This document shows positions 1 through 64,000 of a stretch of DNA of 64,000 nucleotides, one piece after another (position 1 is the stretch's first letter; each line of letters opens with the position of its first letter). The position numbers were made by a program, and so were the translations under genes. This stretch comes from a virus. The stretch is taken from positions 55,276 to 119,275 of IMG/VR virus record IMGVR_UViG_3300032268_000694; one strand, given 5' to 3'. The notes below the pieces were generated by a model, which was given only the letters and a program-made list of their open reading frames with translations, had not been told where the DNA came from and did no database searches.

Positions 1-258
1 AGATATGCAGCAGCATTATGTAAAGAAATAGAAGGTGAAACAACTGCAAGACTTGACTATGGAGTTCAGGGTCAACCATATGCTAAAGGTGGTGAAATGT
101 TAACAACTGCTAGAACAGAAAAAGAAAGTCTAATTACCGAACTAAAGGAAATGTTGAATGAAACATCTCGTAGAAATCAACTAGAAAGAAAACAACTAGA
201 ATCACAATATCTACGTGATACATTACAACAAGTACCTTTACCAATCTATATATTGTAA
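1..258 (+). CDS. C-terminal part of a probable virion structural protein (5' end outside window)
   Basis: The first frame is open from base 1 to a TAA at 256-258, giving the last 85 residues of a protein that begins upstream. The visible part is hydrophilic, with a Glu/Lys/Arg/Gln-rich stretch (about residues 40-75) that looks helical or coiled-coil. The stop overlaps the next start as TAATG, so the two genes are translationally coupled. I do not recognise a family. A structural role is inferred only from its place upstream of tail and fibre genes. Confidence 0.6.
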   Translation, partial: RYAAALCKEIEGETTARLDYGVQGQPYAKGGEMLTTARTEKESLITELKEMLNETSRRNQLERKQLESQYLRDTLQQVPLPIYIL

Positions 259-881
259 TGAGATTATCATTTTATCCTATATTACAATACTTTGATGGGA
301 TTGGAGATCTAAAACCAGTAGACGAACAACCATCTGATCCAAATCTTGGAGACCCTGAACCACCTGAAGGTGGTGCAGGTACTGGAGCAGAAGTTCCATC
401 TGGTGGTCTCCCAGACCCAATTGGTGGTGGAGTTCGAGGAAAAGATGATCCAGCCCCAGGAGATGATATACCAACATTTTCAAAGGTTCAATATTATAAG
501 ATTGATTTGTATAACACTAAATCAAATCTTTATGGTGAGTCAACAGAAAAGTGGTATTATCCTCCATATACTTTAAATTGTAATGTTGAAAGAAGTGATA
601 TTACTTTTACAGATACTGAATATGGTGTTGATGAAAATCAAACATGTACTTTGTTTGTTAAACATATAGATCTTGTTACTCTTGATATAACACCAGAAGT
701 TGGGGACATATTTGTAGAGGTAGGAAGACATTTTGAAGTAAATGGAGTAAATAGAGTATTACAACCAGATCAAGCTTTAGGATTTCAAATAGATGGATCA
801 CCATTTTACATTGTAAACTATGTTATAACTGGATATTTAACAAGAACAAGTAAATTAAACTTAGTAAAATATAGCTCATAA
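258..881 (+). CDS. Unknown virion-associated protein with Pro/Gly-rich N-terminal linker
   Basis: 207 residues. Residues about 20-70 form a low-complexity linker rich in Pro, Gly, Asp and Glu. The rest looks like an ordinary beta-rich globular domain. The start overlaps the upstream stop by one base and the stop overlaps the next ATG by one base (TAATG at both ends), so it belongs to a tightly coupled structural operon. The linker-plus-domain layout is common in neck and tail adaptor proteins, but no family is recognised. Confidence 0.7.
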   Translation: MRLSFYPILQYFDGIGDLKPVDEQPSDPNLGDPEPPEGGAGTGAEVPSGGLPDPIGGGVRGKDDPAPGDDIPTFSKVQYYKIDLYNTKSNLYGESTEKWYYPPYTLNCNVERSDITFTDTEYGVDENQTCTLFVKHIDLVTLDITPEVGDIFVEVGRHFEVNGVNRVLQPDQALGFQIDGSPFYIVNYVITGYLTRTSKLNLVKYSS

Positions 882-1222
882 TGGGATTATTAGGTAAAAT
901 ATTATTAAACGAAGGCATAACTATTTTTAAATGTGATATCCTTGTAAAAACATCTGCCGACCAAAATAAGGTAGAAATTTATAATGAGATTAGAGCATTA
1001 GAAAATGTTGTAGTTGTTACTATTGAACAAAGTGATTTTTTAAATAGAAAAGCAACTGATCAACACGAGTATTCTTTATTAAAATTAAAGTATATTGGTA
1101 GAGGCGATGCTAAATCATCAATTAAAGAAATTGGTATTGATGCTGTAACTAAAAACAGAGTACCGGGATTATTACAGTTTATTCCTCGTTATGATACAAT
1201 TGTTAAAGTGGGATCTTATTAA
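881..1222 (+). CDS. Unknown small structural-operon protein
   Basis: 113 residues, no membrane segment and no signal peptide. Alternating beta and helix propensity (for example FKCDILVKTS, a helix at about 28-40, then VVVVTIEQ) would suit a small ferredoxin-like alpha/beta fold; that is inference. It is coupled by a one-base overlap to the preceding gene and followed 9 bases later by the next. No family recognised. Confidence 0.65.
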   Translation: MGLLGKILLNEGITIFKCDILVKTSADQNKVEIYNEIRALENVVVVTIEQSDFLNRKATDQHEYSLLKLKYIGRGDAKSSIKEIGIDAVTKNRVPGLLQFIPRYDTIVKVGSY

Positions 1223-1231
1223 AAATAATAA

Positions 1232-2497
1232 ATGAGAGATAGAAAACCAATACCTAAAAACAGTTCTAAAATTACTCAGGAAGCTCTAAGCAATGCTTAT
1301 CTTGCTTCACAAGGTAAACCAACTAGTGATTCTATTGCTCAAAGACACGAGAATAGAGCATTACAAACTACTCGCAAAACGGATAAGGTAAAGGATATTT
1401 CTATTGGTTTAGAAGATATTGATCATGCTATCAAACACTATTTTGATAATGTTATCAAACCTACAGTAATGCAGGATGGACAGAGAATAGATGTTCCTGT
1501 TAGATATGCCTCACCTGAACGTTGGAAATCAGTACAACAAGATGGGTATTATAGAGATACTAATGGTAAATTAGTATTACCTGTTATCATGTATAAGAGA
1601 GATAGCGTTGAAAAAAATAGAACATTAGGTAACAAAATAGATGGTAATTTAGCATCATTATTTCAGGTATTTGAAACTAGATATAATCAAAGAAATCAAT
1701 ATGATAAATTTTCTATTTTAAATAATAGAATACCATCAAAACAATATTATGTTTCTGTTGTACCTGACTATGTAACTATTAATTATTCAGTTTCTATATT
1801 TACAAACTACGTAGAACAAAACAATAAAATTATTGAAGCGATAGAATTTGCTTCTGATTCATATTGGGGACAAGAAAATAGATGGCATTTTAGAACAATG
1901 CTAGATAGCTTCTCTACCACAAACATTATTAATAGTGGTGAGGATAAAGCAGCAGTAACTACTGTTACTTTAAAGGTAAATGGTTATCTAATAGCTGATA
2001 GTGTTAATAAACATTTAGCTGATACAAGTATGCATTACTCACCAGCTCAAATTATATTTGGTTTAGAAGTTGTTGATAACCCAACAGAAAACTTTAATGC
2101 AGCTTCACAAATAGCAGCATCACAAGGTGGTGGCCAAACATCATTTGTGGGTGGTGGCTCTAACGTTACTAATATTAATAACAATGCATTAAATGATGCT
2201 ATAACAACATATTTAAACCTAAACAATGCTATGACCTCAGTCATTGTAAATGGATCGGGCACTACAGTAACATACCCTAATGCTTCAGTAGTACAACCAC
2301 CAGCAGGATCAAACATTGCTGGAACAACTCTATTAAGTTTTTCATTTTATGCTGGTCCTTTATTAATATCATTAAACGATATTTCTAACTTTTATGAAGA
2401 CAGTGGTAATATTTATTTAGTAATAAATCCATCTACATTAGGATATAACTTAATAGGTAAACAAGTTACAATGATAGGTAAATTTCAACAAAACTAG
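1232..2497 (+). CDS. Probable virion structural protein (neck or tail completion candidate)
   Basis: 421 residues. The N-terminal third is basic and polar, the centre (about 85-275) looks like a folded alpha/beta domain, and the C-terminal 120 residues are Ser/Thr/Asn/Gly-rich with beta propensity, like other proteins that contact fibres. It lies in the structural operon, 16 bases before the next small gene. Head-tail connector, tail completion or proximal fibre attachment roles are all possible; I cannot choose between them from sequence alone. Confidence 0.65.
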   Translation: MRDRKPIPKNSSKITQEALSNAYLASQGKPTSDSIAQRHENRALQTTRKTDKVKDISIGLEDIDHAIKHYFDNVIKPTVMQDGQRIDVPVRYASPERWKSVQQDGYYRDTNGKLVLPVIMYKRDSVEKNRTLGNKIDGNLASLFQVFETRYNQRNQYDKFSILNNRIPSKQYYVSVVPDYVTINYSVSIFTNYVEQNNKIIEAIEFASDSYWGQENRWHFRTMLDSFSTTNIINSGEDKAAVTTVTLKVNGYLIADSVNKHLADTSMHYSPAQIIFGLEVVDNPTENFNAASQIAASQGGGQTSFVGGGSNVTNINNNALNDAITTYLNLNNAMTSVIVNGSGTTVTYPNASVVQPPAGSNIAGTTLLSFSFYAGPLLISLNDISNFYEDSGNIYLVINPSTLGYNLIGKQVTMIGKFQQN

Positions 2498-2513
2498 GTA
2501 AATTTTAATAACA

Positions 2514-2717
2514 ATGGCTTTAATAACATTAGATCAAATATTATTACCTTTACGTTACAATAGTGGAAGTGGTGTGCTAGAACTCGCCGCTGATAGCTTT
2601 AAAACAGCTAGCTTTACTGAATTCAGAATAAGTGGATCTGTTGTATCTTCAGGATCAGTTTATATTGTACAATCAGGTTCACTAGAAGGCAACCCAGTAG
2701 ACGGGGGGTCGTTCTAA
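2514..2717 (+). CDS. Small Ser/Gly-rich protein upstream of the fibre genes
   Basis: 67 residues with the SGS/SGSV pattern that also fills the following fibre proteins (ISGSVVSSGSVY). It may be a small fibre-associated or adaptor protein, or a remnant of a fibre N-terminus. It is the last gene before a 70-base intergenic region that carries a TATTTATA motif. Confidence 0.55.
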   Translation: MALITLDQILLPLRYNSGSGVLELAADSFKTASFTEFRISGSVVSSGSVYIVQSGSLEGNPVDGGSF

Positions 2718-2721
2718 GTCA

Positions 2722-2729
2722 TATTTATA
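2722..2729 (+). promoter_or_regulatory. TATTTATA motif (putative late promoter)
   Basis: TATTTATA inside CATATTTATATG, in the gap between a small structural gene and the first large fibre gene, 58 bases before its ATG. A possible hairpin (CGGCTTATATAAGTCG with one G-U pair, 2733-2748) lies just downstream and would fall in the 5' leader. Confidence 0.5.
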
Positions 2730-2787
2730 TGCGGCTTATATAAGTCGTAGAATCCTGGTATATACCAATTAAATAGGATCCATAGAT

Positions 2788-3702
2788 ATGGCAGTTAACA
2801 TTAAATTAAAACGTAGTAACGTTGCAGGGACTATCCCTAGTCCAGCTTCATTAGATTTAGGTGAATTAGCGCTTAATACCGCTGATGGTAAAGCCTTCAT
2901 GAAAAAAAGTGATGGTAATGTAGTAGAAATAGGGTCATCACCATCTTCTTCAATTTCTGCCTCTTACGCTAATACTGCGGGATTCGCCATAACTGCTGGA
3001 TCTGCTAGTTATTCTAATATATCAACAACATCTTCCTATTCATTAGTTGCTGTTTCTTCCTCATATGCTTTAACCGCATCTTTTACCCCAGGATCAGGTA
3101 CAGCTATTAGTTCATCTTATGCTGCAACAGCCTCATCTGCTGATAATTTCTTAGTAAGAGGTACATTAACTGCCCAAACTATTGTTGCTCAATATATTAC
3201 TTCTTCAACAAGCTTTATTACTGGTTCTACTAAGTTTGGAACCTTATCTTCAAATACTCATGAATTCACAGGTAGTGTTTCCATTAGTGGATCCTTATCC
3301 GTTAGCGGCTCTAATGTAATTTTATCCAATCAGACATCTTCAATGTCTGTTGCTACAGCATCTTTTGCTACAACTGCATCTTATGTCAATGGATTAAACC
3401 TAGCCGCAATTACAACAGGTAGTATTTTTGCCGGTGTTGATGTTAACATTAACAGTTTATTCTTAATAAAATCAGGCAGTTCTACATACTTTAACATAGC
3501 TAGTAATAGTAATACTACAGTATCTAGTGACTTATTTATAATTAAAAACTTTACAACCCAACAACCAGTATTAACAGTAAGCCAAAGTATAGTACAATTT
3601 GCAACCCAATCATTAGATCCTACAGGAACAACAACTGCAGGAAGCATTTGGTTTACTTCTTCATCAATGTATATTGGCCTTGAAGAATTTAATATTTATT
3701 AA
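2788..3702 (+). CDS. Fibre protein 1 with tropism-determinant-like N-terminus
   Basis: 304 residues. The first about 50 residues (IKLKRSN, then DLGELALNTADGKAF, then VVEI) resemble the short beta-hairpin domain found at the N-terminus of many phage fibres (Mtd_N-like: basic strand, GE-L, TADGK, strand). The rest is Ser/Ala/Thr-rich with hexapeptide-like repeats (SASYAN, SSSYAL, TASF) and a module containing FITGSTKFGT and NVILSNQTSS that recurs in fibre proteins 2 and 4. Extended trimeric fibre structure is inferred. The C-terminal NIY stop overlaps the next TATTTATT motif. Confidence 0.75.
   Translation: MAVNIKLKRSNVAGTIPSPASLDLGELALNTADGKAFMKKSDGNVVEIGSSPSSSISASYANTAGFAITAGSASYSNISTTSSYSLVAVSSSYALTASFTPGSGTAISSSYAATASSADNFLVRGTLTAQTIVAQYITSSTSFITGSTKFGTLSSNTHEFTGSVSISGSLSVSGSNVILSNQTSSMSVATASFATTASYVNGLNLAAITTGSIFAGVDVNINSLFLIKSGSSTYFNIASNSNTTVSSDLFIIKNFTTQQPVLTVSQSIVQFATQSLDPTGTTTAGSIWFTSSSMYIGLEEFNIY
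3693..3700 (+). promoter_or_regulatory. TATTTATT motif (putative late promoter)
   Basis: Sits in the palindrome TTAATATTTATTAA at the very end of the upstream fibre gene, 29 bases before the next ATG (3730). The same 14-base palindrome recurs upstream of the tail tube gene (about 37960). Confidence 0.55.
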
Positions 3703-3729
3703 TATAACCATAAAACAAACAATAATATA

Positions 3730-4989
3730 ATGGCAACTTGGAAAAAAGTCATAGTCTCTGGTAGTAATGCCGAACTTAATCAATTGAATGTTGGAAGCAC
3801 CCAACAAATATCTATTACACCATCATCTACTTTTTTATCAGGTTCATTTAGTGGATCTTTTAATGGAGCACTTAAATCACAACTTGCTAATGCAACTCAA
3901 CCTAATATTGTTGGATATGATGTATCAACTGGTACATTTACCTATCAAGGAACTGGATCATTCGTAGCAACTAGTGCCTCATATGCGGCTAATGCTGACT
4001 TGTTGGATGGATTAGATTCAAGTGCTTTTACATCTACTGGCTCTTTTCAATCATTTACAAGTTCAATTAACACAACAACAGCATCTTTTGCTTTAAGATT
4101 AGGAAGTTTAGAATCAGCAACTTCATCACTATTTAGTGCTACTGCTTCATTAAATAACTATACTGCATCTCAAAATATATTAAATGGTACCTTTGCAACT
4201 ACAGGTTCGAATAATTTTATAGGTAATCAGACAATAACTGGTAGTTTTTCAATATCCGGTTCATTATCAGTTAATAATTCTAATGTAATATTAACTAATC
4301 AGACATCTTCAATGTCTGTTGCAACAGCTTCATTTGCATCAACTGCAGCTCAAGTTAATAATGCTTTATCCTTTGGTACAGGTTTAACAGGAGGATCTTA
4401 TAATGGTTCTACTGCTGTAACAACTGCTATCTCGGGTGCTGCTGCCTTATCATCTAATGTTCTTACTAAATGGACTGGTACTGGATTAGCTAATAGTAAT
4501 ATTACAGATACTGGTACTCAAGTACAAATTGGATCTGGTGCCTCTGGTGGTGTGTCAGTTGCTGCGGGTGGTATTAACGTAACAGGTAACTCAATATTTA
4601 ATAGTAATTTAACGATAAGTGGTGACTTAACAGTAGCAGGTACTGCTTCTTTTACTAATACTGATAACTTAACTATTAAAGATAAATTTATATTAATTAA
4701 TAGTGGTTCATCAACATTAGCAGATTCAGGATGGATTACTCAATATAATGCTGCTGGTTCTGGCTCTGCTTTTTATTTAGAGGCTGCTTCAACTGGTGAT
4801 TATGGTCGTTTTGCAGTAGCTTATGATGTTATAGGAACATCAACTGCCTTAACAGTAGATCAATTTGTAGTAACTGCTAAAACAGCAGCTGGTGCCCCAT
4901 CAGCAGATCCAACTTGGGGTGGTGCTACAAATGGATATGGTAATATGTTTATTAATAGCTCAAATGGTGACATATATATCTATTCATAA
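3730..4989 (+). CDS. Fibre protein 2 (WKKVIVSGS-type N-terminus)
   Basis: 419 residues. It begins with a short module (WKKVIVSGS, then LNQLNV) that is also the N-terminus of fibre protein 3, so both probably attach to the same virion site. The middle is Ser/Ala/Thr-rich with TASFA-type repeats and carries the NVILTNQTSSMSVATASFA module shared with fibres 1 and 4. The C-terminal about 150 residues (GDLTVAGTASF, DKFILINSGSS, then a beta-rich tip) lack repeats and may form the receptor-binding tip. Fibre function is inferred from composition and neighbours. Confidence 0.75.
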   Translation: MATWKKVIVSGSNAELNQLNVGSTQQISITPSSTFLSGSFSGSFNGALKSQLANATQPNIVGYDVSTGTFTYQGTGSFVATSASYAANADLLDGLDSSAFTSTGSFQSFTSSINTTTASFALRLGSLESATSSLFSATASLNNYTASQNILNGTFATTGSNNFIGNQTITGSFSISGSLSVNNSNVILTNQTSSMSVATASFASTAAQVNNALSFGTGLTGGSYNGSTAVTTAISGAAALSSNVLTKWTGTGLANSNITDTGTQVQIGSGASGGVSVAAGGINVTGNSIFNSNLTISGDLTVAGTASFTNTDNLTIKDKFILINSGSSTLADSGWITQYNAAGSGSAFYLEAASTGDYGRFAVAYDVIGTSTALTVDQFVVTAKTAAGAPSADPTWGGATNGYGNMFINSSNGDIYIYS

Positions 4990-5007
4990 AAAAAACTAAA
5001 ACTAGTT

Positions 5008-5214
5008 ATGGCTTTTACATCAAATCAATTAGTTGTAAATAATATTCCAACACAAAATAACCAGCCAACTCCAGACATTAATCAATTAAGTGTCCAGGAG
5101 TTGGCTTTTTTGCTTGATATTATAAGAAAATCATCTTTCCTTGGAGAACACATAGAGTTTGCGTATAATACTGTTGTTAAACTACAGAATCAATATTTAC
5201 AACAAACTAAATAA
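5008..5214 (+). CDS. Small helical protein between fibre genes
   Basis: 68 residues: an Asn/Gln/Pro-rich N-terminus followed by a mostly helical, hydrophobic-patterned half (LSVQELAFLLDIIRKSSF and onward). The start is in the AGTTATG context common in this genome. It is two bases from the next small gene and both lie between fibre genes, so a fibre-assembly or chaperone role is possible. No family recognised. Confidence 0.6.
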   Translation: MAFTSNQLVVNNIPTQNNQPTPDINQLSVQELAFLLDIIRKSSFLGEHIEFAYNTVVKLQNQYLQQTK

Positions 5215-5216
5215 CA

Positions 5217-5450
5217 ATGGATTTATTTTCCTTAGATTTTACTCCAAATGAATTAAATTTCATTAGACAATCTCTTGACTTAGTAACTATAAAAGGCACT
5301 GATGCTAAATTTCTAGCAGATCTTCAACTTAAGATTGAAAACGAATTAATTGAAATTCAACGTCTTATTCAACAAGAACAGCAACAAAAAGAGGATATAT
5401 TAAAGCAAATCATTGCTGATGATACACCACCTTTACCATCTAAGAAATAA
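5217..5450 (+). CDS. Small coiled-coil protein between fibre genes
   Basis: 77 residues. Residues about 30-68 are a strong coiled-coil candidate, rich in Glu, Gln, Ile and Leu (IENELIEIQRLIQQEQQQKE). It is paired with the preceding gene at a two-base gap, which suggests a co-expressed pair. Function unknown; an oligomerising accessory of the fibre apparatus is a guess. Confidence 0.6.
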   Translation: MDLFSLDFTPNELNFIRQSLDLVTIKGTDAKFLADLQLKIENELIEIQRLIQQEQQQKEDILKQIIADDTPPLPSKK

Positions 5451-5452
5451 TT

Positions 5453-5470
5453 TTAGTATATTTATACTAA
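5453..5470 (+). promoter_or_regulatory. TATTTATA motif inside an 8-bp inverted repeat
   Basis: TTAGTATA-TT-TATACTAA, a perfect 8-bp inverted repeat with a two-base centre. It contains TATTTATA at 5459-5466. It starts 3 bases after the upstream stop and lies 86 bases before the ATG of fibre protein 3. A further small hairpin (ATACAC/GTGTAT, 5504-5522) lies in the leader. It is a putative late promoter and may double as an operator or RNA stem. Confidence 0.5.
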
Positions 5471-5552
5471 ACATACTGTAGGCCATAATAAGGAAGTAGG
5501 CATATACACGGCATAAGTGTATGTATCTAACCACAGTAGCAAAATATATACA

Positions 5553-6902
5553 ATGCCCAATTGGAAAAAAGTCATCGTTTCTGGCTCGGATGCTAGTCTG
5601 AATTCCCTAAATGTATCTAATGGAATTACTCTAACAGGATCTTTAGGAATAAGTGGATCTACTGGCACTTTACTTTCAGCCAATGTTGATACTATTATAT
5701 TTACAGGCTCAGCAGCAATATCAGGTACACTAAATGTTACAAATGGCATAACAGGCTCATTATTAGGAACTGCTTCATTTTCTCAAACAGCATCTTATTG
5801 GAGTGGATCTATTAATAATGCATTAAGTGCATCATTTGCATCAACTGCTTCATTTGTAGCAAATGCTCAAACAGCATCTTTTGTTAATAATGCAGTTTCA
5901 TCATCATATGCTCTAACAGCTTCGTTTGCATTAAATGCAGGAGGAGGAGGAGGAACAACAAGCACTTTTCCTTATATCCACCCCACGACAATAACAGGAA
6001 GTATTTCAATTCCTGATAATCATAATGGATTGTTAATGAGTCCTGTCTCAATATCCGGAAGTGTTACTATTATGTCTGGGTCTAGTTTATTAACTATAGG
6101 TCCTATTACTGGTAGTGTAAGTTCTTCATTTGCATCAACATCTTCATACTCAAACAACATAATAGGAGCTGCAAATTACATTCCTAAATTTACCGGAGGT
6201 AATACATTAAGTAGCAGCATAATGTATCAAAACAACAATGGAATAGGTGTAAATGATACTTCGCCTACACACCGATTCCAGGTAAATGGAGATATATCCA
6301 CCTACAATAGTAGCAATACATTAAATTTAACAAAATATTCTTTAATAGGAGGCCTTAATTCTACAGTAACAGGCAGTGAAACAAATCAATATGCTAATAC
6401 TGGTATATATGGTTCATTAGGACATTCAGCAACTACAGGAACATTCACACCACAGGATAATTCATTTGTAAGTGCATTTTTTGGTCAGTTTTCTAAAAGT
6501 GGAGGTGGAAATGTTTCTGGTAAAGTATCCTCATATGCAGCCATATCTAACCTTGCTGGTTCTGGTAGCGTAACAACAATATCTGGGTTTAGAGCTTATG
6601 CTCCACTTCAATCATTTGCTTTACCATCATTTACTGGTACTGTAACAAATTATATTGGTTTATTAATAGATGATATTACTGGAACTACAGATGTAGGTTC
6701 TCGAATTACTAACAAATACGGTATTTACCAAACAGGTATTTCTGATAAAAACTACCTTGCAGGTTCTACTACGATTAATAACGTATTACAGCTAGGACAA
6801 CAACACCCACTACCATCAGGTTCTGATGGACAATTAGCAGTTTCCGCTTCTAATTTGTATTTCTTCTCTGGCAGTGCATGGAATAAAATATCATTTGCAT
6901 AA
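5553..6902 (+). CDS. Fibre protein 3 (WKKVIVSGS-type N-terminus)
   Basis: 449 residues from the ATG at 5553. An in-frame ATG at 5517 would add 12 residues with no match in the paralogue. I chose 5553 because it aligns exactly with the start of fibre protein 2 (MxxWKKVIVSGS, then A-LN-LNV). A Ser/Ala-rich repeat region with TASFA/SSSYALTASFA follows, then a five-Gly hinge at about residue 131. A long beta-rich C-terminal half (about 145-449) differs from the other fibres and probably carries receptor binding. A virion role is inferred. Confidence 0.75.
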   Translation: MPNWKKVIVSGSDASLNSLNVSNGITLTGSLGISGSTGTLLSANVDTIIFTGSAAISGTLNVTNGITGSLLGTASFSQTASYWSGSINNALSASFASTASFVANAQTASFVNNAVSSSYALTASFALNAGGGGGTTSTFPYIHPTTITGSISIPDNHNGLLMSPVSISGSVTIMSGSSLLTIGPITGSVSSSFASTSSYSNNIIGAANYIPKFTGGNTLSSSIMYQNNNGIGVNDTSPTHRFQVNGDISTYNSSNTLNLTKYSLIGGLNSTVTGSETNQYANTGIYGSLGHSATTGTFTPQDNSFVSAFFGQFSKSGGGNVSGKVSSYAAISNLAGSGSVTTISGFRAYAPLQSFALPSFTGTVTNYIGLLIDDITGTTDVGSRITNKYGIYQTGISDKNYLAGSTTINNVLQLGQQHPLPSGSDGQLAVSASNLYFFSGSAWNKISFA

Positions 6903-6969
6903 AAATAAATAAAATAACAAAACAAATCACAAATATAAAATATCCTAAAAATAATATCAATATTTTTAA

Positions 6970-6977
6970 TATTTATT
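6970..6977 (+). promoter_or_regulatory. TATTTATT motif (putative late promoter)
   Basis: Within TAATATTTATTA in a 103-base, very A+T-rich intergenic region, 28 bases before the ATG of the largest fibre gene (7006). No other gene-like feature is seen in this gap. Confidence 0.55.
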
Positions 6978-7005
6978 ACAGTAATATACAAACAATTTAG
7001 CAAAT

Positions 7006-10000
7006 ATGAGCACTATCTATGTAGATAATATACTTCCGTACTCTGGTAATTCGGTATTCATTAGTGGTAGCGTTAGTTCTTTAACAGCATCTTTTGCAGA
7101 AACTGCATCATTTGCTCCTGATTATACATTATCATCGTCTTTTTTAAATTATACAGGTTCAACCAATACTCGTATAAGCAATTTAGAAGCATTTAGCTCA
7201 TCTCTAGATGCAGCATTTGCAACGGATGCACAATTAAACACGGCAACTGCTTCTTTAAGCGGATCCATAAGTGCATTATCAAGTAGTTTTTTATCATATA
7301 CGTCATCTCAAAAGGCTATAAATAATACTTTAGCAACAACTGGTTCAAACTCTTTTATTGGTAGTCAAAACGTAACTGGTTCTATTAATATAAGTGGTAG
7401 TATAGTTGTAACAGATACAATAACTGCTCAAAAGTTAGTAGTACAAACTATTACTTCATCTGTTAATTTTGTTACTGGATCTACTAAGTTTGGAACAATA
7501 GTTTCAAATACTCATGACTTTACAGGAAGCGTCTCAGTATCAGGATCATTAGCAGTAAACGGCTCTAATGTAATTTTAACTAATCAAACATCTTCAATAT
7601 CTGCAGCTACAGCTTCATTCGCATCAACTGCTTCTCTTGCCTTAACAGCATCATATATTTTAAATGCCGTAAGTGCCTCGTATGCTATGTCATCATCATT
7701 TGCAACTTCAGCTTCTTATGCTGAAAGTGCTTCATACGCCCTATCATCCTCAGCAGCAGTTTCATCATCATATGCCATAAGTGCTTCATACGCCCTATCA
7801 TCCTCAGCAGCAGTTTCATCATCATATGCCATAAGTGCTTCATACGCCCTATCATCCTCAGCAGCAGTTTCAGCATCTTATGCTGATAGTGCTTCATACG
7901 CTATGTCATCCTCAGTAGCAGTTTCAGCATCTTACGCTACAACCGCATCTTATGCTGATAGTGCTTCATACGCTATGTCATCCTCAGTAGCAGTTTCAGC
8001 ATCTTACGCTACAACCGCATCTTATGCTGATAGTGCTTCAATAGCAGTTTCATCTTCTCAATCATTAACTGCTTCACATTTAACTCCTGTAACTAATTTA
8101 TATGTAAATGAAATTTATCCTACTACTGGAAATTCTGCAAATCGTATTTTTACAGAAAATCAAAATACAGGATTTGGAGGAATAGGAGATACAGTAATAT
8201 ATACTAGTCTTTTTGATATTAATCTTTACCCGGGTGCTGGTACTAGAGCAGTAAAAGTAACGGGATCATTGGGTGTAAGTAATGGAATTACAGGATCATT
8301 ATTTGGAACAGCATCATTTGCATCATTTGCTCCAAGTGCATCTTTTGCTGATAATGCTAATTTATTAAATGGATTAGATAGTAGTACTTTTGCATCTACT
8401 GCTTCATTCCAAAACTATACCTCATCTACTGATGCTAATATTAGTTCAATTAATACTGCAACAGCCTCATTAAATGCAAGCGTTGCTAGTTTAAATGCTC
8501 AAACCTCATCATTATTATCTTATACTGCATCATTAAATGGATTTAGTGCCTCAATACTATCATATACTTCTTCTCAAAATATATTAAATGGTACTTTTGC
8601 AACAACAGGCTCTAATACTTTTACAGGAATACAAACAATTAATAATAATTTACAAGTTACCGGTTCAATAAGTGTAACTAGTAATATTACAGCTATTGGT
8701 ACTATAACTGCACAAACATTAGTAGTGCAGACAATAACATCATCTGTTAATTTTGTTACTGGATCTACTAAGTTTGGAACAATATCTGCTAATACTCATC
8801 AGTTTACTGGTAGTGTTAGTATAACTGGATCATTAAATGTTAACGGACCTTTAACAGCAACATCACTTACTGGTTCTCTAGGTGGATCTAATATAGTAGA
8901 TGCTTCAATAGCAAATACAAAATTAACAAATAGTAGTGTTACAATTAATGGTACAAGTTTATCATTAGGAGGAACATTAACACAAGCACAAACAATTGCA
9001 GGTGCCTTTAGTGGATCTGCACAAGTAGATCATAATGCAACTACAAACTATGTTGCAAACCAACATATTGATCACACAACCGTATCAGTTTCTGCTGGTA
9101 GTGGTTTAAGTGGTGGTGGAACAATTGCTGCAACAAGAACATTAACTTTAGATACTGGATCTGTACACTTCTTAGATGGTGTTAAAAAAGAATTAAATAC
9201 TGAAGGTGTAGTTTCAAGTTCAGCCCAAATTGATCACAATGCAACTACAAACTATGTAGCAAACAGACACATTGATCACACAGCAGTTACTATCACTGCA
9301 GGAAGTGGCTTGAGTGGTGGTGGTGATATAAGTACAACTAGAACATTATCAATAGCAACTAGTGGTGTAACAGATGCAATGTTAGCAGGTTCAATTTCTA
9401 ATGCTAAATTAACAAACTCTACTATTTCTGGTATCGCTTTAGGTTCTAACTTAGCAACCTTAACAATTGGAACTGGGTTAAGTGGTACATCTTATAATGG
9501 TAGCGGTGCAGTAACTATTGCAAATACAGGTGTAACTTCAAACGTAGCAAGTACAGGTATTTCAGTATCAGGTGCAACAGGTGCAGTAACAATTACAAAT
9601 ACAGGTGTAACTTCAGCAGTAGCTGGTACAGGTGTAGGAGTAAGTGGTGCAACCGGAGCAGTAACAATTTCAATTGGTCAAGCTGTTGGTACCGGAGCTA
9701 ATGTACAATTCAACTCTTTAGGAGTGGGTACAGCAGCATCAGCTACTGCTGGCGAAATTAGAGCTACTAATGATGTCACTGCCTTTTATTCTTCAGATAA
9801 AAGATTAAAAGAAGATATTACTGTAATAAAAAATCCAATTGAAAAATTAATGGCAATTAAAGGGGTTACTTTTAATTGGAAGGAAGGATTTAATGATATA
9901 CATTCTCATACAGGAGCCGATACAGGAGTTATAGCTCAAGAAATTGAAGCACTTGAATTACCAGGTACCGTTACTACTCGTGATAATGGATATAAGGCTG

Positions 10001-10104
10001 TTAAATACGAAAAGCTAAACGCTTTGTTAATTGAAGGATTTAAAGAACAACAATTGCAAATTGAAGAATTAAAAGAATTAGTAAATCAATTATTAAATAA
10101 ATAA
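7006..10104 (+). CDS. Large tail fibre with hexapeptide repeats and C-terminal S74 intramolecular chaperone
   Basis: 1032 residues. Residues about 200-360 are an almost uninterrupted run of hexapeptides of the form (S/T)(A/S)S(Y/F/V/A)Ax. Two copies of a module (VVQTITSSVNFVTGSTKFGT) occur, at about 145 and 578. The C-terminal about 105 residues are a peptidase S74 (endosialidase-type) self-cleaving chaperone, with the catalytic dyad visible as Ser930 and Lys935 in SDKRLKED, followed by GVIAQEIE and a C-terminal coiled coil. In this family the domain trimerises the fibre and then cleaves itself off. This is the most likely distal host-recognition fibre. Confidence 0.88.
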   Translation: MSTIYVDNILPYSGNSVFISGSVSSLTASFAETASFAPDYTLSSSFLNYTGSTNTRISNLEAFSSSLDAAFATDAQLNTATASLSGSISALSSSFLSYTSSQKAINNTLATTGSNSFIGSQNVTGSINISGSIVVTDTITAQKLVVQTITSSVNFVTGSTKFGTIVSNTHDFTGSVSVSGSLAVNGSNVILTNQTSSISAATASFASTASLALTASYILNAVSASYAMSSSFATSASYAESASYALSSSAAVSSSYAISASYALSSSAAVSSSYAISASYALSSSAAVSASYADSASYAMSSSVAVSASYATTASYADSASYAMSSSVAVSASYATTASYADSASIAVSSSQSLTASHLTPVTNLYVNEIYPTTGNSANRIFTENQNTGFGGIGDTVIYTSLFDINLYPGAGTRAVKVTGSLGVSNGITGSLFGTASFASFAPSASFADNANLLNGLDSSTFASTASFQNYTSSTDANISSINTATASLNASVASLNAQTSSLLSYTASLNGFSASILSYTSSQNILNGTFATTGSNTFTGIQTINNNLQVTGSISVTSNITAIGTITAQTLVVQTITSSVNFVTGSTKFGTISANTHQFTGSVSITGSLNVNGPLTATSLTGSLGGSNIVDASIANTKLTNSSVTINGTSLSLGGTLTQAQTIAGAFSGSAQVDHNATTNYVANQHIDHTTVSVSAGSGLSGGGTIAATRTLTLDTGSVHFLDGVKKELNTEGVVSSSAQIDHNATTNYVANRHIDHTAVTITAGSGLSGGGDISTTRTLSIATSGVTDAMLAGSISNAKLTNSTISGIALGSNLATLTIGTGLSGTSYNGSGAVTIANTGVTSNVASTGISVSGATGAVTITNTGVTSAVAGTGVGVSGATGAVTISIGQAVGTGANVQFNSLGVGTAASATAGEIRATNDVTAFYSSDKRLKEDITVIKNPIEKLMAIKGVTFNWKEGFNDIHSHTGADTGVIAQEIEALELPGTVTTRDNGYKAVKYEKLNALLIEGFKEQQLQIEELKELVNQLLNK
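7727..7880 (+). repeat. 54-nt in-frame tandem repeat in fibre gene
   Basis: Copy 1 at 7727-7780 and copy 2 at 7781-7834 are identical. Copy 3 from 7835 diverges after about 35 bases. Each unit encodes 18 residues, that is three hexapeptides. Because the copies are identical in DNA, expansion and contraction by recombination are possible, which would change fibre length in 18-residue steps. Confidence 0.9.
7882..8040 (+). repeat. 72-nt in-frame tandem repeat in fibre gene
   Basis: Copy 1 at 7882-7953 and copy 2 at 7954-8025 are identical, and a third copy begins at 8026 and breaks off after about 15 bases. Each unit encodes 24 residues (four hexapeptides such as SASYAM and TASYAD). It follows directly on the 54-nt repeat array. 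Confidence 0.9.
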
Positions 10105-10107
10105 GTT

Positions 10108-10635
10108 ATGGGATTTGTAATTAAACAACCCATTGAGACTAATCAGGGGTTGTTAACAGAAGCGTATGCTAGGATTGAAATGTACAGAGTAGATATGTTC
10201 TATGGTTTACTGCATACTACTGTAGCTATGTATCCTAGTAGACAGGTTGCAAAAGATACATTTCCTGTATATTTTGGAGAAGTAAATCCTCATCCTTCTC
10301 AAATTGTAGGAGTAAGTATAGTGTATAATGGAGAAGAAATAGAATATCCAACCTATTTTGAGTTTCCTATGGTAGATCCTGTTGAAATTGAAATACCTAT
10401 ATATGAAGATGTTGTTAAAAGTAAAGTAAGTAAATACTATGATTTTGATGATAACGGAGAAATTATAGAAAAAACAAGAGAGGAAGAAACTAAAACAACA
10501 ATTCAAACAGGAACACAAACTATAACTAAACAAAAAATAAATGTAAATAAAGAAAACGTTTATTCTTTTGCTTATGATTTAGTTAAAAAAGAATTTGGTA
10601 AAATATTTGGTGACGAAAACATAATAGACGAATAA
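10108..10635 (+). CDS. Unknown protein downstream of the large fibre
   Basis: 175 residues. The first about 100 residues look like a compact beta-rich domain. Residues about 115-155 are charged and Thr-rich (EKTREEETKTT). Its place directly after the S74 fibre (3-base gap) and one-base overlap with the next gene suggest a fibre-assembly or fibre-attached protein. No family recognised. Confidence 0.65.
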   Translation: MGFVIKQPIETNQGLLTEAYARIEMYRVDMFYGLLHTTVAMYPSRQVAKDTFPVYFGEVNPHPSQIVGVSIVYNGEEIEYPTYFEFPMVDPVEIEIPIYEDVVKSKVSKYYDFDDNGEIIEKTREEETKTTIQTGTQTITKQKINVNKENVYSFAYDLVKKEFGKIFGDENIIDE

Positions 10636-11126
10636 TGGGTATAAGTACACAAGGCGCTACTAACGTTTCTCTTAACACGGCTGCTACATACGTTGGTGCT
10701 TCACCAAAATCTTTGCGTACTGTTGGGGGTAAAACATTCCCTAGATATGATACTGGAGCTGCAAGCATGGGTACAATGCTCCAAAGTACTAGTTTATTTC
10801 AAGTTATTGTTTATAGTAGTAATACATCACAAGGAACAGTAAGTATTACTTATCCTTTTAGTGTAAGTGGCGATGGTGCTGGGGCTAATCACTTTGTAGT
10901 TTCTAAAACATATGCTTACATTACTATTGTAGCAACATCAATTTATCCTTATTATTTTAGAAGGTGGGCTACCACATCCGGTGGCGTAACACCAATTTTA
11001 ACAGGTGGTACCACAACTGGTGATAACCAACCTTTTGGTACTGCTGCATCTCCAATTGTTTATTCATATAACTTCAATACTACCGACGCGGCTAGTTATA
11101 CCACAATTTATGCGGTATTCTCATAA
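10635..11126 (+). CDS. Unknown beta-rich protein, possible fibre tip or decoration protein
   Basis: 163 residues, Ser/Thr/Gly/Tyr-rich with strong beta propensity and no helices of note. There is no signal peptide or membrane segment. It is coupled to the upstream gene (TAATGG) and is the last gene before a TATTTATT motif and the glycan island. The composition resembles small phage tip or head-decoration proteins, but no family is recognised. Confidence 0.6.
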   Translation: MGISTQGATNVSLNTAATYVGASPKSLRTVGGKTFPRYDTGAASMGTMLQSTSLFQVIVYSSNTSQGTVSITYPFSVSGDGAGANHFVVSKTYAYITIVATSIYPYYFRRWATTSGGVTPILTGGTTTGDNQPFGTAASPIVYSYNFNTTDAASYTTIYAVFS

Positions 11127-11134
11127 TATTTATT
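11127..11134 (+). promoter_or_regulatory. TATTTATT motif (putative late promoter) for the glycan island
   Basis: Follows the upstream stop directly and lies 12 bases before the ATG at 11147. It is flanked by a short inverted repeat, TCATAA (11121-11126) and TTATGA (11145-11150), whose right arm contains the start codon. The repeat is weak and A+T-rich, so it may be chance. Confidence 0.5.
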
Positions 11135-11146
11135 GCAAAATAAGTT

Positions 11147-12019
11147 ATGAATGTTATATGGTGTGCTGAACACATTCAGTTCTATTCTAATCTAGAAAAA
11201 GCATTTTTGTATACTTCCATCCTAACATGGAAGCATTTTTATCCTCATCACACCACTAATTTATATTGTGATAATCACAGTGAAGCCATCATTAGAAATA
11301 TAGGTATTATTGATCTGTGGGATAATGTTAATACAGAAATATTAAATAAAAAGCTATATACATTTAATGAAAATGCATTTTGGGCTTCATCAAAATTAAA
11401 GGTTATAAATGAACTTACAGCTCCCTTTGTTATAATAGACTTAGATTTATTTATTAAACAAAAATTTATTCCTGAAGATTATTGGCAGCAAGATATTGTT
11501 GGTAACTTTATGGAAGTAACCTCTCACCATTATATAGAACCATATAAGATTAGAAAATACATGGCTCTACCCGAATATGATTGGGATGATAAAGCTATTA
11601 ACGTTGCATTTTTATATATTAATAATGAGAAATTAAGGGCGGAATACGCTCAAACGGCTCTAGATTGGATGACTACTATGACAGAAAAAGGAGGCGTTAT
11701 TAACGGCCTTAATATGGTTTTTTGCGAACAAAAATTATTATGGCAATTAGTAAAGCAACATAATTTAAACCATAAATTTTTATTTAATGAAACATTAGTA
11801 TGTTGGAAAGACCAATGGATAGAAAACGGATTAGGTTTATATCCTAAAAAAAATGAATATGAATATGCAGCTCATTTTGGTCCTGATAAACGAAGAGCAT
11901 TTGATGATAGTAATGGATATTATGTTGAATGCAAGCAAAATGTATTAGAGGTATTTTTTAAATATTTCCCTCATTTAAGTATAAATGTATTAAATTTATT
12001 AGAAGCAGGCTATGTTTAA
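11147..12019 (+). CDS. Predicted glycosyltransferase with DxD motif
   Basis: 290 residues. An N-terminal nucleotide-binding-like half is followed by FVIIDLDLF at about residue 100, a typical metal-binding DxD motif of GT-A enzymes with hydrophobic residues before it. Later conserved-looking elements include IVGNFMEVTSHHY and NVAFLYI. It is the first gene of the island that runs to about 25.5 kb and overlaps the next gene by 8 bases. Donor and acceptor cannot be read from sequence. Assignment to a GT-A-like family is inference from the DxD context. Confidence 0.6.
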   Translation: MNVIWCAEHIQFYSNLEKAFLYTSILTWKHFYPHHTTNLYCDNHSEAIIRNIGIIDLWDNVNTEILNKKLYTFNENAFWASSKLKVINELTAPFVIIDLDLFIKQKFIPEDYWQQDIVGNFMEVTSHHYIEPYKIRKYMALPEYDWDDKAINVAFLYINNEKLRAEYAQTALDWMTTMTEKGGVINGLNMVFCEQKLLWQLVKQHNLNHKFLFNETLVCWKDQWIENGLGLYPKKNEYEYAAHFGPDKRRAFDDSNGYYVECKQNVLEVFFKYFPHLSINVLNLLEAGYV

Positions 12020-12734
12020 TCAAAACTACATAAAAACTCACCTAACAAATAATCTAGATTCCCCAGTACCTTATAGATGGACACATGGTGCAACTGATCT
12101 TCATTTAGGAGATGGATTAATAGTTTATTCTATTATTCAACAAATGAGAGCCAAAAATTGTGTTTGTATAGGATCAGGAGGTGGATTTATTCCTCGCTTA
12201 ATGACACAAGCTAGATATGATTTACACCAGCAAGGTATATTTGAGGGTAATTCTGACTACAATTGGGGAGATATAGGTGCTACCTACGTTGTGGATGCTT
12301 GTAATGGAATTGGGGGACCTAATGATTTAGAAAATAAAGATTCATTTTATAGAAAGTCATTCCAACCACGCTTTATTAAATCAACCTCAGAAAAAGCATA
12401 TTACGATTTTTTTGTTATTCAAGACATTAAAATAGATGTTTTGTTTATTGATGGTGATCATTCATATGAAGGTGTTAAATTAGATTTTGAATTATATTCT
12501 AAAATAATGTCACCTAAAGGTATCATATTAATACATGATACTGATGGTGAATATGAAGAATCATTAATCATTTCAGAAGATGCTAAAAAAGATCACCATC
12601 GTTTTGATGGTCCTTCCCATTTAATTAAAGAACTTCAACAAAATCCTGAATGGAATTTGGTAAATTTATTTAATTTTCGTATATTGAGTGATAAACCGTC
12701 ATCAAGTGGTATAACAATAGTTAATAGGAAATGA
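12012..12734 (+). CDS. Class I SAM-dependent methyltransferase (Methyltransf_24-like)
   Basis: 240 residues. Motif I appears as VCIGSGGGFIPRL (about 51-63). The later block DVLFIDGDHSYEGVKLDFE, followed by PKGIILIHDTD, is the hallmark of the Methyltransf_24 family, which acts on sugars, lipids and small molecules. It sits between two glycosyltransferase genes with overlaps at both ends, so O-methylation of a sugar in the island's glycan is the likely job. The substrate is not known. Confidence 0.75.
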   Translation: MFNQNYIKTHLTNNLDSPVPYRWTHGATDLHLGDGLIVYSIIQQMRAKNCVCIGSGGGFIPRLMTQARYDLHQQGIFEGNSDYNWGDIGATYVVDACNGIGGPNDLENKDSFYRKSFQPRFIKSTSEKAYYDFFVIQDIKIDVLFIDGDHSYEGVKLDFELYSKIMSPKGIILIHDTDGEYEESLIISEDAKKDHHRFDGPSHLIKELQQNPEWNLVNLFNFRILSDKPSSSGITIVNRK

Positions 12735-13570
12735 TAAGATTAGTTACAGTAACAGGTTCTCGCACCAATACACTTTGGCACATGCTAAACTACTATAAAG
12801 ATAGAGTTGACGAAATTTATGTAGTAGTGTATGAATGGGATGGATTTAGTACATATGATGATGTATTAGCTATTACAAAACAATTTCCAAACGTTCGTAT
12901 TATAGATAGAGTAGTAGCAGAGAAATATAATTGGGAAATGGTTACTACATTATACAACAAAACTAAAATGTTACATCCTAATGATTGGTGGGTTGTAGCC
13001 GATGACGATGAATTTCATAAGTATTCAAAAGATTTGTATGAAATAGTAAGTGATTGTAATGAAAATGGATGGGAATTAGTTAGAGGTGGGTTTATTGACA
13101 GAATAGGAGAAAATGGAACTTTCCCTAAAATTGATAATGATGAAGATATATTTGAACAATTTCCTTTAGCTGGATTTTTTAGATACCCATTAAGTGGTGC
13201 TTGTCCAAATAAAATTTGTATATTAAAAGGGCATATAGAACTAACACCAGGACAACACTATGCAAAAATAGATGGACATACAACATGGAAATGGCAAGGG
13301 TGGAATCATCCATTAATTGCTCCTGTTGATGAATATAATGTTCAAGTCCATCATTTTAAGTGGGACAGCACATGTATAGAAAGAATAAAAGCAGTAGCAG
13401 ACATAAAACAATTATACTCATACTCAGATGAATATAAAAAAATGTATCAATCATTACGAAGTAATAACTTTGAAATTGATATTACTGATAGTAGGTTTAT
13501 GATTGAACATGCTGGTTTTTGGGGATATAATCAATGGAATAAATTATTTAAAATAATATTATCAATATGA
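12731..13570 (+). CDS. Predicted glycosyltransferase, family 2/GT92-like
   Basis: 279 residues. It starts with RLVTVTGSRTNTLWHMLNYY, typical of GT2-related enzymes that begin with a short strand and a helix. It has WWVVADDDEFHKY at about 86-98 (acidic metal motif, in the DxD position) and VHHFKW near residue 215, as in GT92-like proteins. It overlaps the methyltransferase gene by four bases (ATGA) and the next small gene by four. It probably adds a sugar in the same pathway; linkage unknown. Confidence 0.7.
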   Translation: MIRLVTVTGSRTNTLWHMLNYYKDRVDEIYVVVYEWDGFSTYDDVLAITKQFPNVRIIDRVVAEKYNWEMVTTLYNKTKMLHPNDWWVVADDDEFHKYSKDLYEIVSDCNENGWELVRGGFIDRIGENGTFPKIDNDEDIFEQFPLAGFFRYPLSGACPNKICILKGHIELTPGQHYAKIDGHTTWKWQGWNHPLIAPVDEYNVQVHHFKWDSTCIERIKAVADIKQLYSYSDEYKKMYQSLRSNNFEIDITDSRFMIEHAGFWGYNQWNKLFKIILSI

Positions 13571-13764
13571 CAAAAGAAGAAAAAGAAAAAGAACAATTAG
13601 TTCTTGAACAACGTAAAGTTAAAGCATTAGAAAAAATTGCTACTACATTAGATGCACTCACTATTTGGTTTGAAGAAATTAATAAGGATGAATGGAGTGA
13701 TAGAATTCAATACTACTTAGCTGAATGGCATGAATCCTCTGTAAAGAAAAAAGATAGTGAATAA
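13567..13764 (+). CDS. Small charged helical protein within the glycan operon
   Basis: 65 residues, rich in Lys and Glu, predicted to be helical through most of its length (MTKEEKEKEQLVLEQRKVKAL). It overlaps the genes on both sides (4 bases upstream, 8 bases downstream), so it is co-translated with two glycosyltransferases. Function unknown. Confidence 0.6.
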   Translation: MTKEEKEKEQLVLEQRKVKALEKIATTLDALTIWFEEINKDEWSDRIQYYLAEWHESSVKKKDSE

Positions 13765-15163
13765 ATTAGGTGTAATAGTACCTTATAGAAATAGATATGA
13801 ACAACTAATTACGTTTAAAGAATCTATTACAAAGTATCTTGAATCTAAAAATATAGACTTTGAATTAATCATAGTTGATCAAGATAATGCTAAACTTTTT
13901 AATAGAGGTATGTTACTTAATATTGGATTTAAGTATGCTAAAAAATTTGAATGTAATTATGTTGTTTTTCATGATATAGATATGCTACCAATAGATGTAG
14001 ACTATTCATATTCTGAGGTACCGTTACATATGGCTACAAATTTTATAGTAGAGGAAGGAGAAAAAGAAAGAAGTTTATTTGATACCTACTTTGGTGGAGT
14101 TACAATGTTCCCCACAGAACAATTTGAACAAATTGATGGATATTCTAACAAATACTGGGGTTGGGGATATGAAGATAATGATTTATTATTAAGATGTGAA
14201 GAAAAGTTTGTACAACTAGACACATTAAAAATAAAAAATTTAGGAAGAAAAGGAAAAGCATTAAAGTTTAATGGGGTAAATGCATATGTTAAAGTAAAAA
14301 ACAATATAGATTTTAGATCTAATGCTACTTTTTTTATATCTTTTCACCCTGATAATTTAGAGCTAAATCATTTAAAGGAATCTGATGAATTCACATCTTT
14401 TAGTATTCCTGGATATGATTTTGCTGTTTGTTATAGTTCTTTTTCAAGATATAATTTTTGTGCCTTTGATAGTGAATTAAATGCATTGTATGTAAATTCT
14501 AATATCAAAACCAACTATAAAACTAATTTAACTATAACTTTAGATGTATTAGATAATATATTTAGAGTTTATCAAGATGGAATTTTTATAGGACAAACAC
14601 CAAACTACAAAAAATTATACAAATACCAAAAAGAACCATTCTTTTATTTAGGTGTAGGCAAACCAGATAGAGAAATAATACCAAATTTTTTTAAAGGTTA
14701 TATAGATTCATTTGCATATTATAATAAAATATTAACAGATAGTGAAATACTAGAAATTTCAAATAACAATCAAGACCTAAAAAAATACAAATCATCAGAT
14801 GATTTAAAGTTATATTATGATGCAAATTATATATATGAATATAAATTAACTGATTTATCTGGAAATGATAATAGAGGTGAAATTATTAATTGTGAGATAG
14901 TTGATTATGAATTTGATGATTATAAAGAAGTTAAAATACCATATAGAAAAAATTCTTTATTTCAATCATTAAAACATGAAGAAAATGGTTTTTTAGGAAA
15001 TAAATGGAAAGATAAATCAACTCGTTGGAATCAATTAAGATTTCAAAATGAAGTGTCAAATCATATATCATTAATAAACAGAGATGGATTATCAACCTTA
15101 GAATTTATTGAATACGGCGTTATTAAAGATAAAAATATTACACACGTTAATGTAGGAATATGA
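13757..15163 (+). CDS. GT7 (beta-4-galactosyltransferase-like) enzyme with inserted LamG/ConA-like lectin domain
   Basis: 468 residues from a GTG start overlapping the upstream gene. GT7 motifs appear in order: VPYRNR (8-13), FNRG with LLNIGF (48-58), HDIDM (72-76, metal-binding DxD), YFGG (111-114) and GWGYEDND (135-142). A LamG/concanavalin-like segment starts near 169 (LKFNGVNAYVKV) and runs to about 385. The protein then returns to a GT7-type C-terminus with DGLSTLEF at 443-450, which matches the DGLNSLTY region of animal beta-4-galactosyltransferases. The lectin-like domain therefore lies inside the catalytic domain, not at its end. A role in capping or extending the phage-made glycan is inferred. 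Confidence 0.75.
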   Translation: MNKLGVIVPYRNRYEQLITFKESITKYLESKNIDFELIIVDQDNAKLFNRGMLLNIGFKYAKKFECNYVVFHDIDMLPIDVDYSYSEVPLHMATNFIVEEGEKERSLFDTYFGGVTMFPTEQFEQIDGYSNKYWGWGYEDNDLLLRCEEKFVQLDTLKIKNLGRKGKALKFNGVNAYVKVKNNIDFRSNATFFISFHPDNLELNHLKESDEFTSFSIPGYDFAVCYSSFSRYNFCAFDSELNALYVNSNIKTNYKTNLTITLDVLDNIFRVYQDGIFIGQTPNYKKLYKYQKEPFFYLGVGKPDREIIPNFFKGYIDSFAYYNKILTDSEILEISNNNQDLKKYKSSDDLKLYYDANYIYEYKLTDLSGNDNRGEIINCEIVDYEFDDYKEVKIPYRKNSLFQSLKHEENGFLGNKWKDKSTRWNQLRFQNEVSNHISLINRDGLSTLEFIEYGVIKDKNITHVNVGI

Positions 15164-16593
15164 AACTAGGAGTATGCGTGCCCTATAGAAATAGAGAAGC
15201 ACATTTAAAAGAATTTATACCCCGCGTAGGAAAATTCCTACAAGATAAAGGCATAGAATATAAAATGTATTTTGGCCATCAGGTAGATGATAAACTGTTT
15301 AATAGAGGTGCTATGAAAAACGTAGCTGCAGAACAAGCCTTTAAAGATGGCTGTGATTATATTGTGTGGCATGATATTGATATGATTCCTGAAGATGAAC
15401 ATTGTGATTACTCATTCCCAGAAAATGACCCTAGACATATTGCTGTTTATATTTCAAAAACAGATTACCATTTAAAATATGCTGACTACTTTGGTGGTGC
15501 TGTTATATTCAGTAAAGAACAAGTAGAAAGAACAAATGGTTACTCTAATGGATATTGGGATTGGGGAATGGAGGATGATGATTTATTTTGGAGATGTGTA
15601 TTAGAAGGATATGCTGATGTAAATTACATGAATTATAACCAAACAAAACCCTTTTTAAGGTTTAATGGTGATGATTCTTATGTAAAAATCCCATCAAGCC
15701 CTACATTAAACCACCTTACTCATAAAGACCATACTGTGTCTGTATTAGTTAGATCCTACCACCAACAAGAAAAAATGCCTATTTACTTGATAGGGGCTGA
15801 AGATAAACAATTTGTTGAATATCCGATATTTAGAAGACCCGGATATGATTGTGGTATATCATATAACAATTCACGAGCATACACAGTAATGCTTTGGGAT
15901 ATGTGGAATAAACCTATCTACCAATGGATGAAACGATACGAAAATCAATGGACTTGGGTTACTTATTCTGTTGATGTTTATAATAAACAAATACATGTTT
16001 ACATAAACGGGATTGAATCTGAAGTATCATCTGGTACTGGAACCGACTCCCCTGCTTCATATGAAGGTGGATTAAAAAAATACAACAATGTTGATTACTA
16101 TCTAGGCATGTCCCCATCATCTAATGATGATAGTCCATCTAAGTACTTTAAAGGAGACATGGCTAAACTAATGGTGTGGGATAGGTGTTTAAGCAAAGAA
16201 GAAATATTATCTTCATTTAACAATACGATAGATAGTTTAGTACTTGACTATGATTTTAGTCATGATAAACTATTAAAAGATCAAACGGGAAATAATAATA
16301 ATGGTTTGGTAGTTAATTGTGAAAAACTGGAAGAGAATATTAAAGTACCATATACAATTGCTCCACACAGAACACCAGGAAGAATGGAATGTTTGGATCA
16401 CGTTGATGAGGGATTTGTGGATGGTAAGTGGGCTAAAGGTGAAACAACAGCTAAAAATGAATACCGCTATATTATGGGTATGCAACAAGGTAAGATAAAC
16501 CATAAAACTGATGGGATGAATACCTTAAAGTATACTCTGGTTAGTAAAGAAGAAATAGCAGATAACTGCTTTATGTTAAATGTAATACTATAA
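15160..16593 (+). CDS. Second GT7-like galactosyltransferase with inserted LamG/ConA-like lectin domain
   Basis: 477 residues, a tandem paralogue of the preceding gene, overlapping it by four bases. Motifs: VPYRNR (7-12), FNRG (47-50), HDIDM (71-75), YFGG (110-113) and WDWGMEDDD (133-141). The lectin-like insertion begins near 166 (LRFNGDDSYVKI) and includes YINGIE and a KYFKGDMAKLMVWDR strand pair. The GT7 C-terminal element returns near the end as DGMNTLKYTLV. The two copies have diverged strongly, which suggests different donors or acceptors. Membership of GT7 is from motif order; the sugar is unknown. Confidence 0.75.
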   Translation: MKLGVCVPYRNREAHLKEFIPRVGKFLQDKGIEYKMYFGHQVDDKLFNRGAMKNVAAEQAFKDGCDYIVWHDIDMIPEDEHCDYSFPENDPRHIAVYISKTDYHLKYADYFGGAVIFSKEQVERTNGYSNGYWDWGMEDDDLFWRCVLEGYADVNYMNYNQTKPFLRFNGDDSYVKIPSSPTLNHLTHKDHTVSVLVRSYHQQEKMPIYLIGAEDKQFVEYPIFRRPGYDCGISYNNSRAYTVMLWDMWNKPIYQWMKRYENQWTWVTYSVDVYNKQIHVYINGIESEVSSGTGTDSPASYEGGLKKYNNVDYYLGMSPSSNDDSPSKYFKGDMAKLMVWDRCLSKEEILSSFNNTIDSLVLDYDFSHDKLLKDQTGNNNNGLVVNCEKLEENIKVPYTIAPHRTPGRMECLDHVDEGFVDGKWAKGETTAKNEYRYIMGMQQGKINHKTDGMNTLKYTLVSKEEIADNCFMLNVIL

Positions 16594-16595
16594 TA

Positions 16596-18008
16596 ATGTC
16601 AGATAAAAATGCTTTTGAAAACCCGTTTTATGTAAGGGTAAAGGATGAACTAGATAGTGTTGGTAAAGGAATGTGTTTAGCAAAATGGACACAAGTAACC
16701 CTACAACTCCAAACAGGACATAATCACTCTTGTCACCATCCAGCAACACATAAAATATCAGAACAAGAAATTGTTCGCAATCCTTCATCACTACACAATA
16801 CTCGATTTAAGAAATTAAAGAGAAAAGAAATGTTAGAAGGACAAAGACCAACAGAATGTGATTATTGTTGGAATGTGGAAGATAGTTCTGATAGATTTAG
16901 TGATAGAGTATTCAAATCAGGAGAAAGTTGGTCATACCCTTTTAAAGATGAAATTATTAATTCTGATTGGAGAGCTGATTACAATCCAAAATATGTTGAA
17001 GTAGCATTTAGCAATGCTTGTAACTTTAAATGTTCATATTGTGGTCCTGCTTTTAGTTCTAAGTGGGTAGAAGAAATAGAAAAGCATGGTGGTTATCCAA
17101 CAACAGATAATTTTAACGATATTAGTTGGATGGTTAGAGAAAATAAAATGCCTATTAAACATAGTGACCCTAACCCATATGTAGATGCTTTTTGGAAATG
17201 GTGGCCTGAATTATATAGAGATTTACACACATTTAGAATTACAGGTGGTGAACCTTTATTAAATAAAGATACTTGGGATGTATTAGATTATATCATCAAT
17301 GAACCAAATCCAAATAAAGAATTAAAATTAGCAATTAACTCTAATTTAGGGGTACCTGATAAATTAATAGATAGATTAATTGAAAAAATTAAAAAAATTG
17401 AAGATGGTAATAAAGTAAAAGAACTAATTATATTTACTTCTGCTGATACTTGGGGAGAACAAGCTGAATATATTAGAACAGGTTTAGAATTTAATAGATT
17501 TTGGAATAACGTAAACAAAATATTAGAAGAATGTCCTAGAGTTATCATAACATTTATGGCTACATATAATGCTTTAAGTGTATTTAATTATTCTAAACTA
17601 ATATCTGAAGTATATGATCTTAAAAGAATATATGGTAATACAGACAGGTATTGGAATTCAGCAACATTTTTAGATACATCATATTTAAGATATCCAACCC
17701 ATCAAACAGTAAAAGTTTTGCCACATCAATTTTCTCAAAATATTTTGGATCAAGTAAAATTAATTTCTTATCAATCAATCCCATCATTTGATTCTAGAAA
17801 TATAGGATACAGTGATATTGAAGTACAAAAAATTAAAAGAATCTATGATTGGATGCTATCACCTCAGGATACAGCTGAACAAATGAGAAATAGATACAAC
17901 TTTTATCAATATTTTTCAAATCATGATTTAAGAAGAGGAACTAATTTTGTAAAAACATTTCCTGAATTAGAAGAATTTTATAACTTCTGTAAAACAATTC
18001 AATTATGA
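16596..18008 (+). CDS. Twitch-domain radical SAM enzyme
   Basis: 470 residues. The 4Fe-4S cluster motif is CNFKCSYC (CX3CX2C), near residue 143, followed by RITGGEP (the GGE SAM-binding motif). An N-terminal extension has a CDYCWNVED element that, together with the radical SAM core, is typical of the twitch-domain radical SAM proteins common in marine T4-like phages. The reaction is unknown. Its place between GT7-lectin genes and a stand-alone lectin-like gene suggests that it modifies a sugar or a fibre peptide. It overlaps the next gene by four bases. Confidence 0.8.
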   Translation: MSDKNAFENPFYVRVKDELDSVGKGMCLAKWTQVTLQLQTGHNHSCHHPATHKISEQEIVRNPSSLHNTRFKKLKRKEMLEGQRPTECDYCWNVEDSSDRFSDRVFKSGESWSYPFKDEIINSDWRADYNPKYVEVAFSNACNFKCSYCGPAFSSKWVEEIEKHGGYPTTDNFNDISWMVRENKMPIKHSDPNPYVDAFWKWWPELYRDLHTFRITGGEPLLNKDTWDVLDYIINEPNPNKELKLAINSNLGVPDKLIDRLIEKIKKIEDGNKVKELIIFTSADTWGEQAEYIRTGLEFNRFWNNVNKILEECPRVIITFMATYNALSVFNYSKLISEVYDLKRIYGNTDRYWNSATFLDTSYLRYPTHQTVKVLPHQFSQNILDQVKLISYQSIPSFDSRNIGYSDIEVQKIKRIYDWMLSPQDTAEQMRNRYNFYQYFSNHDLRRGTNFVKTFPELEEFYNFCKTIQL

Positions 18009-18796
18009 GTATAATAACGAATAGATCTAACATATATATAATGTCTCCCGCTACTAAATATGGAGATATATCTGCTGATTGGGGTTCTTTTATGGAAAAT
18101 GATTTTACAATATATATAAAATCAAAAATATTAGTAGATAGAATAGAAAAAAAAGCTCATCCTTTTATGCTTTCTAGAAATGGTAAACATGCTGGGCTTA
18201 GTACTTATAAGGATGATGAATCTAACATGCATATTACTTTTACATATTGGTTTTGGCAACTAAACCCTATTAAAGGACCTAGTGGAGATATTGAATATAA
18301 TAATCCAACCCCAATACAAAAAAGACTCAATTACTGCTTACTCCCAGAGGAAAAACACCAATTTAATGAGTATATAATAAAATGTAGTCATAAACAACAA
18401 AAAATGTGGTTTTACGTTAACGATGTTTTGATTGGTGAAATAGATTATAATGGATTAGATAAATGTTCTTATAAAGAATCATATATGTGGTTAGGATGTG
18501 GAAATATGGTTACTGAAAATGAAGATCATAAAAATGTAGGAGAGTATGAGCATGATTTGTTCTTTTGCCTAGATAAAAATATCAGTTTAGATGACATAAA
18601 AGATCTAAAGAAAAATTATAGAACTAAATATACTGGAGAATATTTTGGATTTCCTATTTTAAATGATAAAACTCCACATAAGGATAATATTTATTTTTTT
18701 CTAAATTTTGATCAAAAAACAGATTATAAAATATGGAATTTATGTTTTAATGGATGTTATGCCAATTTTTACATAGAAAATAATACAATGTTTTAA
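18005..18796 (+). CDS. Stand-alone LamG/ConA-like lectin-fold protein
   Basis: 263 residues. The pattern FTIYIKSKI, then a central strand YIIKCSHKQQKMWFYVNDVLIGEIDYN, then YMWLGCGN resembles the laminin-G/concanavalin-like sandwich seen inserted in the two preceding GT7 enzymes (VYINGIE and YLGMS positions). No catalytic domain is attached. It may bind the glycan made by its neighbours. It overlaps the radical SAM gene by four bases and is one base from the next gene. The lectin-fold assignment is inference. Confidence 0.55.
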   Translation: MSIITNRSNIYIMSPATKYGDISADWGSFMENDFTIYIKSKILVDRIEKKAHPFMLSRNGKHAGLSTYKDDESNMHITFTYWFWQLNPIKGPSGDIEYNNPTPIQKRLNYCLLPEEKHQFNEYIIKCSHKQQKMWFYVNDVLIGEIDYNGLDKCSYKESYMWLGCGNMVTENEDHKNVGEYEHDLFFCLDKNISLDDIKDLKKNYRTKYTGEYFGFPILNDKTPHKDNIYFFLNFDQKTDYKIWNLCFNGCYANFYIENNTMF

Positions 18797-18797
18797 A

Positions 18798-19646
18798 ATG
18801 AGAATAGCGTTTTGTTTAAGTGGTCAATTAAGAACATGGAGAAATTGTTATGAATCATGGCATTTGTTATTTGAAAGATTTCAAGAACAAATAATAATAA
18901 ATGGTAATACCCAATATAGCCCTTATGTTGATGAAGTATTTGAAGTAGATTATTTTATACATACTTGGGATTTCAACACAACCCCACATTTTAAATGGGA
19001 TGTAAATTGGGATGAACCTGATCTAATAAAACTAGGAGAAATACTTAAACCATTTTATAATAGTTATACTAATATTGATAAAGCAGAAATAGAAGAAGTA
19101 TTAAACATATTAAAACCTAAAAAAACAATAGTAGAAAATTGGGAAGTGAGTAAGAATAGAGAAAAAATAATGGATGATGTAGCATCATCTCAAACAATTC
19201 ATAAACATCCTATGAAAGGTCATATAAGTTGGGCTGGTAGTCAATTATATAGTATTATGAAATGTGCTCATTTAAAAAGAGAATATGAATTAGAAAATAA
19301 ATTTGAATATGATCTTTGTATTAGATCAAGATTTGATTTAAATTTTGACGAAAATAATAAAATGATATTCACTAGAGATTTTGAAACCCCAAAACCAAAA
19401 ACAATATATTCTGTACACAGTAGAGCAATAAACCAATATCCTTTTAATATCATTGGTGATATATTTTACCTTTCAGACTCACAAACATTTGATTTATTAT
19501 CATCTATGTATGACCATATGCCTTATATTGAACAAAGTGCATTCCATGATAGGATAAAAATAGAAGAAGTAATGGCATATATTGTTAGAATGTTTCAATT
19601 AAATAATAAAGTAACCGATTTTGCCCCTACAGTAACTAGAGATTAA
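18798..19646 (+). CDS. Predicted glycosyltransferase-like protein (SGQxRTW family), copy 1
   Basis: 282 residues. It begins IAFCLSGQLRTW, followed by DYFIHTWD at about 51-58 and YDLCIRSRFDL at about 170-180. The triad SGQxRTW, HTWD and (I/V)RxRxD recurs in the adjacent paralogue and is typical of poorly studied GT-A-like proteins of phages and giant viruses. The RxD element would take the place of the metal or nucleotide-sugar site. It lies two bases upstream of its paralogue. The function is inferred from motif and neighbourhood only. Confidence 0.55.
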   Translation: MRIAFCLSGQLRTWRNCYESWHLLFERFQEQIIINGNTQYSPYVDEVFEVDYFIHTWDFNTTPHFKWDVNWDEPDLIKLGEILKPFYNSYTNIDKAEIEEVLNILKPKKTIVENWEVSKNREKIMDDVASSQTIHKHPMKGHISWAGSQLYSIMKCAHLKREYELENKFEYDLCIRSRFDLNFDENNKMIFTRDFETPKPKTIYSVHSRAINQYPFNIIGDIFYLSDSQTFDLLSSMYDHMPYIEQSAFHDRIKIEEVMAYIVRMFQLNNKVTDFAPTVTRD

Positions 19647-19648
19647 TT

Positions 19649-20551
19649 ATGTTTGGAGAAATTAAAAAAATAGCAGTTTGTTTAAGTGGTCAATCTAGAA
19701 CTTGGCGTGTAGCTAAGGATAATATATTGAATTACTTTGATTTTAAAGATAGAGGAATACAAGTAGATTATTTTATTCATACATGGGATACTAATCAATA
19801 TAGACGTAAAAATGATATTGTATGGGTTAAACGAATAAATGAAAAGGTACCATCAACTGAAAAAGAAGATCTAATAGCTGCTTTTAACCCTGTAGCTATA
19901 GAATTAGAAGAATATAAAAGCGAAGATTACACCACTTTATGGGCAACTTTACTATATAGTTTTATGAAAAGTGTATGGTTAAAGAGAAAACATGAAGTTG
20001 AAAATGATTTTAGATATGACTTGGTAATAAGAGCAAGAACTGATATAAATTACCCACAAGAAGGTGTTTGTAATTTAAACTTCCCACTAAATAAATTTAA
20101 TATCCATCCAGTACAGCATTTAACTGGTTATTCTACAATGCCTATTATACCTAGATTCCCAAGTGAATTTAATTATCCTTGTTTTGATGATGTTTTCTTT
20201 TATTCTAACTCACCTACTATGGATATGATATCAAATTGCTATAGATGGTATAACGACATTATAAAAAATAATGGTGAATTACAATCCAAAGGAAAATACA
20301 TACAAGAATCAGCATATTGGTATGGGCCTGGAACTATACTTTACAAATACCTAATTACTCAGGGTATCCATCCTCAAGGATATAGAGCTGTTCCTTATTA
20401 TGTTGTTAGAAAAGAAGTAGAAGACTGTGGATTACACAGTATCCATAATTGGGAAGATATCCGTGATTTTTCTAAAGAATGGTATGATAATATTTTAAAT
20501 AAACAAGATAGTGTTAGTGTTTTAACTAAATATAAAAATAAAATAATATAA
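19649..20551 (+). CDS. Predicted glycosyltransferase-like protein (SGQxRTW family), copy 2
   Basis: 300 residues, a paralogue of the preceding gene. It shares AVCLSGQSRTW at the N-terminus, VDYFIHTWD, SFMKSVWLKRKHEVEN and YDLVIRARTDI. The region after residue 150 (YPCFDDVFFYS) differs, so the two probably act on different acceptors or serve as a heteromeric pair. It is one base from the first SGNH hydrolase gene. Confidence 0.55.
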   Translation: MFGEIKKIAVCLSGQSRTWRVAKDNILNYFDFKDRGIQVDYFIHTWDTNQYRRKNDIVWVKRINEKVPSTEKEDLIAAFNPVAIELEEYKSEDYTTLWATLLYSFMKSVWLKRKHEVENDFRYDLVIRARTDINYPQEGVCNLNFPLNKFNIHPVQHLTGYSTMPIIPRFPSEFNYPCFDDVFFYSNSPTMDMISNCYRWYNDIIKNNGELQSKGKYIQESAYWYGPGTILYKYLITQGIHPQGYRAVPYYVVRKEVEDCGLHSIHNWEDIRDFSKEWYDNILNKQDSVSVLTKYKNKII

Positions 20552-20552
20552 T

Positions 20553-21236
20553 ATGAGTAAGTTGTGGGTATTTGGTGATTCTTTTACAGCTGGTAATGGA
20601 TGTCTTGCTAATGAGGAATATCCTCTAAAGTACAAATTAGCTAGCGAACATTTAATATGGCCTGAAATACTCACTAAAAACTTAAATTTAGAATTAGTAA
20701 ATAAAGGTATGGGTTTATATTCCAATGATAAAATAATTGATTCCATAATAGAAGTATTTAATAATATACAACATAATGATGTTGTAATTATTCAAAAAAG
20801 TTTTGTACATAGGTTTGATATTCCAAATGAAATTGATAATGTATTATTGACAATTGCACCAAATTCAAAACATATGTTGAACTGGTATAGTAATAATAAT
20901 AATATGAAAAAAAGATATAATAAGTTTGAAATGAAAGCAATTGAATATATTGCTGTAACTATGGATAATAAATTAATACAAGAAAGACAAAATAAACGAT
21001 TTAATTTTTTAGAAAAACTAATAAAAAATAAAGGAGTTAAAAAATGTTTTGTATGGGATATTATAGAAGCAATTCAACCGGACAATTTAAAATATGAAAC
21101 AATTTTTAAAGCAACTAATGGTAAAATTAATGATGGGCATTGGTCTTATAAAGGTCATAAAGACTTTGCTGAGTATATTATAGAACAAATCGAGGAAGAA
21201 AAAATAATAACCAAACTAGTTAAAAAATTAATATAA
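20553..21236 (+). CDS. SGNH/GDSL-family hydrolase 1
   Basis: 227 residues. Block I is LWVFGDSFTAG (catalytic Ser in GDS). The C-terminal catalytic element is NDGHWSYKGH, where Asp and His complete the triad. Proteins of this family are esterases or O-acyl-transferring enzymes acting on acylated sugars. There is no signal peptide, so it acts in the host cytoplasm or on virions. The stop overlaps the next start (TAATGG). It is first in a run of related hydrolase genes. Confidence 0.75.
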   Translation: MSKLWVFGDSFTAGNGCLANEEYPLKYKLASEHLIWPEILTKNLNLELVNKGMGLYSNDKIIDSIIEVFNNIQHNDVVIIQKSFVHRFDIPNEIDNVLLTIAPNSKHMLNWYSNNNNMKKRYNKFEMKAIEYIAVTMDNKLIQERQNKRFNFLEKLIKNKGVKKCFVWDIIEAIQPDNLKYETIFKATNGKINDGHWSYKGHKDFAEYIIEQIEEEKIITKLVKKLI

Positions 21237-22132
21237 TGGGTAAAAAATTAGAAATAATATGTGATGGAGACTCTTGGGTATTTGGATGTGAGATTGTAGG
21301 TCCTGAATTAGCAGCTAAATTCCCAGAAAATACATATCCTGGAACTTTTGATTATTATGAAGAAAATGATGCTTATAGAATACCAAGAATATTCCCAACT
21401 CATTTAGCTAAATTGATGAATGCTGAAGTAACAAACTTAGCATGGCCCGCTGATGATAATGGAACTATACTTAATAGAACTATGGTTCATATATCTAAAG
21501 AATACTTAGCAAAAGGAAAATCTACTAATAATTTATTTGTAATAATTGGATGGTCTTCCCCAGAAAGAAATATATTTTATTATAAAGACATGGAAACAAA
21601 GTATCATATTAGGTTTAGGTTATGGCCTAATGTTCAGCATTTTGATAACAAAGCACAAAAGGATTTTTGGAAAATATACGTTGAATATTTATGGAATCCT
21701 GAAGAGTATATGCCTAGATATGTTATGAATGTGTTACAATTTCAAAATTTCTGTAAGGCTCATAATATTAAATGGATGTGTTTTAATTCATTTTACCAAA
21801 CTCCAAATAAAAATATTACTGAATGGAGTGATTTAGACGTAAAAAAAGAATTAGAAAATCTCCATTCAGGAGGAGGACCTTACCATGTGTCAACTAATGA
21901 AAACTTTAATAGAGAGTATTATCAGTTTACTTATTCAGATTTGTGGAATACCGTAGATCCAATCCGATTTTATAAAAAAGATAAACCGAACAATACATTT
22001 AATAGCTTTATAAAAAAATCAAACGCCAATCCTGTATTACATGGATGGCACCCATCCCCAGAATCTCATGAATTGTGGGCTAAAGAATTAGTAAGATACA
22101 TAAATGAAAATAATTTATTAAACGAAACATAA
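21236..22132 (+). CDS. SGNH/GDSL-family hydrolase 2
   Basis: 298 residues. Block I is IICDGDSWVFGCE. The C-terminal block is GWHPSPESHELWA, with the expected His and following helix. The mid-region NLAWPADDNGTI takes the position of the family Gly block. It is longer than its neighbours by an insertion at about 100-200. Adjacent genes of the same family on both sides suggest several O-acyl positions to edit on one glycan, or several acyl-transfer steps. Substrate unknown. Confidence 0.72.
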   Translation: MGKKLEIICDGDSWVFGCEIVGPELAAKFPENTYPGTFDYYEENDAYRIPRIFPTHLAKLMNAEVTNLAWPADDNGTILNRTMVHISKEYLAKGKSTNNLFVIIGWSSPERNIFYYKDMETKYHIRFRLWPNVQHFDNKAQKDFWKIYVEYLWNPEEYMPRYVMNVLQFQNFCKAHNIKWMCFNSFYQTPNKNITEWSDLDVKKELENLHSGGGPYHVSTNENFNREYYQFTYSDLWNTVDPIRFYKKDKPNNTFNSFIKKSNANPVLHGWHPSPESHELWAKELVRYINENNLLNET

Positions 22133-22133
22133 T

Positions 22134-22925
22134 ATGAAAAATCTAGTAATATGCGGAGATTCATTTAGTATTGGGATTGGGTGTCACGATTTATATAATG
22201 AACCTTATGGTTCTTTACTTGCTAAAAAATTAGGTCTTAATTTAATTAATTTAGCTAAAGGATCCAGTACAAATTTGTCTATATCTCTACAGGTAAAACA
22301 CGCTGTTGATAATATACCAGATATTGAATTACTTATTGTTGGTAATACATGTTATCACCGTACTGAGTGGTTTCCTGAAGATGCAAGAGAAGATAGAGAA
22401 GCTAATAATTTAAATGTTAATTACCACCAATATCCACCATATGGAGAAGGTACTTATCCTTATTTATTAGAAAATCCTATGAAAGATGATCCTAGATATA
22501 GAGGGGAAATGTTAACAGAAAATTGGTATGGTGTTATTGACTATGTTGAAAATATTTTAGATAAACATAACAATGTTAATGAATCTACATACTTCAAAAA
22601 GTTTAAAAATGAACGCCCTGAAAGAATGAGATTATTAAAGCAATATTACTTAGAATTTTTTGATGGTAGAATTCAAAGACAATATGATATGGCTGTTATT
22701 ATTAAATCTCATGTGTTATTAAAAAACAGAGGAATAAAACACTTTGTATTAACTAATGATACTGAATTTAATCAATATATTCCTAATGAAAATTTAGTGG
22801 ATGTAGATTGGGGTAAACTGTCGCAAACATATCCTGACGATTTAAAATCATTACATACTTCTTGGGAAGGCCAAAAAGCAGTGTATGAAACCATATTACG
22901 AAAATTAAATAGACCTATTATATAG
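22134..22925 (+). CDS. SGNH/GDSL-family hydrolase 3
   Basis: 263 residues. Block I is LVICGDSFSIGIGC. NLAKGSSTN fits the second (Gly) block and LLIVGNTC fits the Asn block. The C-terminal His element is SLHTSWEGQ, where the Asp partner is less obvious than in the other copies. The last base is shared with the GTG start of the next gene. It belongs with the SGNH cluster in the glycan island. Confidence 0.7.
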   Translation: MKNLVICGDSFSIGIGCHDLYNEPYGSLLAKKLGLNLINLAKGSSTNLSISLQVKHAVDNIPDIELLIVGNTCYHRTEWFPEDAREDREANNLNVNYHQYPPYGEGTYPYLLENPMKDDPRYRGEMLTENWYGVIDYVENILDKHNNVNESTYFKKFKNERPERMRLLKQYYLEFFDGRIQRQYDMAVIIKSHVLLKNRGIKHFVLTNDTEFNQYIPNENLVDVDWGKLSQTYPDDLKSLHTSWEGQKAVYETILRKLNRPII

Positions 22926-24340
22926 TGAAAAAATTAACACTCGTTTACGATTATATATTTCCTAATTTTGCATTACCCAATGCATTAAATCCTCAATTAG
23001 GAATGATAAACTACATTTTATCACAATATAATGATAAAGTAGTATATAGTACCTTTTTAGAAAATAATATGGATTGGTTTCAAAAGATGTTTGATAACTC
23101 TTTTGGATATAACCAAAATACAATGACTGGCTTTATTATTGAAGCTGATGTATACCAAAATAAAATTAACTATGAATATGAATCCTTATATTTTGCATTA
23201 CACCAACAAAAGAAATTTATATACCCAATAAAACCAAACCCAATATTCCAAAATTTTTGTGGAATAGTTAATCATGGAAATGATGGTACTAAAATATCTG
23301 GAGACTATTTTTGGAAGTTTATATCTAAACGAGCATTAACAGAAATTAAAAATAGGAATGGAATAATCCTAATTGACTATTCTATGGAACCTTTCATTTC
23401 ATATGGATATCACCAAATGCTTCACCAATGCTTAAAAGATTCAGAAATCGATAAAGATTCAATTTATATAATGGTTAATAGCTTTAATGCTAAAGAATTA
23501 TATGAAAGTTGGTTTCCTATTAATGAAAGACGGTATAATGTTCTTAATGTTCCTTTTTGTTTAGAACATAGTTCACATTATTATATGGATATTTTAAATA
23601 GAGGTGAAGATAAAATATTAACTCTTTCTAAATTTTTAGAAACAAAAAATACTTTAAGAAAGAATCACTTTTTAATGAAAATTAAAAACCCAAAGGAACA
23701 CAGGTTAAAAATTTTAATTTCTTTAATTGATGATAATCTTATTAATCTAGGAGATTGGTCATTTAGCGGTGAAAATTTTTCTAAAACAAATAATTTTAAA
23801 TATGCTGTTAGAAACATGGATTTGAAAAATAAAGAACATGTTATTAATATTATGGATAAAGGTCCTTATAACTTACAAAGTGAGCAAAATCTTAGTTTTA
23901 ATGATGTTAATGCCTGGACTGATAAAGAATATGCGGCTCATATTAATTCATATTTTGATATATGTTTTGAATCATTTTTTTATGATGAAAGTGAAACATT
24001 ATCCTTAACAGAAAAAATATTTAAACCAATTATCAATTTCCAACCATTTATCTTTGTTGCTACAAAAGGATCATTAAATCTATTAAGAAATTTAGGATTT
24101 AAAACATTTGAAGGATTTATAGATGAATCGTATGATGATATAGAAGATAATGATAAAAGACTATTTGCAGCATATGAACAAATTAAAAAATTATGCTCAA
24201 TGTCTAAAGAAGAAATTCATAACTGGTATTGGAGTATGGAAGAAATATTAATACATAATCATAATCATTTATTAAAAATCCATAATAATAAAATGATAAC
24301 AGAAACCGCTTTTGATACTTTATATGAACGTTGTAGATAA
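22925..24340 (+). CDS. Predicted glycosyltransferase (fucosyltransferase/exostosin-like C-terminal motif)
   Basis: 471 residues from a GTG start that overlaps the upstream stop. The C-terminal third has FDICFESFF, then LTEKIFKPIINFQPFIFVATKGS and GFKTFEGFIDESYDD. The pattern ES...TEK-FKP....PFI is the donor-binding signature of GT10-type and exostosin-like glycosyltransferases. The N-terminal two thirds are unfamiliar. It lies between SGNH hydrolase genes, consistent with a role in the same glycan. The assignment is from the C-terminal motif only. Confidence 0.5.
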   Translation: MKKLTLVYDYIFPNFALPNALNPQLGMINYILSQYNDKVVYSTFLENNMDWFQKMFDNSFGYNQNTMTGFIIEADVYQNKINYEYESLYFALHQQKKFIYPIKPNPIFQNFCGIVNHGNDGTKISGDYFWKFISKRALTEIKNRNGIILIDYSMEPFISYGYHQMLHQCLKDSEIDKDSIYIMVNSFNAKELYESWFPINERRYNVLNVPFCLEHSSHYYMDILNRGEDKILTLSKFLETKNTLRKNHFLMKIKNPKEHRLKILISLIDDNLINLGDWSFSGENFSKTNNFKYAVRNMDLKNKEHVINIMDKGPYNLQSEQNLSFNDVNAWTDKEYAAHINSYFDICFESFFYDESETLSLTEKIFKPIINFQPFIFVATKGSLNLLRNLGFKTFEGFIDESYDDIEDNDKRLFAAYEQIKKLCSMSKEEIHNWYWSMEEILIHNHNHLLKIHNNKMITETAFDTLYERCR

Positions 24341-25106
24341 CATATTAAGTAGTAATATTATACTAAATCACAAGTATATAAATAAAGAATTATATACTAT
24401 GGCCAGTGATAACAGCAATAATATTAAATATGAAATGAACGAACATGGGTATCGTTCACAATCACCTACTAACTATTCAGACTATAACATATTAACATTA
24501 GGATGTTCATGGACAATGGGGATAGGAGTCGAAAATGAGTTTATATGGCCTACTTTAGTCCATGATAAAATTAATAAAGGGACGTTATTTAATTATGGAA
24601 TGTATGGAGTGTCAACGTCGTTTATTTCAAAAACATTATTTAAATTCGTTTCATCTCAATTTATTCCTAACCTAATATTAATAATGTGGCCTGGATTTTC
24701 AAGAAGAGATTATTTAACAGACACAGGGCAATACCGAAAAATAGGTGGGTTTAGAAAAGCACATGATAAAGATCCTGTTTGGAAAAACAATGAAGAGGAC
24801 TTATTATTCCTACAGTTACGAAATGATAACCAAGATTTAATGGAATTTTGGGAAGCTTATACTTTTGTAGAGACAATATCACGATTATACGGAATAAAAA
24901 CATACCACACTATAGCTGGTTATTATTATGATGTATTTAGTGAATTAAAAACAAATTTAAATTATACAATAAATTATGATAGATTTTTTGATCCTATTGA
25001 TTGCTACAAAAATGATAAACAAGCCCAAGACAACGAACACCCAGGCCAAAAATGGCACCAAACATTCTCAGAACACTTTTACAAATTTATAGAAAATAAA
25101 ATATGA
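24324..25106 (+). CDS. SGNH/GDSL-family hydrolase 4 (GCSW type)
   Basis: 260 residues from the ATG at 24324, which overlaps the upstream gene by 17 bases. A TTG at 24312 or a later ATG at 24399 are alternatives. Block I is ILTLGCSWTMGIG, with Cys in place of the Asp of GDS. LIMWPGFSRRDY and the C-terminal DNEHPGQKWH (Asp and His of the triad) follow. It is closely related to the gene at 34604 (shared SDNS, NEHGYR/NSLGFR and GCS blocks), so the two are paralogues separated by 10 kb. It overlaps the next gene by four bases. Confidence 0.72.
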   Translation: MNVVDNILSSNIILNHKYINKELYTMASDNSNNIKYEMNEHGYRSQSPTNYSDYNILTLGCSWTMGIGVENEFIWPTLVHDKINKGTLFNYGMYGVSTSFISKTLFKFVSSQFIPNLILIMWPGFSRRDYLTDTGQYRKIGGFRKAHDKDPVWKNNEEDLLFLQLRNDNQDLMEFWEAYTFVETISRLYGIKTYHTIAGYYYDVFSELKTNLNYTINYDRFFDPIDCYKNDKQAQDNEHPGQKWHQTFSEHFYKFIENKI

Positions 25107-25534
25107 AACAAAGAAAATATCTACCAACATTAAGTGAATTAATTGATCGTTTAGCTATAGTACAACTAAAAGAAGTATTTATTCCTGAACATAAGGATGA
25201 ATATGCTAAAGAAATTCAAGATATAACTCACGATATTCAATTAGCATTAGATGAACAAAAAGAAGTTATTAATGCTGAAACAGTTAGAGCAATTATTGTA
25301 TTAGCTCAAATGAACCTACATATTTGGCATAACGAATCAAATGTTCGTAAAGGTATATCAGATGGTAATAGTTTAGAACTAACACATGGTTTAAATGGTA
25401 TTCGCAACACTGCTAAAAATAAAATACAAGAAGTAGCAGGTGGCAGAAAAGATTATAAGATTGATTGCCTAGCAGCAGATATGCAAGTATGGGAAGTTAG
25501 TTGGAATAATACCTCTCAGGATACTCAACGATAA
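25103..25534 (+). CDS. Unknown helical protein closing the first glycan operon
   Basis: 143 residues, predicted all-helical (LSELIDRLAIVQLKEVFIPEHK, then a helix at about 60-80). No catalytic motif is recognised. Its 3' end overlaps the 3' end of the convergent minus-strand gene by 38 bases, so it is the last gene of the plus-strand operon that begins at 11147. It may be a regulatory or scaffolding partner of the sugar enzymes, but that is a guess. Confidence 0.6.
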   Translation: MKQRKYLPTLSELIDRLAIVQLKEVFIPEHKDEYAKEIQDITHDIQLALDEQKEVINAETVRAIIVLAQMNLHIWHNESNVRKGISDGNSLELTHGLNGIRNTAKNKIQEVAGGRKDYKIDCLAADMQVWEVSWNNTSQDTQR

Positions 25535-26045
25535 CATTTACACCTCCATTAGCATAGGCATTTTTGTAAGTTTCTTCTATGTTTTCCCAACCTTTTAAAT
25601 TGTGAAAACGAATATGAGGACATAATGTTTTAAACTCTTCAAGATAGTTTCCTCTATGTTGGTGGCCTGGGTCTAATGGTTTGTCTGAACCTTTACCTAG
25701 ACGAATAATCATATTAACATCCCAAGAACCTCTACTCATTATGTTTAATTTATCAACATGGTTTACTAATTGGTTAGTTGCACAAATTAAAAAATCCCAA
25801 CGAGGATAAAATGTAATTACAAACGAACCTGCCATCGCTAATCCTAAACTTATTCCCATTTGTGATTCTTCCATAACAGGTACTTCAACCATTTTATGTT
25901 TGGGAACATTACCTAAGGTAGTACTCATGGGATTACCCGGCCACAATACTTGTTGACCTATAAAAATAGTATCATCTTGTTGACCTAAAAACGTCATTGA
26001 ATTAGTTAATGCGTCTTTATAGGGAGTATATTCTGGTGAACTCAT
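25497..26045 (-). CDS. Thiamine-diphosphate enzyme, E1-beta/transketolase pyrimidine-binding half
   Basis: 182 residues. It has the layout of the pyrimidine-binding domain of E1-beta and transketolase central regions: FIGQQVLWPGNPMSTTLGN, then VEVPVMEESQMGISLGLAMAGSFVITFYPRWDF (the conserved Glu-containing cofactor-activation segment), then NQLVNHVDKLNIMS. It is about half the usual E1-beta length and lacks the C-terminal transketolase domain. It ends the minus-strand operon, two bases after the dehydratase gene. It is expected to pair with the gene at 27033-27620. Confidence 0.75.
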   Translation of the reverse strand: MSSPEYTPYKDALTNSMTFLGQQDDTIFIGQQVLWPGNPMSTTLGNVPKHKMVEVPVMEESQMGISLGLAMAGSFVITFYPRWDFLICATNQLVNHVDKLNIMSRGSWDVNMIIRLGKGSDKPLDPGHQHRGNYLEEFKTLCPHIRFHNLKGWENIEETYKNAYANGGVNVIVEYPERYYSN

Positions 26046-26046
26046 A

Positions 26047-27048
26047 TTATCTATTTAAAAATTTTCTTCCTGTCTTTATTTTATCTCTCCAATAGTTTAA
26101 TAAATCTAACATTGTAGTTTCATATGATATTTCTGGCTTCCAACCTGTATGGGCTCTAAATTTAGAAGTATCTGGTATCTGCAAATCAGCATCTATTGGT
26201 CTAAGTCTATCTTTATCTTTAATTATTTCTATATTGTTTAGTGATGATAATCTAACTAAATGATACAATGTTTCTTCTACAGTACATGTGTATTCACCCC
26301 CAATATTATAACATTCACCTGAGGTTGGATTAACTGTTAATAACATATAGTATGCTTTAACAGCATCTCTCACATCAGCGTATGTTCTTAATGATTGTAG
26401 ATTACCAACATATATTTTTGGTTCTTGTAATCCAGCTTCAATCATTGCTATTTGTTTAGCAAATGTAGATTCATGAAAAACATCACCACGTCTAGGACCA
26501 GTATGAGTAAACATACGAGTAATCATTATTTTCATATCATGAGCCTCAGCATAGTAACGACCAATTAAATCAGTACCTACTTTAGATATTGCATATGGTG
26601 ATGCTGGGTGGATACTACATTCTTCATTAATTGGTAATTTATCTTTAGGTACTTTACCAAATATTTCACTTGATGAACAAACATGAATTTTAGCATCTTT
26701 ATGTTTTAGTGCTTCGAGTAAATTAGTAGTACCTATAATGTTAGTTTGAAGTGTTTCAATAGGAGAAATAAAGCTAGTTTGAGGATATGATTGAGCAGCC
26801 AAATGAAAAACATAATCAGGATTTGATAATTCAACTACTCTAATAACAGAGACCATATCATTTAGATCACCATATATTAATTCAATTCTGTCTTTCTTAT
26901 TTATCCTATCAGATAAATGCTCAATATTTTCTAAATTGTCATTCCATCGACAAAAACCATAAATCTTCCAATCTGTATTTTCTATTAGAAAATCAGCAAG
27001 GTGTGATCCAACCATTCCTGTAATACCTGTAATTAAAACACTACCCAT
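26047..27048 (-). CDS. NDP-sugar 4,6-dehydratase/reductase (extended SDR, GDP-mannose dehydratase-like)
   Basis: 333 residues. The start at 27048 gives MGSVLITGITGMVGSHL, the usual N-terminal Rossmann motif. An in-frame ATG 24 bases upstream is an alternative. SSSE and YAISK supply the Ser/Tyr/Lys catalytic residues. The C-terminal DRLRPID, then the GWKPEISYETTMLDLL pattern, is typical of GDP-mannose 4,6-dehydratases and related GDP-sugar enzymes. In this operon it would make a 4-keto-6-deoxy sugar as substrate for the thiamine enzyme and epimerase. The start overlaps the upstream gene by 16 bases. Confidence 0.85.
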   Translation of the reverse strand: MGSVLITGITGMVGSHLADFLIENTDWKIYGFCRWNDNLENIEHLSDRINKKDRIELIYGDLNDMVSVIRVVELSNPDYVFHLAAQSYPQTSFISPIETLQTNIIGTTNLLEALKHKDAKIHVCSSSEIFGKVPKDKLPINEECSIHPASPYAISKVGTDLIGRYYAEAHDMKIMITRMFTHTGPRRGDVFHESTFAKQIAMIEAGLQEPKIYVGNLQSLRTYADVRDAVKAYYMLLTVNPTSGECYNIGGEYTCTVEETLYHLVRLSSLNNIEIIKDKDRLRPIDADLQIPDTSKFRAHTGWKPEISYETTMLDLLNYWRDKIKTGRKFLNR

Positions 27049-27620
27049 TTTCCTGTTCCGTAGTGCGGCCACTGTTTTTCGTATTGATAATAAATAACAT
27101 TTTTTGGTATTGGTTTTTTAACTTTCCAAGTCTCAATTGTAGGAGTATTAGTAGAAACACCATTATCTTCCACTACAAATTGAACCGGTAATTTATGATT
27201 AGTAACATACTTATGCATTTCATAAAACCCACCAGTTTCAAACGCCATGTCACCTATAAAACACCACACTTTATTTTTACTCCCCTCAGTTTTAAGCTTC
27301 ATAGCAACCCCTACAGCTATTGGTATTATAGCACCAACAATTGCTGATGAATAAAAATTATGTTCTTTATTTATAATTGTAATTGAGCGTCCTGCTAAAA
27401 TTTCCTCTTCTAACCACGTTGGATTAATTCCACTCAACAATGCGTGGTAATGAGAACGCCAAGTTGAAAATACCCAATCACCTTTTTTTACCTTCTTAAA
27501 GATTTTAATTAATTGATCTTCATTACCACCACTAAGATGTACAGGCCCCTTAATTCTACCCGCTTCCCAATGATCAGCAATCATTCTTTCATAGTTGATT
27601 AAATCTTGCTTTGTATACAT
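27033..27620 (-). CDS. Thiamine-diphosphate enzyme, E1-alpha-like half
   Basis: 195 residues. The ThDP-binding signature is GDMAFETGGFYE followed about 28 residues later by EDNGVSTNTPT (the GD...N motif). The preceding helix AIVGAIIPIAVGVAMKLK matches E1-alpha subunits. At 195 residues it is much shorter than a full E1-alpha. The partner pyrimidine-binding half is two genes downstream at 25497. Split E1-type pairs in sugar operons transfer two-carbon acyl units to keto-sugars (for example the AviB1/AviB2 pair in avilamycin); that role is proposed here by analogy. Confidence 0.8.
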   Translation of the reverse strand: MYTKQDLINYERMIADHWEAGRIKGPVHLSGGNEDQLIKIFKKVKKGDWVFSTWRSHYHALLSGINPTWLEEEILAGRSITIINKEHNFYSSAIVGAIIPIAVGVAMKLKTEGSKNKVWCFIGDMAFETGGFYEMHKYVTNHKLPVQFVVEDNGVSTNTPTIETWKVKKPIPKNVIYYQYEKQWPHYGTGKWVVF

Positions 27621-28166
27621 TTATTTATCTTTACTTTGTAAAATAGGATTATCTGTAGGCCATTCTATCTGAAATTCAGGATCATTCCATTTAATAACAC
27701 CATGATCAACTGAATCAACATAACCATCTTTATAGAACATATTATAATGAAATATACAATCAGTTAATGCATAATGCCCGTTAGCAAATCCAGGTGGAAC
27801 TAATACTTGTTCTCTTGTTCTTTCAGTAATAAGATATGATTCCCAATCACCATATGTAGGCGATGTTGATCTTGCATCTAATACTACTAAATATATTTCA
27901 CCCACCAATGCTTGTACTAACTTCCATGTTTTATTATCATAATGTAAACCTCTTAATACACCTTTGTATGAACGAGAAAATCTACCATGGATTGACAGTT
28001 CTTCCTTATTGTAATGTATATGATTCATTACTGGATGTTCTTCACTATGATACGTTGTGAATATTTCACCTCTAAATTCTCTAAAAATTGATGGTGTAAA
28101 TAGCGGTACTTCAAAACCAAATTTTTTGGATTCCGTAACCTTGAATTGATTCCATTTATTATTCAT
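27621..28166 (-). CDS. NDP-4-keto-sugar 3,5-epimerase (RmlC-like)
   Basis: 181 residues, the normal length for an RmlC cupin. Family motifs: GVLRGLHYD (catalytic His), EIYLVVLDARSTSPTYGDW, VPPGFANGHYAL and HGVIKWNDPEFQIEWP. It is the first gene of the minus-strand operon, with an oppositely oriented TATTTATA copy 18 bases upstream. It would epimerise the 4-keto-6-deoxy sugar made by the dehydratase. The substrate sugar is not certain, since the dehydratase looks GDP-type. Confidence 0.85.
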   Translation of the reverse strand: MNNKWNQFKVTESKKFGFEVPLFTPSIFREFRGEIFTTYHSEEHPVMNHIHYNKEELSIHGRFSRSYKGVLRGLHYDNKTWKLVQALVGEIYLVVLDARSTSPTYGDWESYLITERTREQVLVPPGFANGHYALTDCIFHYNMFYKDGYVDSVDHGVIKWNDPEFQIEWPTDNPILQSKDK

Positions 28167-28184
28167 TATGTAACTTATTTCAAT

Positions 28185-28192
28185 TATAAATA
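28185..28192 (-). promoter_or_regulatory. TATTTATA motif on minus strand (putative late promoter, divergent)
   Basis: Plus strand reads TATAAATA, so the minus strand reads TATTTATA. It lies 18 bases upstream of the minus-strand ATG (28166). The next 8 bases carry a plus-oriented copy, so the two motifs stand back to back between divergent operons. This is the best evidence that the motif is directional. Confidence 0.6.
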
Positions 28193-28200
28193 TATTTATT
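28193..28200 (+). promoter_or_regulatory. TATTTATT motif (putative late promoter, divergent partner)
   Basis: Directly adjacent to the minus-strand copy and 20 bases before the plus-strand ATG at 28221. It restarts plus-strand transcription after the inverted operon. Confidence 0.6.
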
Positions 28201-28220
28201 GCCGACTAAAATAATATATT

Positions 28221-28952
28221 ATGGTTGGTTTAATTAAAGACAATAACAAAGTTCCATTTATTTCATTAGCTGATTTTATCGACAATGATAAACTAAACGT
28301 AGCTAAACAGGAATTAGCAGCATATAAAGAAAAACAAGATAATGAAGGTGCTAAAGTATTTATCGGATATAATGGTAGCGATTGGGCAGAAGATGAATTT
28401 CAACAAAAACAAAAAGACGCGTTACCTTTAACTACAGAATACATTTCTTCATTTTGTTCTACTGTAGCACCGTTTAATATAAGATTTGAAGATGAAAATA
28501 GTAGCAACGTATTGTTACACCAAGACATGGCTCCTTTTGCTTGTGCTCCTTGGGATTCATTAATTCCTAATTATAAAGAAAGTTTAGAAGAATCAATTCA
28601 TCAACTATTAAAAGATTCTGAAGGTTTTACTATAGTTGACAATATTAAAAATGTTAATAGTGAATTTAACGGACTAGATTTTGATTATGATTCTTATCTA
28701 AAGCAAGGTGATTACTATCACGACAAAGTAAAATCAGCATATAAATTACATTTAGTTATGTCTGATACTAAAACATTATGTGTATATGATAATGTTGAAG
28801 ACAAAATCTACAACTTTACATCCCCAGCATCTGTATTTAATGCCCATGACTATCATGACACTCGCTTTGGCAGTCATGGTATCAGCATTCAATTTCCAAT
28901 GAGTCCTTATTTCTTAAAAAATGAAATTAAGGAATATTTGGAATTAGTATAA
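28221..28952 (+). CDS. Possible 2-oxoglutarate/Fe(II)-dependent oxygenase-like protein
   Basis: 243 residues. VLLHQDMAP (about 92-100) could supply the HxD iron ligands. The block FNAHDYHDTRFGSHGISIQFPM near 213-234 could supply the distal His and a substrate-binding Arg or Ser on the last strands of a jelly-roll. The stretch between them (LHLVMSDTKTLCVYD) has the expected beta pattern. Such oxygenases are common in T4-like marine phages. The assignment rests on motif spacing by eye and could be wrong. First gene after the divergent promoter. Confidence 0.4.
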   Translation: MVGLIKDNNKVPFISLADFIDNDKLNVAKQELAAYKEKQDNEGAKVFIGYNGSDWAEDEFQQKQKDALPLTTEYISSFCSTVAPFNIRFEDENSSNVLLHQDMAPFACAPWDSLIPNYKESLEESIHQLLKDSEGFTIVDNIKNVNSEFNGLDFDYDSYLKQGDYYHDKVKSAYKLHLVMSDTKTLCVYDNVEDKIYNFTSPASVFNAHDYHDTRFGSHGISIQFPMSPYFLKNEIKEYLELV

Positions 28953-28982
28953 AAATAACATATATTTAATTAAATAAAGGCT

Positions 28983-29099
28983 ATGAAAAAAATAATCAAG
29001 TGGTTTAAAGATAAACTGGATGAACGTAAACGTCAAAAACGTTTTAAAAAGAAAATTGAAGAATTAAAAAAACGCGATCCATTTATATATAATCACTAG
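28983..29099 (+). CDS. Very small basic helical protein
   Basis: 38 residues, 16 of them Lys or Arg, predicted to be one long amphipathic helix. It begins at an ATG after AGGCT and ends two bases before the carbamoyltransferase start. Such tiny basic proteins are frequent in T4-like genomes and may bind nucleic acid or host enzymes. Function unknown. Confidence 0.5.
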   Translation: MKKIIKWFKDKLDERKRQKRFKKKIEELKKRDPFIYNH

Positions 29100-29101
29100 T
29101 T

Positions 29102-30649
29102 ATGAACATATTGGGTATATCGGCGTATTATCACGATTCGTCCGCTTGTCTATTTCAAAAAGGTAAATTAGTATTTGCTTGTGAAGAAGAAAAATTCACT
29201 GGTATTAAACATGATTCATCTTTTCCTATAAATTCTATAAATTATATTTTAGAAAATTATACGGATAAGATTGACTTGATATGTTATTACGAAAATCCTA
29301 AATTAAAACTTAAACGAGCATTAAAACATAACATCAAATCAGTTCCTCGCATACTGTGGACTAATGTCAAGTTGTTTTTTAAATTAAATAAAATTTGTAG
29401 AAATATTTTTTATTCTACTCACCATATGTCTCATATGGCTTATTCCTATTATACATCTCCTTTTAGTCGTGCTACATTAGTTAGCGTTGATGGTGTTGGA
29501 GAGGAAGAAACAATATGCATAGCCAAAGCAAAAAATAACACAATTACTCAAATTGAATCTACTAAATATCCACATTCATTAGGACTATTATACTCAGCAA
29601 TAACTGCTTATTTAGGATTTAAACCAAACGAAGGTGAATATAAAGTTATGGGTTTAGCCTCGTATGGTAATCCAAAAAAATATGCTGGTGATTTTAATAA
29701 AATTGCTTGTCATAAAGACGGAATACAAATTAATATGAAGTATTTCTCTTGGGATAAAAGTAATAAAGTAATGTTTAATCATCATTTAATAGAATTATTA
29801 GGTGATAATAGACTACCGGATGAACCCATAACACAACGTCATAAAGATATAGCTGCTGCTTTACAACACAAATACGAAAGTATGTTGTTTTATATTTTAA
29901 ACAAATATAGCGGTGATAATCTATGTTTAAGTGGTGGGTGTGCTTATAATGGAACAGCAAATGGTAAGATAACAAAAAATACTACCTATAAAAAATTATG
30001 GATACCAACCGCACCATCTGATGCTGGTTCATGCATAGGTGCTTGTTTAAATTACTTACAAATAAAAATCCACCCAGACCCATTTTTAGGTCCCAGCTAT
30101 GATTTTATTATGTGTAAATCAGTACCATTAGATTTTGATGTTATTGCTAAAGAATTAAATGATGGTAAAGTTGTAGGTTGGTATGAAGGGCGAATTGAAT
30201 TTGGTGCTAGGGCATTAGGGCATAGAAGTATATTAGCTAATCCTACATTACCTCATATGCAGGAACGTATTAATAAGCTAATTAAAAAACGCGAAATGTT
30301 CAGGCCTTTTGCCCCAATGGTAATTTATAGAGACCAAACTAAATACTTTAAATCAGCTGATAACGTTCCTTTTATGAATCAAGTGGTTGAAGTTAAAGAA
30401 GAATATAGAGATATATTAAAAGCTGTAACTCATGTAGACGGAACGGCACGTATCCAATCTGTAAGAGAAGGTAATATGTACAAATTATTAAAAAGTTTTG
30501 AGAAGCAAAGTGGATTTCCTATATTACTAAATACATCATTTAATGTTAAAGACAAAACTATAGTATTGTATCCTGAAGATGCACTACAAACATTCTATGA
30601 TACGGATATGGACATATTAGTAATTAATAATGAAATGTATTTTAAATGA
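29102..30649 (+). CDS. NodU/CmcH-family carbamoyltransferase
   Basis: 515 residues. N-terminal YrdC/Kae1-type actin fold: MNILGISAYYHDSSACLF and SVDGVGEEET. HHMSHMAYSYY carries the conserved His residues, and EGEYKVMGLASYG is present. C-terminal domain: LCLSGGCAYNG, GARALGHRSILANP, RPFAPMV and LNTSFNV. All are signatures of O-carbamoyltransferases that use carbamoyl phosphate and ATP. It probably carbamoylates the phage-made sugar. It overlaps the next gene by four bases. Full length, with no visible defects. Confidence 0.9.
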   Translation: MNILGISAYYHDSSACLFQKGKLVFACEEEKFTGIKHDSSFPINSINYILENYTDKIDLICYYENPKLKLKRALKHNIKSVPRILWTNVKLFFKLNKICRNIFYSTHHMSHMAYSYYTSPFSRATLVSVDGVGEEETICIAKAKNNTITQIESTKYPHSLGLLYSAITAYLGFKPNEGEYKVMGLASYGNPKKYAGDFNKIACHKDGIQINMKYFSWDKSNKVMFNHHLIELLGDNRLPDEPITQRHKDIAAALQHKYESMLFYILNKYSGDNLCLSGGCAYNGTANGKITKNTTYKKLWIPTAPSDAGSCIGACLNYLQIKIHPDPFLGPSYDFIMCKSVPLDFDVIAKELNDGKVVGWYEGRIEFGARALGHRSILANPTLPHMQERINKLIKKREMFRPFAPMVIYRDQTKYFKSADNVPFMNQVVEVKEEYRDILKAVTHVDGTARIQSVREGNMYKLLKSFEKQSGFPILLNTSFNVKDKTIVLYPEDALQTFYDTDMDILVINNEMYFK

Positions 30650-31065
30650 TAACAGTACTATTCGGACAACCACACTCAGGTAAAACAACATTAGCTCAAA
30701 GGCTAGAAGCAGACTATTATATAGATGGAGACCATCTAAGAACCATGTTTCAAAACAAAGATTATAGCAGGCAAGGTAGAATTAATAATTTAAATAGAGC
30801 TAGTGATATTGCTACATACTTACACTACAATGGTGAAAACGTAGTTTTATCTCTGGTATATCCATACCAAGAAACAAGAAATTACTTGAATAATTTAGTG
30901 CCTGGAGTTAAATGGATTTATTTAACCTATGAAATAGATAGAGGCAGAGAACAATTTCATGTAGCTGATTTTGAATACCCCGCGGATGATGAAGCTCTAT
31001 ACCTAAACACAGAGTGGATGGAGGAAGAAGATTGTATCAAACAAATTAAAGAATATGTGGGATAA
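30646..31065 (+). CDS. Adenylylsulfate (APS) kinase-like P-loop protein
   Basis: 139 residues. The Walker A motif is GQPHSGKTT at 7-15. IDGDHLRTMF, then YSRQGRINNLNRASDIATYL and VVLSLVYPYQETR, match the APS kinase (CysC) pattern of DGD, SxxxRxxN and S-(I/V)-x-PY. It is a little shorter than bacterial CysC. APS kinase makes PAPS, the sulfate donor, and a sulfotransferase-like gene lies 2.8 kb downstream. It overlaps the neighbouring nucleotidyltransferase gene by 11 bases. Confidence 0.7.
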   Translation: MITVLFGQPHSGKTTLAQRLEADYYIDGDHLRTMFQNKDYSRQGRINNLNRASDIATYLHYNGENVVLSLVYPYQETRNYLNNLVPGVKWIYLTYEIDRGREQFHVADFEYPADDEALYLNTEWMEEEDCIKQIKEYVG

Positions 31066-31453
31066 GAAAGTACATGTTAAAAGCTCAATGGAGCGTAAAG
31101 ACAGTCAATGGTCATTATTCATTGGACGTTGGCAACCACTCCACACTGGACATAAAGAATTATTTAGACAAGTAATTAATGAAGGTGGTAAAGTGTGTGT
31201 TGGTATTAGAGATGGAGAGGTTAATGAAAAGAACCCATTCAGCCCATTCCAAGTAATGAGTAATATCTTTGATGAAATGCAAGCTGAAGTAGAAGCAGGC
31301 ACTTTAAAAGCAATTATTATACCAGATATATGCAGCGTTGAATTTGGACGCGGTGTTGGATACGATATTATAGAACACATACCTCCACCTGAAGTGGCTG
31401 AAATATCAGCGACTAAAATACGTAAACAAATGAAGGCTGAGGGTAAATTATGA
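31055..31453 (+). CDS. Small nucleotidyltransferase (HxGH/ISxTxxR type)
   Basis: 132 residues. IGRWQPLHTGHKELF carries the HxGH nucleotide-binding motif. VAEISATKIRKQM supplies the ISxTxxR motif of cytidylyltransferases, NMN adenylyltransferases and ATP sulfurylases. Next to an APS kinase-like gene it could act in sulfate activation, but it is far shorter than known ATP sulfurylases, and a CTP-dependent sugar or alcohol activation is equally likely. An internal ATG at 31088 is an alternative start. It overlaps the next gene by four bases. Confidence 0.7.
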   Translation: MWDKKVHVKSSMERKDSQWSLFIGRWQPLHTGHKELFRQVINEGGKVCVGIRDGEVNEKNPFSPFQVMSNIFDEMQAEVEAGTLKAIIIPDICSVEFGRGVGYDIIEHIPPPEVAEISATKIRKQMKAEGKL

Positions 31454-31659
31454 TAGTACAACAAAAAAGACATATAGCAAAAACCATTAGTTATCGCGTT
31501 GTTAGTACACTGATTGGGTTTGGTATTATGTGGGCTGTTACTGGTAGTGTTAAAATTGGTGCTGTTTTTAGCGCGGCTGAATTAATATATAAGCCAATTC
31601 AATATTATATCCATGAACGGATATGGTATAAATGGATTAAATATGGTTTAAAAAATTAA
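31450..31659 (+). CDS. DUF2061-type small membrane protein
   Basis: 69 residues. It has the DUF2061 pattern: a basic N-terminus (KRHIAKTISYRVVSTLIGF), one membrane segment (about 17-34), a second hydrophobic segment (IGAVFSAAELIYKPIQYYIHERIW) and a basic tail. In bacteria DUF2061 proteins often sit beside or are fused to sulfate-activation enzymes, which fits the two genes upstream. It acts in the inner membrane. Molecular function unknown. Confidence 0.75.
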   Translation: MIVQQKRHIAKTISYRVVSTLIGFGIMWAVTGSVKIGAVFSAAELIYKPIQYYIHERIWYKWIKYGLKN

Positions 31660-31667
31660 TATTTATA
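31660..31667 (+). promoter_or_regulatory. TATTTATA motif (putative late promoter)
   Basis: Directly after the DUF2061 stop and only 6 bases before the next ATG (31674). A 6-bp inverted repeat (TAATAT/ATATTA, 31657-31674) overlaps it, which is not surprising in such A+T-rich DNA. Confidence 0.4.
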
Positions 31668-31673
31668 GATATT

Positions 31674-31961
31674 ATGAACAAAATAAGTGAAATAATAAAT
31701 GCATGGGCTGTATCGCTTAACCCCACCTCAGAACAAAAAGAATTAGCAGAGAAGCGATATGAGATATGTTTAGGTTGCGAACATTATGGTAAAAGCAGAC
31801 CTGTAACCGGTGATGAATATTGTAAAAAATGTTTATGTCCTATTCAAAAGAAAGTATATACTCAAAAATTAAACGACACATGTCCTCTTAAAAAATGGGA
31901 TGCTGTAGAAAAAGAATTTAGAGAAAATAAAATTAAAAACAATAAATACAAAATAATATAG
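31674..31961 (+). CDS. Small Cys-rich, probably zinc-binding protein
   Basis: 95 residues. The Cys pattern is ICLGCEHYG, then EYCKKCLCPI, then DTCPLKKW. The arrangement R-x-x-x-C-x-x-C, CxxCxC and TCPLxKW is a recurring zinc-ribbon-like family in T4-type phages. The N-terminal helix (ISEIINAWAVSLNPTSEQK) may be a docking segment. Function unknown; metal binding is inferred. Confidence 0.7.
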   Translation: MNKISEIINAWAVSLNPTSEQKELAEKRYEICLGCEHYGKSRPVTGDEYCKKCLCPIQKKVYTQKLNDTCPLKKWDAVEKEFRENKIKNNKYKII

Positions 31962-31965
31962 ATTA

Positions 31966-31973
31966 TATTTATA
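31966..31973 (+). promoter_or_regulatory. TATTTATA motif (putative late promoter)
   Basis: 22 bases before the ATG at 31996, in the typical spacing class, within GATTATATTTATATTATATA. Confidence 0.55.
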
Positions 31974-31995
31974 TTATATAATACAATAACAGATT

Positions 31996-33765
31996 ATGAG
32001 AAGCGTACTTTTAGCGACAGATTTAATTAGAAAAGGTGATGGTAGTTGGACACCAACAGAAATCAATACCAATGCTGGGCACTTGATTCCTTTTGACTAT
32101 CCTACTGATCCTGTTGCTCAACCTGTTGTTGATTTTATGCCAAATTTCGCTCCTTTTTTCAATCATGTAGAATTTAATAATTTTTTACAAACTAATGGTA
32201 TTACAAAGCTTATAGTGATTGATAAAGCTGGTAGTATGGGTGTAGTGTTTGAATCTTTTGCAGGTTATTATAATTACCAATATGAATTAGTAATTGCTGT
32301 TGAAGGTAGTTTAACTATACCTAATATTAATGATGCTGATGATGTTTTTATTATAAGAGTTGCATATGATGTTAGTGCATTAGTAGATGATTTATATGCA
32401 CGAGATATGTTTGAATTTCATAACCTAATAAAAGATGAATCGTTTGCTTCCCCAGTAACTTTTAATATAGATGGCGAAAATAATATTGATACTATTACTG
32501 AATTTGAACCATCAATAGATGGAATAGTACCTAATTACCTTATTAAGCCTAGAACCCCAGGATACGCAAAAGGTGACTATCCAAAACTTTACAGATTAGA
32601 TACTGCTGAAGAATTAGATGCTTTAAAAGCAAATATTACCGAAAATGAGTTTATTCAAAAATATGAATACAATGAAGTATTAGGTACAGTTGATAACCGA
32701 ACTTCTTTTATTAGAAGTATGGATTTAGTATATGGCCCAAATTTAGATGTAATGAATGTTATTACATATAAAGCTATGAATGCTGTATCAACACAAAATT
32801 CATTACTACAATATGAAAGTGAAGTATTACCTGGTAAAAGATTAGATCCACTTTTTGCAACTAAATGGTTACCTAAGCATTTCCTATTAAATGACAGATT
32901 ATTTCACTTTGATGCTACTGATAGTATACTAATGCCAGATGGAACAGATAAAATTGCATCTGAATTAATAATCAATGAAGAAATACTTGGCATAAGTTTC
33001 AATCAGGCGATAAAACAATTTAAATCTTCTCCTGTTAGCACATTAGAAACATATACAACCGGTAGTTCTCCTATAAGTGTTATAACAAGAAACAGTTTAA
33101 ATTGTATATTTGTTAATATATCTGCTGTTGATAGTGATGATAATCAATATAATTGGTATGATGGTATAGGTAATTTATATCTAATGCAAAAAGTAGGTTC
33201 ATCTAATGCCCAGTACGTTTCTCAAACATCTGGATTTATAGAAGTTGGAGATGCTATATTTGTATTTGATACACTAAATAATACAACTAAACCCTTAACA
33301 GTTACTTCTATTCATTATGATATTAAAAACATACCAACTTACAAAATATCTCTTGGTGGTGAATTTAAAGAATTTATGATTAAATTAGATGAAAATATTT
33401 ATCTAGTACAACACAACGCCCAATGTATTGAAGGTTGTGGACAATATGTATTTTGTAATAACTATTATTGTTTTGGATGTGGTAAATATGATTTTAACTG
33501 CCCAAACTGTTCTTTCACTTACGGACAGGGAGTTGCTTGCTTCTCAGACAGAAGATTAAAAGAAAATATTGTATTGGTAGGTACATCACCAAACGGAATT
33601 AACATTTATCAATTTAATTATATTGAAACAGAAGGATTATATGAAGGTGTTATAGCACAAGATTTATTAAATACTCCATTCGAAGATGTAGTATCCTTAG
33701 ATGAAAGTGGATTCTATAAAGTAGATTACTCTAAAATAGATGTTGAACTTAAAAAAATAAGCTAA
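31996..33765 (+). CDS. Chimeric protein: ATP-grasp-like N-terminus, degenerate Hint (intein-like) domain, S74 chaperone C-terminus
   Basis: 589 residues. Part 1 (about 1-290): LATDLIRKGDG, TEINTNAG, YDVSALVDDLYARDMFEF and NYLIKPRTPGYAKGDYPKLYR resemble ATP-grasp proteins. Part 2 (about 303-474): FDATDSILMPDGTDKIASEL resembles Hint block A without the usual first Cys, and the domain ends IYLVQHN-A (His473-Asn474), as intein-like domains do. A Cys cluster follows (477-506). Part 3: S74 chaperone with Ser517 and Lys522 in SDRRLKEN and the GVIAQDLL motif. S74 implies a virion or fibre location. The mix is unusual, and assignments of parts 1 and 2 are by eye. Confidence 0.6.
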   Translation: MRSVLLATDLIRKGDGSWTPTEINTNAGHLIPFDYPTDPVAQPVVDFMPNFAPFFNHVEFNNFLQTNGITKLIVIDKAGSMGVVFESFAGYYNYQYELVIAVEGSLTIPNINDADDVFIIRVAYDVSALVDDLYARDMFEFHNLIKDESFASPVTFNIDGENNIDTITEFEPSIDGIVPNYLIKPRTPGYAKGDYPKLYRLDTAEELDALKANITENEFIQKYEYNEVLGTVDNRTSFIRSMDLVYGPNLDVMNVITYKAMNAVSTQNSLLQYESEVLPGKRLDPLFATKWLPKHFLLNDRLFHFDATDSILMPDGTDKIASELIINEEILGISFNQAIKQFKSSPVSTLETYTTGSSPISVITRNSLNCIFVNISAVDSDDNQYNWYDGIGNLYLMQKVGSSNAQYVSQTSGFIEVGDAIFVFDTLNNTTKPLTVTSIHYDIKNIPTYKISLGGEFKEFMIKLDENIYLVQHNAQCIEGCGQYVFCNNYYCFGCGKYDFNCPNCSFTYGQGVACFSDRRLKENIVLVGTSPNGINIYQFNYIETEGLYEGVIAQDLLNTPFEDVVSLDESGFYKVDYSKIDVELKKIS

Positions 33766-33768
33766 ATT

Positions 33769-33885
33769 ATGAATGATAATCAAATAAAAAGACCAGATGC
33801 TACCCCTATTTCTAGTACAGAAAAACAAGAAATTAAAGTAATTGTTGAAAAAATTATAGAATTAATAAGAACAAAACATTTATAA
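33769..33885 (+). CDS. Very small protein downstream of the S74 chimera
   Basis: 38 residues, with a C-terminal helix (KQEIKVIVEKIIELIRTKHL). It begins at an ATG in the AAATTATG context, three bases after the upstream stop. No family recognised. It fills an otherwise empty gap before a gene with an unusual start. Confidence 0.45.
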   Translation: MNDNQIKRPDATPISSTEKQEIKVIVEKIIELIRTKHL

Positions 33886-33905
33886 TAATTTAAAATAGTT
33901 ATGCT

Positions 33906-34607
33906 TTGCTAGTAGATAATAAATTTATTATTGTACAAATACCTCGATGTGCAACAACTTCATTTTTACACACATGTCAGGTAAATAATATCCCAGCAGA
34001 ATATATTAGCTCATATGGTCGTCCACGTTTATATGATGCTAAAATAGGAAAAGGTGAACGCTTTCATGAAGATATTTTTAATCTACAAGAAAAATTTGGG
34101 TATGAATATCCTGTTATTGCTATCAAACGTGATAAAATTTCTTCGTTTATATCCTTATGGAGAATGATGTTAAAGATGTTTTTAGAATGGGGTGATATTG
34201 ATCTGTATCATAAATTAATAAAATTAAATTATAAAGAGATTTTATTTTTTAATGAAAACGATTACGATTTACTAGATATTGATAATATAATAAGATTAGC
34301 AAATGATTTTTGTAAACGACATGAAATAGATTCTAAAGATAGAAGTTTAAGCTGGTTAGTACAAATATATAAACCAAAGGAATGGTATCATAGAAATAAT
34401 CCTAACATAATTTGGTTTGATTTTAACAAACTGTATGAATTAGAAGAGTGGGTATCTAATAAATTAAATAGAGAATTTAAATTAGTTGAAATTAATTCAT
34501 CTGTAGATATTAAATGCAACTTAGTAAATAGTGAAGAATTTAGAGAAAAATTTAATCAACTATATAAAAAATACGAGGTATTTAAAAAATCTAAAAGTTT
34601 AATATGA
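33906..34607 (+). CDS. Sulfotransferase-like protein (unusual TTG start)
   Basis: 233 residues. FIIVQIPRCATTSFLHTC resembles the PAPS 5'-phosphosulfate loop (PKTGTTSL in classic enzymes), and VIAIKRDKISSFISLWRMM resembles the 3'-phosphate-binding R-D-x-x-x-S-x-x-S/W element. The only frame-consistent start is TTG at 33906. A properly spaced ATG in the favoured AGTTATG context lies 5 bases upstream at 33901 but is out of frame and stops after three codons. One extra T in CTTTG (33904-33908) would join them. It overlaps the next gene by four bases. It could use PAPS from the APS kinase-like gene. Confidence 0.6.
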   Translation: MLVDNKFIIVQIPRCATTSFLHTCQVNNIPAEYISSYGRPRLYDAKIGKGERFHEDIFNLQEKFGYEYPVIAIKRDKISSFISLWRMMLKMFLEWGDIDLYHKLIKLNYKEILFFNENDYDLLDIDNIIRLANDFCKRHEIDSKDRSLSWLVQIYKPKEWYHRNNPNIIWFDFNKLYELEEWVSNKLNREFKLVEINSSVDIKCNLVNSEEFREKFNQLYKKYEVFKKSKSLI

Positions 34608-35359
34608 TCTCACTAAAATACTGGACCCCAGAAACATTTGAGGTATCAACATATAAGTGGAGTATTAACAACCGCAAAAACAAATCATACACTACTTCAG
34701 GATCGGATAATTCAGGTAAATGTATCTACACATATAATTCATTAGGATTTAGAGGCGATGAACCTAATAAACATGGTTTTAAAGTAATGTCTATAGGTTG
34801 TTCTCACACTGAAGGTGTTGGGTTGAATGATGATGAAACTTGGTCACATCAACTGTGTAAACTAATTAATGGAGTAGATTTAAATTTTGGTTATGGTGGT
34901 AGAAGTAATGATTATGTTACTCGATGTTTGTTAACATACTTTGACATAGTTAAACCTGATTTAGTATTAATCATGTATCCAGACCAGGATCGAAGAGAAT
35001 ATTATACTGAAGATGGAAATATAGAACCATTTGCTTATAATCCTTGGGGACATTTAATAGAAACAGAAGAGGGCAAAGAAATTTATAATGGTTTAATGGC
35101 AACAGCTAATAATGAATCTAATTATATAAATTGGTATAAAAATCATTTATTAATAAAATATTTTTTAGAAACAAAAAATTGTAAATGGGTGTGGAATGGA
35201 GCACATTTATTTGCTGGAATTAATGAGCTTAACAGATTTGATGGTGATTACAGAAATTTTATAGATTACGGAGCAGATGGGGCTCATTCCGGACCTCAAC
35301 ATAATAAACAATATGCAATAAATTTACACCAATTTTTAATAGATAATAAAATTAAATAA
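34604..35359 (+). CDS. SGNH/GDSL-family hydrolase 5 (GCSH type)
   Basis: 251 residues. Block I is VMSIGCSHTEGVGL, followed by FGYGGRSND (Gly block), LVLIMYPDQDRREY and the C-terminal DGAHSGPQHNKQYA, with the Asp and His of the triad. A paralogue of the gene at 24324, sharing order and spacing of all blocks. It overlaps the sulfotransferase-like gene by four bases, so it is probably part of the same modification unit. The last gene of the glycan island. Confidence 0.75.
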   Translation: MISLKYWTPETFEVSTYKWSINNRKNKSYTTSGSDNSGKCIYTYNSLGFRGDEPNKHGFKVMSIGCSHTEGVGLNDDETWSHQLCKLINGVDLNFGYGGRSNDYVTRCLLTYFDIVKPDLVLIMYPDQDRREYYTEDGNIEPFAYNPWGHLIETEEGKEIYNGLMATANNESNYINWYKNHLLIKYFLETKNCKWVWNGAHLFAGINELNRFDGDYRNFIDYGADGAHSGPQHNKQYAINLHQFLIDNKIK

Positions 35360-35367
35360 TTTTTTCA

Positions 35368-35375
35368 TATTTATA
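35368..35375 (+). promoter_or_regulatory. TATTTATA motif (putative late promoter)
   Basis: 20 bases before the ATG at 35396. It is part of the 14-base perfect palindrome ATTTATATATAAAT (35369-35382), so an inverted copy (TATAAATA at 35376-35383) is also present. Confidence 0.55.
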
Positions 35376-35395
35376 TATAAATAAAAACAACAATC

Positions 35396-35572
35396 ATGTT
35401 TAAAATCACTATGCAGTTCATTCCAGGAAATGACCAAATATGGGTAGAAAAAATAAACCCAACTGACCCTATTTATCAATATAACGATGAATCAGAAGCA
35501 CAAGCTAAAGCAGAAGAATTACAATCAGCTGACGCAACGGGACGCTTATATAGAGTAGATTCTTCTATATAA
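35396..35572 (+). CDS. Small unknown protein before the tail genes
   Basis: 58 residues. It begins MFKITMQFIPGNDQIWVEK and continues with an Ala/Glu/Gln helix, then GRLYRVD. The beta-hairpin, helix and strand pattern could be a tiny alpha/beta fold. It has its own upstream TATTTATA motif at the typical distance and is followed by a promoter-rich gap. No family recognised. Confidence 0.55.
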   Translation: MFKITMQFIPGNDQIWVEKINPTDPIYQYNDESEAQAKAEELQSADATGRLYRVDSSI

Positions 35573-35578
35573 AACAAG

Positions 35579-35610
35579 TTTGGTTGTCTTAATCCTTTTG
35601 TATATATTTA
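35579..35610 (+). promoter_or_regulatory. Host-type promoter candidate TTTG-N20-TATATTTA overlapping a late motif
   Basis: TTTG at 35579-35582, 20 bases, then TATATTTA at 35603-35610. This fits the Bacteroidota consensus TTTG-N19/21-TAnnTTTG except for the last base. The same box overlaps a TATTTATA motif (35605-35612) that is 20 bases before the ATG at 35633, so the gene may be read both early and late. The upstream box GTTTGGTTGTCT is almost the same as at 50920. Confidence 0.5.
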
Positions 35611-35632
35611 TATCAAACAAATAAAATTTATT

Positions 35633-35866
35633 ATGACAGTATTAGTAATCTTAATCATCGTTGCCGTAGCGGTATTCGTTGCTATGAAAACCGGTAAGGT
35701 AAAAGATGCAAACAACAACAACATTCCTGACGCTATCGAAAAACCACTCGAAGAAATTAAGGAAGTAATCGCTAAAGTAAAAGCTACTAAAGCACCAAAA
35801 TCACCAGTTGCTAACCCATCAGCAAAGAAACCAGTAGCAAAAACAACAGCTAAAAAAGCAAAATAA
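35633..35866 (+). CDS. Small membrane-anchored protein with Lys/Ala/Pro-rich tail
   Basis: 77 residues. An N-terminal membrane segment (VLVILIIVAVAVFVAM, 3-18) is followed by DANNNNIPDAIE, a calcium-loop-like element of thrombospondin-type repeats. A helix and then a Lys/Ala/Pro-rich tail (PVAKTTAKKAK) resembling histone H1 tails complete the protein. The orientation would put the basic tail in the cytoplasm or toward DNA. Function unknown. Confidence 0.6.
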   Translation: MTVLVILIIVAVAVFVAMKTGKVKDANNNNIPDAIEKPLEEIKEVIAKVKATKAPKSPVANPSAKKPVAKTTAKKAK

Positions 35867-35879
35867 AAAAAAAGTAGTT

Positions 35880-36152
35880 ATGAGTTTAAAATTAACGGCT
35901 GAAGAATTACAGCAAATAAAAGATCTACAGTCTAAATATAATCAAACTATATTTGAGGTTGGTGCGTCTGAAGCACAGCTAATTGCATTTCAACAAGGCA
36001 TTGAGAGGTTACAAAAAGCTAAAGAAGGTTTAATATCTGATCTATCATCAATTGAACAGAAAGAAACGGAACTAGTTAAATCTCTACAAGAAAAGTACGG
36101 ACAAGGCAATATAGATCTGGAAACAGGAGAAATAACATCGGATCAACAATAA
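35880..36152 (+). CDS. Small coiled-coil protein upstream of tail sheath
   Basis: 90 residues, nearly all predicted helix: two helices (about 6-30 and 38-75) separated by VGASEAQ, like a prefoldin-type hairpin. The end GNIDLETGEITSDQQ is acidic. The start is in the AGTTATG context. It could be a tail assembly helper, given that it is followed by sheath and tube genes, but no family is recognised. Confidence 0.6.
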   Translation: MSLKLTAEELQQIKDLQSKYNQTIFEVGASEAQLIAFQQGIERLQKAKEGLISDLSSIEQKETELVKSLQEKYGQGNIDLETGEITSDQQ

Positions 36153-36159
36153 CCTGCGG

Positions 36160-36225
36160 TTTATAATTGTTTTTGGATATTTATTATTAGGTCAATCCTA
36201 TTAAATTTTCAAAAACAATTATAAA
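36160..36225 (+). promoter_or_regulatory. Long hairpin with a TATTTATT promoter motif in its loop, before tail sheath gene
   Basis: A perfect 16-bp inverted repeat: left arm 36160-36175, right arm 36210-36225, plus two further pairs inward (one G-T). The loop (36178-36207) begins with TATTTATT (36178-36185) and holds a small TAGG/CCTA stem. The right arm ends two bases before the sheath ATG (36228). On read-through RNA the stem would bury the ribosome-binding region. RNA started from the motif would lack the left arm and be free. This matches the layout of T4 late genes such as soc and e. Confidence 0.7.
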
Positions 36226-36227
36226 AA

Positions 36228-37946
36228 ATGGGCGAAAAAATTTTATCTCCTGGCGTATTCCAAAATGAATCTGACCAATCGTTAGTTCAAAGAGGTATCC
36301 AAGGTACAGCAACTGCTTTAGTTGGTCCAACTGTGTTGGGTCAACCATTTGTTCCTACCTATGTTACTTCATATAGTGAATTTGCACAAAAATTCGGAGA
36401 AACATTCAAAAGTGGTAGTTACTACTACGAATATTTAACATCATTAGCTGCTTACGATTTCTTTAATAATGGTGGTCAAACATTATTAGTAACTAGAGTT
36501 ATCAGTGGTACATCTGGTGTTAGCACATATGCAAGTGCAAGTGTTGCTAGCTCTGCATCTCTTGGCACTTCATTTACTCTTGAAACATTAGCTTGGGGTG
36601 ATCAAATGAACAACTCCGGTAGTATTACAAATGGTGCTTTAGCATTAGGTACTGCAACTAACGTTCGCTACGAAATTATTAGTTTAAACACAGGAAGTGG
36701 TACATTTAACTTAGCAATACGTGCTGGTAATGACAATACTGCTCAAACTAACTATTTAGAAACCTTTCCTAACTTATCATTAGACCCAGCTTTACCTAAC
36801 TATATCTCTCGTGTTATTGGTGATACTAAACCAGTTTACAGAGTGGATGGTGATGGTACTCCATACATTGATTACACTGGCTCTTATGCTAATGCTTCTT
36901 CATATGTTCGTATAAAATCAGTAACCACTCCAAACATAGATTCAATTGATAATAATGGTAATTTTAAAACAGGATCTTATAGTGGTAGTTTACCAATAGT
37001 AGGTAGTGGTTCAATTGGTGGTGCTTTTCAAGGTGGTTTAGCTGCAACAGCAACTACTCAATTTATGAATGAAACAATTACAACAACAAACATTCAAGGA
37101 TTTGCTCCAGCTGATTACCAAGTAGCTTTCAATTTATTAAATAATAAAGACGAATACCAATTCAATGTATTAATAGCACCAGGTATTACTTTAGATAACA
37201 GTGCTGCTGCAACAATGATTTCTACTTGTGAAGGTAGAGGTGATGCTATTGCAATGATGGATTGTAAAGTATATGGTTCAACTGTAACAGGTGCTACTGC
37301 AGTTGCTTCTGGTCAGTCTAGTAACTACGCTGCTACTTATTGGCCTTGGGTTCAATTATTCTCAACTAAACTAGGCAAAGCAGTATGGGCTCCAGCTTCA
37401 ACTATAATGGGTGGTGTTTTAGCATTCAACGACCAAGTAGGTGCTGAATGGTTCGCACCAGCTGGTTTAAACAGAGGTGGTGTTAGCGCATTAAAAGCTG
37501 AAAGAAAATTATCTCAAGCAGATCGTGATGCATTATATGAAGGTAATGTTAACCCATTAGCTACATTCCCAGGAAATGGTGTTGTAGTATTTGGTCAAAA
37601 GACATTACAGAAGAAAGCTACAGCTTTAGATAGAGTAAATGTTCGTCGTTTATTAATTACATTAAAAGATTTCATCGGTCAAGTTGGAAACAACTTAGTA
37701 TTCGAACAAAATACAACAATAACTCGTAATAGATTCTTATCTCAAGTAAACCCTTACTTAGATAGTATTGTACAAAGACAAGGTTTGTATGCTTACCAAG
37801 TAGTGATGGATGATTCAAATAACACACCTGATGTAATCGATAGAAACCAATTAGTAGGTCAGATTTATATTCAACCAACTAAGACAGCTGAATTTATCAT
37901 ATTAAATTTCAACGTATTACCAACTGGCGCTACATTCCCTGGATAA
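36228..37946 (+). CDS. Contractile tail sheath protein (T4 gp18-like)
   Basis: 572 residues, close to T4 gp18 in size. The N-terminus SPGVFQNESDQS, then ALVGPTVLGQPFVPTYVTSY and FAQKFG, is the classic start of myovirus sheath proteins. The C-terminal domain has RRLLITLKDFIGQV, FEQNTTITRNRFLSQVNPYLDSI and the final strand WEFIILNF-like sequence (AEFIILNFNVLPTGATF) used for inter-subunit locking. It is followed by the tube gene, as in T4. Expression is probably late, with start-site masking on early RNA. Confidence 0.93.
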   Translation: MGEKILSPGVFQNESDQSLVQRGIQGTATALVGPTVLGQPFVPTYVTSYSEFAQKFGETFKSGSYYYEYLTSLAAYDFFNNGGQTLLVTRVISGTSGVSTYASASVASSASLGTSFTLETLAWGDQMNNSGSITNGALALGTATNVRYEIISLNTGSGTFNLAIRAGNDNTAQTNYLETFPNLSLDPALPNYISRVIGDTKPVYRVDGDGTPYIDYTGSYANASSYVRIKSVTTPNIDSIDNNGNFKTGSYSGSLPIVGSGSIGGAFQGGLAATATTQFMNETITTTNIQGFAPADYQVAFNLLNNKDEYQFNVLIAPGITLDNSAAATMISTCEGRGDAIAMMDCKVYGSTVTGATAVASGQSSNYAATYWPWVQLFSTKLGKAVWAPASTIMGGVLAFNDQVGAEWFAPAGLNRGGVSALKAERKLSQADRDALYEGNVNPLATFPGNGVVVFGQKTLQKKATALDRVNVRRLLITLKDFIGQVGNNLVFEQNTTITRNRFLSQVNPYLDSIVQRQGLYAYQVVMDDSNNTPDVIDRNQLVGQIYIQPTKTAEFIILNFNVLPTGATFPG

Positions 37947-37955
37947 GGGATGTAG
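37930..37955 (+). other. Stem-loop across the end of the tail sheath gene
   Basis: CTACATTCCCT (37930-37940) pairs with AGGGATGTAG (37946-37955) with one bulged T and a five-base loop containing the stop codon. No T-run follows, so it is not a standard terminator. It could be a processing or stability element between sheath and tube messages, or a weak terminator. Confidence 0.5.
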
Positions 37956-37963
37956 TTGCTTAA

Positions 37964-37971
37964 TATTTATT
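37964..37971 (+). promoter_or_regulatory. TATTTATT motif (putative late promoter)
   Basis: 25 bases before the tail tube ATG, inside the palindrome TTAATATTTATTAA and further flanked by TTGCT (37956-37960) and AGCAA (37975-37979). Confidence 0.55.
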
Positions 37972-37996
37972 AATAGCAATATAAACACAACATAAA

Positions 37997-38482
37997 ATGG
38001 CTGTATTATCACCAAACGAAATAATGTTCACAGCGTTTGAACCTAAAGTTCAGAATCGTTTTATCATGTACATCGATGGTATTCCTGCGTACTTGATTAA
38101 AAAAGCAACTGCTCCCGGATTTGAAGCTGGTGAAATTATTTTAGATCATATCAACGTTTACCGTAAAGTTAAAGGTAAAGTTCGTTGGAATGATATGACT
38201 TTAGAATTATACGATCCTGTAACCCCATCTGGTGCTCAATCAGTAATGGAATGGGCTCGTTTAGCACACGAATCAGTAACTGGTCGTGATGGTTACTCAG
38301 ATTTCTACAAAAAGAGTATCACATTAGACATCTTAGGTCCAGTAGGTGATGTAGTAGGTGAGTGGATTATCAACGGTGCTTACGTTAAAAATGCAACTTT
38401 CGGTGATTACGATTGGAGCTCAGACGCTGCTATTAGCTTATCAGTAGTGATAGCTATGGATTATTGCGTATTGAACTTCTAA
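37997..38482 (+). CDS. Tail tube protein (T4 gp19-like)
   Basis: 161 residues, the expected size for a gp19-type tube subunit. It has the family order: NRFIMYIDGIPAYLIKKATAPGFE, then VRWNDMTLELYDPVTPSGAQSVMEW, then ITLDILGPVGDVVGEWIINGAYVKNATFGDYDW. These proteins form the inner hexameric tube. It directly follows the sheath gene and is followed by a strong terminator, so a short separate transcript is likely, which suits a protein needed in many copies. Confidence 0.93.
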   Translation: MAVLSPNEIMFTAFEPKVQNRFIMYIDGIPAYLIKKATAPGFEAGEIILDHINVYRKVKGKVRWNDMTLELYDPVTPSGAQSVMEWARLAHESVTGRDGYSDFYKKSITLDILGPVGDVVGEWIINGAYVKNATFGDYDWSSDAAISLSVVIAMDYCVLNF

Positions 38483-38508
38483 TTATATTTCAATATCTTT
38501 TTATATAA

Positions 38509-38538
38509 GGCGTCTGCTTTTAGCAGACGTCTTTTTTT
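38509..38538 (+). terminator. Rho-independent terminator after tail tube gene
   Basis: Stem CGTCTGCT/AGCAGACG (8 bp, 38511-38529) extended by a G-T and a G-C pair, three-base loop, followed by seven T residues (38532-38538). A strong canonical terminator. Confidence 0.9.
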
Positions 38539-38544
38539 ATTTTA

Positions 38545-38552
38545 TATTTATA
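38545..38552 (+). promoter_or_regulatory. TATTTATA motif only 3 bases before an ATG
   Basis: Directly after the terminator and 3 bases before the ATG at 38556. If this is a promoter with a normal start distance, the message would be leaderless or would begin inside the start codon region. Two other genes (60870, 63924) show the same 3-base spacing. Confidence 0.45.
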
Positions 38553-38555
38553 TCC

Positions 38556-39050
38556 ATGGAATTATTAAATTCATTTGATAAAACAAAACTAGATTTAGAA
38601 AATCCTTCACCATCGGGTTTTAATAGGCTCGATACTATTACTGATTACAACGCTAATAGTACAGGTACCCCAACTAGTACAGCAAATCCTGGTGCTCCAT
38701 CTCGTTTTTTTCAAAAATTTGCTCCACAAGAAACATATTTACAGTACGTTAAAGATTTACCTGGCAAAAGTAATTTATTAAATTTAAGTGGTCCTAATAG
38801 TAATATTGATATTTCCACCAACATCAACTATTCAATATTTGACGCTACTAACCTTGACATTGAAAAACCAGGAGTTAATGGCGGTATTCCGTATAAGCAA
38901 GAAAAAGACCCAACAGTATACCCAGTAACAACACAAAGAGTAACATCATTAAGGGGAACATTTCCAGTACAGGGAGAGGGCGCTAAAAAATACACCCAAA
39001 CATTTACCCCAACTAAAACATACTCAGAGTTTATAAAGAAGTTTATTTAA
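38556..39050 (+). CDS. Unknown tail-associated protein
   Basis: 164 residues, polar and rich in Pro, Thr, Asn and Ser, probably extended. It contains FFQKFAPQETYLQYVKDLPG near 48-67 and, near the end, TFTPTKTYSEFIKKF. The two similar segments suggest a short internal repeat of a docking peptide. No Met other than the first exists, which supports the start. It lies between tube and baseplate-assembly genes, so a tail structural role is likely. Confidence 0.65.
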   Translation: MELLNSFDKTKLDLENPSPSGFNRLDTITDYNANSTGTPTSTANPGAPSRFFQKFAPQETYLQYVKDLPGKSNLLNLSGPNSNIDISTNINYSIFDATNLDIEKPGVNGGIPYKQEKDPTVYPVTTQRVTSLRGTFPVQGEGAKKYTQTFTPTKTYSEFIKKFI

Positions 39051-39082
39051 TACTTACTTGGTAAATGCCTTTTTTCTTCGTA

Positions 39083-39090
39083 TATTTATA
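39083..39090 (+). promoter_or_regulatory. TATTTATA motif (putative late promoter)
   Basis: 23 bases before the ATG at 39114, preceded by a T-rich stretch (CCTTTTTTCTTCG) that may end the upstream message. Confidence 0.55.
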
Positions 39091-39113
39091 TATATAATAA
39101 ATAAAATAAGTTT

Positions 39114-39857
39114 ATGGCTGAATTAAAAATTCCAACAGAAATCGTTTCGTTACCTTCAAAAGGCTTATTGTATCCTGAAACATCTCTACTATCTAAAGGT
39201 GAAGTTGAGATGAAATACATGACAGCAAAAGAAGAAGATATCCTTACGAATACCAACTACATCCGTCAAGGTACCGTTATTGATAAATTATTACAAGCAC
39301 TAGTTGTAACACCAATTGACTATAATGAATTATTAGTTGGTGATAAAAATGCAATTATGGTTGCTGCTCGCGTATTAGGTTATGGTAAAGATTATACTTT
39401 TACCTATAATGGTAAAGAAGCTACAGTAGATCTATCTACATTAGAAGATAAAGTAGTTGATGAATCGTTATTTACCCGTGGTATAAATGAATTTACATTT
39501 ACAACACCAAAAATCGAAAATGTACTAACATTCAGACTGTTAACACACAGTGATGAGAAAAAAATCGAAGCTGAAGTTAATGGTATGAAGAAAATCAACC
39601 CAGATTCTTCAACAGATATTACGACTCGTTTAAAATATATGATTACATCTGTGAATGGTGATCGTGAACAAAAATCAATTCGTGATTTCGTTGATAATCA
39701 TTTACTAGCACCAGATGCTAGAGCATTACGCGAATATTATGGCAAAGTCACCCCAGACGTTAATTTAATCTTCAAACCAGAAGATGAAAACTATACAGGG
39801 GAGGGTATAGCGGTACCTATTAATCTTAACTTTTTTTGGCCTGACTTCGGATTATAG
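39114..39857 (+). CDS. Baseplate hub assembly protein (T4 gp26-like)
   Basis: 247 residues. It has the conserved start of the T4 baseplate protein family: LPSKGLLYPETSLLSKGEVEMKYMTAKEEDILTN, then IDKLLQALV and a V-GDKNAIMVAARVLGYGKDY segment. In T4, gp26 is needed for assembly of the central baseplate hub. The next gene is a gp51-like protein, as expected for this pathway. The residues that follow the Cys-containing block in other family members are replaced here by a Cys-free loop. Confidence 0.75.
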   Translation: MAELKIPTEIVSLPSKGLLYPETSLLSKGEVEMKYMTAKEEDILTNTNYIRQGTVIDKLLQALVVTPIDYNELLVGDKNAIMVAARVLGYGKDYTFTYNGKEATVDLSTLEDKVVDESLFTRGINEFTFTTPKIENVLTFRLLTHSDEKKIEAEVNGMKKINPDSSTDITTRLKYMITSVNGDREQKSIRDFVDNHLLAPDARALREYYGKVTPDVNLIFKPEDENYTGEGIAVPINLNFFWPDFGL

Positions 39858-39864
39858 ATTAATT

Positions 39865-40119
39865 ATGTTTTCACAAATCCATGATATTGTATTTCATGGA
39901 AATGGTGGGTATGACTGGGAAACAATATACCATATGCCTATATGGTTGCGTAGATTCACATTTAATAAAGTAAAAGAATTTTACGATAAACAGAATGAAG
40001 AAAAAGATAAAATTGAAAATACGTTAGCAAATAAAAGTAATAAAAACGACTTATCGCGACCAAACATAGCTCCAAAACAACCCACACCAACATATATAGT
40101 AAAGGCGCCTAAGAAATAG
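39865..40119 (+). CDS. Baseplate hub assembly catalyst-like protein (T4 gp51-like)
   Basis: 84 residues. The N-terminal half holds YDWETIYHMPIWLRRFTFNKVKEFYDKQNEEK, the conserved (I/V)Y-MP-(W/H)LR-F motif of gp51-type proteins that follow gp26 in T4-like phages. The C-terminal half is a basic Pro/Asn/Lys tail. Its stop codon lies inside the loop of the following terminator. Identification is from the motif and from gene order. Confidence 0.6.
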   Translation: MFSQIHDIVFHGNGGYDWETIYHMPIWLRRFTFNKVKEFYDKQNEEKDKIENTLANKSNKNDLSRPNIAPKQPTPTYIVKAPKK

Positions 40120-40127
40120 GCGCTTTT
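40101..40127 (+). terminator. Rho-independent terminator overlapping the gp51-like stop codon
   Basis: Stem of 10 pairs (AAAGGCGCCT with AGGCGCTTTT, one G-T pair), seven-base loop AAGAAAT containing part of the TAG stop, then TTTT within the arm. It is followed 2 bases later by a TATTTATA motif. Confidence 0.85.
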
Positions 40128-40129
40128 AA

Positions 40130-40137
40130 TATTTATA
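40130..40137 (+). promoter_or_regulatory. TATTTATA motif (putative late promoter)
   Basis: 22 bases before the tape-measure ATG (40160) and immediately behind a terminator, a clean transcription-unit boundary. Confidence 0.6.
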
Positions 40138-40159
40138 TATAACACATCCGTAATAAATT

Positions 40160-42187
40160 ATGCCTGTTGATCCATTAATACTCGAAAAATTTAGTGATGA
40201 CTTAGAAACACTGGAAGGTCAACTGCAAAACATTGCTCGTAACCTAGAAAAAGGCTTATTAAATAAACTATCAGATTCAGTAACTGAGACTAGAAATTTA
40301 GTTGATGCTTTTGCTGATGGTGAAGATGTTACTAAAAAGTTAGCATCTCAAATGTCAAAGATGCAAAAGGAAAGTAATAAACTTTCTCTTAATGGCATCA
40401 AATTACAAAATGACTTAACACGAGTTCAAGCTTCAGGCAATAGATTAGCCGAAGAAAAAATAAGAAAAGCAATTTTACAAAATAATCTTGCTACTCAAAT
40501 AATAGAAAAAGAACAAACTCTTCTTAATTCTATCCAACAACAAGTTGAGGCTCAAAAAGGAGCATCTAAAGCCTTAGCAGACCAAATTAAGTCAGCTTTT
40601 TCTTTTGAAAAAATAATGTCTTCGGGTATAGTCAAAGCTGTCCTTGCCGTAGACACTCAAGTAACAAATCTTAATAAATCACTAGGCGTTAGTTACGAAT
40701 CAGCAAAGGAGTTAAGAGATGGTATGGAGTCTTTTGCCAAATCAGCTAATGATGGTTTTACCACAGTAGCACGATTATCAAAAGCACAAGCTGACTTAAC
40801 TGAACAATTAGGAATTGCAGTTGATTTTGGTAATGAGGAAAGACAACAATTCTCTAAATTAACAGAATTAGTAGGATTATCAGCAGATGAAGCAGGTAAG
40901 TTAGCTAGTTTCTCAGCAGCAGCTGGAGTGTCAACTGAAGATTACTTAAAAGATGTTCGCGCTGCTGGTTTTGCTTCTCAACAAGCTAATAAAATTCATA
41001 TTAGTGATAAGCAATTATTACAAAGTATATCTAAATTAAGCTCTGGTATATTAGTTAAATTCCAAGGTAATCCTAAAGCATTAGCTGAAGCAGTAATACA
41101 AGCTAAGAAATTTGGTTTAACCCTAGAACAAGTAAATAAAACAGGTGATGCTCTTCTAGAATGGGAATCATCAATAGAAAATGAACTTAAAGCAGAATTA
41201 ATAACTGGTAAGCAGTTAAATCTTGAAAGAGCAAGAGCTGCTGCCTTAACAGGTGATCAAGCTACATTAATGCAAGAAGTAGCTTCCCAAGCAGGTTCAT
41301 TAGAAGAATTTAGTAGTATGAATGTCATCGCTCAAAGATCATTAGCTGAAGCTTTTGGTATGAGTAGTGATCAAATGGCTGAAATGTTAATGCAACAAGA
41401 AGCCATTAACAAATATGGTAAAGCAGCTGAAGAACTTAATGCTCAACAACTAGAGGATTTTGAAAAATCAGGAATGTCTTTAGATGCTTATCTTGCAAAA
41501 GAAGCTGAAAAAGTAGATATTCAAACTAAGTTTAATACTGCAATGGAAAGAATGCAGGAGATATTAGGTAATATTGCTGCAGGTCCTTTAGGTACTATAT
41601 TAGGAATGTTTACTGATTTACTTAGTAATTCTACTAGCTTAGCAGCTATATTAGGTGGAGTAATGATGGTAAACCTAGCAAAAATGGTTGTTACCATGAA
41701 GAGATTAGCAAAAGTATCTAAATCAGGCGCTATTGTGGACATCATAGGTGCTGCATTTAAATCAGTAGGAGGAGTACCCGGTCTTGGTATGATTTTAGCT
41801 GGTACTGCTGCTGCAGCAGGTATTGCTTATCTAGCTAGTAAATCTCAAGATGTAGAAGATGGTATTGCCCCTCCAGGTAAGGGTCCATTCACCATTACAG
41901 ATAAATTTGGTGCAACTGCTGTAACAGCAGCAGGTGATGGTATTGCTGTTTCACCTAATATTAGTAAAAATGAAGGTATTTCTGCATCTAATGCCAATAA
42001 AGGTGGTGGTGATAATGCTGGATTAATGGCCGCAATCAATGAATTAAGAAATGCAGTAAACGCGTTAGCTATCAAGCCGGCACCAGCAATGTCACTTCAA
42101 GTAGGCGCAGAAAAATTAGGTGAAGTAGTTGGAAGACAAGCAGAAACAGGTACCAATCAATACAAAAATGCATATAGACTAGCATAA
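40160..42187 (+). CDS. Tail length tape measure protein
   Basis: 675 residues. Long helical and coiled-coil N-terminal two thirds (Lys/Glu/Gln/Ala-rich from residue 1 to about 480), then hydrophobic segments at about 470-505 (IAAGPLGTILGMFTDLL and ILGGVMMVNLAKMVV) and 535-560 (VPGLGMILAGTAAAAGIAYLA), as in tape measure proteins that enter the host membrane. The position, after tube and hub assembly genes and before baseplate genes, supports it. T4 gp29 is of similar size (590). Catalytic domains are not seen. Confidence 0.85.
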   Translation: MPVDPLILEKFSDDLETLEGQLQNIARNLEKGLLNKLSDSVTETRNLVDAFADGEDVTKKLASQMSKMQKESNKLSLNGIKLQNDLTRVQASGNRLAEEKIRKAILQNNLATQIIEKEQTLLNSIQQQVEAQKGASKALADQIKSAFSFEKIMSSGIVKAVLAVDTQVTNLNKSLGVSYESAKELRDGMESFAKSANDGFTTVARLSKAQADLTEQLGIAVDFGNEERQQFSKLTELVGLSADEAGKLASFSAAAGVSTEDYLKDVRAAGFASQQANKIHISDKQLLQSISKLSSGILVKFQGNPKALAEAVIQAKKFGLTLEQVNKTGDALLEWESSIENELKAELITGKQLNLERARAAALTGDQATLMQEVASQAGSLEEFSSMNVIAQRSLAEAFGMSSDQMAEMLMQQEAINKYGKAAEELNAQQLEDFEKSGMSLDAYLAKEAEKVDIQTKFNTAMERMQEILGNIAAGPLGTILGMFTDLLSNSTSLAAILGGVMMVNLAKMVVTMKRLAKVSKSGAIVDIIGAAFKSVGGVPGLGMILAGTAAAAGIAYLASKSQDVEDGIAPPGKGPFTITDKFGATAVTAAGDGIAVSPNISKNEGISASNANKGGGDNAGLMAAINELRNAVNALAIKPAPAMSLQVGAEKLGEVVGRQAETGTNQYKNAYRLA

Positions 42188-42195
42188 CCATTAAA

Positions 42196-42203
42196 TATTT
42201 ATA
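42196..42203 (+). promoter_or_regulatory. TATTTATA motif (putative late promoter)
   Basis: 23 bases before the ATG at 42227. The motif lies in the left arm of an imperfect inverted repeat (TTAAATATTT with AAATAATTAA, one mismatch). Confidence 0.55.
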
Positions 42204-42226
42204 CGAAATAATTAAATCATTAAAAA

Positions 42227-42610
42227 ATGTCACTAGAAAACAAATTAAAGGACAGTAAATTAAGTTTAGAAGGTAACGGATTCAATCCTACCCCTAAAAC
42301 ACCTTCTTGGGGATTTGAAAATCCAAATATTACTGCACCAACCTTAAACCCACTAGATCCAAAACTTAGTGTACTACAAAACACATATGGTGTAGATACT
42401 ATCCCAGCAAAAGTTAAAATTGTAAGTTTTAATAAAACACAATATAAACCGTATTTACCAACAGAATCTCAATTAGATGAGTTGGATACAAATGCACCTA
42501 AAAATACTAGAGCGGGTCAAGTAGGATCTGTAGTATCACAAATATATAAATCATCAATTAAGCAAGGTTACAAAGACAAAGGTCCTAAAAATGGCCGTTA
42601 CATATCATAA
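42227..42610 (+). CDS. Unknown baseplate-operon protein
   Basis: 127 residues, polar, rich in Pro, Asn, Lys and Thr, with little predicted secondary structure until the C-terminal helix (GQVGSVVSQIYKSSIKQGYK). This looks like an extended linker or clamp protein. First gene of the operon running to 49173. It is 9 bases from the next gene. No family recognised. Confidence 0.65.
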   Translation: MSLENKLKDSKLSLEGNGFNPTPKTPSWGFENPNITAPTLNPLDPKLSVLQNTYGVDTIPAKVKIVSFNKTQYKPYLPTESQLDELDTNAPKNTRAGQVGSVVSQIYKSSIKQGYKDKGPKNGRYIS

Positions 42611-42619
42611 TTAATAGGA

Positions 42620-44740
42620 ATGCCTCTAATAGACCTAAAAACAAACTTAAAGTCACTTAAGTATGGCAATGATCGTACTAATGCTGGAAGCAGTGGCCAA
42701 CCTTATATAACAGCAGATCCTGATGGTAATACTAATTTATCTCTTGGTGCTAGTAATGTGGTTGGTGATGTTCTTCGCCTTATAGGTGTAAATAAAGTTC
42801 CTTTAGTTCCAAATTTATCTGTTAAATTAAATGATAGCAAAGTAGGACGATTTGTCAATCAAGCATTAAATACAGATGATTTTATTAGAGGAGGAGCTGT
42901 AGGGTCTGTTCAAGCATCTATTAATGATATTTTTCGTATAGGGGCTTTCCTTACAGATGTACCTAAAGGACCTATATTCATTGCTAAGCAAGTAGGTTTA
43001 CAATTATCAAATCCAAAATTAGAAATTAAAAGAGGAGGAGCGGCTGTTGCTAAAGGTCTTCTTAAGGCCCTTTTTAGTGCTAGCCCTGCTCAAGCATTAA
43101 GTTCAGTTACTGGTGGTCTTTTAGGACCTACTCGTGTATATAATTTAGGTATTAATACTTTAGCTCAAGTACCTGCAAATGCATTTGGTACTCACTTTAG
43201 CAGACATGGTTTATTGCCTATACAAGATGAACAAACTAAATATCAAAATGTAGTTACTTCTAATAATGAAAGTCCTAATAGTATATTTAATAGATTAGTA
43301 GAGTTAACTGATAAATTTGATTTAGGAGATCAACAATATGAGGCAAATCCTAATTTTAATCTTAATGCAGCTAGAAAAGCAAATAGACAAGCTAATAGAA
43401 ATAATAAAAAGCAATTTAATTTTCAAACAGCTAGACAACTAAATAGATCAAATAGAAGCAATATTCGTTCACTAAATAATAATCCTCTAAACTCACAATC
43501 AGGAGCAGGTAAACTTTCTTATGTTCCTACTAAGTTTAAAAAGCAAAAATTAGATATTTCTAAGCAAACAATTGCTTCTTACCCATCAGGTCCTGGATCC
43601 GTATATGGTATAGGAACTACTGTAATTCAAAGATATAGCTTTACTGAAGATAAATCAAAAATTGAAGAATCATTAAATAATGCCTCTGCTTTTGCTGGTA
43701 ACTCAAGACGTACTCCTACTCCTACTTCTGTGGTTTACACAAACGCATTAGGAGAAAAAGCAAAATTATCTGTTAACAATGCTGCTAAATCCATTAATGC
43801 TTATACTAGTTCAATACCAGGTTCTTCAGGACCAGGACCAGCCTCTATTCAAACTGCTTTAAGACAAGGAATTTTTGATACATATGCTCAATTAGCAAAT
43901 GCAGTAAATGCAACAACAAATGTAACTCAACCAATCCCTTCATTTGGTACTTATTCAGAGACAAATCCTATCACTCCAACCAATACAATCTCAACCAAAG
44001 ATTCTTTTATAACTAGAGATTCACCTGATTTTAAATATTATGGAACTGGTTCTGTAGTACCTGACTTTTCAGGTTCTGTACTACAATATAATAATACCAA
44101 TGTCTTTTCTAGGAATGATGCTGGTATTATGACTGTAATATTTAGAGCTATTAACCCATTTGATTCTAACTCAGCAAGTAATGAAGAAACATTTGCATTC
44201 AATGCTTATATGAGTGGTTATAAAGACAATTTTGATGCTACTTGGAATGATGTTAATTATGCAGGTCGAGCGGAAAGTTTCTATATTTACAGTAAATTTA
44301 AACGTACAGTAAATTTTGATTTAAAAATTCCTTGCTTTAATAAAATTCAACTATTTGAAAAACATAGAGCATTAGGTCAATTAGCATCAGTAACTGCTGG
44401 TTCTTATAAAAATAATTTATTATTAGGTGGTGTTTTAATTAAAATAAATATGGGTAATTATTTAGTTGGTGAATATGCTACTTTGAATAATGTAAGTTAT
44501 AGTATTCCTGATGATGCTTCTTGGGATATAGCAGATGATGCTTTATTATCAATGTATATTGATGCTAGTTTTAGCTTAACAATAGTTCATAAAAAATTAC
44601 CTGAATATCGACAAAGCAGTGAAACTGTTCTTGATAATGGTTTCTTTGGTTACTTACCAAACCCAGTAAATACAAACCAATCTACTAGAACTGGATTTAT
44701 TCAACCCCCTAAGGTATTAGCTAAATTCAGAAAAAACTAA
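42620..44740 (+). CDS. Baseplate-tail tube junction protein (gp48/gp54-like C-terminus)
   Basis: 706 residues. The C-terminal third has FAFNAYMSGYKDNFDATWNDVNYAGRAESFYIYSKFKRTVNFDLKIP, the pattern of T4 gp54/gp48-type tube initiators, which share the tube fold: W-x-V-x-Y-x-GR..FY.Y....R...F. A following helix, LFEKHRALGQLAS, fits as well. The N-terminal 350 residues are extra, with Asn/Arg-rich low-complexity segments (about 255-295). It would join the baseplate to the tube and seed tube growth. Confidence 0.65.
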   Translation: MPLIDLKTNLKSLKYGNDRTNAGSSGQPYITADPDGNTNLSLGASNVVGDVLRLIGVNKVPLVPNLSVKLNDSKVGRFVNQALNTDDFIRGGAVGSVQASINDIFRIGAFLTDVPKGPIFIAKQVGLQLSNPKLEIKRGGAAVAKGLLKALFSASPAQALSSVTGGLLGPTRVYNLGINTLAQVPANAFGTHFSRHGLLPIQDEQTKYQNVVTSNNESPNSIFNRLVELTDKFDLGDQQYEANPNFNLNAARKANRQANRNNKKQFNFQTARQLNRSNRSNIRSLNNNPLNSQSGAGKLSYVPTKFKKQKLDISKQTIASYPSGPGSVYGIGTTVIQRYSFTEDKSKIEESLNNASAFAGNSRRTPTPTSVVYTNALGEKAKLSVNNAAKSINAYTSSIPGSSGPGPASIQTALRQGIFDTYAQLANAVNATTNVTQPIPSFGTYSETNPITPTNTISTKDSFITRDSPDFKYYGTGSVVPDFSGSVLQYNNTNVFSRNDAGIMTVIFRAINPFDSNSASNEETFAFNAYMSGYKDNFDATWNDVNYAGRAESFYIYSKFKRTVNFDLKIPCFNKIQLFEKHRALGQLASVTAGSYKNNLLLGGVLIKINMGNYLVGEYATLNNVSYSIPDDASWDIADDALLSMYIDASFSLTIVHKKLPEYRQSSETVLDNGFFGYLPNPVNTNQSTRTGFIQPPKVLAKFRKN

Positions 44741-44744
44741 ATAA

Positions 44745-45053
44745 ATGGAACGTTATAGCAGTACAGACATATTAAAAACGGCAAATACAAATCGTCCATA
44801 CTATAAAGGTAAATTTTACCCTGATATTCCATTGTCAGAAACAGATGAATATGTTATTACAACTGTTGGAGATAGACTTGATAGTTTAGCCTATTCTTAT
44901 TACCTTGACGCTACCTTATGGTGGGTAATTGCTGCTGCAAACAACAATATAACTAAGGGAGCCTTATACCCAGAACCAGGTACACAATTAAGAATACCAA
45001 CCGATATAAATAGTGTTTTAAACCTATATAATCAATTCAATAAAGCAAGATAA
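44745..45053 (+). CDS. Baseplate wedge protein with LysM-like fold (T4 gp53-like)
   Basis: 102 residues. The core YPDIPLSETDEYVITTVGDRLDSLAYSYYLDATLWWVIAAANN, then PEPGTQLRIP, is the LysM-like domain conserved in gp53-type wedge proteins. In T4, gp53 binds the wedge and helps form the ring around the hub. It is 4 bases after the tube-junction gene and 5 bases before the hub gene. Confidence 0.8.
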   Translation: MERYSSTDILKTANTNRPYYKGKFYPDIPLSETDEYVITTVGDRLDSLAYSYYLDATLWWVIAAANNNITKGALYPEPGTQLRIPTDINSVLNLYNQFNKAR

Positions 45054-45058
45054 ATGTT

Positions 45059-48000
45059 ATGTCCATATTTAGAAATACATTCCAAGATGATATAAAGGCT
45101 TCTCTAACAGGTAGACAAAATGCTATGATAAGCCGTACTCCGGAAGTTATTCAATACTTGAATTCTCGTAATTCATGGATTAGAATGACATCTAGTGTTA
45201 ACGTTGGAGGTAGTGCTACTTCAGTAGGTAGTTCTGATTTAGCTAAAAATAACGTTTTGCTAGGTGGTACTTTAAGTCATACTTTTATCAAAGCAGCTGG
45301 GAAAACCACCGATAATTTCACTCCTAAATCAGGAGTAGGTGGTGTAGATAATGCATACGCCTACAAAACGGCATTAGGTACACAAAATCATAGATTAGGT
45401 CTTCGCCCAATGCCTGGTATTACTGATATGAATATTAAATCCAAATCAGCATATGGTTCGTTAAGAGAAGCAGTAGTTAGTTTTCAATGTTGGGATATTC
45501 ATCAACTTGAAGAATTAGAATTACTTTATATGCGTCCTGGATATACAGTACTTGTAGAATGGGGTTGGGCACCTTATCTAAATAGTAGTGGAAAATTAGT
45601 AACGACACCACCAGACTTCTATGACATCCTAAATCTAGGCACTACTAGTAGAACAAAAATATTCAAAGACTTATATGAGAAAACTAAATTATCTGGAGGT
45701 AACTACGACGCTATGTTTGGATATGTCAAGAACTACCAATGGTCAGCTAGACCAGATGGTGGTTATGATTGCCAAACAACAATTATATCAACAGGTGAAA
45801 TTATTGAATCATTAAAGGTAAACTATGTATTACCTGACTTAACTAAACTTAATTCCTCCACTACTAATACCGGATTTTTAGATTCAGAATTTACAATCCT
45901 AGGAACTGCCAAATCAAACGTATTAAAAGAGCATTACGAAAAAAATATATTAGCTGGTGTTTGGGCTGAAACTTATTACAGATTAAAAGAGGCATCTACC
46001 ACCACCGTTACTCCTCCTGGTGGTGGAGCTCCTACTACTACCACAGCAACCGTAACATTGTCACCAACCTCTATTTTTAAAGATAAATACAGCTTCATTC
46101 GTGCACCTTATCTTAAAACAACAGGTTGGTCTCCTTTAGCAGGAACTACTCAGAATCAAATCTACATTACTTTAGAAGCTGCTTTTGATGTAATTAATAA
46201 GTATGTTATACCAAAAGATGAGAACGGTAATTTATTAATGGAATTATCTACTCAAACAGAAGGATATACAGGCACTGCAGAAGATTTATTATGTGTAGCT
46301 CATCCTGTACAAGTGTCTGTTGATCCAACAGTATGCGTTATTAAGAGTCCTATATGGTATGAAACAACAAAAGCAGGAATATTAACTGCTGTAGGTGCAA
46401 CCGTAGCAGCTAGCACACCAGGAACAAAAGCAGCTGCTATTACAAAAGCAGCAAATGATTATATAGCTAGTAAAGGTAACACAACTAAATTGCAAGCAAA
46501 TCTATTAGCATTCACACTTGCTATCCAGCAAATAACCACCCTTGTTGAATATCAACAGGTTAATACTGCAATGGGTACTCAAGATATTCCTTATTATTTA
46601 AGTAGAAGAGTAGCCTCATCTAGTGCTGGATCAGGGGTATCCCCAGATATTGGTGGTATGATGGGAGAAACAGAGCAAAGTTTTTGGAAGTCAGTACGGG
46701 ATCATTTACAATTAATTCTTGATCCAACAGGTACTGGGGTTTCTGTTTTTTTAAACGTCGATTTTGATGGTGCTACTGGTTATCAAACTAGAATAAAAAT
46801 AAAGCCTCCTACAGGTACTCCACCACCTACAACAATAGTAGCTGTTACTTCTATAGATAATGCAAAAGCTACCCTAACTCAGTTAAAAGATTTAAAACAA
46901 TCCTTTTTCTTTGGTGACGCAAACGGATATGATGAATTAGGTATAATAGGAAATATATATGTAAATTTAAATTTTCTCTATCAATTAGCTTACGATTCAA
47001 ACCTTGAATCATCAGATAACAAAGAAAAAAATGAGATTAATCTATACAAATATGTAAAAAATGTAATTGCAGCAATACAACCAGCTATTGGTAATGTTAA
47101 TAGCTTTGAAATACATGTTGACCCTGTAGATAATAAAGCTAGAGTAATCGATATAAACTTTACTAAAGCTAAAAACCCAACATTATTTGAATTACAAGTA
47201 GGTAACTTAAAATCAGTAGTTAGAAATTATAGCTTACAATCACAAATATTTCCAGAACAATCATCTATTATTGCCATTGGTTCACAAGCTCAAGGTGGTC
47301 AATTAGGTATGCAAAATAATACTATGATTGATTTTAACAGAAGTTTAATTGATAGAATAATACCAAAAAAGGATTTTGGTATAGCAAGTAATGCAGCTTT
47401 ACATAAGGGGAAATTGGATACTGCATTAGCTAGTAATTTAGGAGGTATAATATTCATGTTTGCAACCCTACAACAAACAGAAACAGCACCAGGATCATCA
47501 ACAGATATTTCTACATTATTTAATAGATGTAAAAGTAATTTAAGAGATTTAATTGTATATTTTCAGTCTATTACAAAATCCCCAGGTGCTAATAGAAATA
47601 TAATTCCATTTAAATTCTCATTTGAAATGGATGGTATTGGTGGATTAGTAATAGGAAATTTATTTACTATAACCCCCGATGTATTACCTAAGGGATATAA
47701 AGGTGGTGGTGCTGGTGTTAAATTAGCTCAAACAGTAACAGGTATATCTCATACTCTTAGTAATAATGATTGGACAACTAAAATTGATGCTTTAAATATT
47801 GTATTAGGAGAAGGACCAAATTCTATTGAATTTAAAGATTTAGATTTAGCTACTTTAATTAACAATTCATATAAAAATTCATTAGCATCTGCACTTCCAC
47901 CAACAGGAACATCATCACTCCCTGCACCTTTACTATCTTTTGCCCCTTCAGGACGTAAACGTACTTTAAACGATGTTAAACAAATTATTCTTCATGATAC

Positions 48001-48682
48001 CGATGGGCATGGGGGTATTGAACAAGTAATTGATGTACTTAATAGTAAAGTACCAAAGTTAAGTATTCACTATATTGTTGAAAGAGGTGGAAAATCATTT
48101 AACCAAACACCTCTAGATAGAGTTGCAGGACATGCTGGAGCAACAGCAAACGCAACTTCAGTTGGTATTGAAATATGCAGTTTAGGTATGCTTACCGAAC
48201 GCAATGGTGGTAAAGATGTTTATCACGCTACTGGAAAAAGACAATTTTCAACAACTCCTCCTTACAAGCTCACTAATGGAGATAAAAAAGGAACCATAGA
48301 AAGTATAAACAGTTCCCCTTCAGTTACAGCCGGAGTTAAAGATCTTGGATTTTATGTTAATTCACAGAGACATTATGAAGGTTATACTGTTTCTCAAATA
48401 ACTGAATTAAAAAGAGTAATAAAAGAAATTTTAAATCAATGCCCAAATATTGTACTTAACTACGCAGCAAACGATTTAAGTATATACCAAAATGTATTTG
48501 GCTTAAAGACTTTAACAACAATGCCTACTAAAGGCGAAAAATTAACAACTACAAGAGACTTTATTGGTTTAAATAAAGGAATATATGCTCATGCTGTAAT
48601 TTCAACTTCAAGAAATGATGCACATATAGACCCTCTAATGATACAAATGCTTAAAGAAATTAAACTTGAAACAGGACGATAA
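45059..48682 (+). CDS. Baseplate hub protein fused to a C-terminal peptidoglycan amidase (amidase_2)
   Basis: 1207 residues. The first about 950 are structural and probably form the hub (gp27-like role), with a Thr/Pro-rich loop at about 320-340. From about 963 comes an N-acetylmuramoyl-L-alanine amidase domain: KQIILHDTDG (first zinc His), IHYIVERGGKSFNQTPLDRVAGHAG, SVGIEIC, and near the C-terminus AHAVISTSRNDAHIDP with the later zinc ligands. In T4 the cell-wall enzyme is the separate gp5 lysozyme. Here an amidase is built into the hub. Its job would be local wall digestion during injection. Confidence 0.8.
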   Translation: MSIFRNTFQDDIKASLTGRQNAMISRTPEVIQYLNSRNSWIRMTSSVNVGGSATSVGSSDLAKNNVLLGGTLSHTFIKAAGKTTDNFTPKSGVGGVDNAYAYKTALGTQNHRLGLRPMPGITDMNIKSKSAYGSLREAVVSFQCWDIHQLEELELLYMRPGYTVLVEWGWAPYLNSSGKLVTTPPDFYDILNLGTTSRTKIFKDLYEKTKLSGGNYDAMFGYVKNYQWSARPDGGYDCQTTIISTGEIIESLKVNYVLPDLTKLNSSTTNTGFLDSEFTILGTAKSNVLKEHYEKNILAGVWAETYYRLKEASTTTVTPPGGGAPTTTTATVTLSPTSIFKDKYSFIRAPYLKTTGWSPLAGTTQNQIYITLEAAFDVINKYVIPKDENGNLLMELSTQTEGYTGTAEDLLCVAHPVQVSVDPTVCVIKSPIWYETTKAGILTAVGATVAASTPGTKAAAITKAANDYIASKGNTTKLQANLLAFTLAIQQITTLVEYQQVNTAMGTQDIPYYLSRRVASSSAGSGVSPDIGGMMGETEQSFWKSVRDHLQLILDPTGTGVSVFLNVDFDGATGYQTRIKIKPPTGTPPPTTIVAVTSIDNAKATLTQLKDLKQSFFFGDANGYDELGIIGNIYVNLNFLYQLAYDSNLESSDNKEKNEINLYKYVKNVIAAIQPAIGNVNSFEIHVDPVDNKARVIDINFTKAKNPTLFELQVGNLKSVVRNYSLQSQIFPEQSSIIAIGSQAQGGQLGMQNNTMIDFNRSLIDRIIPKKDFGIASNAALHKGKLDTALASNLGGIIFMFATLQQTETAPGSSTDISTLFNRCKSNLRDLIVYFQSITKSPGANRNIIPFKFSFEMDGIGGLVIGNLFTITPDVLPKGYKGGGAGVKLAQTVTGISHTLSNNDWTTKIDALNIVLGEGPNSIEFKDLDLATLINNSYKNSLASALPPTGTSSLPAPLLSFAPSGRKRTLNDVKQIILHDTDGHGGIEQVIDVLNSKVPKLSIHYIVERGGKSFNQTPLDRVAGHAGATANATSVGIEICSLGMLTERNGGKDVYHATGKRQFSTTPPYKLTNGDKKGTIESINSSPSVTAGVKDLGFYVNSQRHYEGYTVSQITELKRVIKEILNQCPNIVLNYAANDLSIYQNVFGLKTLTTMPTKGEKLTTTRDFIGLNKGIYAHAVISTSRNDAHIDPLMIQMLKEIKLETGR

Positions 48683-49173
48683 TGAAAGTACCATCAAACA
48701 TAATACAAACAGACAAATATACCTCAGGGAATGAGTTTGTAGAAGAAAAGACAAATAAACCATACCAAGGGTATTATTATGAATTAAATGGCTCCTTATA
48801 TACAGGTAAAGAATATAGTATAGATGCTATTAAAATAATAAAAAAACAAGACCAAAATCAACTATATAATAGCAGCAATACAGCTTTATTTTCACTTGTA
48901 TCCGGTATTACATCACAACAATTAATCCCAGCAGTAGTAAAAGGAATTCCATTTAGCGATGATTCACCCCATGGAGAAGATCTTTCTTTTTATAGTAGGC
49001 AATTAAATATTAATCCTATCATTATTAAGAGTCTCGATGAGAAAACTTATATTTCTCTTCAAGGAAATCCTCTATACAAAACAACCTTTATAGGAAACTA
49101 TAATGGTGTTAATCAAAACCTAGATCAAGCAGATACTCAAATCCCAGGTCTAAAGACTTTTTTGGGAGGCTAA
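48682..49173 (+). CDS. Unknown protein ending the tail operon
   Basis: 163 residues. It begins MKVPSNIIQTDKYTSGNEFV, then PYQGYYYELNGSLYTGKEY, a pattern often seen in small phage baseplate or virion proteins. The first base of its ATG is the last base of the hub stop (TAATG). Its 3' end carries a candidate host-type promoter for the next gene. Function unknown. Confidence 0.6.
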   Translation: MKVPSNIIQTDKYTSGNEFVEEKTNKPYQGYYYELNGSLYTGKEYSIDAIKIIKKQDQNQLYNSSNTALFSLVSGITSQQLIPAVVKGIPFSDDSPHGEDLSFYSRQLNINPIIIKSLDEKTYISLQGNPLYKTTFIGNYNGVNQNLDQADTQIPGLKTFLGG

Positions 49174-49191
49174 AATTTGGTCTTATATTTC
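49161..49191 (+). promoter_or_regulatory. Host-type promoter candidate TTTG-N19-TATATTTC before DNA polymerase
   Basis: TTTG at 49161-49164, 19 bases, TATATTTC at 49184-49191 (consensus TAnnTTTG). It lies at the junction between the late tail operon and the replication genes, 16 bases before the polymerase ATG. No TATTTAT(A/T) motif is present here, consistent with early expression. Confidence 0.5.
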
Positions 49192-49207
49192 GTCAAATAA
49201 AAAGGTT

Positions 49208-50491
49208 ATGTTTTACATTATTGAACGCTCAGACCAGCTAGAAAAGCTGGGTAGTTTTGGGGACTGTTTCGTCAGCTTCATCCCCAAAAACAACAAATAC
49301 CATCCATCATTAACTGATTTAAGCTTAGTTTACGTTAGGGATCTTATAAGAACTAAAGGATTTATACTGTGTATTAATCACAGTGAATCGTTTGGTTTAA
49401 GTAAAGAAGATGTTGAGTGGTGGTTAGTTAATAACACACAAAAGATGTGGGTGTTAGATAAGAAAGAAGCACTGTATTATTTTAACAAACCACACAAATT
49501 ATTTGATGTAAATTTCATCAAACACATCCACAAAATCCCAACTAACTGTAGTGAATTTTACTACACTAAGCATTATTCTTTACCTAATGTTAATTGTCTA
49601 ATACCAATCAGCAAACATTATGAAGAGTGGGAAAATACATTCAGCGAGGTATTACCACTGATCCAATCATTCACACCAAATGATCAATTTACCTTTAACA
49701 ATGAGCGTACAACTAATGTATTTTATCAGCTCGAATCAAATGGTATAAAGCTCAATAAAAATTGCTTCATCGACTATTACCAAGGTAAATTACCCCACCC
49801 AGAATTCAATTTATCTCGCGGAAAAATATACACACATTACAATCTGTATACAACAACATCGCGTCCATCTAACACATTTAACAGCGTTAATTTCGCAGCA
49901 TTAAATAAAGATGATGGTGAGCGCATGTGTTATATGCCTGAAAATGATATGTTTGTTGAAATGGATTTCCAAGGTTATCATCCACGTCTAATTGGTGAAA
50001 TGGTTAATTGGCATTTCCCTAAAGACAAAAACACATATGAATTATTAGGTCAGTTATTAAATGTATCACAGCAAGACGCTAAAGAATTAACATTCAAACA
50101 GTTGTATGGTGGTGTGTGGAGTGAATATCAAAACAAACCATTCTTTAAGGATGTAAATATGTTTATTGATGATATGTGGAGTACGTACCAATATGGAAAG
50201 TGCTATGAGACGGAAAACAGAATATTTATACCTGACGATGATATGACTCAAGCTAAATTATTCAACTATATAGTGCAGAGTAAAGAAACGTCAACCAACG
50301 TTGAATTATTAGAAAAGGTACTTGATTATTTAAAAGGTAAAAAAACTAAAATAGTATTATACACGTATGACGCGTTTCTATTTGATTATAGCAAAGAAGA
50401 TGGCGACATATTGCAAGATATAGTAAACATGCTGGGATATCCAGTAACTATTAAGCAAGGAAATACATATCATGGTTTAACCAAAATATAA
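49208..50491 (+). CDS. Family A DNA polymerase (divergent, polymerase domain only)
   Basis: 427 residues. Motif A is VEMDFQGYHPRLIGE, with the catalytic Asp253. Motif B is KELTFKQLYGG, where Lys292, Phe296, Tyr300 and Gly301 have exactly the spacing of Klenow K758/F762/Y766/G767. Motif C is LYTYDAFLFDY, where Asp is kept but His and Glu of the usual HDE are Tyr and Ala. TTTSRPSN-FNSVNFAAL matches the SRLSSxxPNLQNxP block. No 3'-5' exonuclease motif is seen in the first 170 residues. A T4-type family B polymerase is absent from the window. Confidence 0.8.
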   Translation: MFYIIERSDQLEKLGSFGDCFVSFIPKNNKYHPSLTDLSLVYVRDLIRTKGFILCINHSESFGLSKEDVEWWLVNNTQKMWVLDKKEALYYFNKPHKLFDVNFIKHIHKIPTNCSEFYYTKHYSLPNVNCLIPISKHYEEWENTFSEVLPLIQSFTPNDQFTFNNERTTNVFYQLESNGIKLNKNCFIDYYQGKLPHPEFNLSRGKIYTHYNLYTTTSRPSNTFNSVNFAALNKDDGERMCYMPENDMFVEMDFQGYHPRLIGEMVNWHFPKDKNTYELLGQLLNVSQQDAKELTFKQLYGGVWSEYQNKPFFKDVNMFIDDMWSTYQYGKCYETENRIFIPDDDMTQAKLFNYIVQSKETSTNVELLEKVLDYLKGKKTKIVLYTYDAFLFDYSKEDGDILQDIVNMLGYPVTIKQGNTYHGLTKI

Positions 50492-50492
50492 A

Positions 50493-50500
50493 TATTTATG
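50493..50500 (+). promoter_or_regulatory. TATTTATG, motif-like sequence overlapping a start codon
   Basis: ATATTTATG, in which the last three bases are the ATG of the next gene. It differs from the consensus only in the last base, but it would place a start point inside the gene. It may be a chance match. Confidence 0.25.
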
Positions 50501-50920
50501 ACAGACAATATATTTTTCGATTTGAACAAATTATTCTGCACATTTACTAAGTCCGAAAATTTAGAAGCTACTGTTTCTACAATTAATCGTCGTCATGCAA
50601 TCTTATATAATAAGATCTTCATTCTTGAGTCACCTCAGAGTGATGAATTAATGTGCACATACAATATAGATATGGGTAATTCAGCTAACGAACCATTACC
50701 AAGTACCATATTATTACACCGCAAGAAAGAATCAAACACACTATACACAATCAACGCATTAAACGCTTTAATTAAAGAATTGAATGGTGGTGTTTTAGAT
50801 ACTAAATTTATAGTAAACTGGCACGACTACAAAAACAGTATACTACTTACTAATGGTAATAGCCCTGAGCTACGTAGATTAGACACATCTATTTATAAGA
50901 TTATAGATCTTAACAAATAG
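50498..50920 (+). CDS. Unknown protein of the replication region
   Basis: 140 residues, soluble, mixed alpha/beta. It begins IFFDLNKLFCTFTKS and has AILYNKIFILESPQ and, near the end, LRRLDTSIYKIIDL. No known motif is seen. It lies between the polymerase and the gp32-like SSB genes, so a replication accessory role is possible. Confidence 0.6.
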   Translation: MTDNIFFDLNKLFCTFTKSENLEATVSTINRRHAILYNKIFILESPQSDELMCTYNIDMGNSANEPLPSTILLHRKKESNTLYTINALNALIKELNGGVLDTKFIVNWHDYKNSILLTNGNSPELRRLDTSIYKIIDLNK

Positions 50921-50952
50921 TTTGGCTGTCTAAATAAATTTTCATACATTCA
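50921..50952 (+). promoter_or_regulatory. Host-type promoter candidate TTTG-N20-TACATTCA before SSB gene
   Basis: TTTG at 50921-50924, directly after the upstream stop, then 20 bases and TACATTCA at 50945-50952. The -33 region GTTTGGCTGTCT is nearly identical to that at 35578. The gp32-like ATG lies 18 bases downstream. Confidence 0.5.
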
Positions 50953-50970
50953 AGTCTAAATAAAACAGTT

Positions 50971-51801
50971 ATGGATTTAAATCTGGCAAAGCAGAAGTTA
51001 GCCGCTGCACAAAACAAAGGTGGTCAACAAAGAGAAAGAATTGACTACACTAAAATTTTCTTTAAACCAAAACCAGGTAAGTACCAAGTACGAATTTTAC
51101 CTTCAGCGTATGATAAGGCATGGCCTATCCGCGAAGTACAATTCCACTATGGTTTCTCAAAAGGACCAATCTTGGCTTTATCAAATTGGGGTGAAGCAGA
51201 TCCAATTGCGGATTTTGCAAAAACCCTTCGTAAATCATCTGATAGAGAAGATTGGCAATTAGCTAAAAAAATCGAGCCAAAATCTCGTTATTTTGCAGCT
51301 GTAGTAGTACGTGGTGAAGAACACTTAGGTGCTCGCTTATGGGAATTTGGTAAATTAACAAACGATCAATTATTAGGTATTGCTGCTGATGAAGATTATG
51401 GTGATTATACCGACATCACAGACGGTAGAGACTTTACTATTGATGCTGTTGAAGATGTTATTGCTGGTAGAAAGGGTATTAAATGTAACCTTCGTATCAA
51501 GCCAAAAACAACTCCAATCTCTGAAGATGCAGCGTTAGTAGAAAAAGTACTTAACGAGCAACCTGATATTTTATCAATTAATCGTAGATATACTTACGAT
51601 GCTTTAAAAGACATCTTGACTAAATGGTTAAATCCTGAAGATGAAGCTGCTACTGAAGCTCCAATCGCATCTAAAGATGCAGATGAGGAAGATGATTTCT
51701 TAACAGAAATGAACAAACCAGTAACACCAACTTACTCTTTAGAAACTCCTGCAGCTAAAACTAGCAATGCAGATAAATTTAACGATCTATTCAACGACTA
51801 A
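50971..51801 (+). CDS. Single-stranded DNA-binding protein (T4 gp32-like)
   Basis: 276 residues. The N-terminal basic segment, then IFFKPKPGKYQVRILPS, REVQFHYGF and SRYFAAVVVRGEE, fits the gp32 core. The C-terminal about 50 residues are acidic and flexible, ending DKFNDLFND, as in gp32 where this tail contacts other replication proteins. The zinc-binding His/Cys cluster of T4 gp32 is not present. It precedes uvsX by two bases, so the two recombination partners are co-expressed. Confidence 0.8.
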   Translation: MDLNLAKQKLAAAQNKGGQQRERIDYTKIFFKPKPGKYQVRILPSAYDKAWPIREVQFHYGFSKGPILALSNWGEADPIADFAKTLRKSSDREDWQLAKKIEPKSRYFAAVVVRGEEHLGARLWEFGKLTNDQLLGIAADEDYGDYTDITDGRDFTIDAVEDVIAGRKGIKCNLRIKPKTTPISEDAALVEKVLNEQPDILSINRRYTYDALKDILTKWLNPEDEAATEAPIASKDADEEDDFLTEMNKPVTPTYSLETPAAKTSNADKFNDLFND

Positions 51802-51803
51802 TT

Positions 51804-52886
51804 ATGGCAAAAAGTAAAGACAGCTTAACGACTGTAGTATCAGAATCGTTAAAAAAATCATTTAACATTGATGCGTTTAAGAAATCTAAATTCTTAGATC
51901 AATCTGTTAAATTTAAACCTCAAAGATGGATTAAACTGTCTGAAGCTTTCCAAGATATCATTTCATTACCTGGTATTCCGATGGGCCACATAAGTTTATT
52001 ACGTGGTCACTCGGACACTGGTAAAACAACAGCAATGTTAGAGGCAGCAGTAGCAGCCCAAAAAATGGGTGTACTACCTGTCTTTATCATTACTGAAATG
52101 AAATGGAATTGGGAACACGCTCAACAAATGGGTTTTGAAATGGAACCTGTAGTTGACACTGAAACAGGTGAAATTGTAGATTATAAAGGTTTCTTCTTAT
52201 ACATTGATAGAGGATCATTAAATACAATTGAAGATGTAGCAGCATTTATTGCCGATTTATTAAGCGAACAAGCAGCAGGTAAATTACCATTTGACTTATG
52301 TTTCTTCTGGGATTCTGTAGGGTCAATCCCTTGTAGATTATCAGTTGAATCTAATAAGAATAATAATGAGTGGAACGCTGGAGCTATGTCTCAACAATTT
52401 GGTAACTTTATCAATCAGAAGGTTATCTTATCTCGCAAAGAAAATCAACCATATACAAATACATTTGTAGCTGTAAATAAGGTGTGGGTTGCAAAACCAA
52501 ATTCACCTATGGAACAACCTAAAATGAAAAATAAAGGTGGTGATACAATGTTCTTTGATGCATCACTTGTAGTAACATTTGGTAATATTTCAAACAGTGG
52601 TACTAGTAAGATTAAAGCAACTAAAGACGGTAAAGACGTTGAATTTGCTAAACGCACTAAAATATCAGTTGATAAAAACCACGTTACGGGTGTTCAAACA
52701 AAAGGTACTGTTACAATGACAGTTCACGGTTTCATTGCTGACGATAAGAAAGCAATTGACCTATATAAGAAAGAACATTCTAAAGATTGGTTACAAATTC
52801 TAGGTTCAGAAGACTTCGATGTAATTGAAGAAGATGAAATGCAAGAAAATTTTAAAGAAATAAATCTAGTAGATGTCGAAGAGTAA
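51804..52886 (+). CDS. uvsX: UvsX/RecA-like recombinase
   Basis: 360 residues. Walker A is GHSDTGKTT (68-76), preceded by GIPMGHISLLR as in RecA/UvsX. LCFFWDSVGSIP provides the Walker B-like strand, and a loop with GGDTMFFDASLVVTF corresponds to the L2/DNA-binding region. The C-terminal tail is acidic. It catalyses strand exchange on SSB-coated DNA for recombination-dependent replication. It overlaps the exonuclease gene by 14 bases. Confidence 0.88.
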   Translation: MAKSKDSLTTVVSESLKKSFNIDAFKKSKFLDQSVKFKPQRWIKLSEAFQDIISLPGIPMGHISLLRGHSDTGKTTAMLEAAVAAQKMGVLPVFIITEMKWNWEHAQQMGFEMEPVVDTETGEIVDYKGFFLYIDRGSLNTIEDVAAFIADLLSEQAAGKLPFDLCFFWDSVGSIPCRLSVESNKNNNEWNAGAMSQQFGNFINQKVILSRKENQPYTNTFVAVNKVWVAKPNSPMEQPKMKNKGGDTMFFDASLVVTFGNISNSGTSKIKATKDGKDVEFAKRTKISVDKNHVTGVQTKGTVTMTVHGFIADDKKAIDLYKKEHSKDWLQILGSEDFDVIEEDEMQENFKEINLVDVEE

Positions 52887-53901
52887 ATATGAACAATTAC
52901 TCACTAACGTACAACCAGATATCAGAAAAGAACTAAGCTCAATTTTAATCATAGACGGCCTCAATACATTCTTGAGGTCGTTTACTATGATTAATCATAT
53001 AAATCCAGATGGACATCACATCGGCGGACTCACTGGCTTTTTAAAGTCAATAGGTTATGCTATCAGAATGGCTGATCCAACTAAAGTAGTTATTGTATTT
53101 GATGGTGTAGGTGGTTCAAACGCTAGGAGAAATCTGTTCCCAGCATATAAAGCAAATCGTAATGTTAATCGCATGACGAATTATTCCATCTTTCAGTCTA
53201 AAGCTGAAGAACAGGAAAGTATTAACAATCAAATGGAGCGCTTAATCCAATATCTTAAGTGTTTACCTGTTACTGTAGTTAGTATTGATGGATTAGAGGC
53301 AGATGACATTATTGGTTATCTAGCTACTAAATTTGAGGCGCATGAAGATACTCAAAAAGTAACTATCATGTCTGCTGATAAAGACTTCCTACAATTAGTA
53401 ACGGATAAAGTACATTGCTATTCTCCTACCAAGAAGAAAGTATATACACCAAAAGACGTACTAGAAGAATTTGGAGTTACAAGTCAAAACTTCCTTAACT
53501 ATAAGGTGTTAATGGGAGATTCAAGTGATAATATCCCTGGCGTTAGTGGATTAGGACCTAAAAAACTATTTAAACTATTTCCAGAATTAGCAATGGACGC
53601 TCAATTAACAGTGGAGGGTATTATTACTAAAGCAGCAGAAAACATCAACGAAAATAAACTATATTTATCTGTTGTAGAAAGACGCCACCAATTATTTATT
53701 AATCATCAGTTGATGTCTTTGAATGGTAGTTTCTTATCACCAGAGAATAAACAATTAGTTAAAGACGCATTTACCAATTCTTATGAATTAAATATGCCGA
53801 TATTCCTTCAATTATATCATAATGATAAATTAGGTGAATCAATTCCTAATGTACAATCTTGGCTCACACAATTGTTTGGTTATCCAAATTCTTTCAAATA
53901 A
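52873..53901 (+). CDS. 5'-3' exonuclease / RNase H-type flap nuclease
   Basis: 342 residues. Motifs of the FEN family appear in order: ILIIDGLNTFLR (metal Asp), VVIVFDGVGGSNARRNLFPAYKANR, DGLEADDIIGYLA, MSADKDFLQLV, and MGDSSDNIPGVSGLGPKKLF (H3TH region). It removes RNA primers and flaps on the lagging strand, as T4 RNase H does. A TTTG-N20-TAAATTTA match near its 3' end (53875-53906) could serve the helicase, but is inside coding sequence and weak. Confidence 0.88.
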   Translation: MSKSKYEQLLTNVQPDIRKELSSILIIDGLNTFLRSFTMINHINPDGHHIGGLTGFLKSIGYAIRMADPTKVVIVFDGVGGSNARRNLFPAYKANRNVNRMTNYSIFQSKAEEQESINNQMERLIQYLKCLPVTVVSIDGLEADDIIGYLATKFEAHEDTQKVTIMSADKDFLQLVTDKVHCYSPTKKKVYTPKDVLEEFGVTSQNFLNYKVLMGDSSDNIPGVSGLGPKKLFKLFPELAMDAQLTVEGIITKAAENINENKLYLSVVERRHQLFINHQLMSLNGSFLSPENKQLVKDAFTNSYELNMPIFLQLYHNDKLGESIPNVQSWLTQLFGYPNSFK

Positions 53902-53910
53902 ATTTAGGTT

Positions 53911-54078
53911 ATGAAATTTAAATTAATGCAGTATAGATGGTATCGTAGATGGAAAGGAGGTTCTTATTATTTTATTTATAATTGGATTACATTACCTTTT
54001 TGGTCAGATAAATTAATAACAAGTTGTGGAGGTAGAGCAATAGAAGAGGAACATTATATTAAAAAAACAAATAAATAG
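53911..54078 (+). CDS. Small basic aromatic protein
   Basis: 55 residues. The N-terminus is basic and aromatic (KFKLMQYRWYRRWKGG), followed by YYFIYNWITLPFW, which might be membrane-associated but is short for a full span, and ISCGGRAIEEEHYIKK. It fills the space between exonuclease and helicase genes and starts in a GGTTATG context. Function unknown. Confidence 0.5.
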   Translation: MKFKLMQYRWYRRWKGGSYYFIYNWITLPFWSDKLITSCGGRAIEEEHYIKKTNK

Positions 54079-54086
54079 GTTATACA

Positions 54087-55463
54087 TTGACAACATTACA
54101 AAAATTATCAACATACGGACCAGTATTCCAAGTAAAAGTATTAGGAGCTCTACTTACACAGAGACAATTCCTTATCAATATTATAGATTCATTAGATGGA
54201 GAATATTTTGAATCGTCTGCCCATAAATGGGTTGTAGAATATGTTCAAAAATACTTTAGTGAGTATCACACAACACCAACTGTAGAGACATTATCTATTG
54301 AAGTAAAGAAGATTGAAAACGAAGTATTAAGAATATCAATCGCTGAGGCACTAAGAGAAGCATATAAAATGTCTGATCAAAGTGATCTAGAATGGGTTGA
54401 AAATGAATTTAGTACTTTCTGTCGCAATCAGCAAGTTAAAAAAGCAATCTTAAATTCAGTTTCATTACTTGAAATGAATGATTTTGAAAGCATCTTACAA
54501 CTAATTAGTAAAGCAGTTAATGCAGGTGAAGATAAAACAATAGGATTAGATTATAACTTAGATATCGAAGCTAGATACCGTGAAGATGATAGAAACTGCA
54601 TTCCATTTCCATGGCCTGTATTTAACGAAATGACACAAGGTGGTTATGGTAAAGGTGATTTAGTATTAGTATTTGGTAATCCTGGAGGTGGTAAGTCATG
54701 GGCTATTACGGCAATGGGAGCTTATGCCGCAGCATTAGGATATAATGTAGTACATTATTCACTTGAATTAGGCGAAGGTTATGTTGGTAAAAGATACGAT
54801 GCTGTATTTTCGGGTATTGAAGTTGATAAATTACATTTACACCGTAAAGAGGTTGATGAAATTGTAGGTAAAGTAAAAGGTAAGGTTATTATTAAAGAAT
54901 ACCCACCTAAGAGAGCATCATTCGATACGATTGAAGCACACTTACAACAACTAGAACACCAAAATGACTTTAAACCAGATTTAATTATCATTGATTATCT
55001 AGATTACATGCGTACACGCTCTAGAAAAGAACGTAAAGAAGAAATTGATGACGTTTATGTTGCTGCTAAAGCGTTTGCTAAAGAAAAAGGCATACCTGTA
55101 GTATCACCATCGCAAGCAAATAGAGGTGCTGCAAAATCAGATATCATTGAAGGTGATAACGCAGCAGGTTCATATGAAAAAATTATGATTGGTGATATTA
55201 TATTATCATTAGCACGTAAGCGTAAAGATAAAATTGAAGGAACTGGTAATTGGCATATCATGAAAAATAGATATGGTGCTGATGGTATGACATTTAGATC
55301 CAGAATAAATACATCAAATGGATATATTGATATAGACCAAAACCCAGTTGATGATGATGATATTGAAATAGGTTCGCAAAATAAAGCTGTAAACGATTTT
55401 TCTAGTGTAGGTGTTGAAGAAAGACAAATGCTTAATAAGAAGTTTTTTAAGCTTGAAAACTAA
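54087..55463 (+). CDS. Replicative DNA helicase (DnaB/T4 gp41-like)
   Basis: 458 residues from a TTG start (no in-frame ATG nearby; the GGTTATACATTG context lies before it). The N-terminal helical domain (1-150) is of gp41/DnaB type. Walker A is GNPGGGKS (197-204), Walker B is DLIIIDYLDYM, and the following segment (PVVSPSQANRGAAKS, GSYEKIMIGDIILSL) matches the DnaB motifs H3 and H4. It would unwind the replication fork. No primase gene is visible in the window. Confidence 0.88.
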   Translation: MTTLQKLSTYGPVFQVKVLGALLTQRQFLINIIDSLDGEYFESSAHKWVVEYVQKYFSEYHTTPTVETLSIEVKKIENEVLRISIAEALREAYKMSDQSDLEWVENEFSTFCRNQQVKKAILNSVSLLEMNDFESILQLISKAVNAGEDKTIGLDYNLDIEARYREDDRNCIPFPWPVFNEMTQGGYGKGDLVLVFGNPGGGKSWAITAMGAYAAALGYNVVHYSLELGEGYVGKRYDAVFSGIEVDKLHLHRKEVDEIVGKVKGKVIIKEYPPKRASFDTIEAHLQQLEHQNDFKPDLIIIDYLDYMRTRSRKERKEEIDDVYVAAKAFAKEKGIPVVSPSQANRGAAKSDIIEGDNAAGSYEKIMIGDIILSLARKRKDKIEGTGNWHIMKNRYGADGMTFRSRINTSNGYIDIDQNPVDDDDIEIGSQNKAVNDFSSVGVEERQMLNKKFFKLEN

Positions 55464-55478
55464 TTAAGGTATATACTA

Positions 55479-55486
55479 TATTTATA
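55479..55486 (+). promoter_or_regulatory. TATTTATA motif before thioredoxin gene
   Basis: 18 bases before the thioredoxin ATG (55505). An inverted copy, TATAAATA, overlaps it at 55483-55490. It is unusual to find the late-type motif before nucleotide-metabolism genes, so this operon may be expressed late as well. Confidence 0.5.
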
Positions 55487-55504
55487 AATACAACAATAAA
55501 AATT

Positions 55505-55765
55505 ATGATAAAGGTTAAACGATTTACGGCTACATGGTGTGGCCCATGTAAAACTCTTGCTCCTGTATTTGAACAAATACAAGCAAGTTTTCCGGATGTT
55601 ACATTCGAAACAATAGATGTTGATGAAAATGTAGAAGCGGCACAAGAAAATTTTGTAACCTCAATTCCCACCGTTATATTTGAGAAAGACGGAGTAGCAA
55701 AACAACGTTTTACTGGTGCTCAACCAAAGTCTATATATGTAGATACTATTAACTCACTAAAATAA
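55505..55765 (+). CDS. Thioredoxin
   Basis: 86 residues, a minimal thioredoxin. The active site is ATWCGPCK (Cys12 and Cys15), followed by ETIDVDEN and the cis-Pro loop FVTSIPTVIF. It lies 14 bases upstream of a class II ribonucleotide reductase, so it is probably its electron donor. Confidence 0.92.
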   Translation: MIKVKRFTATWCGPCKTLAPVFEQIQASFPDVTFETIDVDENVEAAQENFVTSIPTVIFEKDGVAKQRFTGAQPKSIYVDTINSLK

Positions 55766-55779
55766 AAAATTAAAAGAAA

Positions 55780-57630
55780 ATGGATGTAACACAAGAGATT
55801 CTTAGCGAAATTACCACGTATATGAAGTACGCTAAGTATGTGCCTGAATTGAAAAGAAGAGAAACATGGGAAGAATTAGTTACGAGAAACAAAGAAATGC
55901 ATCAAACTAAATTTCCACAACTAAAAAATGAAATCGAAGAAGCTTATAGATTGGTCTACGCTAAAAAGGTTTTACCATCAATGCGTAGTTTACAGTTCGC
56001 GGGTAAGCCCATTGAACTTAATAATTCTCGCATATTTAATTGCTCTTTTCTTCCTATTGATGATTGGAGAGCCTTCAGCGAAATAATGTTCTTATTATTG
56101 AGCGGCTGCGGAGTTGGCTACTCAGTACAAACACATCACGTAGATCAACTACCAGAAATTAAAGTACCAACGAAACAAAAAAGATACCTAATAGGCGACA
56201 GTATTGAAGGATGGGCAGACGCTGTGAGAATGCTTTGTAAAGCGTATTTTACGGGTGCTCCTTTGCCTTTATTCGACTTTAGAGACATTAGAGCTAAAGG
56301 TGCTCAGTTGATCACTGTAGGTGGTAAAGCACCTGGTCCTGAACCATTGAAAGAATGTTTATTCAACTTACAAAAAGTATTTGATCGCAAACAAAACGGT
56401 GATAGATTAACATCAATTGATGCTCATGATATGGCTTGTCATATTGCAGATGCAGTATTATCTGGTGGTATCAGACGTGCAGCATTAATCTCATTATTCA
56501 ACTTAGATGATGAAGCAATGTTAACTTGCAAATTTGGTAACTGGTGGGAAGAAAATCCACAAAGAGGACGTGCTAACAACTCTGCAGTTGTAATGCGTCA
56601 CAAAATTGACGAAGAAGAATTCTTCAAATTATGGAAGAAGATTGAATTAAGTGGATCTGGTGAACCAGGTATTTACTTCAGCAACGATAAAGATTGGGGT
56701 ACTAACCCATGTTGTGAAATTGCTTTACGTTCTTATCAATTCTGTAACTTATGTGAAGTAAACGTATCAAACGTTGAATCACAAGAAGATTTAAACGAAA
56801 GAGTACGTGTAGGTGCCTTTATAGGTACATTACAAGCAGCATATACTGACTTCCATTACTTAAGAGATATTTGGAGAAAAACAACTGAAAAAGATGCTTT
56901 ATTAGGTGTTGGTATGACAGGTATTGGTTCTGGAGCTATATTAGCTTACGATTTAAAGAAAGCAGCTGATTTAGCTAAAGAAGAAAATGCAAGAGTAGCT
57001 GAAATCATTGGTGTTAATAAAGCAGCTCGTGTAACTACAGTTAAACCATCAGGTACATCATCATTAGTATTAGGTACGGCATCTGGTATTCATGCTTGGC
57101 ACAATGACTTCTACATTAGACGTATTCGTGTAGGTAAAAATGAAGCTATTTATTCTTACTTAGCAGCAAACCACCCAGAATTAGTTGAAGATGATTTCTT
57201 CAAACCAACAATTCAAGCTGTAATTTCAGTACCACAACGTGCTCCACAAGGATCAATTTTAAGAACTGAAAACGTTATTGATATGTTAGAGCGTGTTAAA
57301 CGTTTCAACGTACAATGGGTTAAGAAAGGTCATAGAAAAGGTGCTAACACAAACAACGTATCTGCTACAGTATCAATTCAAGAAAATGAATGGGAACAAG
57401 TAGGACAGTGGATGTGGGAAAATAGAAATACATTCAATGGTTTATCAGTATTACCTTATTTTGGAGGTAGCTATACACAAGCTCCATTCGAAGATATTAC
57501 TGAAGAAAAATTCAATGAGATGTCACAACACCTACATTCAATTGACTTAAGTAAGGTTGTTGAATTTAGCGATGAAACAGCATTGATGGATCAAGCAGCC
57601 TGTGCTGGAGGTGCTTGTGAAATAGTATAA
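55780..57630 (+). CDS. nrdJ: Adenosylcobalamin-dependent (class II) ribonucleotide reductase, monomeric type
   Basis: 616 residues. Redox and active-site Cys: Cys88 in FNCSFLP and Cys322 in QFCNLC, and the radical site Asn309-x-Cys311-x-Glu313 in NPCCEIAL, with the 311-322 spacing of 11 that is seen in the Lactobacillus RTPR. The C-terminal reducing pair is Cys608/Cys613. TVKPSGTSSLVLG binds substrate phosphate. No beta-subunit gene or class I Tyr-radical partner is needed. Shorter than RTPR (739). It needs B12 from the host. Confidence 0.88.
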   Translation: MDVTQEILSEITTYMKYAKYVPELKRRETWEELVTRNKEMHQTKFPQLKNEIEEAYRLVYAKKVLPSMRSLQFAGKPIELNNSRIFNCSFLPIDDWRAFSEIMFLLLSGCGVGYSVQTHHVDQLPEIKVPTKQKRYLIGDSIEGWADAVRMLCKAYFTGAPLPLFDFRDIRAKGAQLITVGGKAPGPEPLKECLFNLQKVFDRKQNGDRLTSIDAHDMACHIADAVLSGGIRRAALISLFNLDDEAMLTCKFGNWWEENPQRGRANNSAVVMRHKIDEEEFFKLWKKIELSGSGEPGIYFSNDKDWGTNPCCEIALRSYQFCNLCEVNVSNVESQEDLNERVRVGAFIGTLQAAYTDFHYLRDIWRKTTEKDALLGVGMTGIGSGAILAYDLKKAADLAKEENARVAEIIGVNKAARVTTVKPSGTSSLVLGTASGIHAWHNDFYIRRIRVGKNEAIYSYLAANHPELVEDDFFKPTIQAVISVPQRAPQGSILRTENVIDMLERVKRFNVQWVKKGHRKGANTNNVSATVSIQENEWEQVGQWMWENRNTFNGLSVLPYFGGSYTQAPFEDITEEKFNEMSQHLHSIDLSKVVEFSDETALMDQAACAGGACEIV

Positions 57631-57631
57631 T

Positions 57632-57835
57632 ATGAAACAATATAAAGAAGGTATTGATTACTATATGGAGGGCGAGCGCGTGATTTTCACAGCGCTCGCT
57701 CACATTAATCGTGGATCTTGTTGTGGTAATGGATGTAGGCACTGCCCCTATTCTCCAAGACATGATAGAGGAAATGTGGTATTGGCAGAAAAATTACTTA
57801 AATTTAACCCAAATAAAGAAAATGGACCCAGATAA
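57632..57835 (+). CDS. DUF5522-like Cys-rich small protein
   Basis: 67 residues. It contains INRGSCCGNGCRHCPYSP, the conserved Cys-rich core of DUF5522, small proteins common in Bacteroidota. Metal or Fe-S binding is likely. The base composition of its first 25 codons is more G+C-rich than neighbours (GGCGAGCGCGTG), so it may be of recent host origin. It overlaps the next gene by 14 bases. Confidence 0.75.
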   Translation: MKQYKEGIDYYMEGERVIFTALAHINRGSCCGNGCRHCPYSPRHDRGNVVLAEKLLKFNPNKENGPR

Positions 57836-57983
57836 AATGCACGAGCGAGTGCTCGAAATACAGAAAAACATATCTGTAGCAACCCCAGAACAACAAACAG
57901 CGATGCTAGGCGAATTGCTTGAAATAGCATCTAAAGTAGAACAATCATTATCTGATATTAAAATTGATATCGATGAAGACTAA
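57822..57983 (+). CDS. Small helical acidic protein
   Basis: 53 residues from the ATG at 57822; another ATG at 57837 is possible. Two helices and an acidic end (SDIKIDIDED). It overlaps the DUF5522-like gene by 14 bases and the next gene by 11. An upstream frame extension exists but runs through the neighbouring Cys-rich gene and is unlikely. Function unknown. Confidence 0.55.
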   Translation: MDPDKMHERVLEIQKNISVATPEQQTAMLGELLEIASKVEQSLSDIKIDIDED

Positions 57984-58185
57984 TATAATAGAAGCAATAC
58001 TAATTGTTATTGGTTTAATTATAATAGTAGCTCTACTATTTGGTTTACCATTACAAATACTATGGAATTTACTTATGCCTGAGCTATTCAGCTTACCATA
58101 CATTAGTTTCTGGCAGGCTTGTGGATTAAATCTAATAGCAGGTATCTTGTTTAGATCAAACGTTACAATAAAAAATAAAGATTAA
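57973..58185 (+). CDS. Small two-span membrane protein
   Basis: 70 residues from the ATG at 57973; a TTG nine bases upstream is an alternative. Two membrane segments (about 5-28 and 45-62). The element LMPELFSLPYISFWQACGLNLI between them is a recognisable phage/host membrane-protein pattern with no known function. It precedes queD by one base. Confidence 0.6.
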   Translation: MKTNIIEAILIVIGLIIIVALLFGLPLQILWNLLMPELFSLPYISFWQACGLNLIAGILFRSNVTIKNKD

Positions 58186-58186
58186 T

Positions 58187-58648
58187 ATGACAAAGTTTCA
58201 ATCAACAAAGTTGTTTGACGGTTTCAGTACAGTATTCCGTCAATGGAAAGCAGAAGGTACCCATTGTAGATTCCTTCATGGTTATGGTGTTTCATTTAGA
58301 GTATGGTTCGAAGGTGAACTAGATGAACGTAATTGGGTTTGGGATTTTGGTGGTATGAAGCGTGCTGAAGGTAATATTGACGGTATGAACCCTAAAGCAT
58401 GGATGGATTATATGTTTGATCATACTACAATTATAGCTACAGATGATCCTGGTATTAGCGGATTCAGAACAATGAATGAGTTAGGTATTATTCAGTTGAG
58501 AGAACTAGAGGCTGTTGGTGCTGAACAATTTGCTAAATATATATTTGAAAAATTGAACACATTTGTTCGAGAAGAAACTAGCGGTAGAGTTAGTGTTGTG
58601 AGAGTGGAATTCATGGAACACAGCAAAAACACCGCTATATATGAGTAA
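58187..58648 (+). CDS. queD: QueD, 6-carboxytetrahydropterin synthase (divergent)
   Basis: 153 residues. It matches the QueD pattern: FRQWKAEGTHCRFLHGYGVSF (Cys27, His31), VWDFGGMK, FDHTTI, and a late Glu in VEFMEHSKN. Two of the usual zinc ligands look altered: the FxAAH His is Phe17 and the second His of HGH is Tyr33. Some bacterial and phage relatives share HGY. It converts dihydroneopterin triphosphate into 6-carboxytetrahydropterin on the way to preQ0. It overlaps the next gene by 8 bases. Confidence 0.8.
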   Translation: MTKFQSTKLFDGFSTVFRQWKAEGTHCRFLHGYGVSFRVWFEGELDERNWVWDFGGMKRAEGNIDGMNPKAWMDYMFDHTTIIATDDPGISGFRTMNELGIIQLRELEAVGAEQFAKYIFEKLNTFVREETSGRVSVVRVEFMEHSKNTAIYE

Positions 58649-58928
58649 AAAACTTGAAAAAAATCTAGAAAAAGCACGTCGCAAAATACTTCGTGAAGAA
58701 TATGAACAACAACATCCTCATTATACTGAAGGTATATGGGAAGCAGCTATGTTAGAAAATAACAGCTACTGGGATGTAGATTATCTTGAAAAAGTAAACG
58801 CTAAAACCAATAAAGGTATTAAATATTGGGAAAAAAGAAAATCTGAAGCCTCAAGTTGGTTAGGAAAATGGTATTGTCAAATTAGAATCGGTAAATTAAA
58901 AGAAAAATTACACCACTATGAAAATTAG
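58641..58928 (+). CDS. Unknown charged helical protein between queD and dpdA-like genes
   Basis: 95 residues, very rich in Lys, Glu and aromatic residues (KKLEKNLEKARRKILREEYEQQ, then GKWYCQIRIGKLKEKL). It is coupled to both neighbours by overlaps (8 and 11 bases), so it is probably co-expressed with the deazaguanine enzymes. No family recognised. Confidence 0.6.
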   Translation: MSKKLEKNLEKARRKILREEYEQQHPHYTEGIWEAAMLENNSYWDVDYLEKVNAKTNKGIKYWEKRKSEASSWLGKWYCQIRIGKLKEKLHHYEN

Positions 58929-59703
58929 TCATGAGCTGCCTTTAGGCTTAATGCACAACGCCTACCAATGGAATGATTATGATTATTGCTTGCCACACTT
59001 AATCGATCAGTATGATCAATATAGAATATTCTTCCAAAAATCACGTTTAGATAAACGTTTCATTATCATGGATAATGGTCTTTTTGAAAATGTAGTCCAT
59101 ACAACTGAAGACTTATTAGAAAAAATCAATCTAGTTCGCCCTAACATATTCATTGTACCGGATGCCTGGAATGATGCTGTAACAACACTTCGTAATGCTA
59201 AGAGTTGGATGATCAACTATAAACAACACATTCCTAAAGATGTTAAATTAATGGCGGTATGTCAAGGTAAAGATATGGGTGAATTAATTACAACATACCA
59301 AACATTAGTTGATTTAGGTTATACCCATATCGCATTTAATCACTCTAGTATTGCATACCAGAACGAATATGAAGGAATGGATCATTTGAAAGCATCAATG
59401 TATGGTAGAATGGAACTAATTAGACGCCTAGTACAATCAGGTACTATTAGAAAAACATTATATCATCATTTATTAGGTTGTTCATTACCACAAGAATTCA
59501 TGTCGTATAGTGATTGGAAGTTCATTAAATCGGTAGATACGTCTAATCCAATTTTAGTTGGAGCTGAAGGACAAAGATATAATGATAGTGGCTTAACATG
59601 GAAACCAAAAGAAAAACTTGAACATTATTTTGAGAAAGATTTAAGCGGGCAGAAAGAAGATATTATATTTAATGTACACAAATTTAAATCATTTATTAAA
59701 TAA
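58918..59703 (+). CDS. dpdA: DpdA-like 7-deazaguanine DNA transglycosylase (small TGT family)
   Basis: 261 residues. FIIMDNGLFE, IFIVPDAWNDAVTTLRN, LMAVCQGKDMGEL, YTHIAFNHSS, HLLGCSLPQEF and VDTSNPILVGAEG follow the TIM-barrel order of tRNA-guanine transglycosylases: a catalytic Asp, the QG loop and a C-terminal Asp. It is much shorter than tRNA enzymes and lacks their zinc motif, as seen in phage DpdA proteins that put preQ0 into DNA. Neighbours are QueD and QueC. The DNA substrate is inferred from context. Confidence 0.75.
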   Translation: MKISHELPLGLMHNAYQWNDYDYCLPHLIDQYDQYRIFFQKSRLDKRFIIMDNGLFENVVHTTEDLLEKINLVRPNIFIVPDAWNDAVTTLRNAKSWMINYKQHIPKDVKLMAVCQGKDMGELITTYQTLVDLGYTHIAFNHSSIAYQNEYEGMDHLKASMYGRMELIRRLVQSGTIRKTLYHHLLGCSLPQEFMSYSDWKFIKSVDTSNPILVGAEGQRYNDSGLTWKPKEKLEHYFEKDLSGQKEDIIFNVHKFKSFIK

Positions 59704-59709
59704 AAAGTT

Positions 59710-59907
59710 ATGACAGAATTTATTTCACTTTACGATTATTTAGGTAGAGCAGCAGGTAAGGAATTAGGTAAGCAGGTAGCAGAAGTTGCATTATTATCTA
59801 GAGTACCATGCAAAACAAGACAAGTATCAAACCCAAAATATGCTGGTCCTATTATGTTGTATCCAAAAACATTTTTAGAGTTATATTTTGCAGTACACAC
59901 CGCTTAA
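59710..59907 (+). CDS. Small unknown protein before queC
   Basis: 65 residues, mostly helical, with LGRAAGKELGKQVAEVALL and a basic loop (SRVPCKTRQVSNPKYAGP), which may bind nucleic acid. The start is in an AAGTTATG context. Its stop lies within a hairpin (59901-59920). Function unknown. Confidence 0.55.
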   Translation: MTEFISLYDYLGRAAGKELGKQVAEVALLSRVPCKTRQVSNPKYAGPIMLYPKTFLELYFAVHTA

Positions 59908-59924
59908 ACGGGAGTAAGCGTTTA
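59901..59924 (+). terminator. Weak hairpin with two alternative pairings upstream of queC
   Basis: CGCTTA (59901-59906) can pair with TAAGCG (59915-59920), or TAAACG (59905-59910) with CGTTTA (59919-59924); the two stems exclude each other. A short T-run (TTT) follows. It could be a weak terminator or attenuator. No preQ1 riboswitch consensus is seen. Confidence 0.4.
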
Positions 59925-59959
59925 ATAAGTAAATACAATCCTAAAATAAATCATTTTAA

Positions 59960-60835
59960 ATGAAACAAGCAGTTTTATCATTATCAGGTGGTATGGACAG
60001 TAGTTCATTATTGTTACACCTATTAGCTAATGGCTATGAAGTAACAGCATTGGGTTTTGACTATGGTCAAAAACACAAAGTAGAATTAGAGCGTGCTACA
60101 TCATTAGTACAGTACGTTAACGAACAAAATTGTGGATGTGGTGGTAAACCTATCTACGGGAATGTAACTTTCCAAATTATTAAATTAGATGGTTTATCTC
60201 AATTACTAAATTCATCATTAGTAACAGGTGGTTCTGATGTACCAGAAGGGCATTATGAACAGGACAACATGAAAGAAACAGTTGTACCTAACAGAAACAA
60301 AATATTCAGTTCATTGATTCAAGCAGTAGCACTTTCACTTGCAACTAAAGATTTAGGTGATGGTCAATTGGAAAAAAGAGATGTAGCGATTGCAATGGGA
60401 GTACATGCTGGGGATTTTGCAGTTTATCCTGATTGTAGAGAAGAATTTCGTGTAGCTGATTTTGAAGCATTTAAGATTGGTAATTGGGATTCTGAATTAG
60501 TTAGTTTTTACACTCCATATATGGAAGTAACTAAATTTGAAATTTTACAAGATGGTTTAAAATCATGTGAAATATTAGGTTTAGACTTCGATGAAGTATA
60601 TAAACGTACAAATACATCTTACAAACCAATGTTACATACAGTACGAATAGATGATGAAACTAGTTATGAAGGTTGGTTTAGTGATTATAAATCAGCCGCT
60701 TCAGTTGAACGTATAGAAGCCTTTTTGAAACTAGGCAGACCTGATCCAGTAGCTTATGCAAATGAAGATGGTCCTACAACTTGGGAAGTAGCAGCAGAAC
60801 ACGTTAAAGGCGTTTTAGCAGCTCATGGTAAATAA
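59960..60835 (+). CDS. queC: QueC, 7-cyano-7-deazaguanine (preQ0) synthase lacking the usual Cys cluster
   Basis: 291 residues. The PP-loop is LSLSGGMDSSSLL (SGGMDSS at about 8-14), with FDYGQKHKVELERA, VVPNRNKIFSS and AIAMGVHAGDFAVYPDCR as in QueC. The usual C-terminal zinc cluster (SCY ... CGxCxxC) is missing: RTNTSYKP stands where SCYNP is expected, and YEGWFSDYKSAASVERIEAF replaces the CxxC helix. It would turn CDG into preQ0 with ATP and ammonia. Activity without the Cys cluster is an open question. Confidence 0.85.
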   Translation: MKQAVLSLSGGMDSSSLLLHLLANGYEVTALGFDYGQKHKVELERATSLVQYVNEQNCGCGGKPIYGNVTFQIIKLDGLSQLLNSSLVTGGSDVPEGHYEQDNMKETVVPNRNKIFSSLIQAVALSLATKDLGDGQLEKRDVAIAMGVHAGDFAVYPDCREEFRVADFEAFKIGNWDSELVSFYTPYMEVTKFEILQDGLKSCEILGLDFDEVYKRTNTSYKPMLHTVRIDDETSYEGWFSDYKSAASVERIEAFLKLGRPDPVAYANEDGPTTWEVAAEHVKGVLAAHGK

Positions 60836-60843
60836 TTAATGTC

Positions 60844-60883
60844 TTTGGGGTATTCACATATTTATTGGTATGAATACCCTAAA
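60844..60883 (+). promoter_or_regulatory. 13-bp hairpin with TATTTATT in the loop, covering the HNH start codon
   Basis: Left arm 60844-60856 pairs with right arm 60871-60883 (12 Watson-Crick pairs and one G-T). The 14-base loop holds TATTTATT at 60859-60866. The ATG (60870-60872) lies at the loop-stem edge, so read-through RNA would hide it. This is the arrangement known for I-TevI and several late genes of T4, where a late promoter inside the hairpin frees translation. Confidence 0.7.
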
Positions 60884-61292
60884 ACATTGTATCGATTGTA
60901 AATCGAATAAAAACTTAAATGATTTTCCGTTTGATAAAAGCCGAAATAGATATTTAAGCGTTTGTAAAAAATGTACTGCTGTTAGAACAGAAACCTATAG
61001 GCAGAACAATAAAGACAAATGGAGACAAAACACAAAAAACCACTCAGAAAAACGTAAAAACGTTGTTGATGAATGGAAATCTCAGGGATGTGCTAAATGT
61101 GGGGATAAAAGACATTATGTTATTGATGCTCACCATTTAGATCCTACTAAAAAAGAGTTTAGTATAGGAACATCAATGAGAGGAATAAACATAACACAAA
61201 CAGAACTAGAAAAATGCATTCCGCTATGTTCTAATTGTCATCGTGAGTTCCATTACTTAGATACTACAATAGAAGTTTATTTGGCAAAGTAA
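60870..61292 (+). CDS. HNH endonuclease with N-terminal zinc ribbon (probable free-standing homing endonuclease)
   Basis: 140 residues. The N-terminal zinc ribbon is HCIDCKSNKNL and SVCKKCTA. The HNH core has CAKCGDKRHYVIDAHHLDP, then LEKCIPLCSNCHREFHYL, with the two CxxC pairs holding a structural zinc and the active-site His/Asn/His. It lies between queC and an HTH gene in an otherwise metabolic operon and has its own regulatory hairpin, which suggests a selfish insertion. No intron or intein is seen around it. Confidence 0.85.
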   Translation: MNTLKHCIDCKSNKNLNDFPFDKSRNRYLSVCKKCTAVRTETYRQNNKDKWRQNTKNHSEKRKNVVDEWKSQGCAKCGDKRHYVIDAHHLDPTKKEFSIGTSMRGINITQTELEKCIPLCSNCHREFHYLDTTIEVYLAK

Positions 61293-61311
61293 AGGTAGTA
61301 TCTTAAATTAT
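61280..61311 (+). promoter_or_regulatory. Host-type promoter candidate TTTG-N20-TAAATTAT
   Basis: TTTG at 61280-61283, at the end of the HNH gene, 20 bases, then TAAATTAT at 61304-61311. It is 24 bases before the ATG of the HTH protein gene. The match to the -7 consensus is partial. Confidence 0.4.
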
Positions 61312-61335
61312 TGTAAACAAAAATCAAATATAGTT

Positions 61336-61572
61336 ATGAGTTATCAAACTAAAGTACGTGCGAACTACTTAAACCGCACAGCAAAATTGTCATTCTTTAC
61401 TCACCGTCAAAAGCAAGGTGATTTAACAAGATTATCAGAAGAAACTGATTACTCTGTTAGCCACTTGTCAAACATTACAAACGGTAGACGTAGAGTAAAT
61501 GATACAATTGCTAACGCAATGTACATGTTAACACGTCGTCGTGTAAAAAACACTGAATTCGCTCAAGCGTAA
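61336..61572 (+). CDS. Small helix-turn-helix DNA-binding protein
   Basis: 78 residues. GDLTRLSEETDYSVSHLSNITNGRRRVNDTIANAMYML fits a lambda-repressor/Cro-type HTH: helix 2, turn, recognition helix YSVSHLSNITNG. The protein is basic (many Arg near the C-terminus). Codon use (CGT, AAC) is unlike most of the window. It may be a transcription regulator of early genes or a host-derived factor. It is followed by a strong terminator, so it is a monocistronic unit. Confidence 0.75.
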   Translation: MSYQTKVRANYLNRTAKLSFFTHRQKQGDLTRLSEETDYSVSHLSNITNGRRRVNDTIANAMYMLTRRRVKNTEFAQA

Positions 61573-61581
61573 TTCATTCCC

Positions 61582-61614
61582 AACATCCACCCCTAAAAAG
61601 GTGGATGTTTTTTT
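61582..61614 (+). terminator. Rho-independent terminator after HTH gene
   Basis: Stem ACATCCACC/GGTGGATGT (9 perfect pairs plus A-T), eight-base loop, followed by seven T residues (61608-61614). The strongest terminator in the window. Confidence 0.92.
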
Positions 61615-61625
61615 AATTTATTATT

Positions 61626-61760
61626 ATGCATGAAATATTACATATATTAGAACATACTTTAGGATTATGTGGTGAAAGACATATTAGTATTGTTGCCATA
61701 ATCTCTGAGTGGCACAATTTTAGTCCTATATTTAATTATATAAAAACAATATTCAAATGA
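61626..61760 (+). CDS. Very small protein overlapping queE start
   Basis: 44 residues. It begins MHEILHILEHTLGLCGERH and continues SIVAIISEWHNFSPIFNY. It resembles tiny phage proteins with an LGLCG-(D/E)-x-H motif. The TGA overlaps the queE ATG (ATGA). It starts 12 bases after a terminator and no promoter motif is evident, so how it is transcribed is unclear. Confidence 0.5.
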   Translation: MHEILHILEHTLGLCGERHISIVAIISEWHNFSPIFNYIKTIFK

Positions 61761-62596
61761 GTAAAATAGATCCAAATAAACTACTTATTAGTAGTGACTT
61801 TTACACAGTACAAGGCGAAGGTATATCATCTGGTATTCCATCGTACTTCGTTCGTTTAGGTATTTGCAACCTAACTTGCGGTATGTCTCGTGCATTTACA
61901 AATATGTTAGCTAAAGAAGCTAAATTAGAAGACGGAGAAATATTCGAAGGTGATTTACACAAGGAAGGTAAAGCTACCTGGACTTGTGATAGTACATCTC
62001 AGTGGTTATGGAGAGGTGAAGATAAAGAATTCGATTATCTAATTAATCGTTGGAAAGAAGAAGGCGTATACGACTACATTAAAGACGGTTCTGTTCATAT
62101 TATTTGGACTGGTGGTGAACCAACAATTAAAGGACACCAAGAATCAATCGTTAACTTTACTAATTATTGGTTAGCTAGATACCTTGATAAAAACGATGTT
62201 ACTCCATTCTATGAAATAGAAACTAATGGTACAATTGTAATTGAAGAACCATTATTCGTAATGTTGGATCAAATTAACTGCTCACCTAAGCTATCTAATT
62301 CGGGTATGACTGAGAAACAACGTATTGTTCCTGCTGCTATTGAACGTATTAAACAACATAAAAACTATCAGTTTAAGTTTGTTATCAGCACCGAAGATGA
62401 TGTATTGGAATTATTCCGTGACTTCGTAGTACCATTTAATATACCGCTTAAAAACGTTGTTTGTATGCCGGGTTTAGATGATGCTGCTGATTTTGAAGAG
62501 CGTACTAGATTCTGTCTTGAAATGGCTAAGAAGTATCGTTTCCGTGGTTTAACTAGATTGCATATTGCCGCTTGGAATAAAACATTAAACGTATAA
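61757..62596 (+). CDS. queE: QueE, 7-carboxy-7-deazaguanine synthase (radical SAM) with split cluster motif
   Basis: 279 residues. FYTVQGEGISSGIPSYFVRLGICNLTCG carries the first two cluster Cys (Cys37, Cys41). The third Cys is Cys77 in TWTCDST, 36 residues on instead of 3, owing to an insertion between the second and third ligands. IIWTGGEPT (GGE motif), YEIETNGT and NCSPKLSNSG follow as in QueE. It makes CDG from 6-carboxytetrahydropterin. It needs a 4Fe-4S cluster, which may be linked to the IscU-like gene at 63924. Confidence 0.88.
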   Translation: MSKIDPNKLLISSDFYTVQGEGISSGIPSYFVRLGICNLTCGMSRAFTNMLAKEAKLEDGEIFEGDLHKEGKATWTCDSTSQWLWRGEDKEFDYLINRWKEEGVYDYIKDGSVHIIWTGGEPTIKGHQESIVNFTNYWLARYLDKNDVTPFYEIETNGTIVIEEPLFVMLDQINCSPKLSNSGMTEKQRIVPAAIERIKQHKNYQFKFVISTEDDVLELFRDFVVPFNIPLKNVVCMPGLDDAADFEERTRFCLEMAKKYRFRGLTRLHIAAWNKTLNV

Positions 62597-62597
62597 T

Positions 62598-62771
62598 ATG
62601 AAAAACTACTACGAATACTGGTATAAACGATTCATTAAAGATGGATTAAAAGCCTGTAAAATGATTATAGGATTAGGATTAGCATTTGGATTAGGATATT
62701 CAGTTAGCTTACCAATTGGTATCTTATTCTTTTTATGGGTATTAGTAGAAACATTAATTGATAAAAATTAA
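62598..62771 (+). CDS. Small membrane protein
   Basis: 57 residues: a basic aromatic start (KNYYEYWYKRFIKDGLK) and then a long hydrophobic stretch (MIIGLGLAFGLGYSVSLPIGILFFLWVLVETL) with one or two spans. The start follows queE by one base. Function unknown. Confidence 0.5.
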   Translation: MKNYYEYWYKRFIKDGLKACKMIIGLGLAFGLGYSVSLPIGILFFLWVLVETLIDKN

Positions 62772-62780
62772 ACGTATAAT

Positions 62781-62876
62781 ATGGAAGAATTAATTATTTG
62801 TGGCTATGTCATTATAGCTATACTATCAGCATTCGGTGCTGTAAACATGATTAGACAAATTAATAAACTAAAATAA
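62781..62876 (+). CDS. Very small single-span membrane protein
   Basis: 31 residues with one hydrophobic span (IICGYVIIAILSAFGAV) and a short basic end. It lies in the queE-folE operon, one base from the next gene. It may be a small regulator of a membrane protein, or not expressed. Confidence 0.4.
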   Translation: MEELIICGYVIIAILSAFGAVNMIRQINKLK

Positions 62877-62877
62877 T

Positions 62878-63111
62878 ATGGAAAAAGATCATTGTGTATT
62901 ATGTGGTGTAGAAACCATCTACGATAAATCAACTCATATTGATATGAGATTAGGTTATATTGATGGTGCTGGACAATTATGCCCTAAATGCTTTAATACA
63001 GGAGCAAATCATAATATCTTTCTAGTACCAGAATGGTTGGTTGAAAATTATCCTAATAATCAAGAGTTGGGAAGCAAAGTAAGAGAATTATATTGGGAAA
63101 ATAAAAAATAA
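62878..63111 (+). CDS. Small zinc-ribbon-like protein
   Basis: 77 residues. HCVLCGVETIYD and QLCPKCFNTG form two CxxC knuckles separated by about 28 residues, a probable zinc ribbon. The C-terminal half (LVPEWLVENYPNNQELGSKVRELYWE) is helical. It lies between queE and folE. Function unknown. Confidence 0.6.
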   Translation: MEKDHCVLCGVETIYDKSTHIDMRLGYIDGAGQLCPKCFNTGANHNIFLVPEWLVENYPNNQELGSKVRELYWENKK

Positions 63112-63115
63112 ATAA

Positions 63116-63748
63116 ATGGAATTATTAAAAAAATCAAATGGTAATTTAGCTCGCACACCAGAAGAGATTGAGCAAATGATTAATAATGCATCTGAGGCAT
63201 ATGCTCAGTTCCTTACAGCAGTTGGGTTTGATTACAAAGCAGATAGACAAACAGTCGACACTCCTAAAAGAGTAGCGAAGGCATGGCTTAAAGATCTTAT
63301 TGTAGGATCAATCAGTAATGAACCAAATATGACTGTATTCCCTAACGATGAAGGATATGATGGGTTAGTAATTCAATCAGGCATTCCTATTGTTAGTATG
63401 TGTGCTCACCATAACTTAGCATTTACAGGTTATGCTACTGTAGCATATGTTCCTGCTGAAAACGTTATCGGTTTAAGTAAATTAAATCGTATTGTTGAAT
63501 GGTTTAGTCGCAGACCACAAATGCAAGAATCATTAACAACACAAATTCATGATTACATTGCTGATAAAATGATATGTGATTCAGTAGCAGTTAGTATTGC
63601 TTGTAAACATACATGTTGCTCACATAGAGGTATTAAACATGGCTCTGTAATGACCACAAATAAATTCAGTGGTGTGTTTATGGAAAAAGATAATTTAATT
63701 CGTGAAGAATTCTTACACGCGATTGAAGTAAATGGAACAAAATTTTAA
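63116..63748 (+). CDS. folE: FolE, GTP cyclohydrolase I
   Basis: 210 residues. SMCAHHNLAFTGYATVAYVP (Cys96, His98, His99; most relatives have CEHH), VIGLSKLNRIVEWFSRRPQMQESLTTQI and CKHTCCSHRGIKH (second zinc Cys and conserved His) identify it. It opens GTP to dihydroneopterin triphosphate, the first step toward preQ0. In this phage it feeds QueD, QueE and QueC encoded within 5 kb. Confidence 0.92.
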   Translation: MELLKKSNGNLARTPEEIEQMINNASEAYAQFLTAVGFDYKADRQTVDTPKRVAKAWLKDLIVGSISNEPNMTVFPNDEGYDGLVIQSGIPIVSMCAHHNLAFTGYATVAYVPAENVIGLSKLNRIVEWFSRRPQMQESLTTQIHDYIADKMICDSVAVSIACKHTCCSHRGIKHGSVMTTNKFSGVFMEKDNLIREEFLHAIEVNGTKF

Positions 63749-63750
63749 TT

Positions 63751-63912
63751 ATGCAACCTAAAGAATCAAACTCAAATTGGCATTTTCAAATTAGTTTAGC
63801 TAAATCATGTCTTAGGATAGTAGCAGGTATTACCTTAATTAGAGGTGAATTATTATTTGCTGGTGTGTTATTCATATTAGCTGAAGTATTAGGAATTGCT
63901 GAAGAAATGTAA
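63751..63912 (+). CDS. Small membrane protein between folE and iscU-like genes
   Basis: 53 residues: a polar N-terminus, then a membrane-type segment (LRIVAGITLIRGELLFAGVLFILAEVLGIA) that could be one long or two short spans. The start is in the AATTATG context, two bases after the folE stop. Its stop overlaps the next TATTTATA motif region. Confidence 0.5.
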   Translation: MQPKESNSNWHFQISLAKSCLRIVAGITLIRGELLFAGVLFILAEVLGIAEEM

Positions 63913-63920
63913 TATTTATA
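63913..63920 (+). promoter_or_regulatory. TATTTATA motif only 3 bases before the iscU-like ATG
   Basis: AATATTTATATATATGG: the motif ends at 63920 and the ATG starts at 63924. Same 3-base spacing as at 38545 and 60859. Confidence 0.4.
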
Positions 63921-63923
63921 TAT

Positions 63924-64000
63924 ATGGCATATTCAGATAAAGTGTTGGATCACTACTCAAATCCAAAAAACGTAGGTACTTTAGATAAATCTAAAACAAA
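63924..64000 (+). CDS. iscU: IscU/NifU-like Fe-S cluster scaffold (5' end only)
   Basis: 25 complete codons before the window ends. They read AYSDKVLDHYSNPKNVGTLD, which matches the highly conserved IscU N-terminus (YS-KV-DHY-NPRNVG). The cluster-binding Cys residues would lie beyond the window. In this operon it could supply clusters for QueE and perhaps for the radical SAM enzyme at 16596. Only the N-terminus can be judged. Confidence 0.75.
   Translation, partial: MAYSDKVLDHYSNPKNVGTLDKSKT

Follow-up and report, generated by a model that had tools for sequence, protein, structure and literature searches.

Two-carbon branching of sugars by E1-type thiamine diphosphate (ThDP) enzymes is known mainly from antibiotic gene clusters, and no ketone-accepting structure has been solved (PMC12247030). 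YerE and the E1-like alphaKADH2 enzymes, e.g. KbDH, use pyruvate together with keto-sugars or their analogues (PMC12247030). Full-length subunits of this kind are represented by Pau11 (325 aa) and Pau12 (345 aa) (PMC4425429). The GDP-heptoses of Campylobacter jejuni are formed through a 4-keto intermediate, optional C3 dehydration, epimerisation and C4 reduction (PMC10680097, PMC10440746), with a PLP enzyme serving as C3-dehydratase in the 3,6-dideoxyheptose pathway (PMC10440746). In our search of the literature no paper dealt with the operon described below, with a ThDP enzyme taking part in a GDP-heptose pathway, or with C-branched heptoses like those proposed here.

The operon lies on a viral contig of 119,275 bases (IMGVR_UViG_3300032268_000694), from which a window of 64,000 nucleotides was analysed. 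The window contains tail-sheath and ribonucleotide-reductase genes, and we therefore take the virus to be a contractile-tailed phage. Four open reading frames occupy the minus strand from 28166 to 25497, transcribed in the order rmlC, E1-alpha, SDR and E1-beta. They are the sole substantial minus-strand genes of the region and all other neighbours are on the plus strand, which agrees with the tightly packed operon opposed to its neighbours reported in a preliminary description.

27621..28166, minus strand: rmlC, an RmlC-type cupin of 181 aa, probable GDP-4-keto-heptose 3(,5)-epimerase (PF00908, 1.4e-33)
27033..27620, minus strand: mini E1-alpha, 195 aa, a ThDP-enzyme subunit reduced to the PP (diphosphate-binding) domain (PF00676, 2e-15)
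26047..27048, minus strand, the listed reading frame reaching a GTG at 27072: SDR (GDP_Man_Dehyd, 1.7e-74)
25497..26045, minus strand: mini E1-beta, 182 aa, a ThDP-enzyme subunit reduced to the Pyr (pyrimidine-binding) domain (Transket_pyr, 9e-7)

The rmlC gene abuts E1-alpha, E1-alpha and the SDR gene overlap by 16 nt, a single base separates the SDR gene from E1-beta, and E1-beta overlaps a convergent plus-strand gene (25103-25534) by 38 nt. For the SDR, the ATG at 27048 is the most likely start; the GTG at 27072 sits within the E1-alpha overlap, and related phages whose downstream genes are unrelated keep the same out-of-frame tail. All four genes occur in identical order in other viral contigs (73-78% identity), and dN/dS between related phages, for the gene pairs measured, is 0.03-0.11, i.e. 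strongly purifying, which argues that the operon is not a chance arrangement. A role in anti-phage defence was rejected, as PADLOC gave no match. The 471-aa neighbour gene (22925-24340) was considered as a GT10-type fucosyltransferase and this was also rejected, as a profile of 11 relatives gave no PDB match.

The GD...N motif previously noticed in the 195-aa E1-alpha is real. It reads GDMAFETGGFYEMHKYVTNHKLPVQFVVEDN (residues 123-153; 27254-27162), and its GD (123-124) and N153 are invariant across 43 diverse relatives, as are Glu59 (25871-25869) and His130 (25658-25656) of E1-beta. In family-profile alignments these two E1-beta residues line up with PDH E1-beta, and the E1-alpha motif and the histidine of RSHYH line up with human PDH E1-alpha (RAH). 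The pair carries the hallmarks of ThDP enzymes, a GDG-type metal-binding motif ending in N in alpha and a catalytic Glu in the Pyr domain in beta; the loss of cofactor residues that the preliminary description had named as telling against its reading was not seen in the alignments with the 43 relatives. The AF2 monomer model of E1-alpha (pLDDT 94.9) has its best fold matches in PDH/BCKDH E1-alpha (TMq about 0.8), of which it covers the PP half, and that of E1-beta (pLDDT 92.8) matches E1-beta folds (PDH/BCKDH Pyr half) with a TMq of 0.85, over the N-terminal half only. Lack of the C-terminal transketolase_C domain in E1-beta had been recognised before, but the truncation is not limited to that subunit, as E1-alpha lacks its C-terminal half. 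Nothing is retained outside the PP (alpha) and Pyr (beta) domains and both subunits are about half the canonical size. With cofactor and catalytic residues intact and confident E1-like folds, the thiamine enzyme is predicted to be complete but minimal.

Mini-E1 genes were found at 39 viral loci in an initial scan of IMG/VR, and a viral profile scan recovered at least 584 relatives among 599 candidate stretches. Cellular relatives were found in GTDB in SAR11, SAR116, Gammaproteobacteria, Chloroflexi, Prochlorococcus, Patescibacteria, Nanoarchaeota and Pacearchaeota. Where both subunits were found they are encoded by two small genes, with complete free-standing relatives of about 193-241 aa (alpha) and 173-235 aa (beta), or as one fused protein of ~400 aa. 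The fused form corresponds to PHROG_34187, for which PHROGs gives no function, and in the cyanophages S-SM2 and P-TIM68 it is labelled 'transketolase central region-containing protein'. Several genomes with a mini-E1 additionally carry an ordinary full-length E1-alpha. In an E1-alpha tree built without AviB-type sequences, the phylogeny against E1 subunits suggested earlier, the full-length subunits group together (97/88) and exclude the minis, with long branches present and a support for mini monophyly of 47/45. True E1 subunits are not the closest homologues, which are instead minimal pairs in sugar clusters. Six plasmid-borne E1 regions were inspected, most serving as comparison rows only; they encode full-length or fused full-length subunits in catabolic, NRPS or (in Azospirillum) glycosyltransferase settings. 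Truncation of both subunits is common to the family and not peculiar to the phage. By sequence the mini-E1 proteins make up a separate family that is widespread, in split or fused form, in phages, bacteria and DPANN archaea.

The nature of the sugar is suggested by the other two genes. Compared with solved structures, the SDR matches the GDP-heptose 4,6-dehydratase 7us5 with 381.7 bits, against 178 for the next, and its aligned active-site motifs are SSE and YAISK. The best solved relatives of the RmlC protein are the GDP-D-glycero-4-keto-D-lyxo-heptose epimerases 8dco, 8dcl and 8db5 (2e-36 to 9e-36, with 8dco at 2.2e-36), compared with 2e-24 for dTDP-rhamnose RmlC. Phages without the dehydratase of the window type have a different SDR just upstream of rmlC, the sole close solved relative of which is 6vo6 (351.7 bits; next 87). 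We take 6vo6 and 6vo8 to be Cj1427, a GDP-heptose C4-dehydrogenase. C4-dehydrogenase activity of Cj1427 has been described (PMC10680097). The N-x-H motif of DdahB (N121, H123), in which His123 has been linked to the larger C7 substrate (PMC7949155), is kept as NGH in the phage protein. With GDP-heptose enzymes as the best matches of both proteins, a GDP-heptose is the most likely sugar, and not a generic 6-deoxyhexose; the branched 6-deoxy sugar put forward in the preliminary description therefore needs revision in its identity, while its two-carbon branching is supported by the presence of an E1 pair in a ketosugar operon.

Gene neighbourhoods were counted within +/-8 kb in 95 viral loci, each SDR being classed by the reference, out of a small set, that it matched best in BLAST. 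An RmlC type occurs in 84 of the 95, and in 64 of these 84 its gene immediately precedes E1-alpha. By this classification a 4-keto-forming SDR is present in 86 loci, as a 4,6-dehydratase in 26 (25 of them alone) or a Cj1427-like C4-dehydrogenase in 61 (60 alone), so that exactly one type is found in 85 of the 86 and both types in one. The remaining nine loci have neither, and may rely on an enzyme of the host or on a phage gene located farther away. HddA, HddC and GmhA are absent from all 95 loci within this distance, and E1-beta was not found within 8 kb in 16. A GDP-fucose-synthase-like SDR lies within 8 kb in 65 loci. Nine loci contain a DegT-family protein, always alongside the 4,6-dehydratase and with the PLP Lys replaced by His in 9/9, which we take to be the signature of RfbH/ColD-type C3-dehydratases. 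In phages the cargo between E1-alpha and E1-beta is exchangeable: some have the dehydratase there, some have no gene at all, and others have 5-7.5 kb of different genes.

Bacterial mini-E1 relatives sit amid HddC, GmhA, HddA, dehydratase, RmlC and reductase genes. In Chloroflexi the order is HddC-GmhA-E1a-E1b-dehydratase-HddA-NUDIX-reductase-RmlC-reductase (the NUDIX gene assigned by eye), and in SAR11 and SAR116 a His-type DegT protein is encoded immediately after E1-beta or with one gene in between. Other settings are seen in DPANN and some jumbo phages, where mini-E1 has radical-SAM neighbours, and in the fused members, which adjoin Zn-ADH, PfkB kinase and cytidylyltransferase genes; this DPANN/fused subgroup is mostly without GDP-4-keto-heptose enzymes. 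The record from which the window comes (119 kb, possibly a fragment) contains no relative of GmhA, HddA, HddC or the C3-dehydratase, nor of the GDP-fucose-synthase-like C4-reductases.

Comparison of sequences or structures gives the gene identities, intact cofactor residues, minimal domains, purifying selection and coupling to GDP-4-keto-heptose enzymes on which a pathway can be proposed. Since an E1-type pair is embedded in a nucleotide-ketosugar operon with its cofactor residues intact, the best explanation appears to be a carboligase that adds two carbons to form a branched sugar. The mini-E1 seems to be attached to the 4-keto stage of a Campylobacter-type GDP-heptose pathway that elsewhere ends in C4 reduction; from this attachment, and from known ThDP partners (yersiniose formation by YerE), we infer acetyl transfer to C4 of a GDP-4-keto-heptose. 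The SDR product would be GDP-6-deoxy-4-keto-heptose, which the RmlC-type cupin would epimerise at C3 and/or C5. In the alpha/beta complex of the mini-E1, presumably a heterodimer or tetramer, ThDP would sit between the PP and Pyr domains, and pyruvate, the probable donor, would be decarboxylated to hydroxyethyl-ThDP. The two-carbon unit would then be joined to the C4 ketone, the putative branching position, giving a GDP-4-C-acetyl branched C9 sugar, which may then undergo reduction and be attached to a glycan of the virion or the host. We consider it somewhat better than an even bet that the operon is such a compact GDP-heptose ketosugar branching module, with the mini-E1 adding C2 at the C4 ketone. 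To the broader proposal, that undescribed two-domain ThDP carboligases, the smallest of E1 type, put a C2 branch on GDP-4-keto-heptoses to form C9 sugars, and that phages and SAR11/SAR116 share a plug-in replacing or preceding C4 reduction, we give an even chance. No relative of the C4-reductases turned up in the window type, which would leave the ketone free for attack. The main ambiguity comes from the GDP-fucose-synthase-like SDR of 65/95 loci: it could reduce the ketone at C4, in which case the ThDP enzyme would have another site of action, or equally the ketone of the new acetyl branch. As radical-SAM and Zn-ADH contexts mostly lack GDP-4-keto-heptose enzymes, the family may use other acceptors, and distant subgroups (DPANN, some jumbo phages, fused members) may act on these.

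Carboligation could instead take place on a 4-keto-6-deoxy-hexose derived from GDP-mannose or dTDP-glucose, as in avilamycin and yersiniose. Both the SDR and RmlC families include enzymes for hexoses, the top NCBIfam match of the SDR is GDP-mannose dehydratase, although under its cut-off, and C. jejuni epimerases and reductases also accept the mannose analogue (PMC7949155). We nevertheless regard a hexose as unlikely, given the scores of the SDR (381 bits for the heptose enzyme against 178 and below) and of RmlC (2e-36 against 2e-24), the Cj1427-type GDP-heptose dehydrogenase of related phages and HddA/HddC/GmhA in cellular relatives. A reading to which we give slightly less weight is a small transketolase making sedoheptulose-7-phosphate or another ketose phosphate upstream of GmhA, and not acting on a nucleotide sugar. 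The Chloroflexi mini-E1 directly adjoins gmhA, weaker matches to transketolase and DXS exist, and PfkB kinase and cytidylyltransferase genes lie beside fused members. Such a supply role is disfavoured because GmhA, HddA and HddC are missing within 8 kb from all 95 viral loci, compared with 84 for the RmlC type and 86 for a 4-keto-forming SDR. The position of rmlC directly upstream of E1-alpha (64/84) also speaks against it, as do the E1-like, not transketolase-like, sequence and fold, and a full split transketolase next to mini-E1 in one bacterial locus.

The pair might also be a decarboxylase/carboligase for some other substrate, e.g. a small aldehyde or acyl donor attached later, with the GDP-heptose genes as mere company. 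The radical-SAM and Zn-ADH contexts of distant subgroups hint at such varied chemistry, but we consider it improbable, since RmlC and one 4-keto-forming SDR are tightly retained despite swapped phage cassettes. An ordinary pyruvate dehydrogenase E1 carried as an auxiliary metabolic gene, or its decaying remnant, is very improbable. The top PDB and NCBIfam sequence matches of the mini-E1 proteins are indeed PDH E1 subunits, but these fall far under the curated cut-offs (91 vs 394 bits and 37 vs 321 bits in NCBIfam), the C-terminal half of E1-alpha and C-terminal domain of E1-beta are missing family-wide, and the minis are distinct from the clade of full-length E1 of the same genomes. The auxiliary-gene reading was rejected on truncation, scores and tree; moreover, the genes next to the operon include no E2/E3 or lipoyl partner, and the strongly purifying selection also speaks against it.

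If the branching of GDP-4-keto-heptoses is correct, a new enzyme family common to hundreds of viral sequences and uncultured bacteria and archaea makes undescribed sugars, and sugar branching extends to heptoses. It would explain hundreds of viral genes labelled transketolase or left without a function, and would mean that phages make a complex sugar of nine carbons, which is presumably meant for glycans of the surface or the virion. With a half-size paired family and a defined upstream pathway that can be reproduced in vitro with published C. jejuni enzymes, the reaction would be directly testable.

Among known systems, the alphaKADH2 set comprises AviB1/AviB2, Pau11/Pau12, EvdU5/EvdS3 and the kibdelomycin enzyme KbDH-alpha/beta (PMC12247030, PMC4753412, PMC10338323, PMC4425429). 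By analogy, the mini-E1 resembles AviB1/B2 in being a split E1-alpha/E1-beta-like ThDP enzyme beside NDP-ketosugar genes, most likely with pyruvate as donor and a ketone as acceptor. However, the alphaKADH2 enzymes are full length, with transketolase_C in beta, compared with 195 and 182 aa in the phage, and belong to actinobacterial antibiotic clusters acting on pentoses or hexoses, whereas mini-E1 occurs in phages and marine/DPANN cells with GDP-heptose enzymes. The fused PHROG_34187/S-SM2/P-TIM68 protein (~400 aa) has the same minimal PP-then-Pyr architecture, but shares only 30-45% identity and has Zn-ADH, PfkB kinase and cytidylyltransferase neighbours. The yersiniose pathway likewise proceeds through a 4,6-dehydratase and C3-deoxygenation to ThDP-dependent C2 transfer to the C4 ketone (PMC12247030, PMC4753412); YerE, however, is a single-chain flavoprotein of the acetolactate-synthase type, from the decarboxylase superfamily, acting on a CDP-hexose, while the mini-E1 consists of Pfam E1_dh and Transket_pyr on two chains. 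With the GDP-heptose pathways of C. jejuni the phage loci share entry through a 4,6-dehydratase or Cj1427, the RmlC-type epimerase and the optional PLP C3-dehydratase (PMC10680097, PMC10440746, PMC7949155). The C. jejuni route ends with a C4-reductase, and the pathway paper describes it without a ThDP enzyme, whereas in the phages a ThDP pair is kept with the epimerase.

Plus-strand genes flank the minus-strand operon in the window:

21236-25106, plus strand: several neighbouring genes whose N-terminal GDS/GCS-type motifs recall SGNH hydrolases
25103-25534, plus strand: 143-aa gene converging on E1-beta, with an overlap of 38 nt
29102-30649, plus strand: NodU/Nol-like carbamoyltransferase adjoining the operon

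The 143-aa gene, which has no significant match in Pfam or PHROG, is kept at 70-78% identity in many phages carrying mini-E1, the half-size ThDP pair of E1-alpha and E1-beta. Relatives of the 471-aa gene within 21236-25106 form multi-copy arrays in related phages; neither this gene nor those with GDS/GCS motifs gave PHROGs matches, and those searched against Pfam gave no meaningful match. The carbamoyltransferase, which several related phages also carry near the operon, may modify the same glycan.

Cassettes are exchanged at the 3' end of E1-alpha, at 27033-27048 in the window and likewise downstream of E1-alpha in relatives L009, L013 and L022. Unrelated genes start here in the same frame, overlapping E1-alpha, and for this reason their mechanical ORFs have the N-terminal letters AALRNRKMG in common.

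A Zn-alcohol dehydrogenase lies directly 5' of a fused mini-E1 of about 400 aa in cyanophages (L041 and L042, from S-SM2 and P-TIM68), Prochlorococcus and Patescibacteria; the loci concerned also include L066 and L069-L073, and genes for a PfkB kinase and a cytidylyltransferase are often close by. One cluster in a marine gammaproteobacterial MAG (L044:7985-11673) holds both the mini-E1 pair and, one gene beyond it, a separate split transketolase pair.

Elsewhere, the mini-E1 genes have radical-SAM/SPASM proteins, each about 350 aa long, as neighbours; such loci come from DPANN archaea, from deltaproteobacterial MAGs and from some jumbo phages:

L054:8845-9900, L055:824-1876, L058:2396-3451, L065:7547-8599 and L075:8899-9987: radical-SAM/SPASM beside mini-E1
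L062:10603-12243: E1-beta fused to a radical-SAM-like domain, in a Pacearchaeota MAG

Together, these neighbours and the fusion point to this mini ThDP enzyme carrying out a different chemistry in radical-SAM settings.
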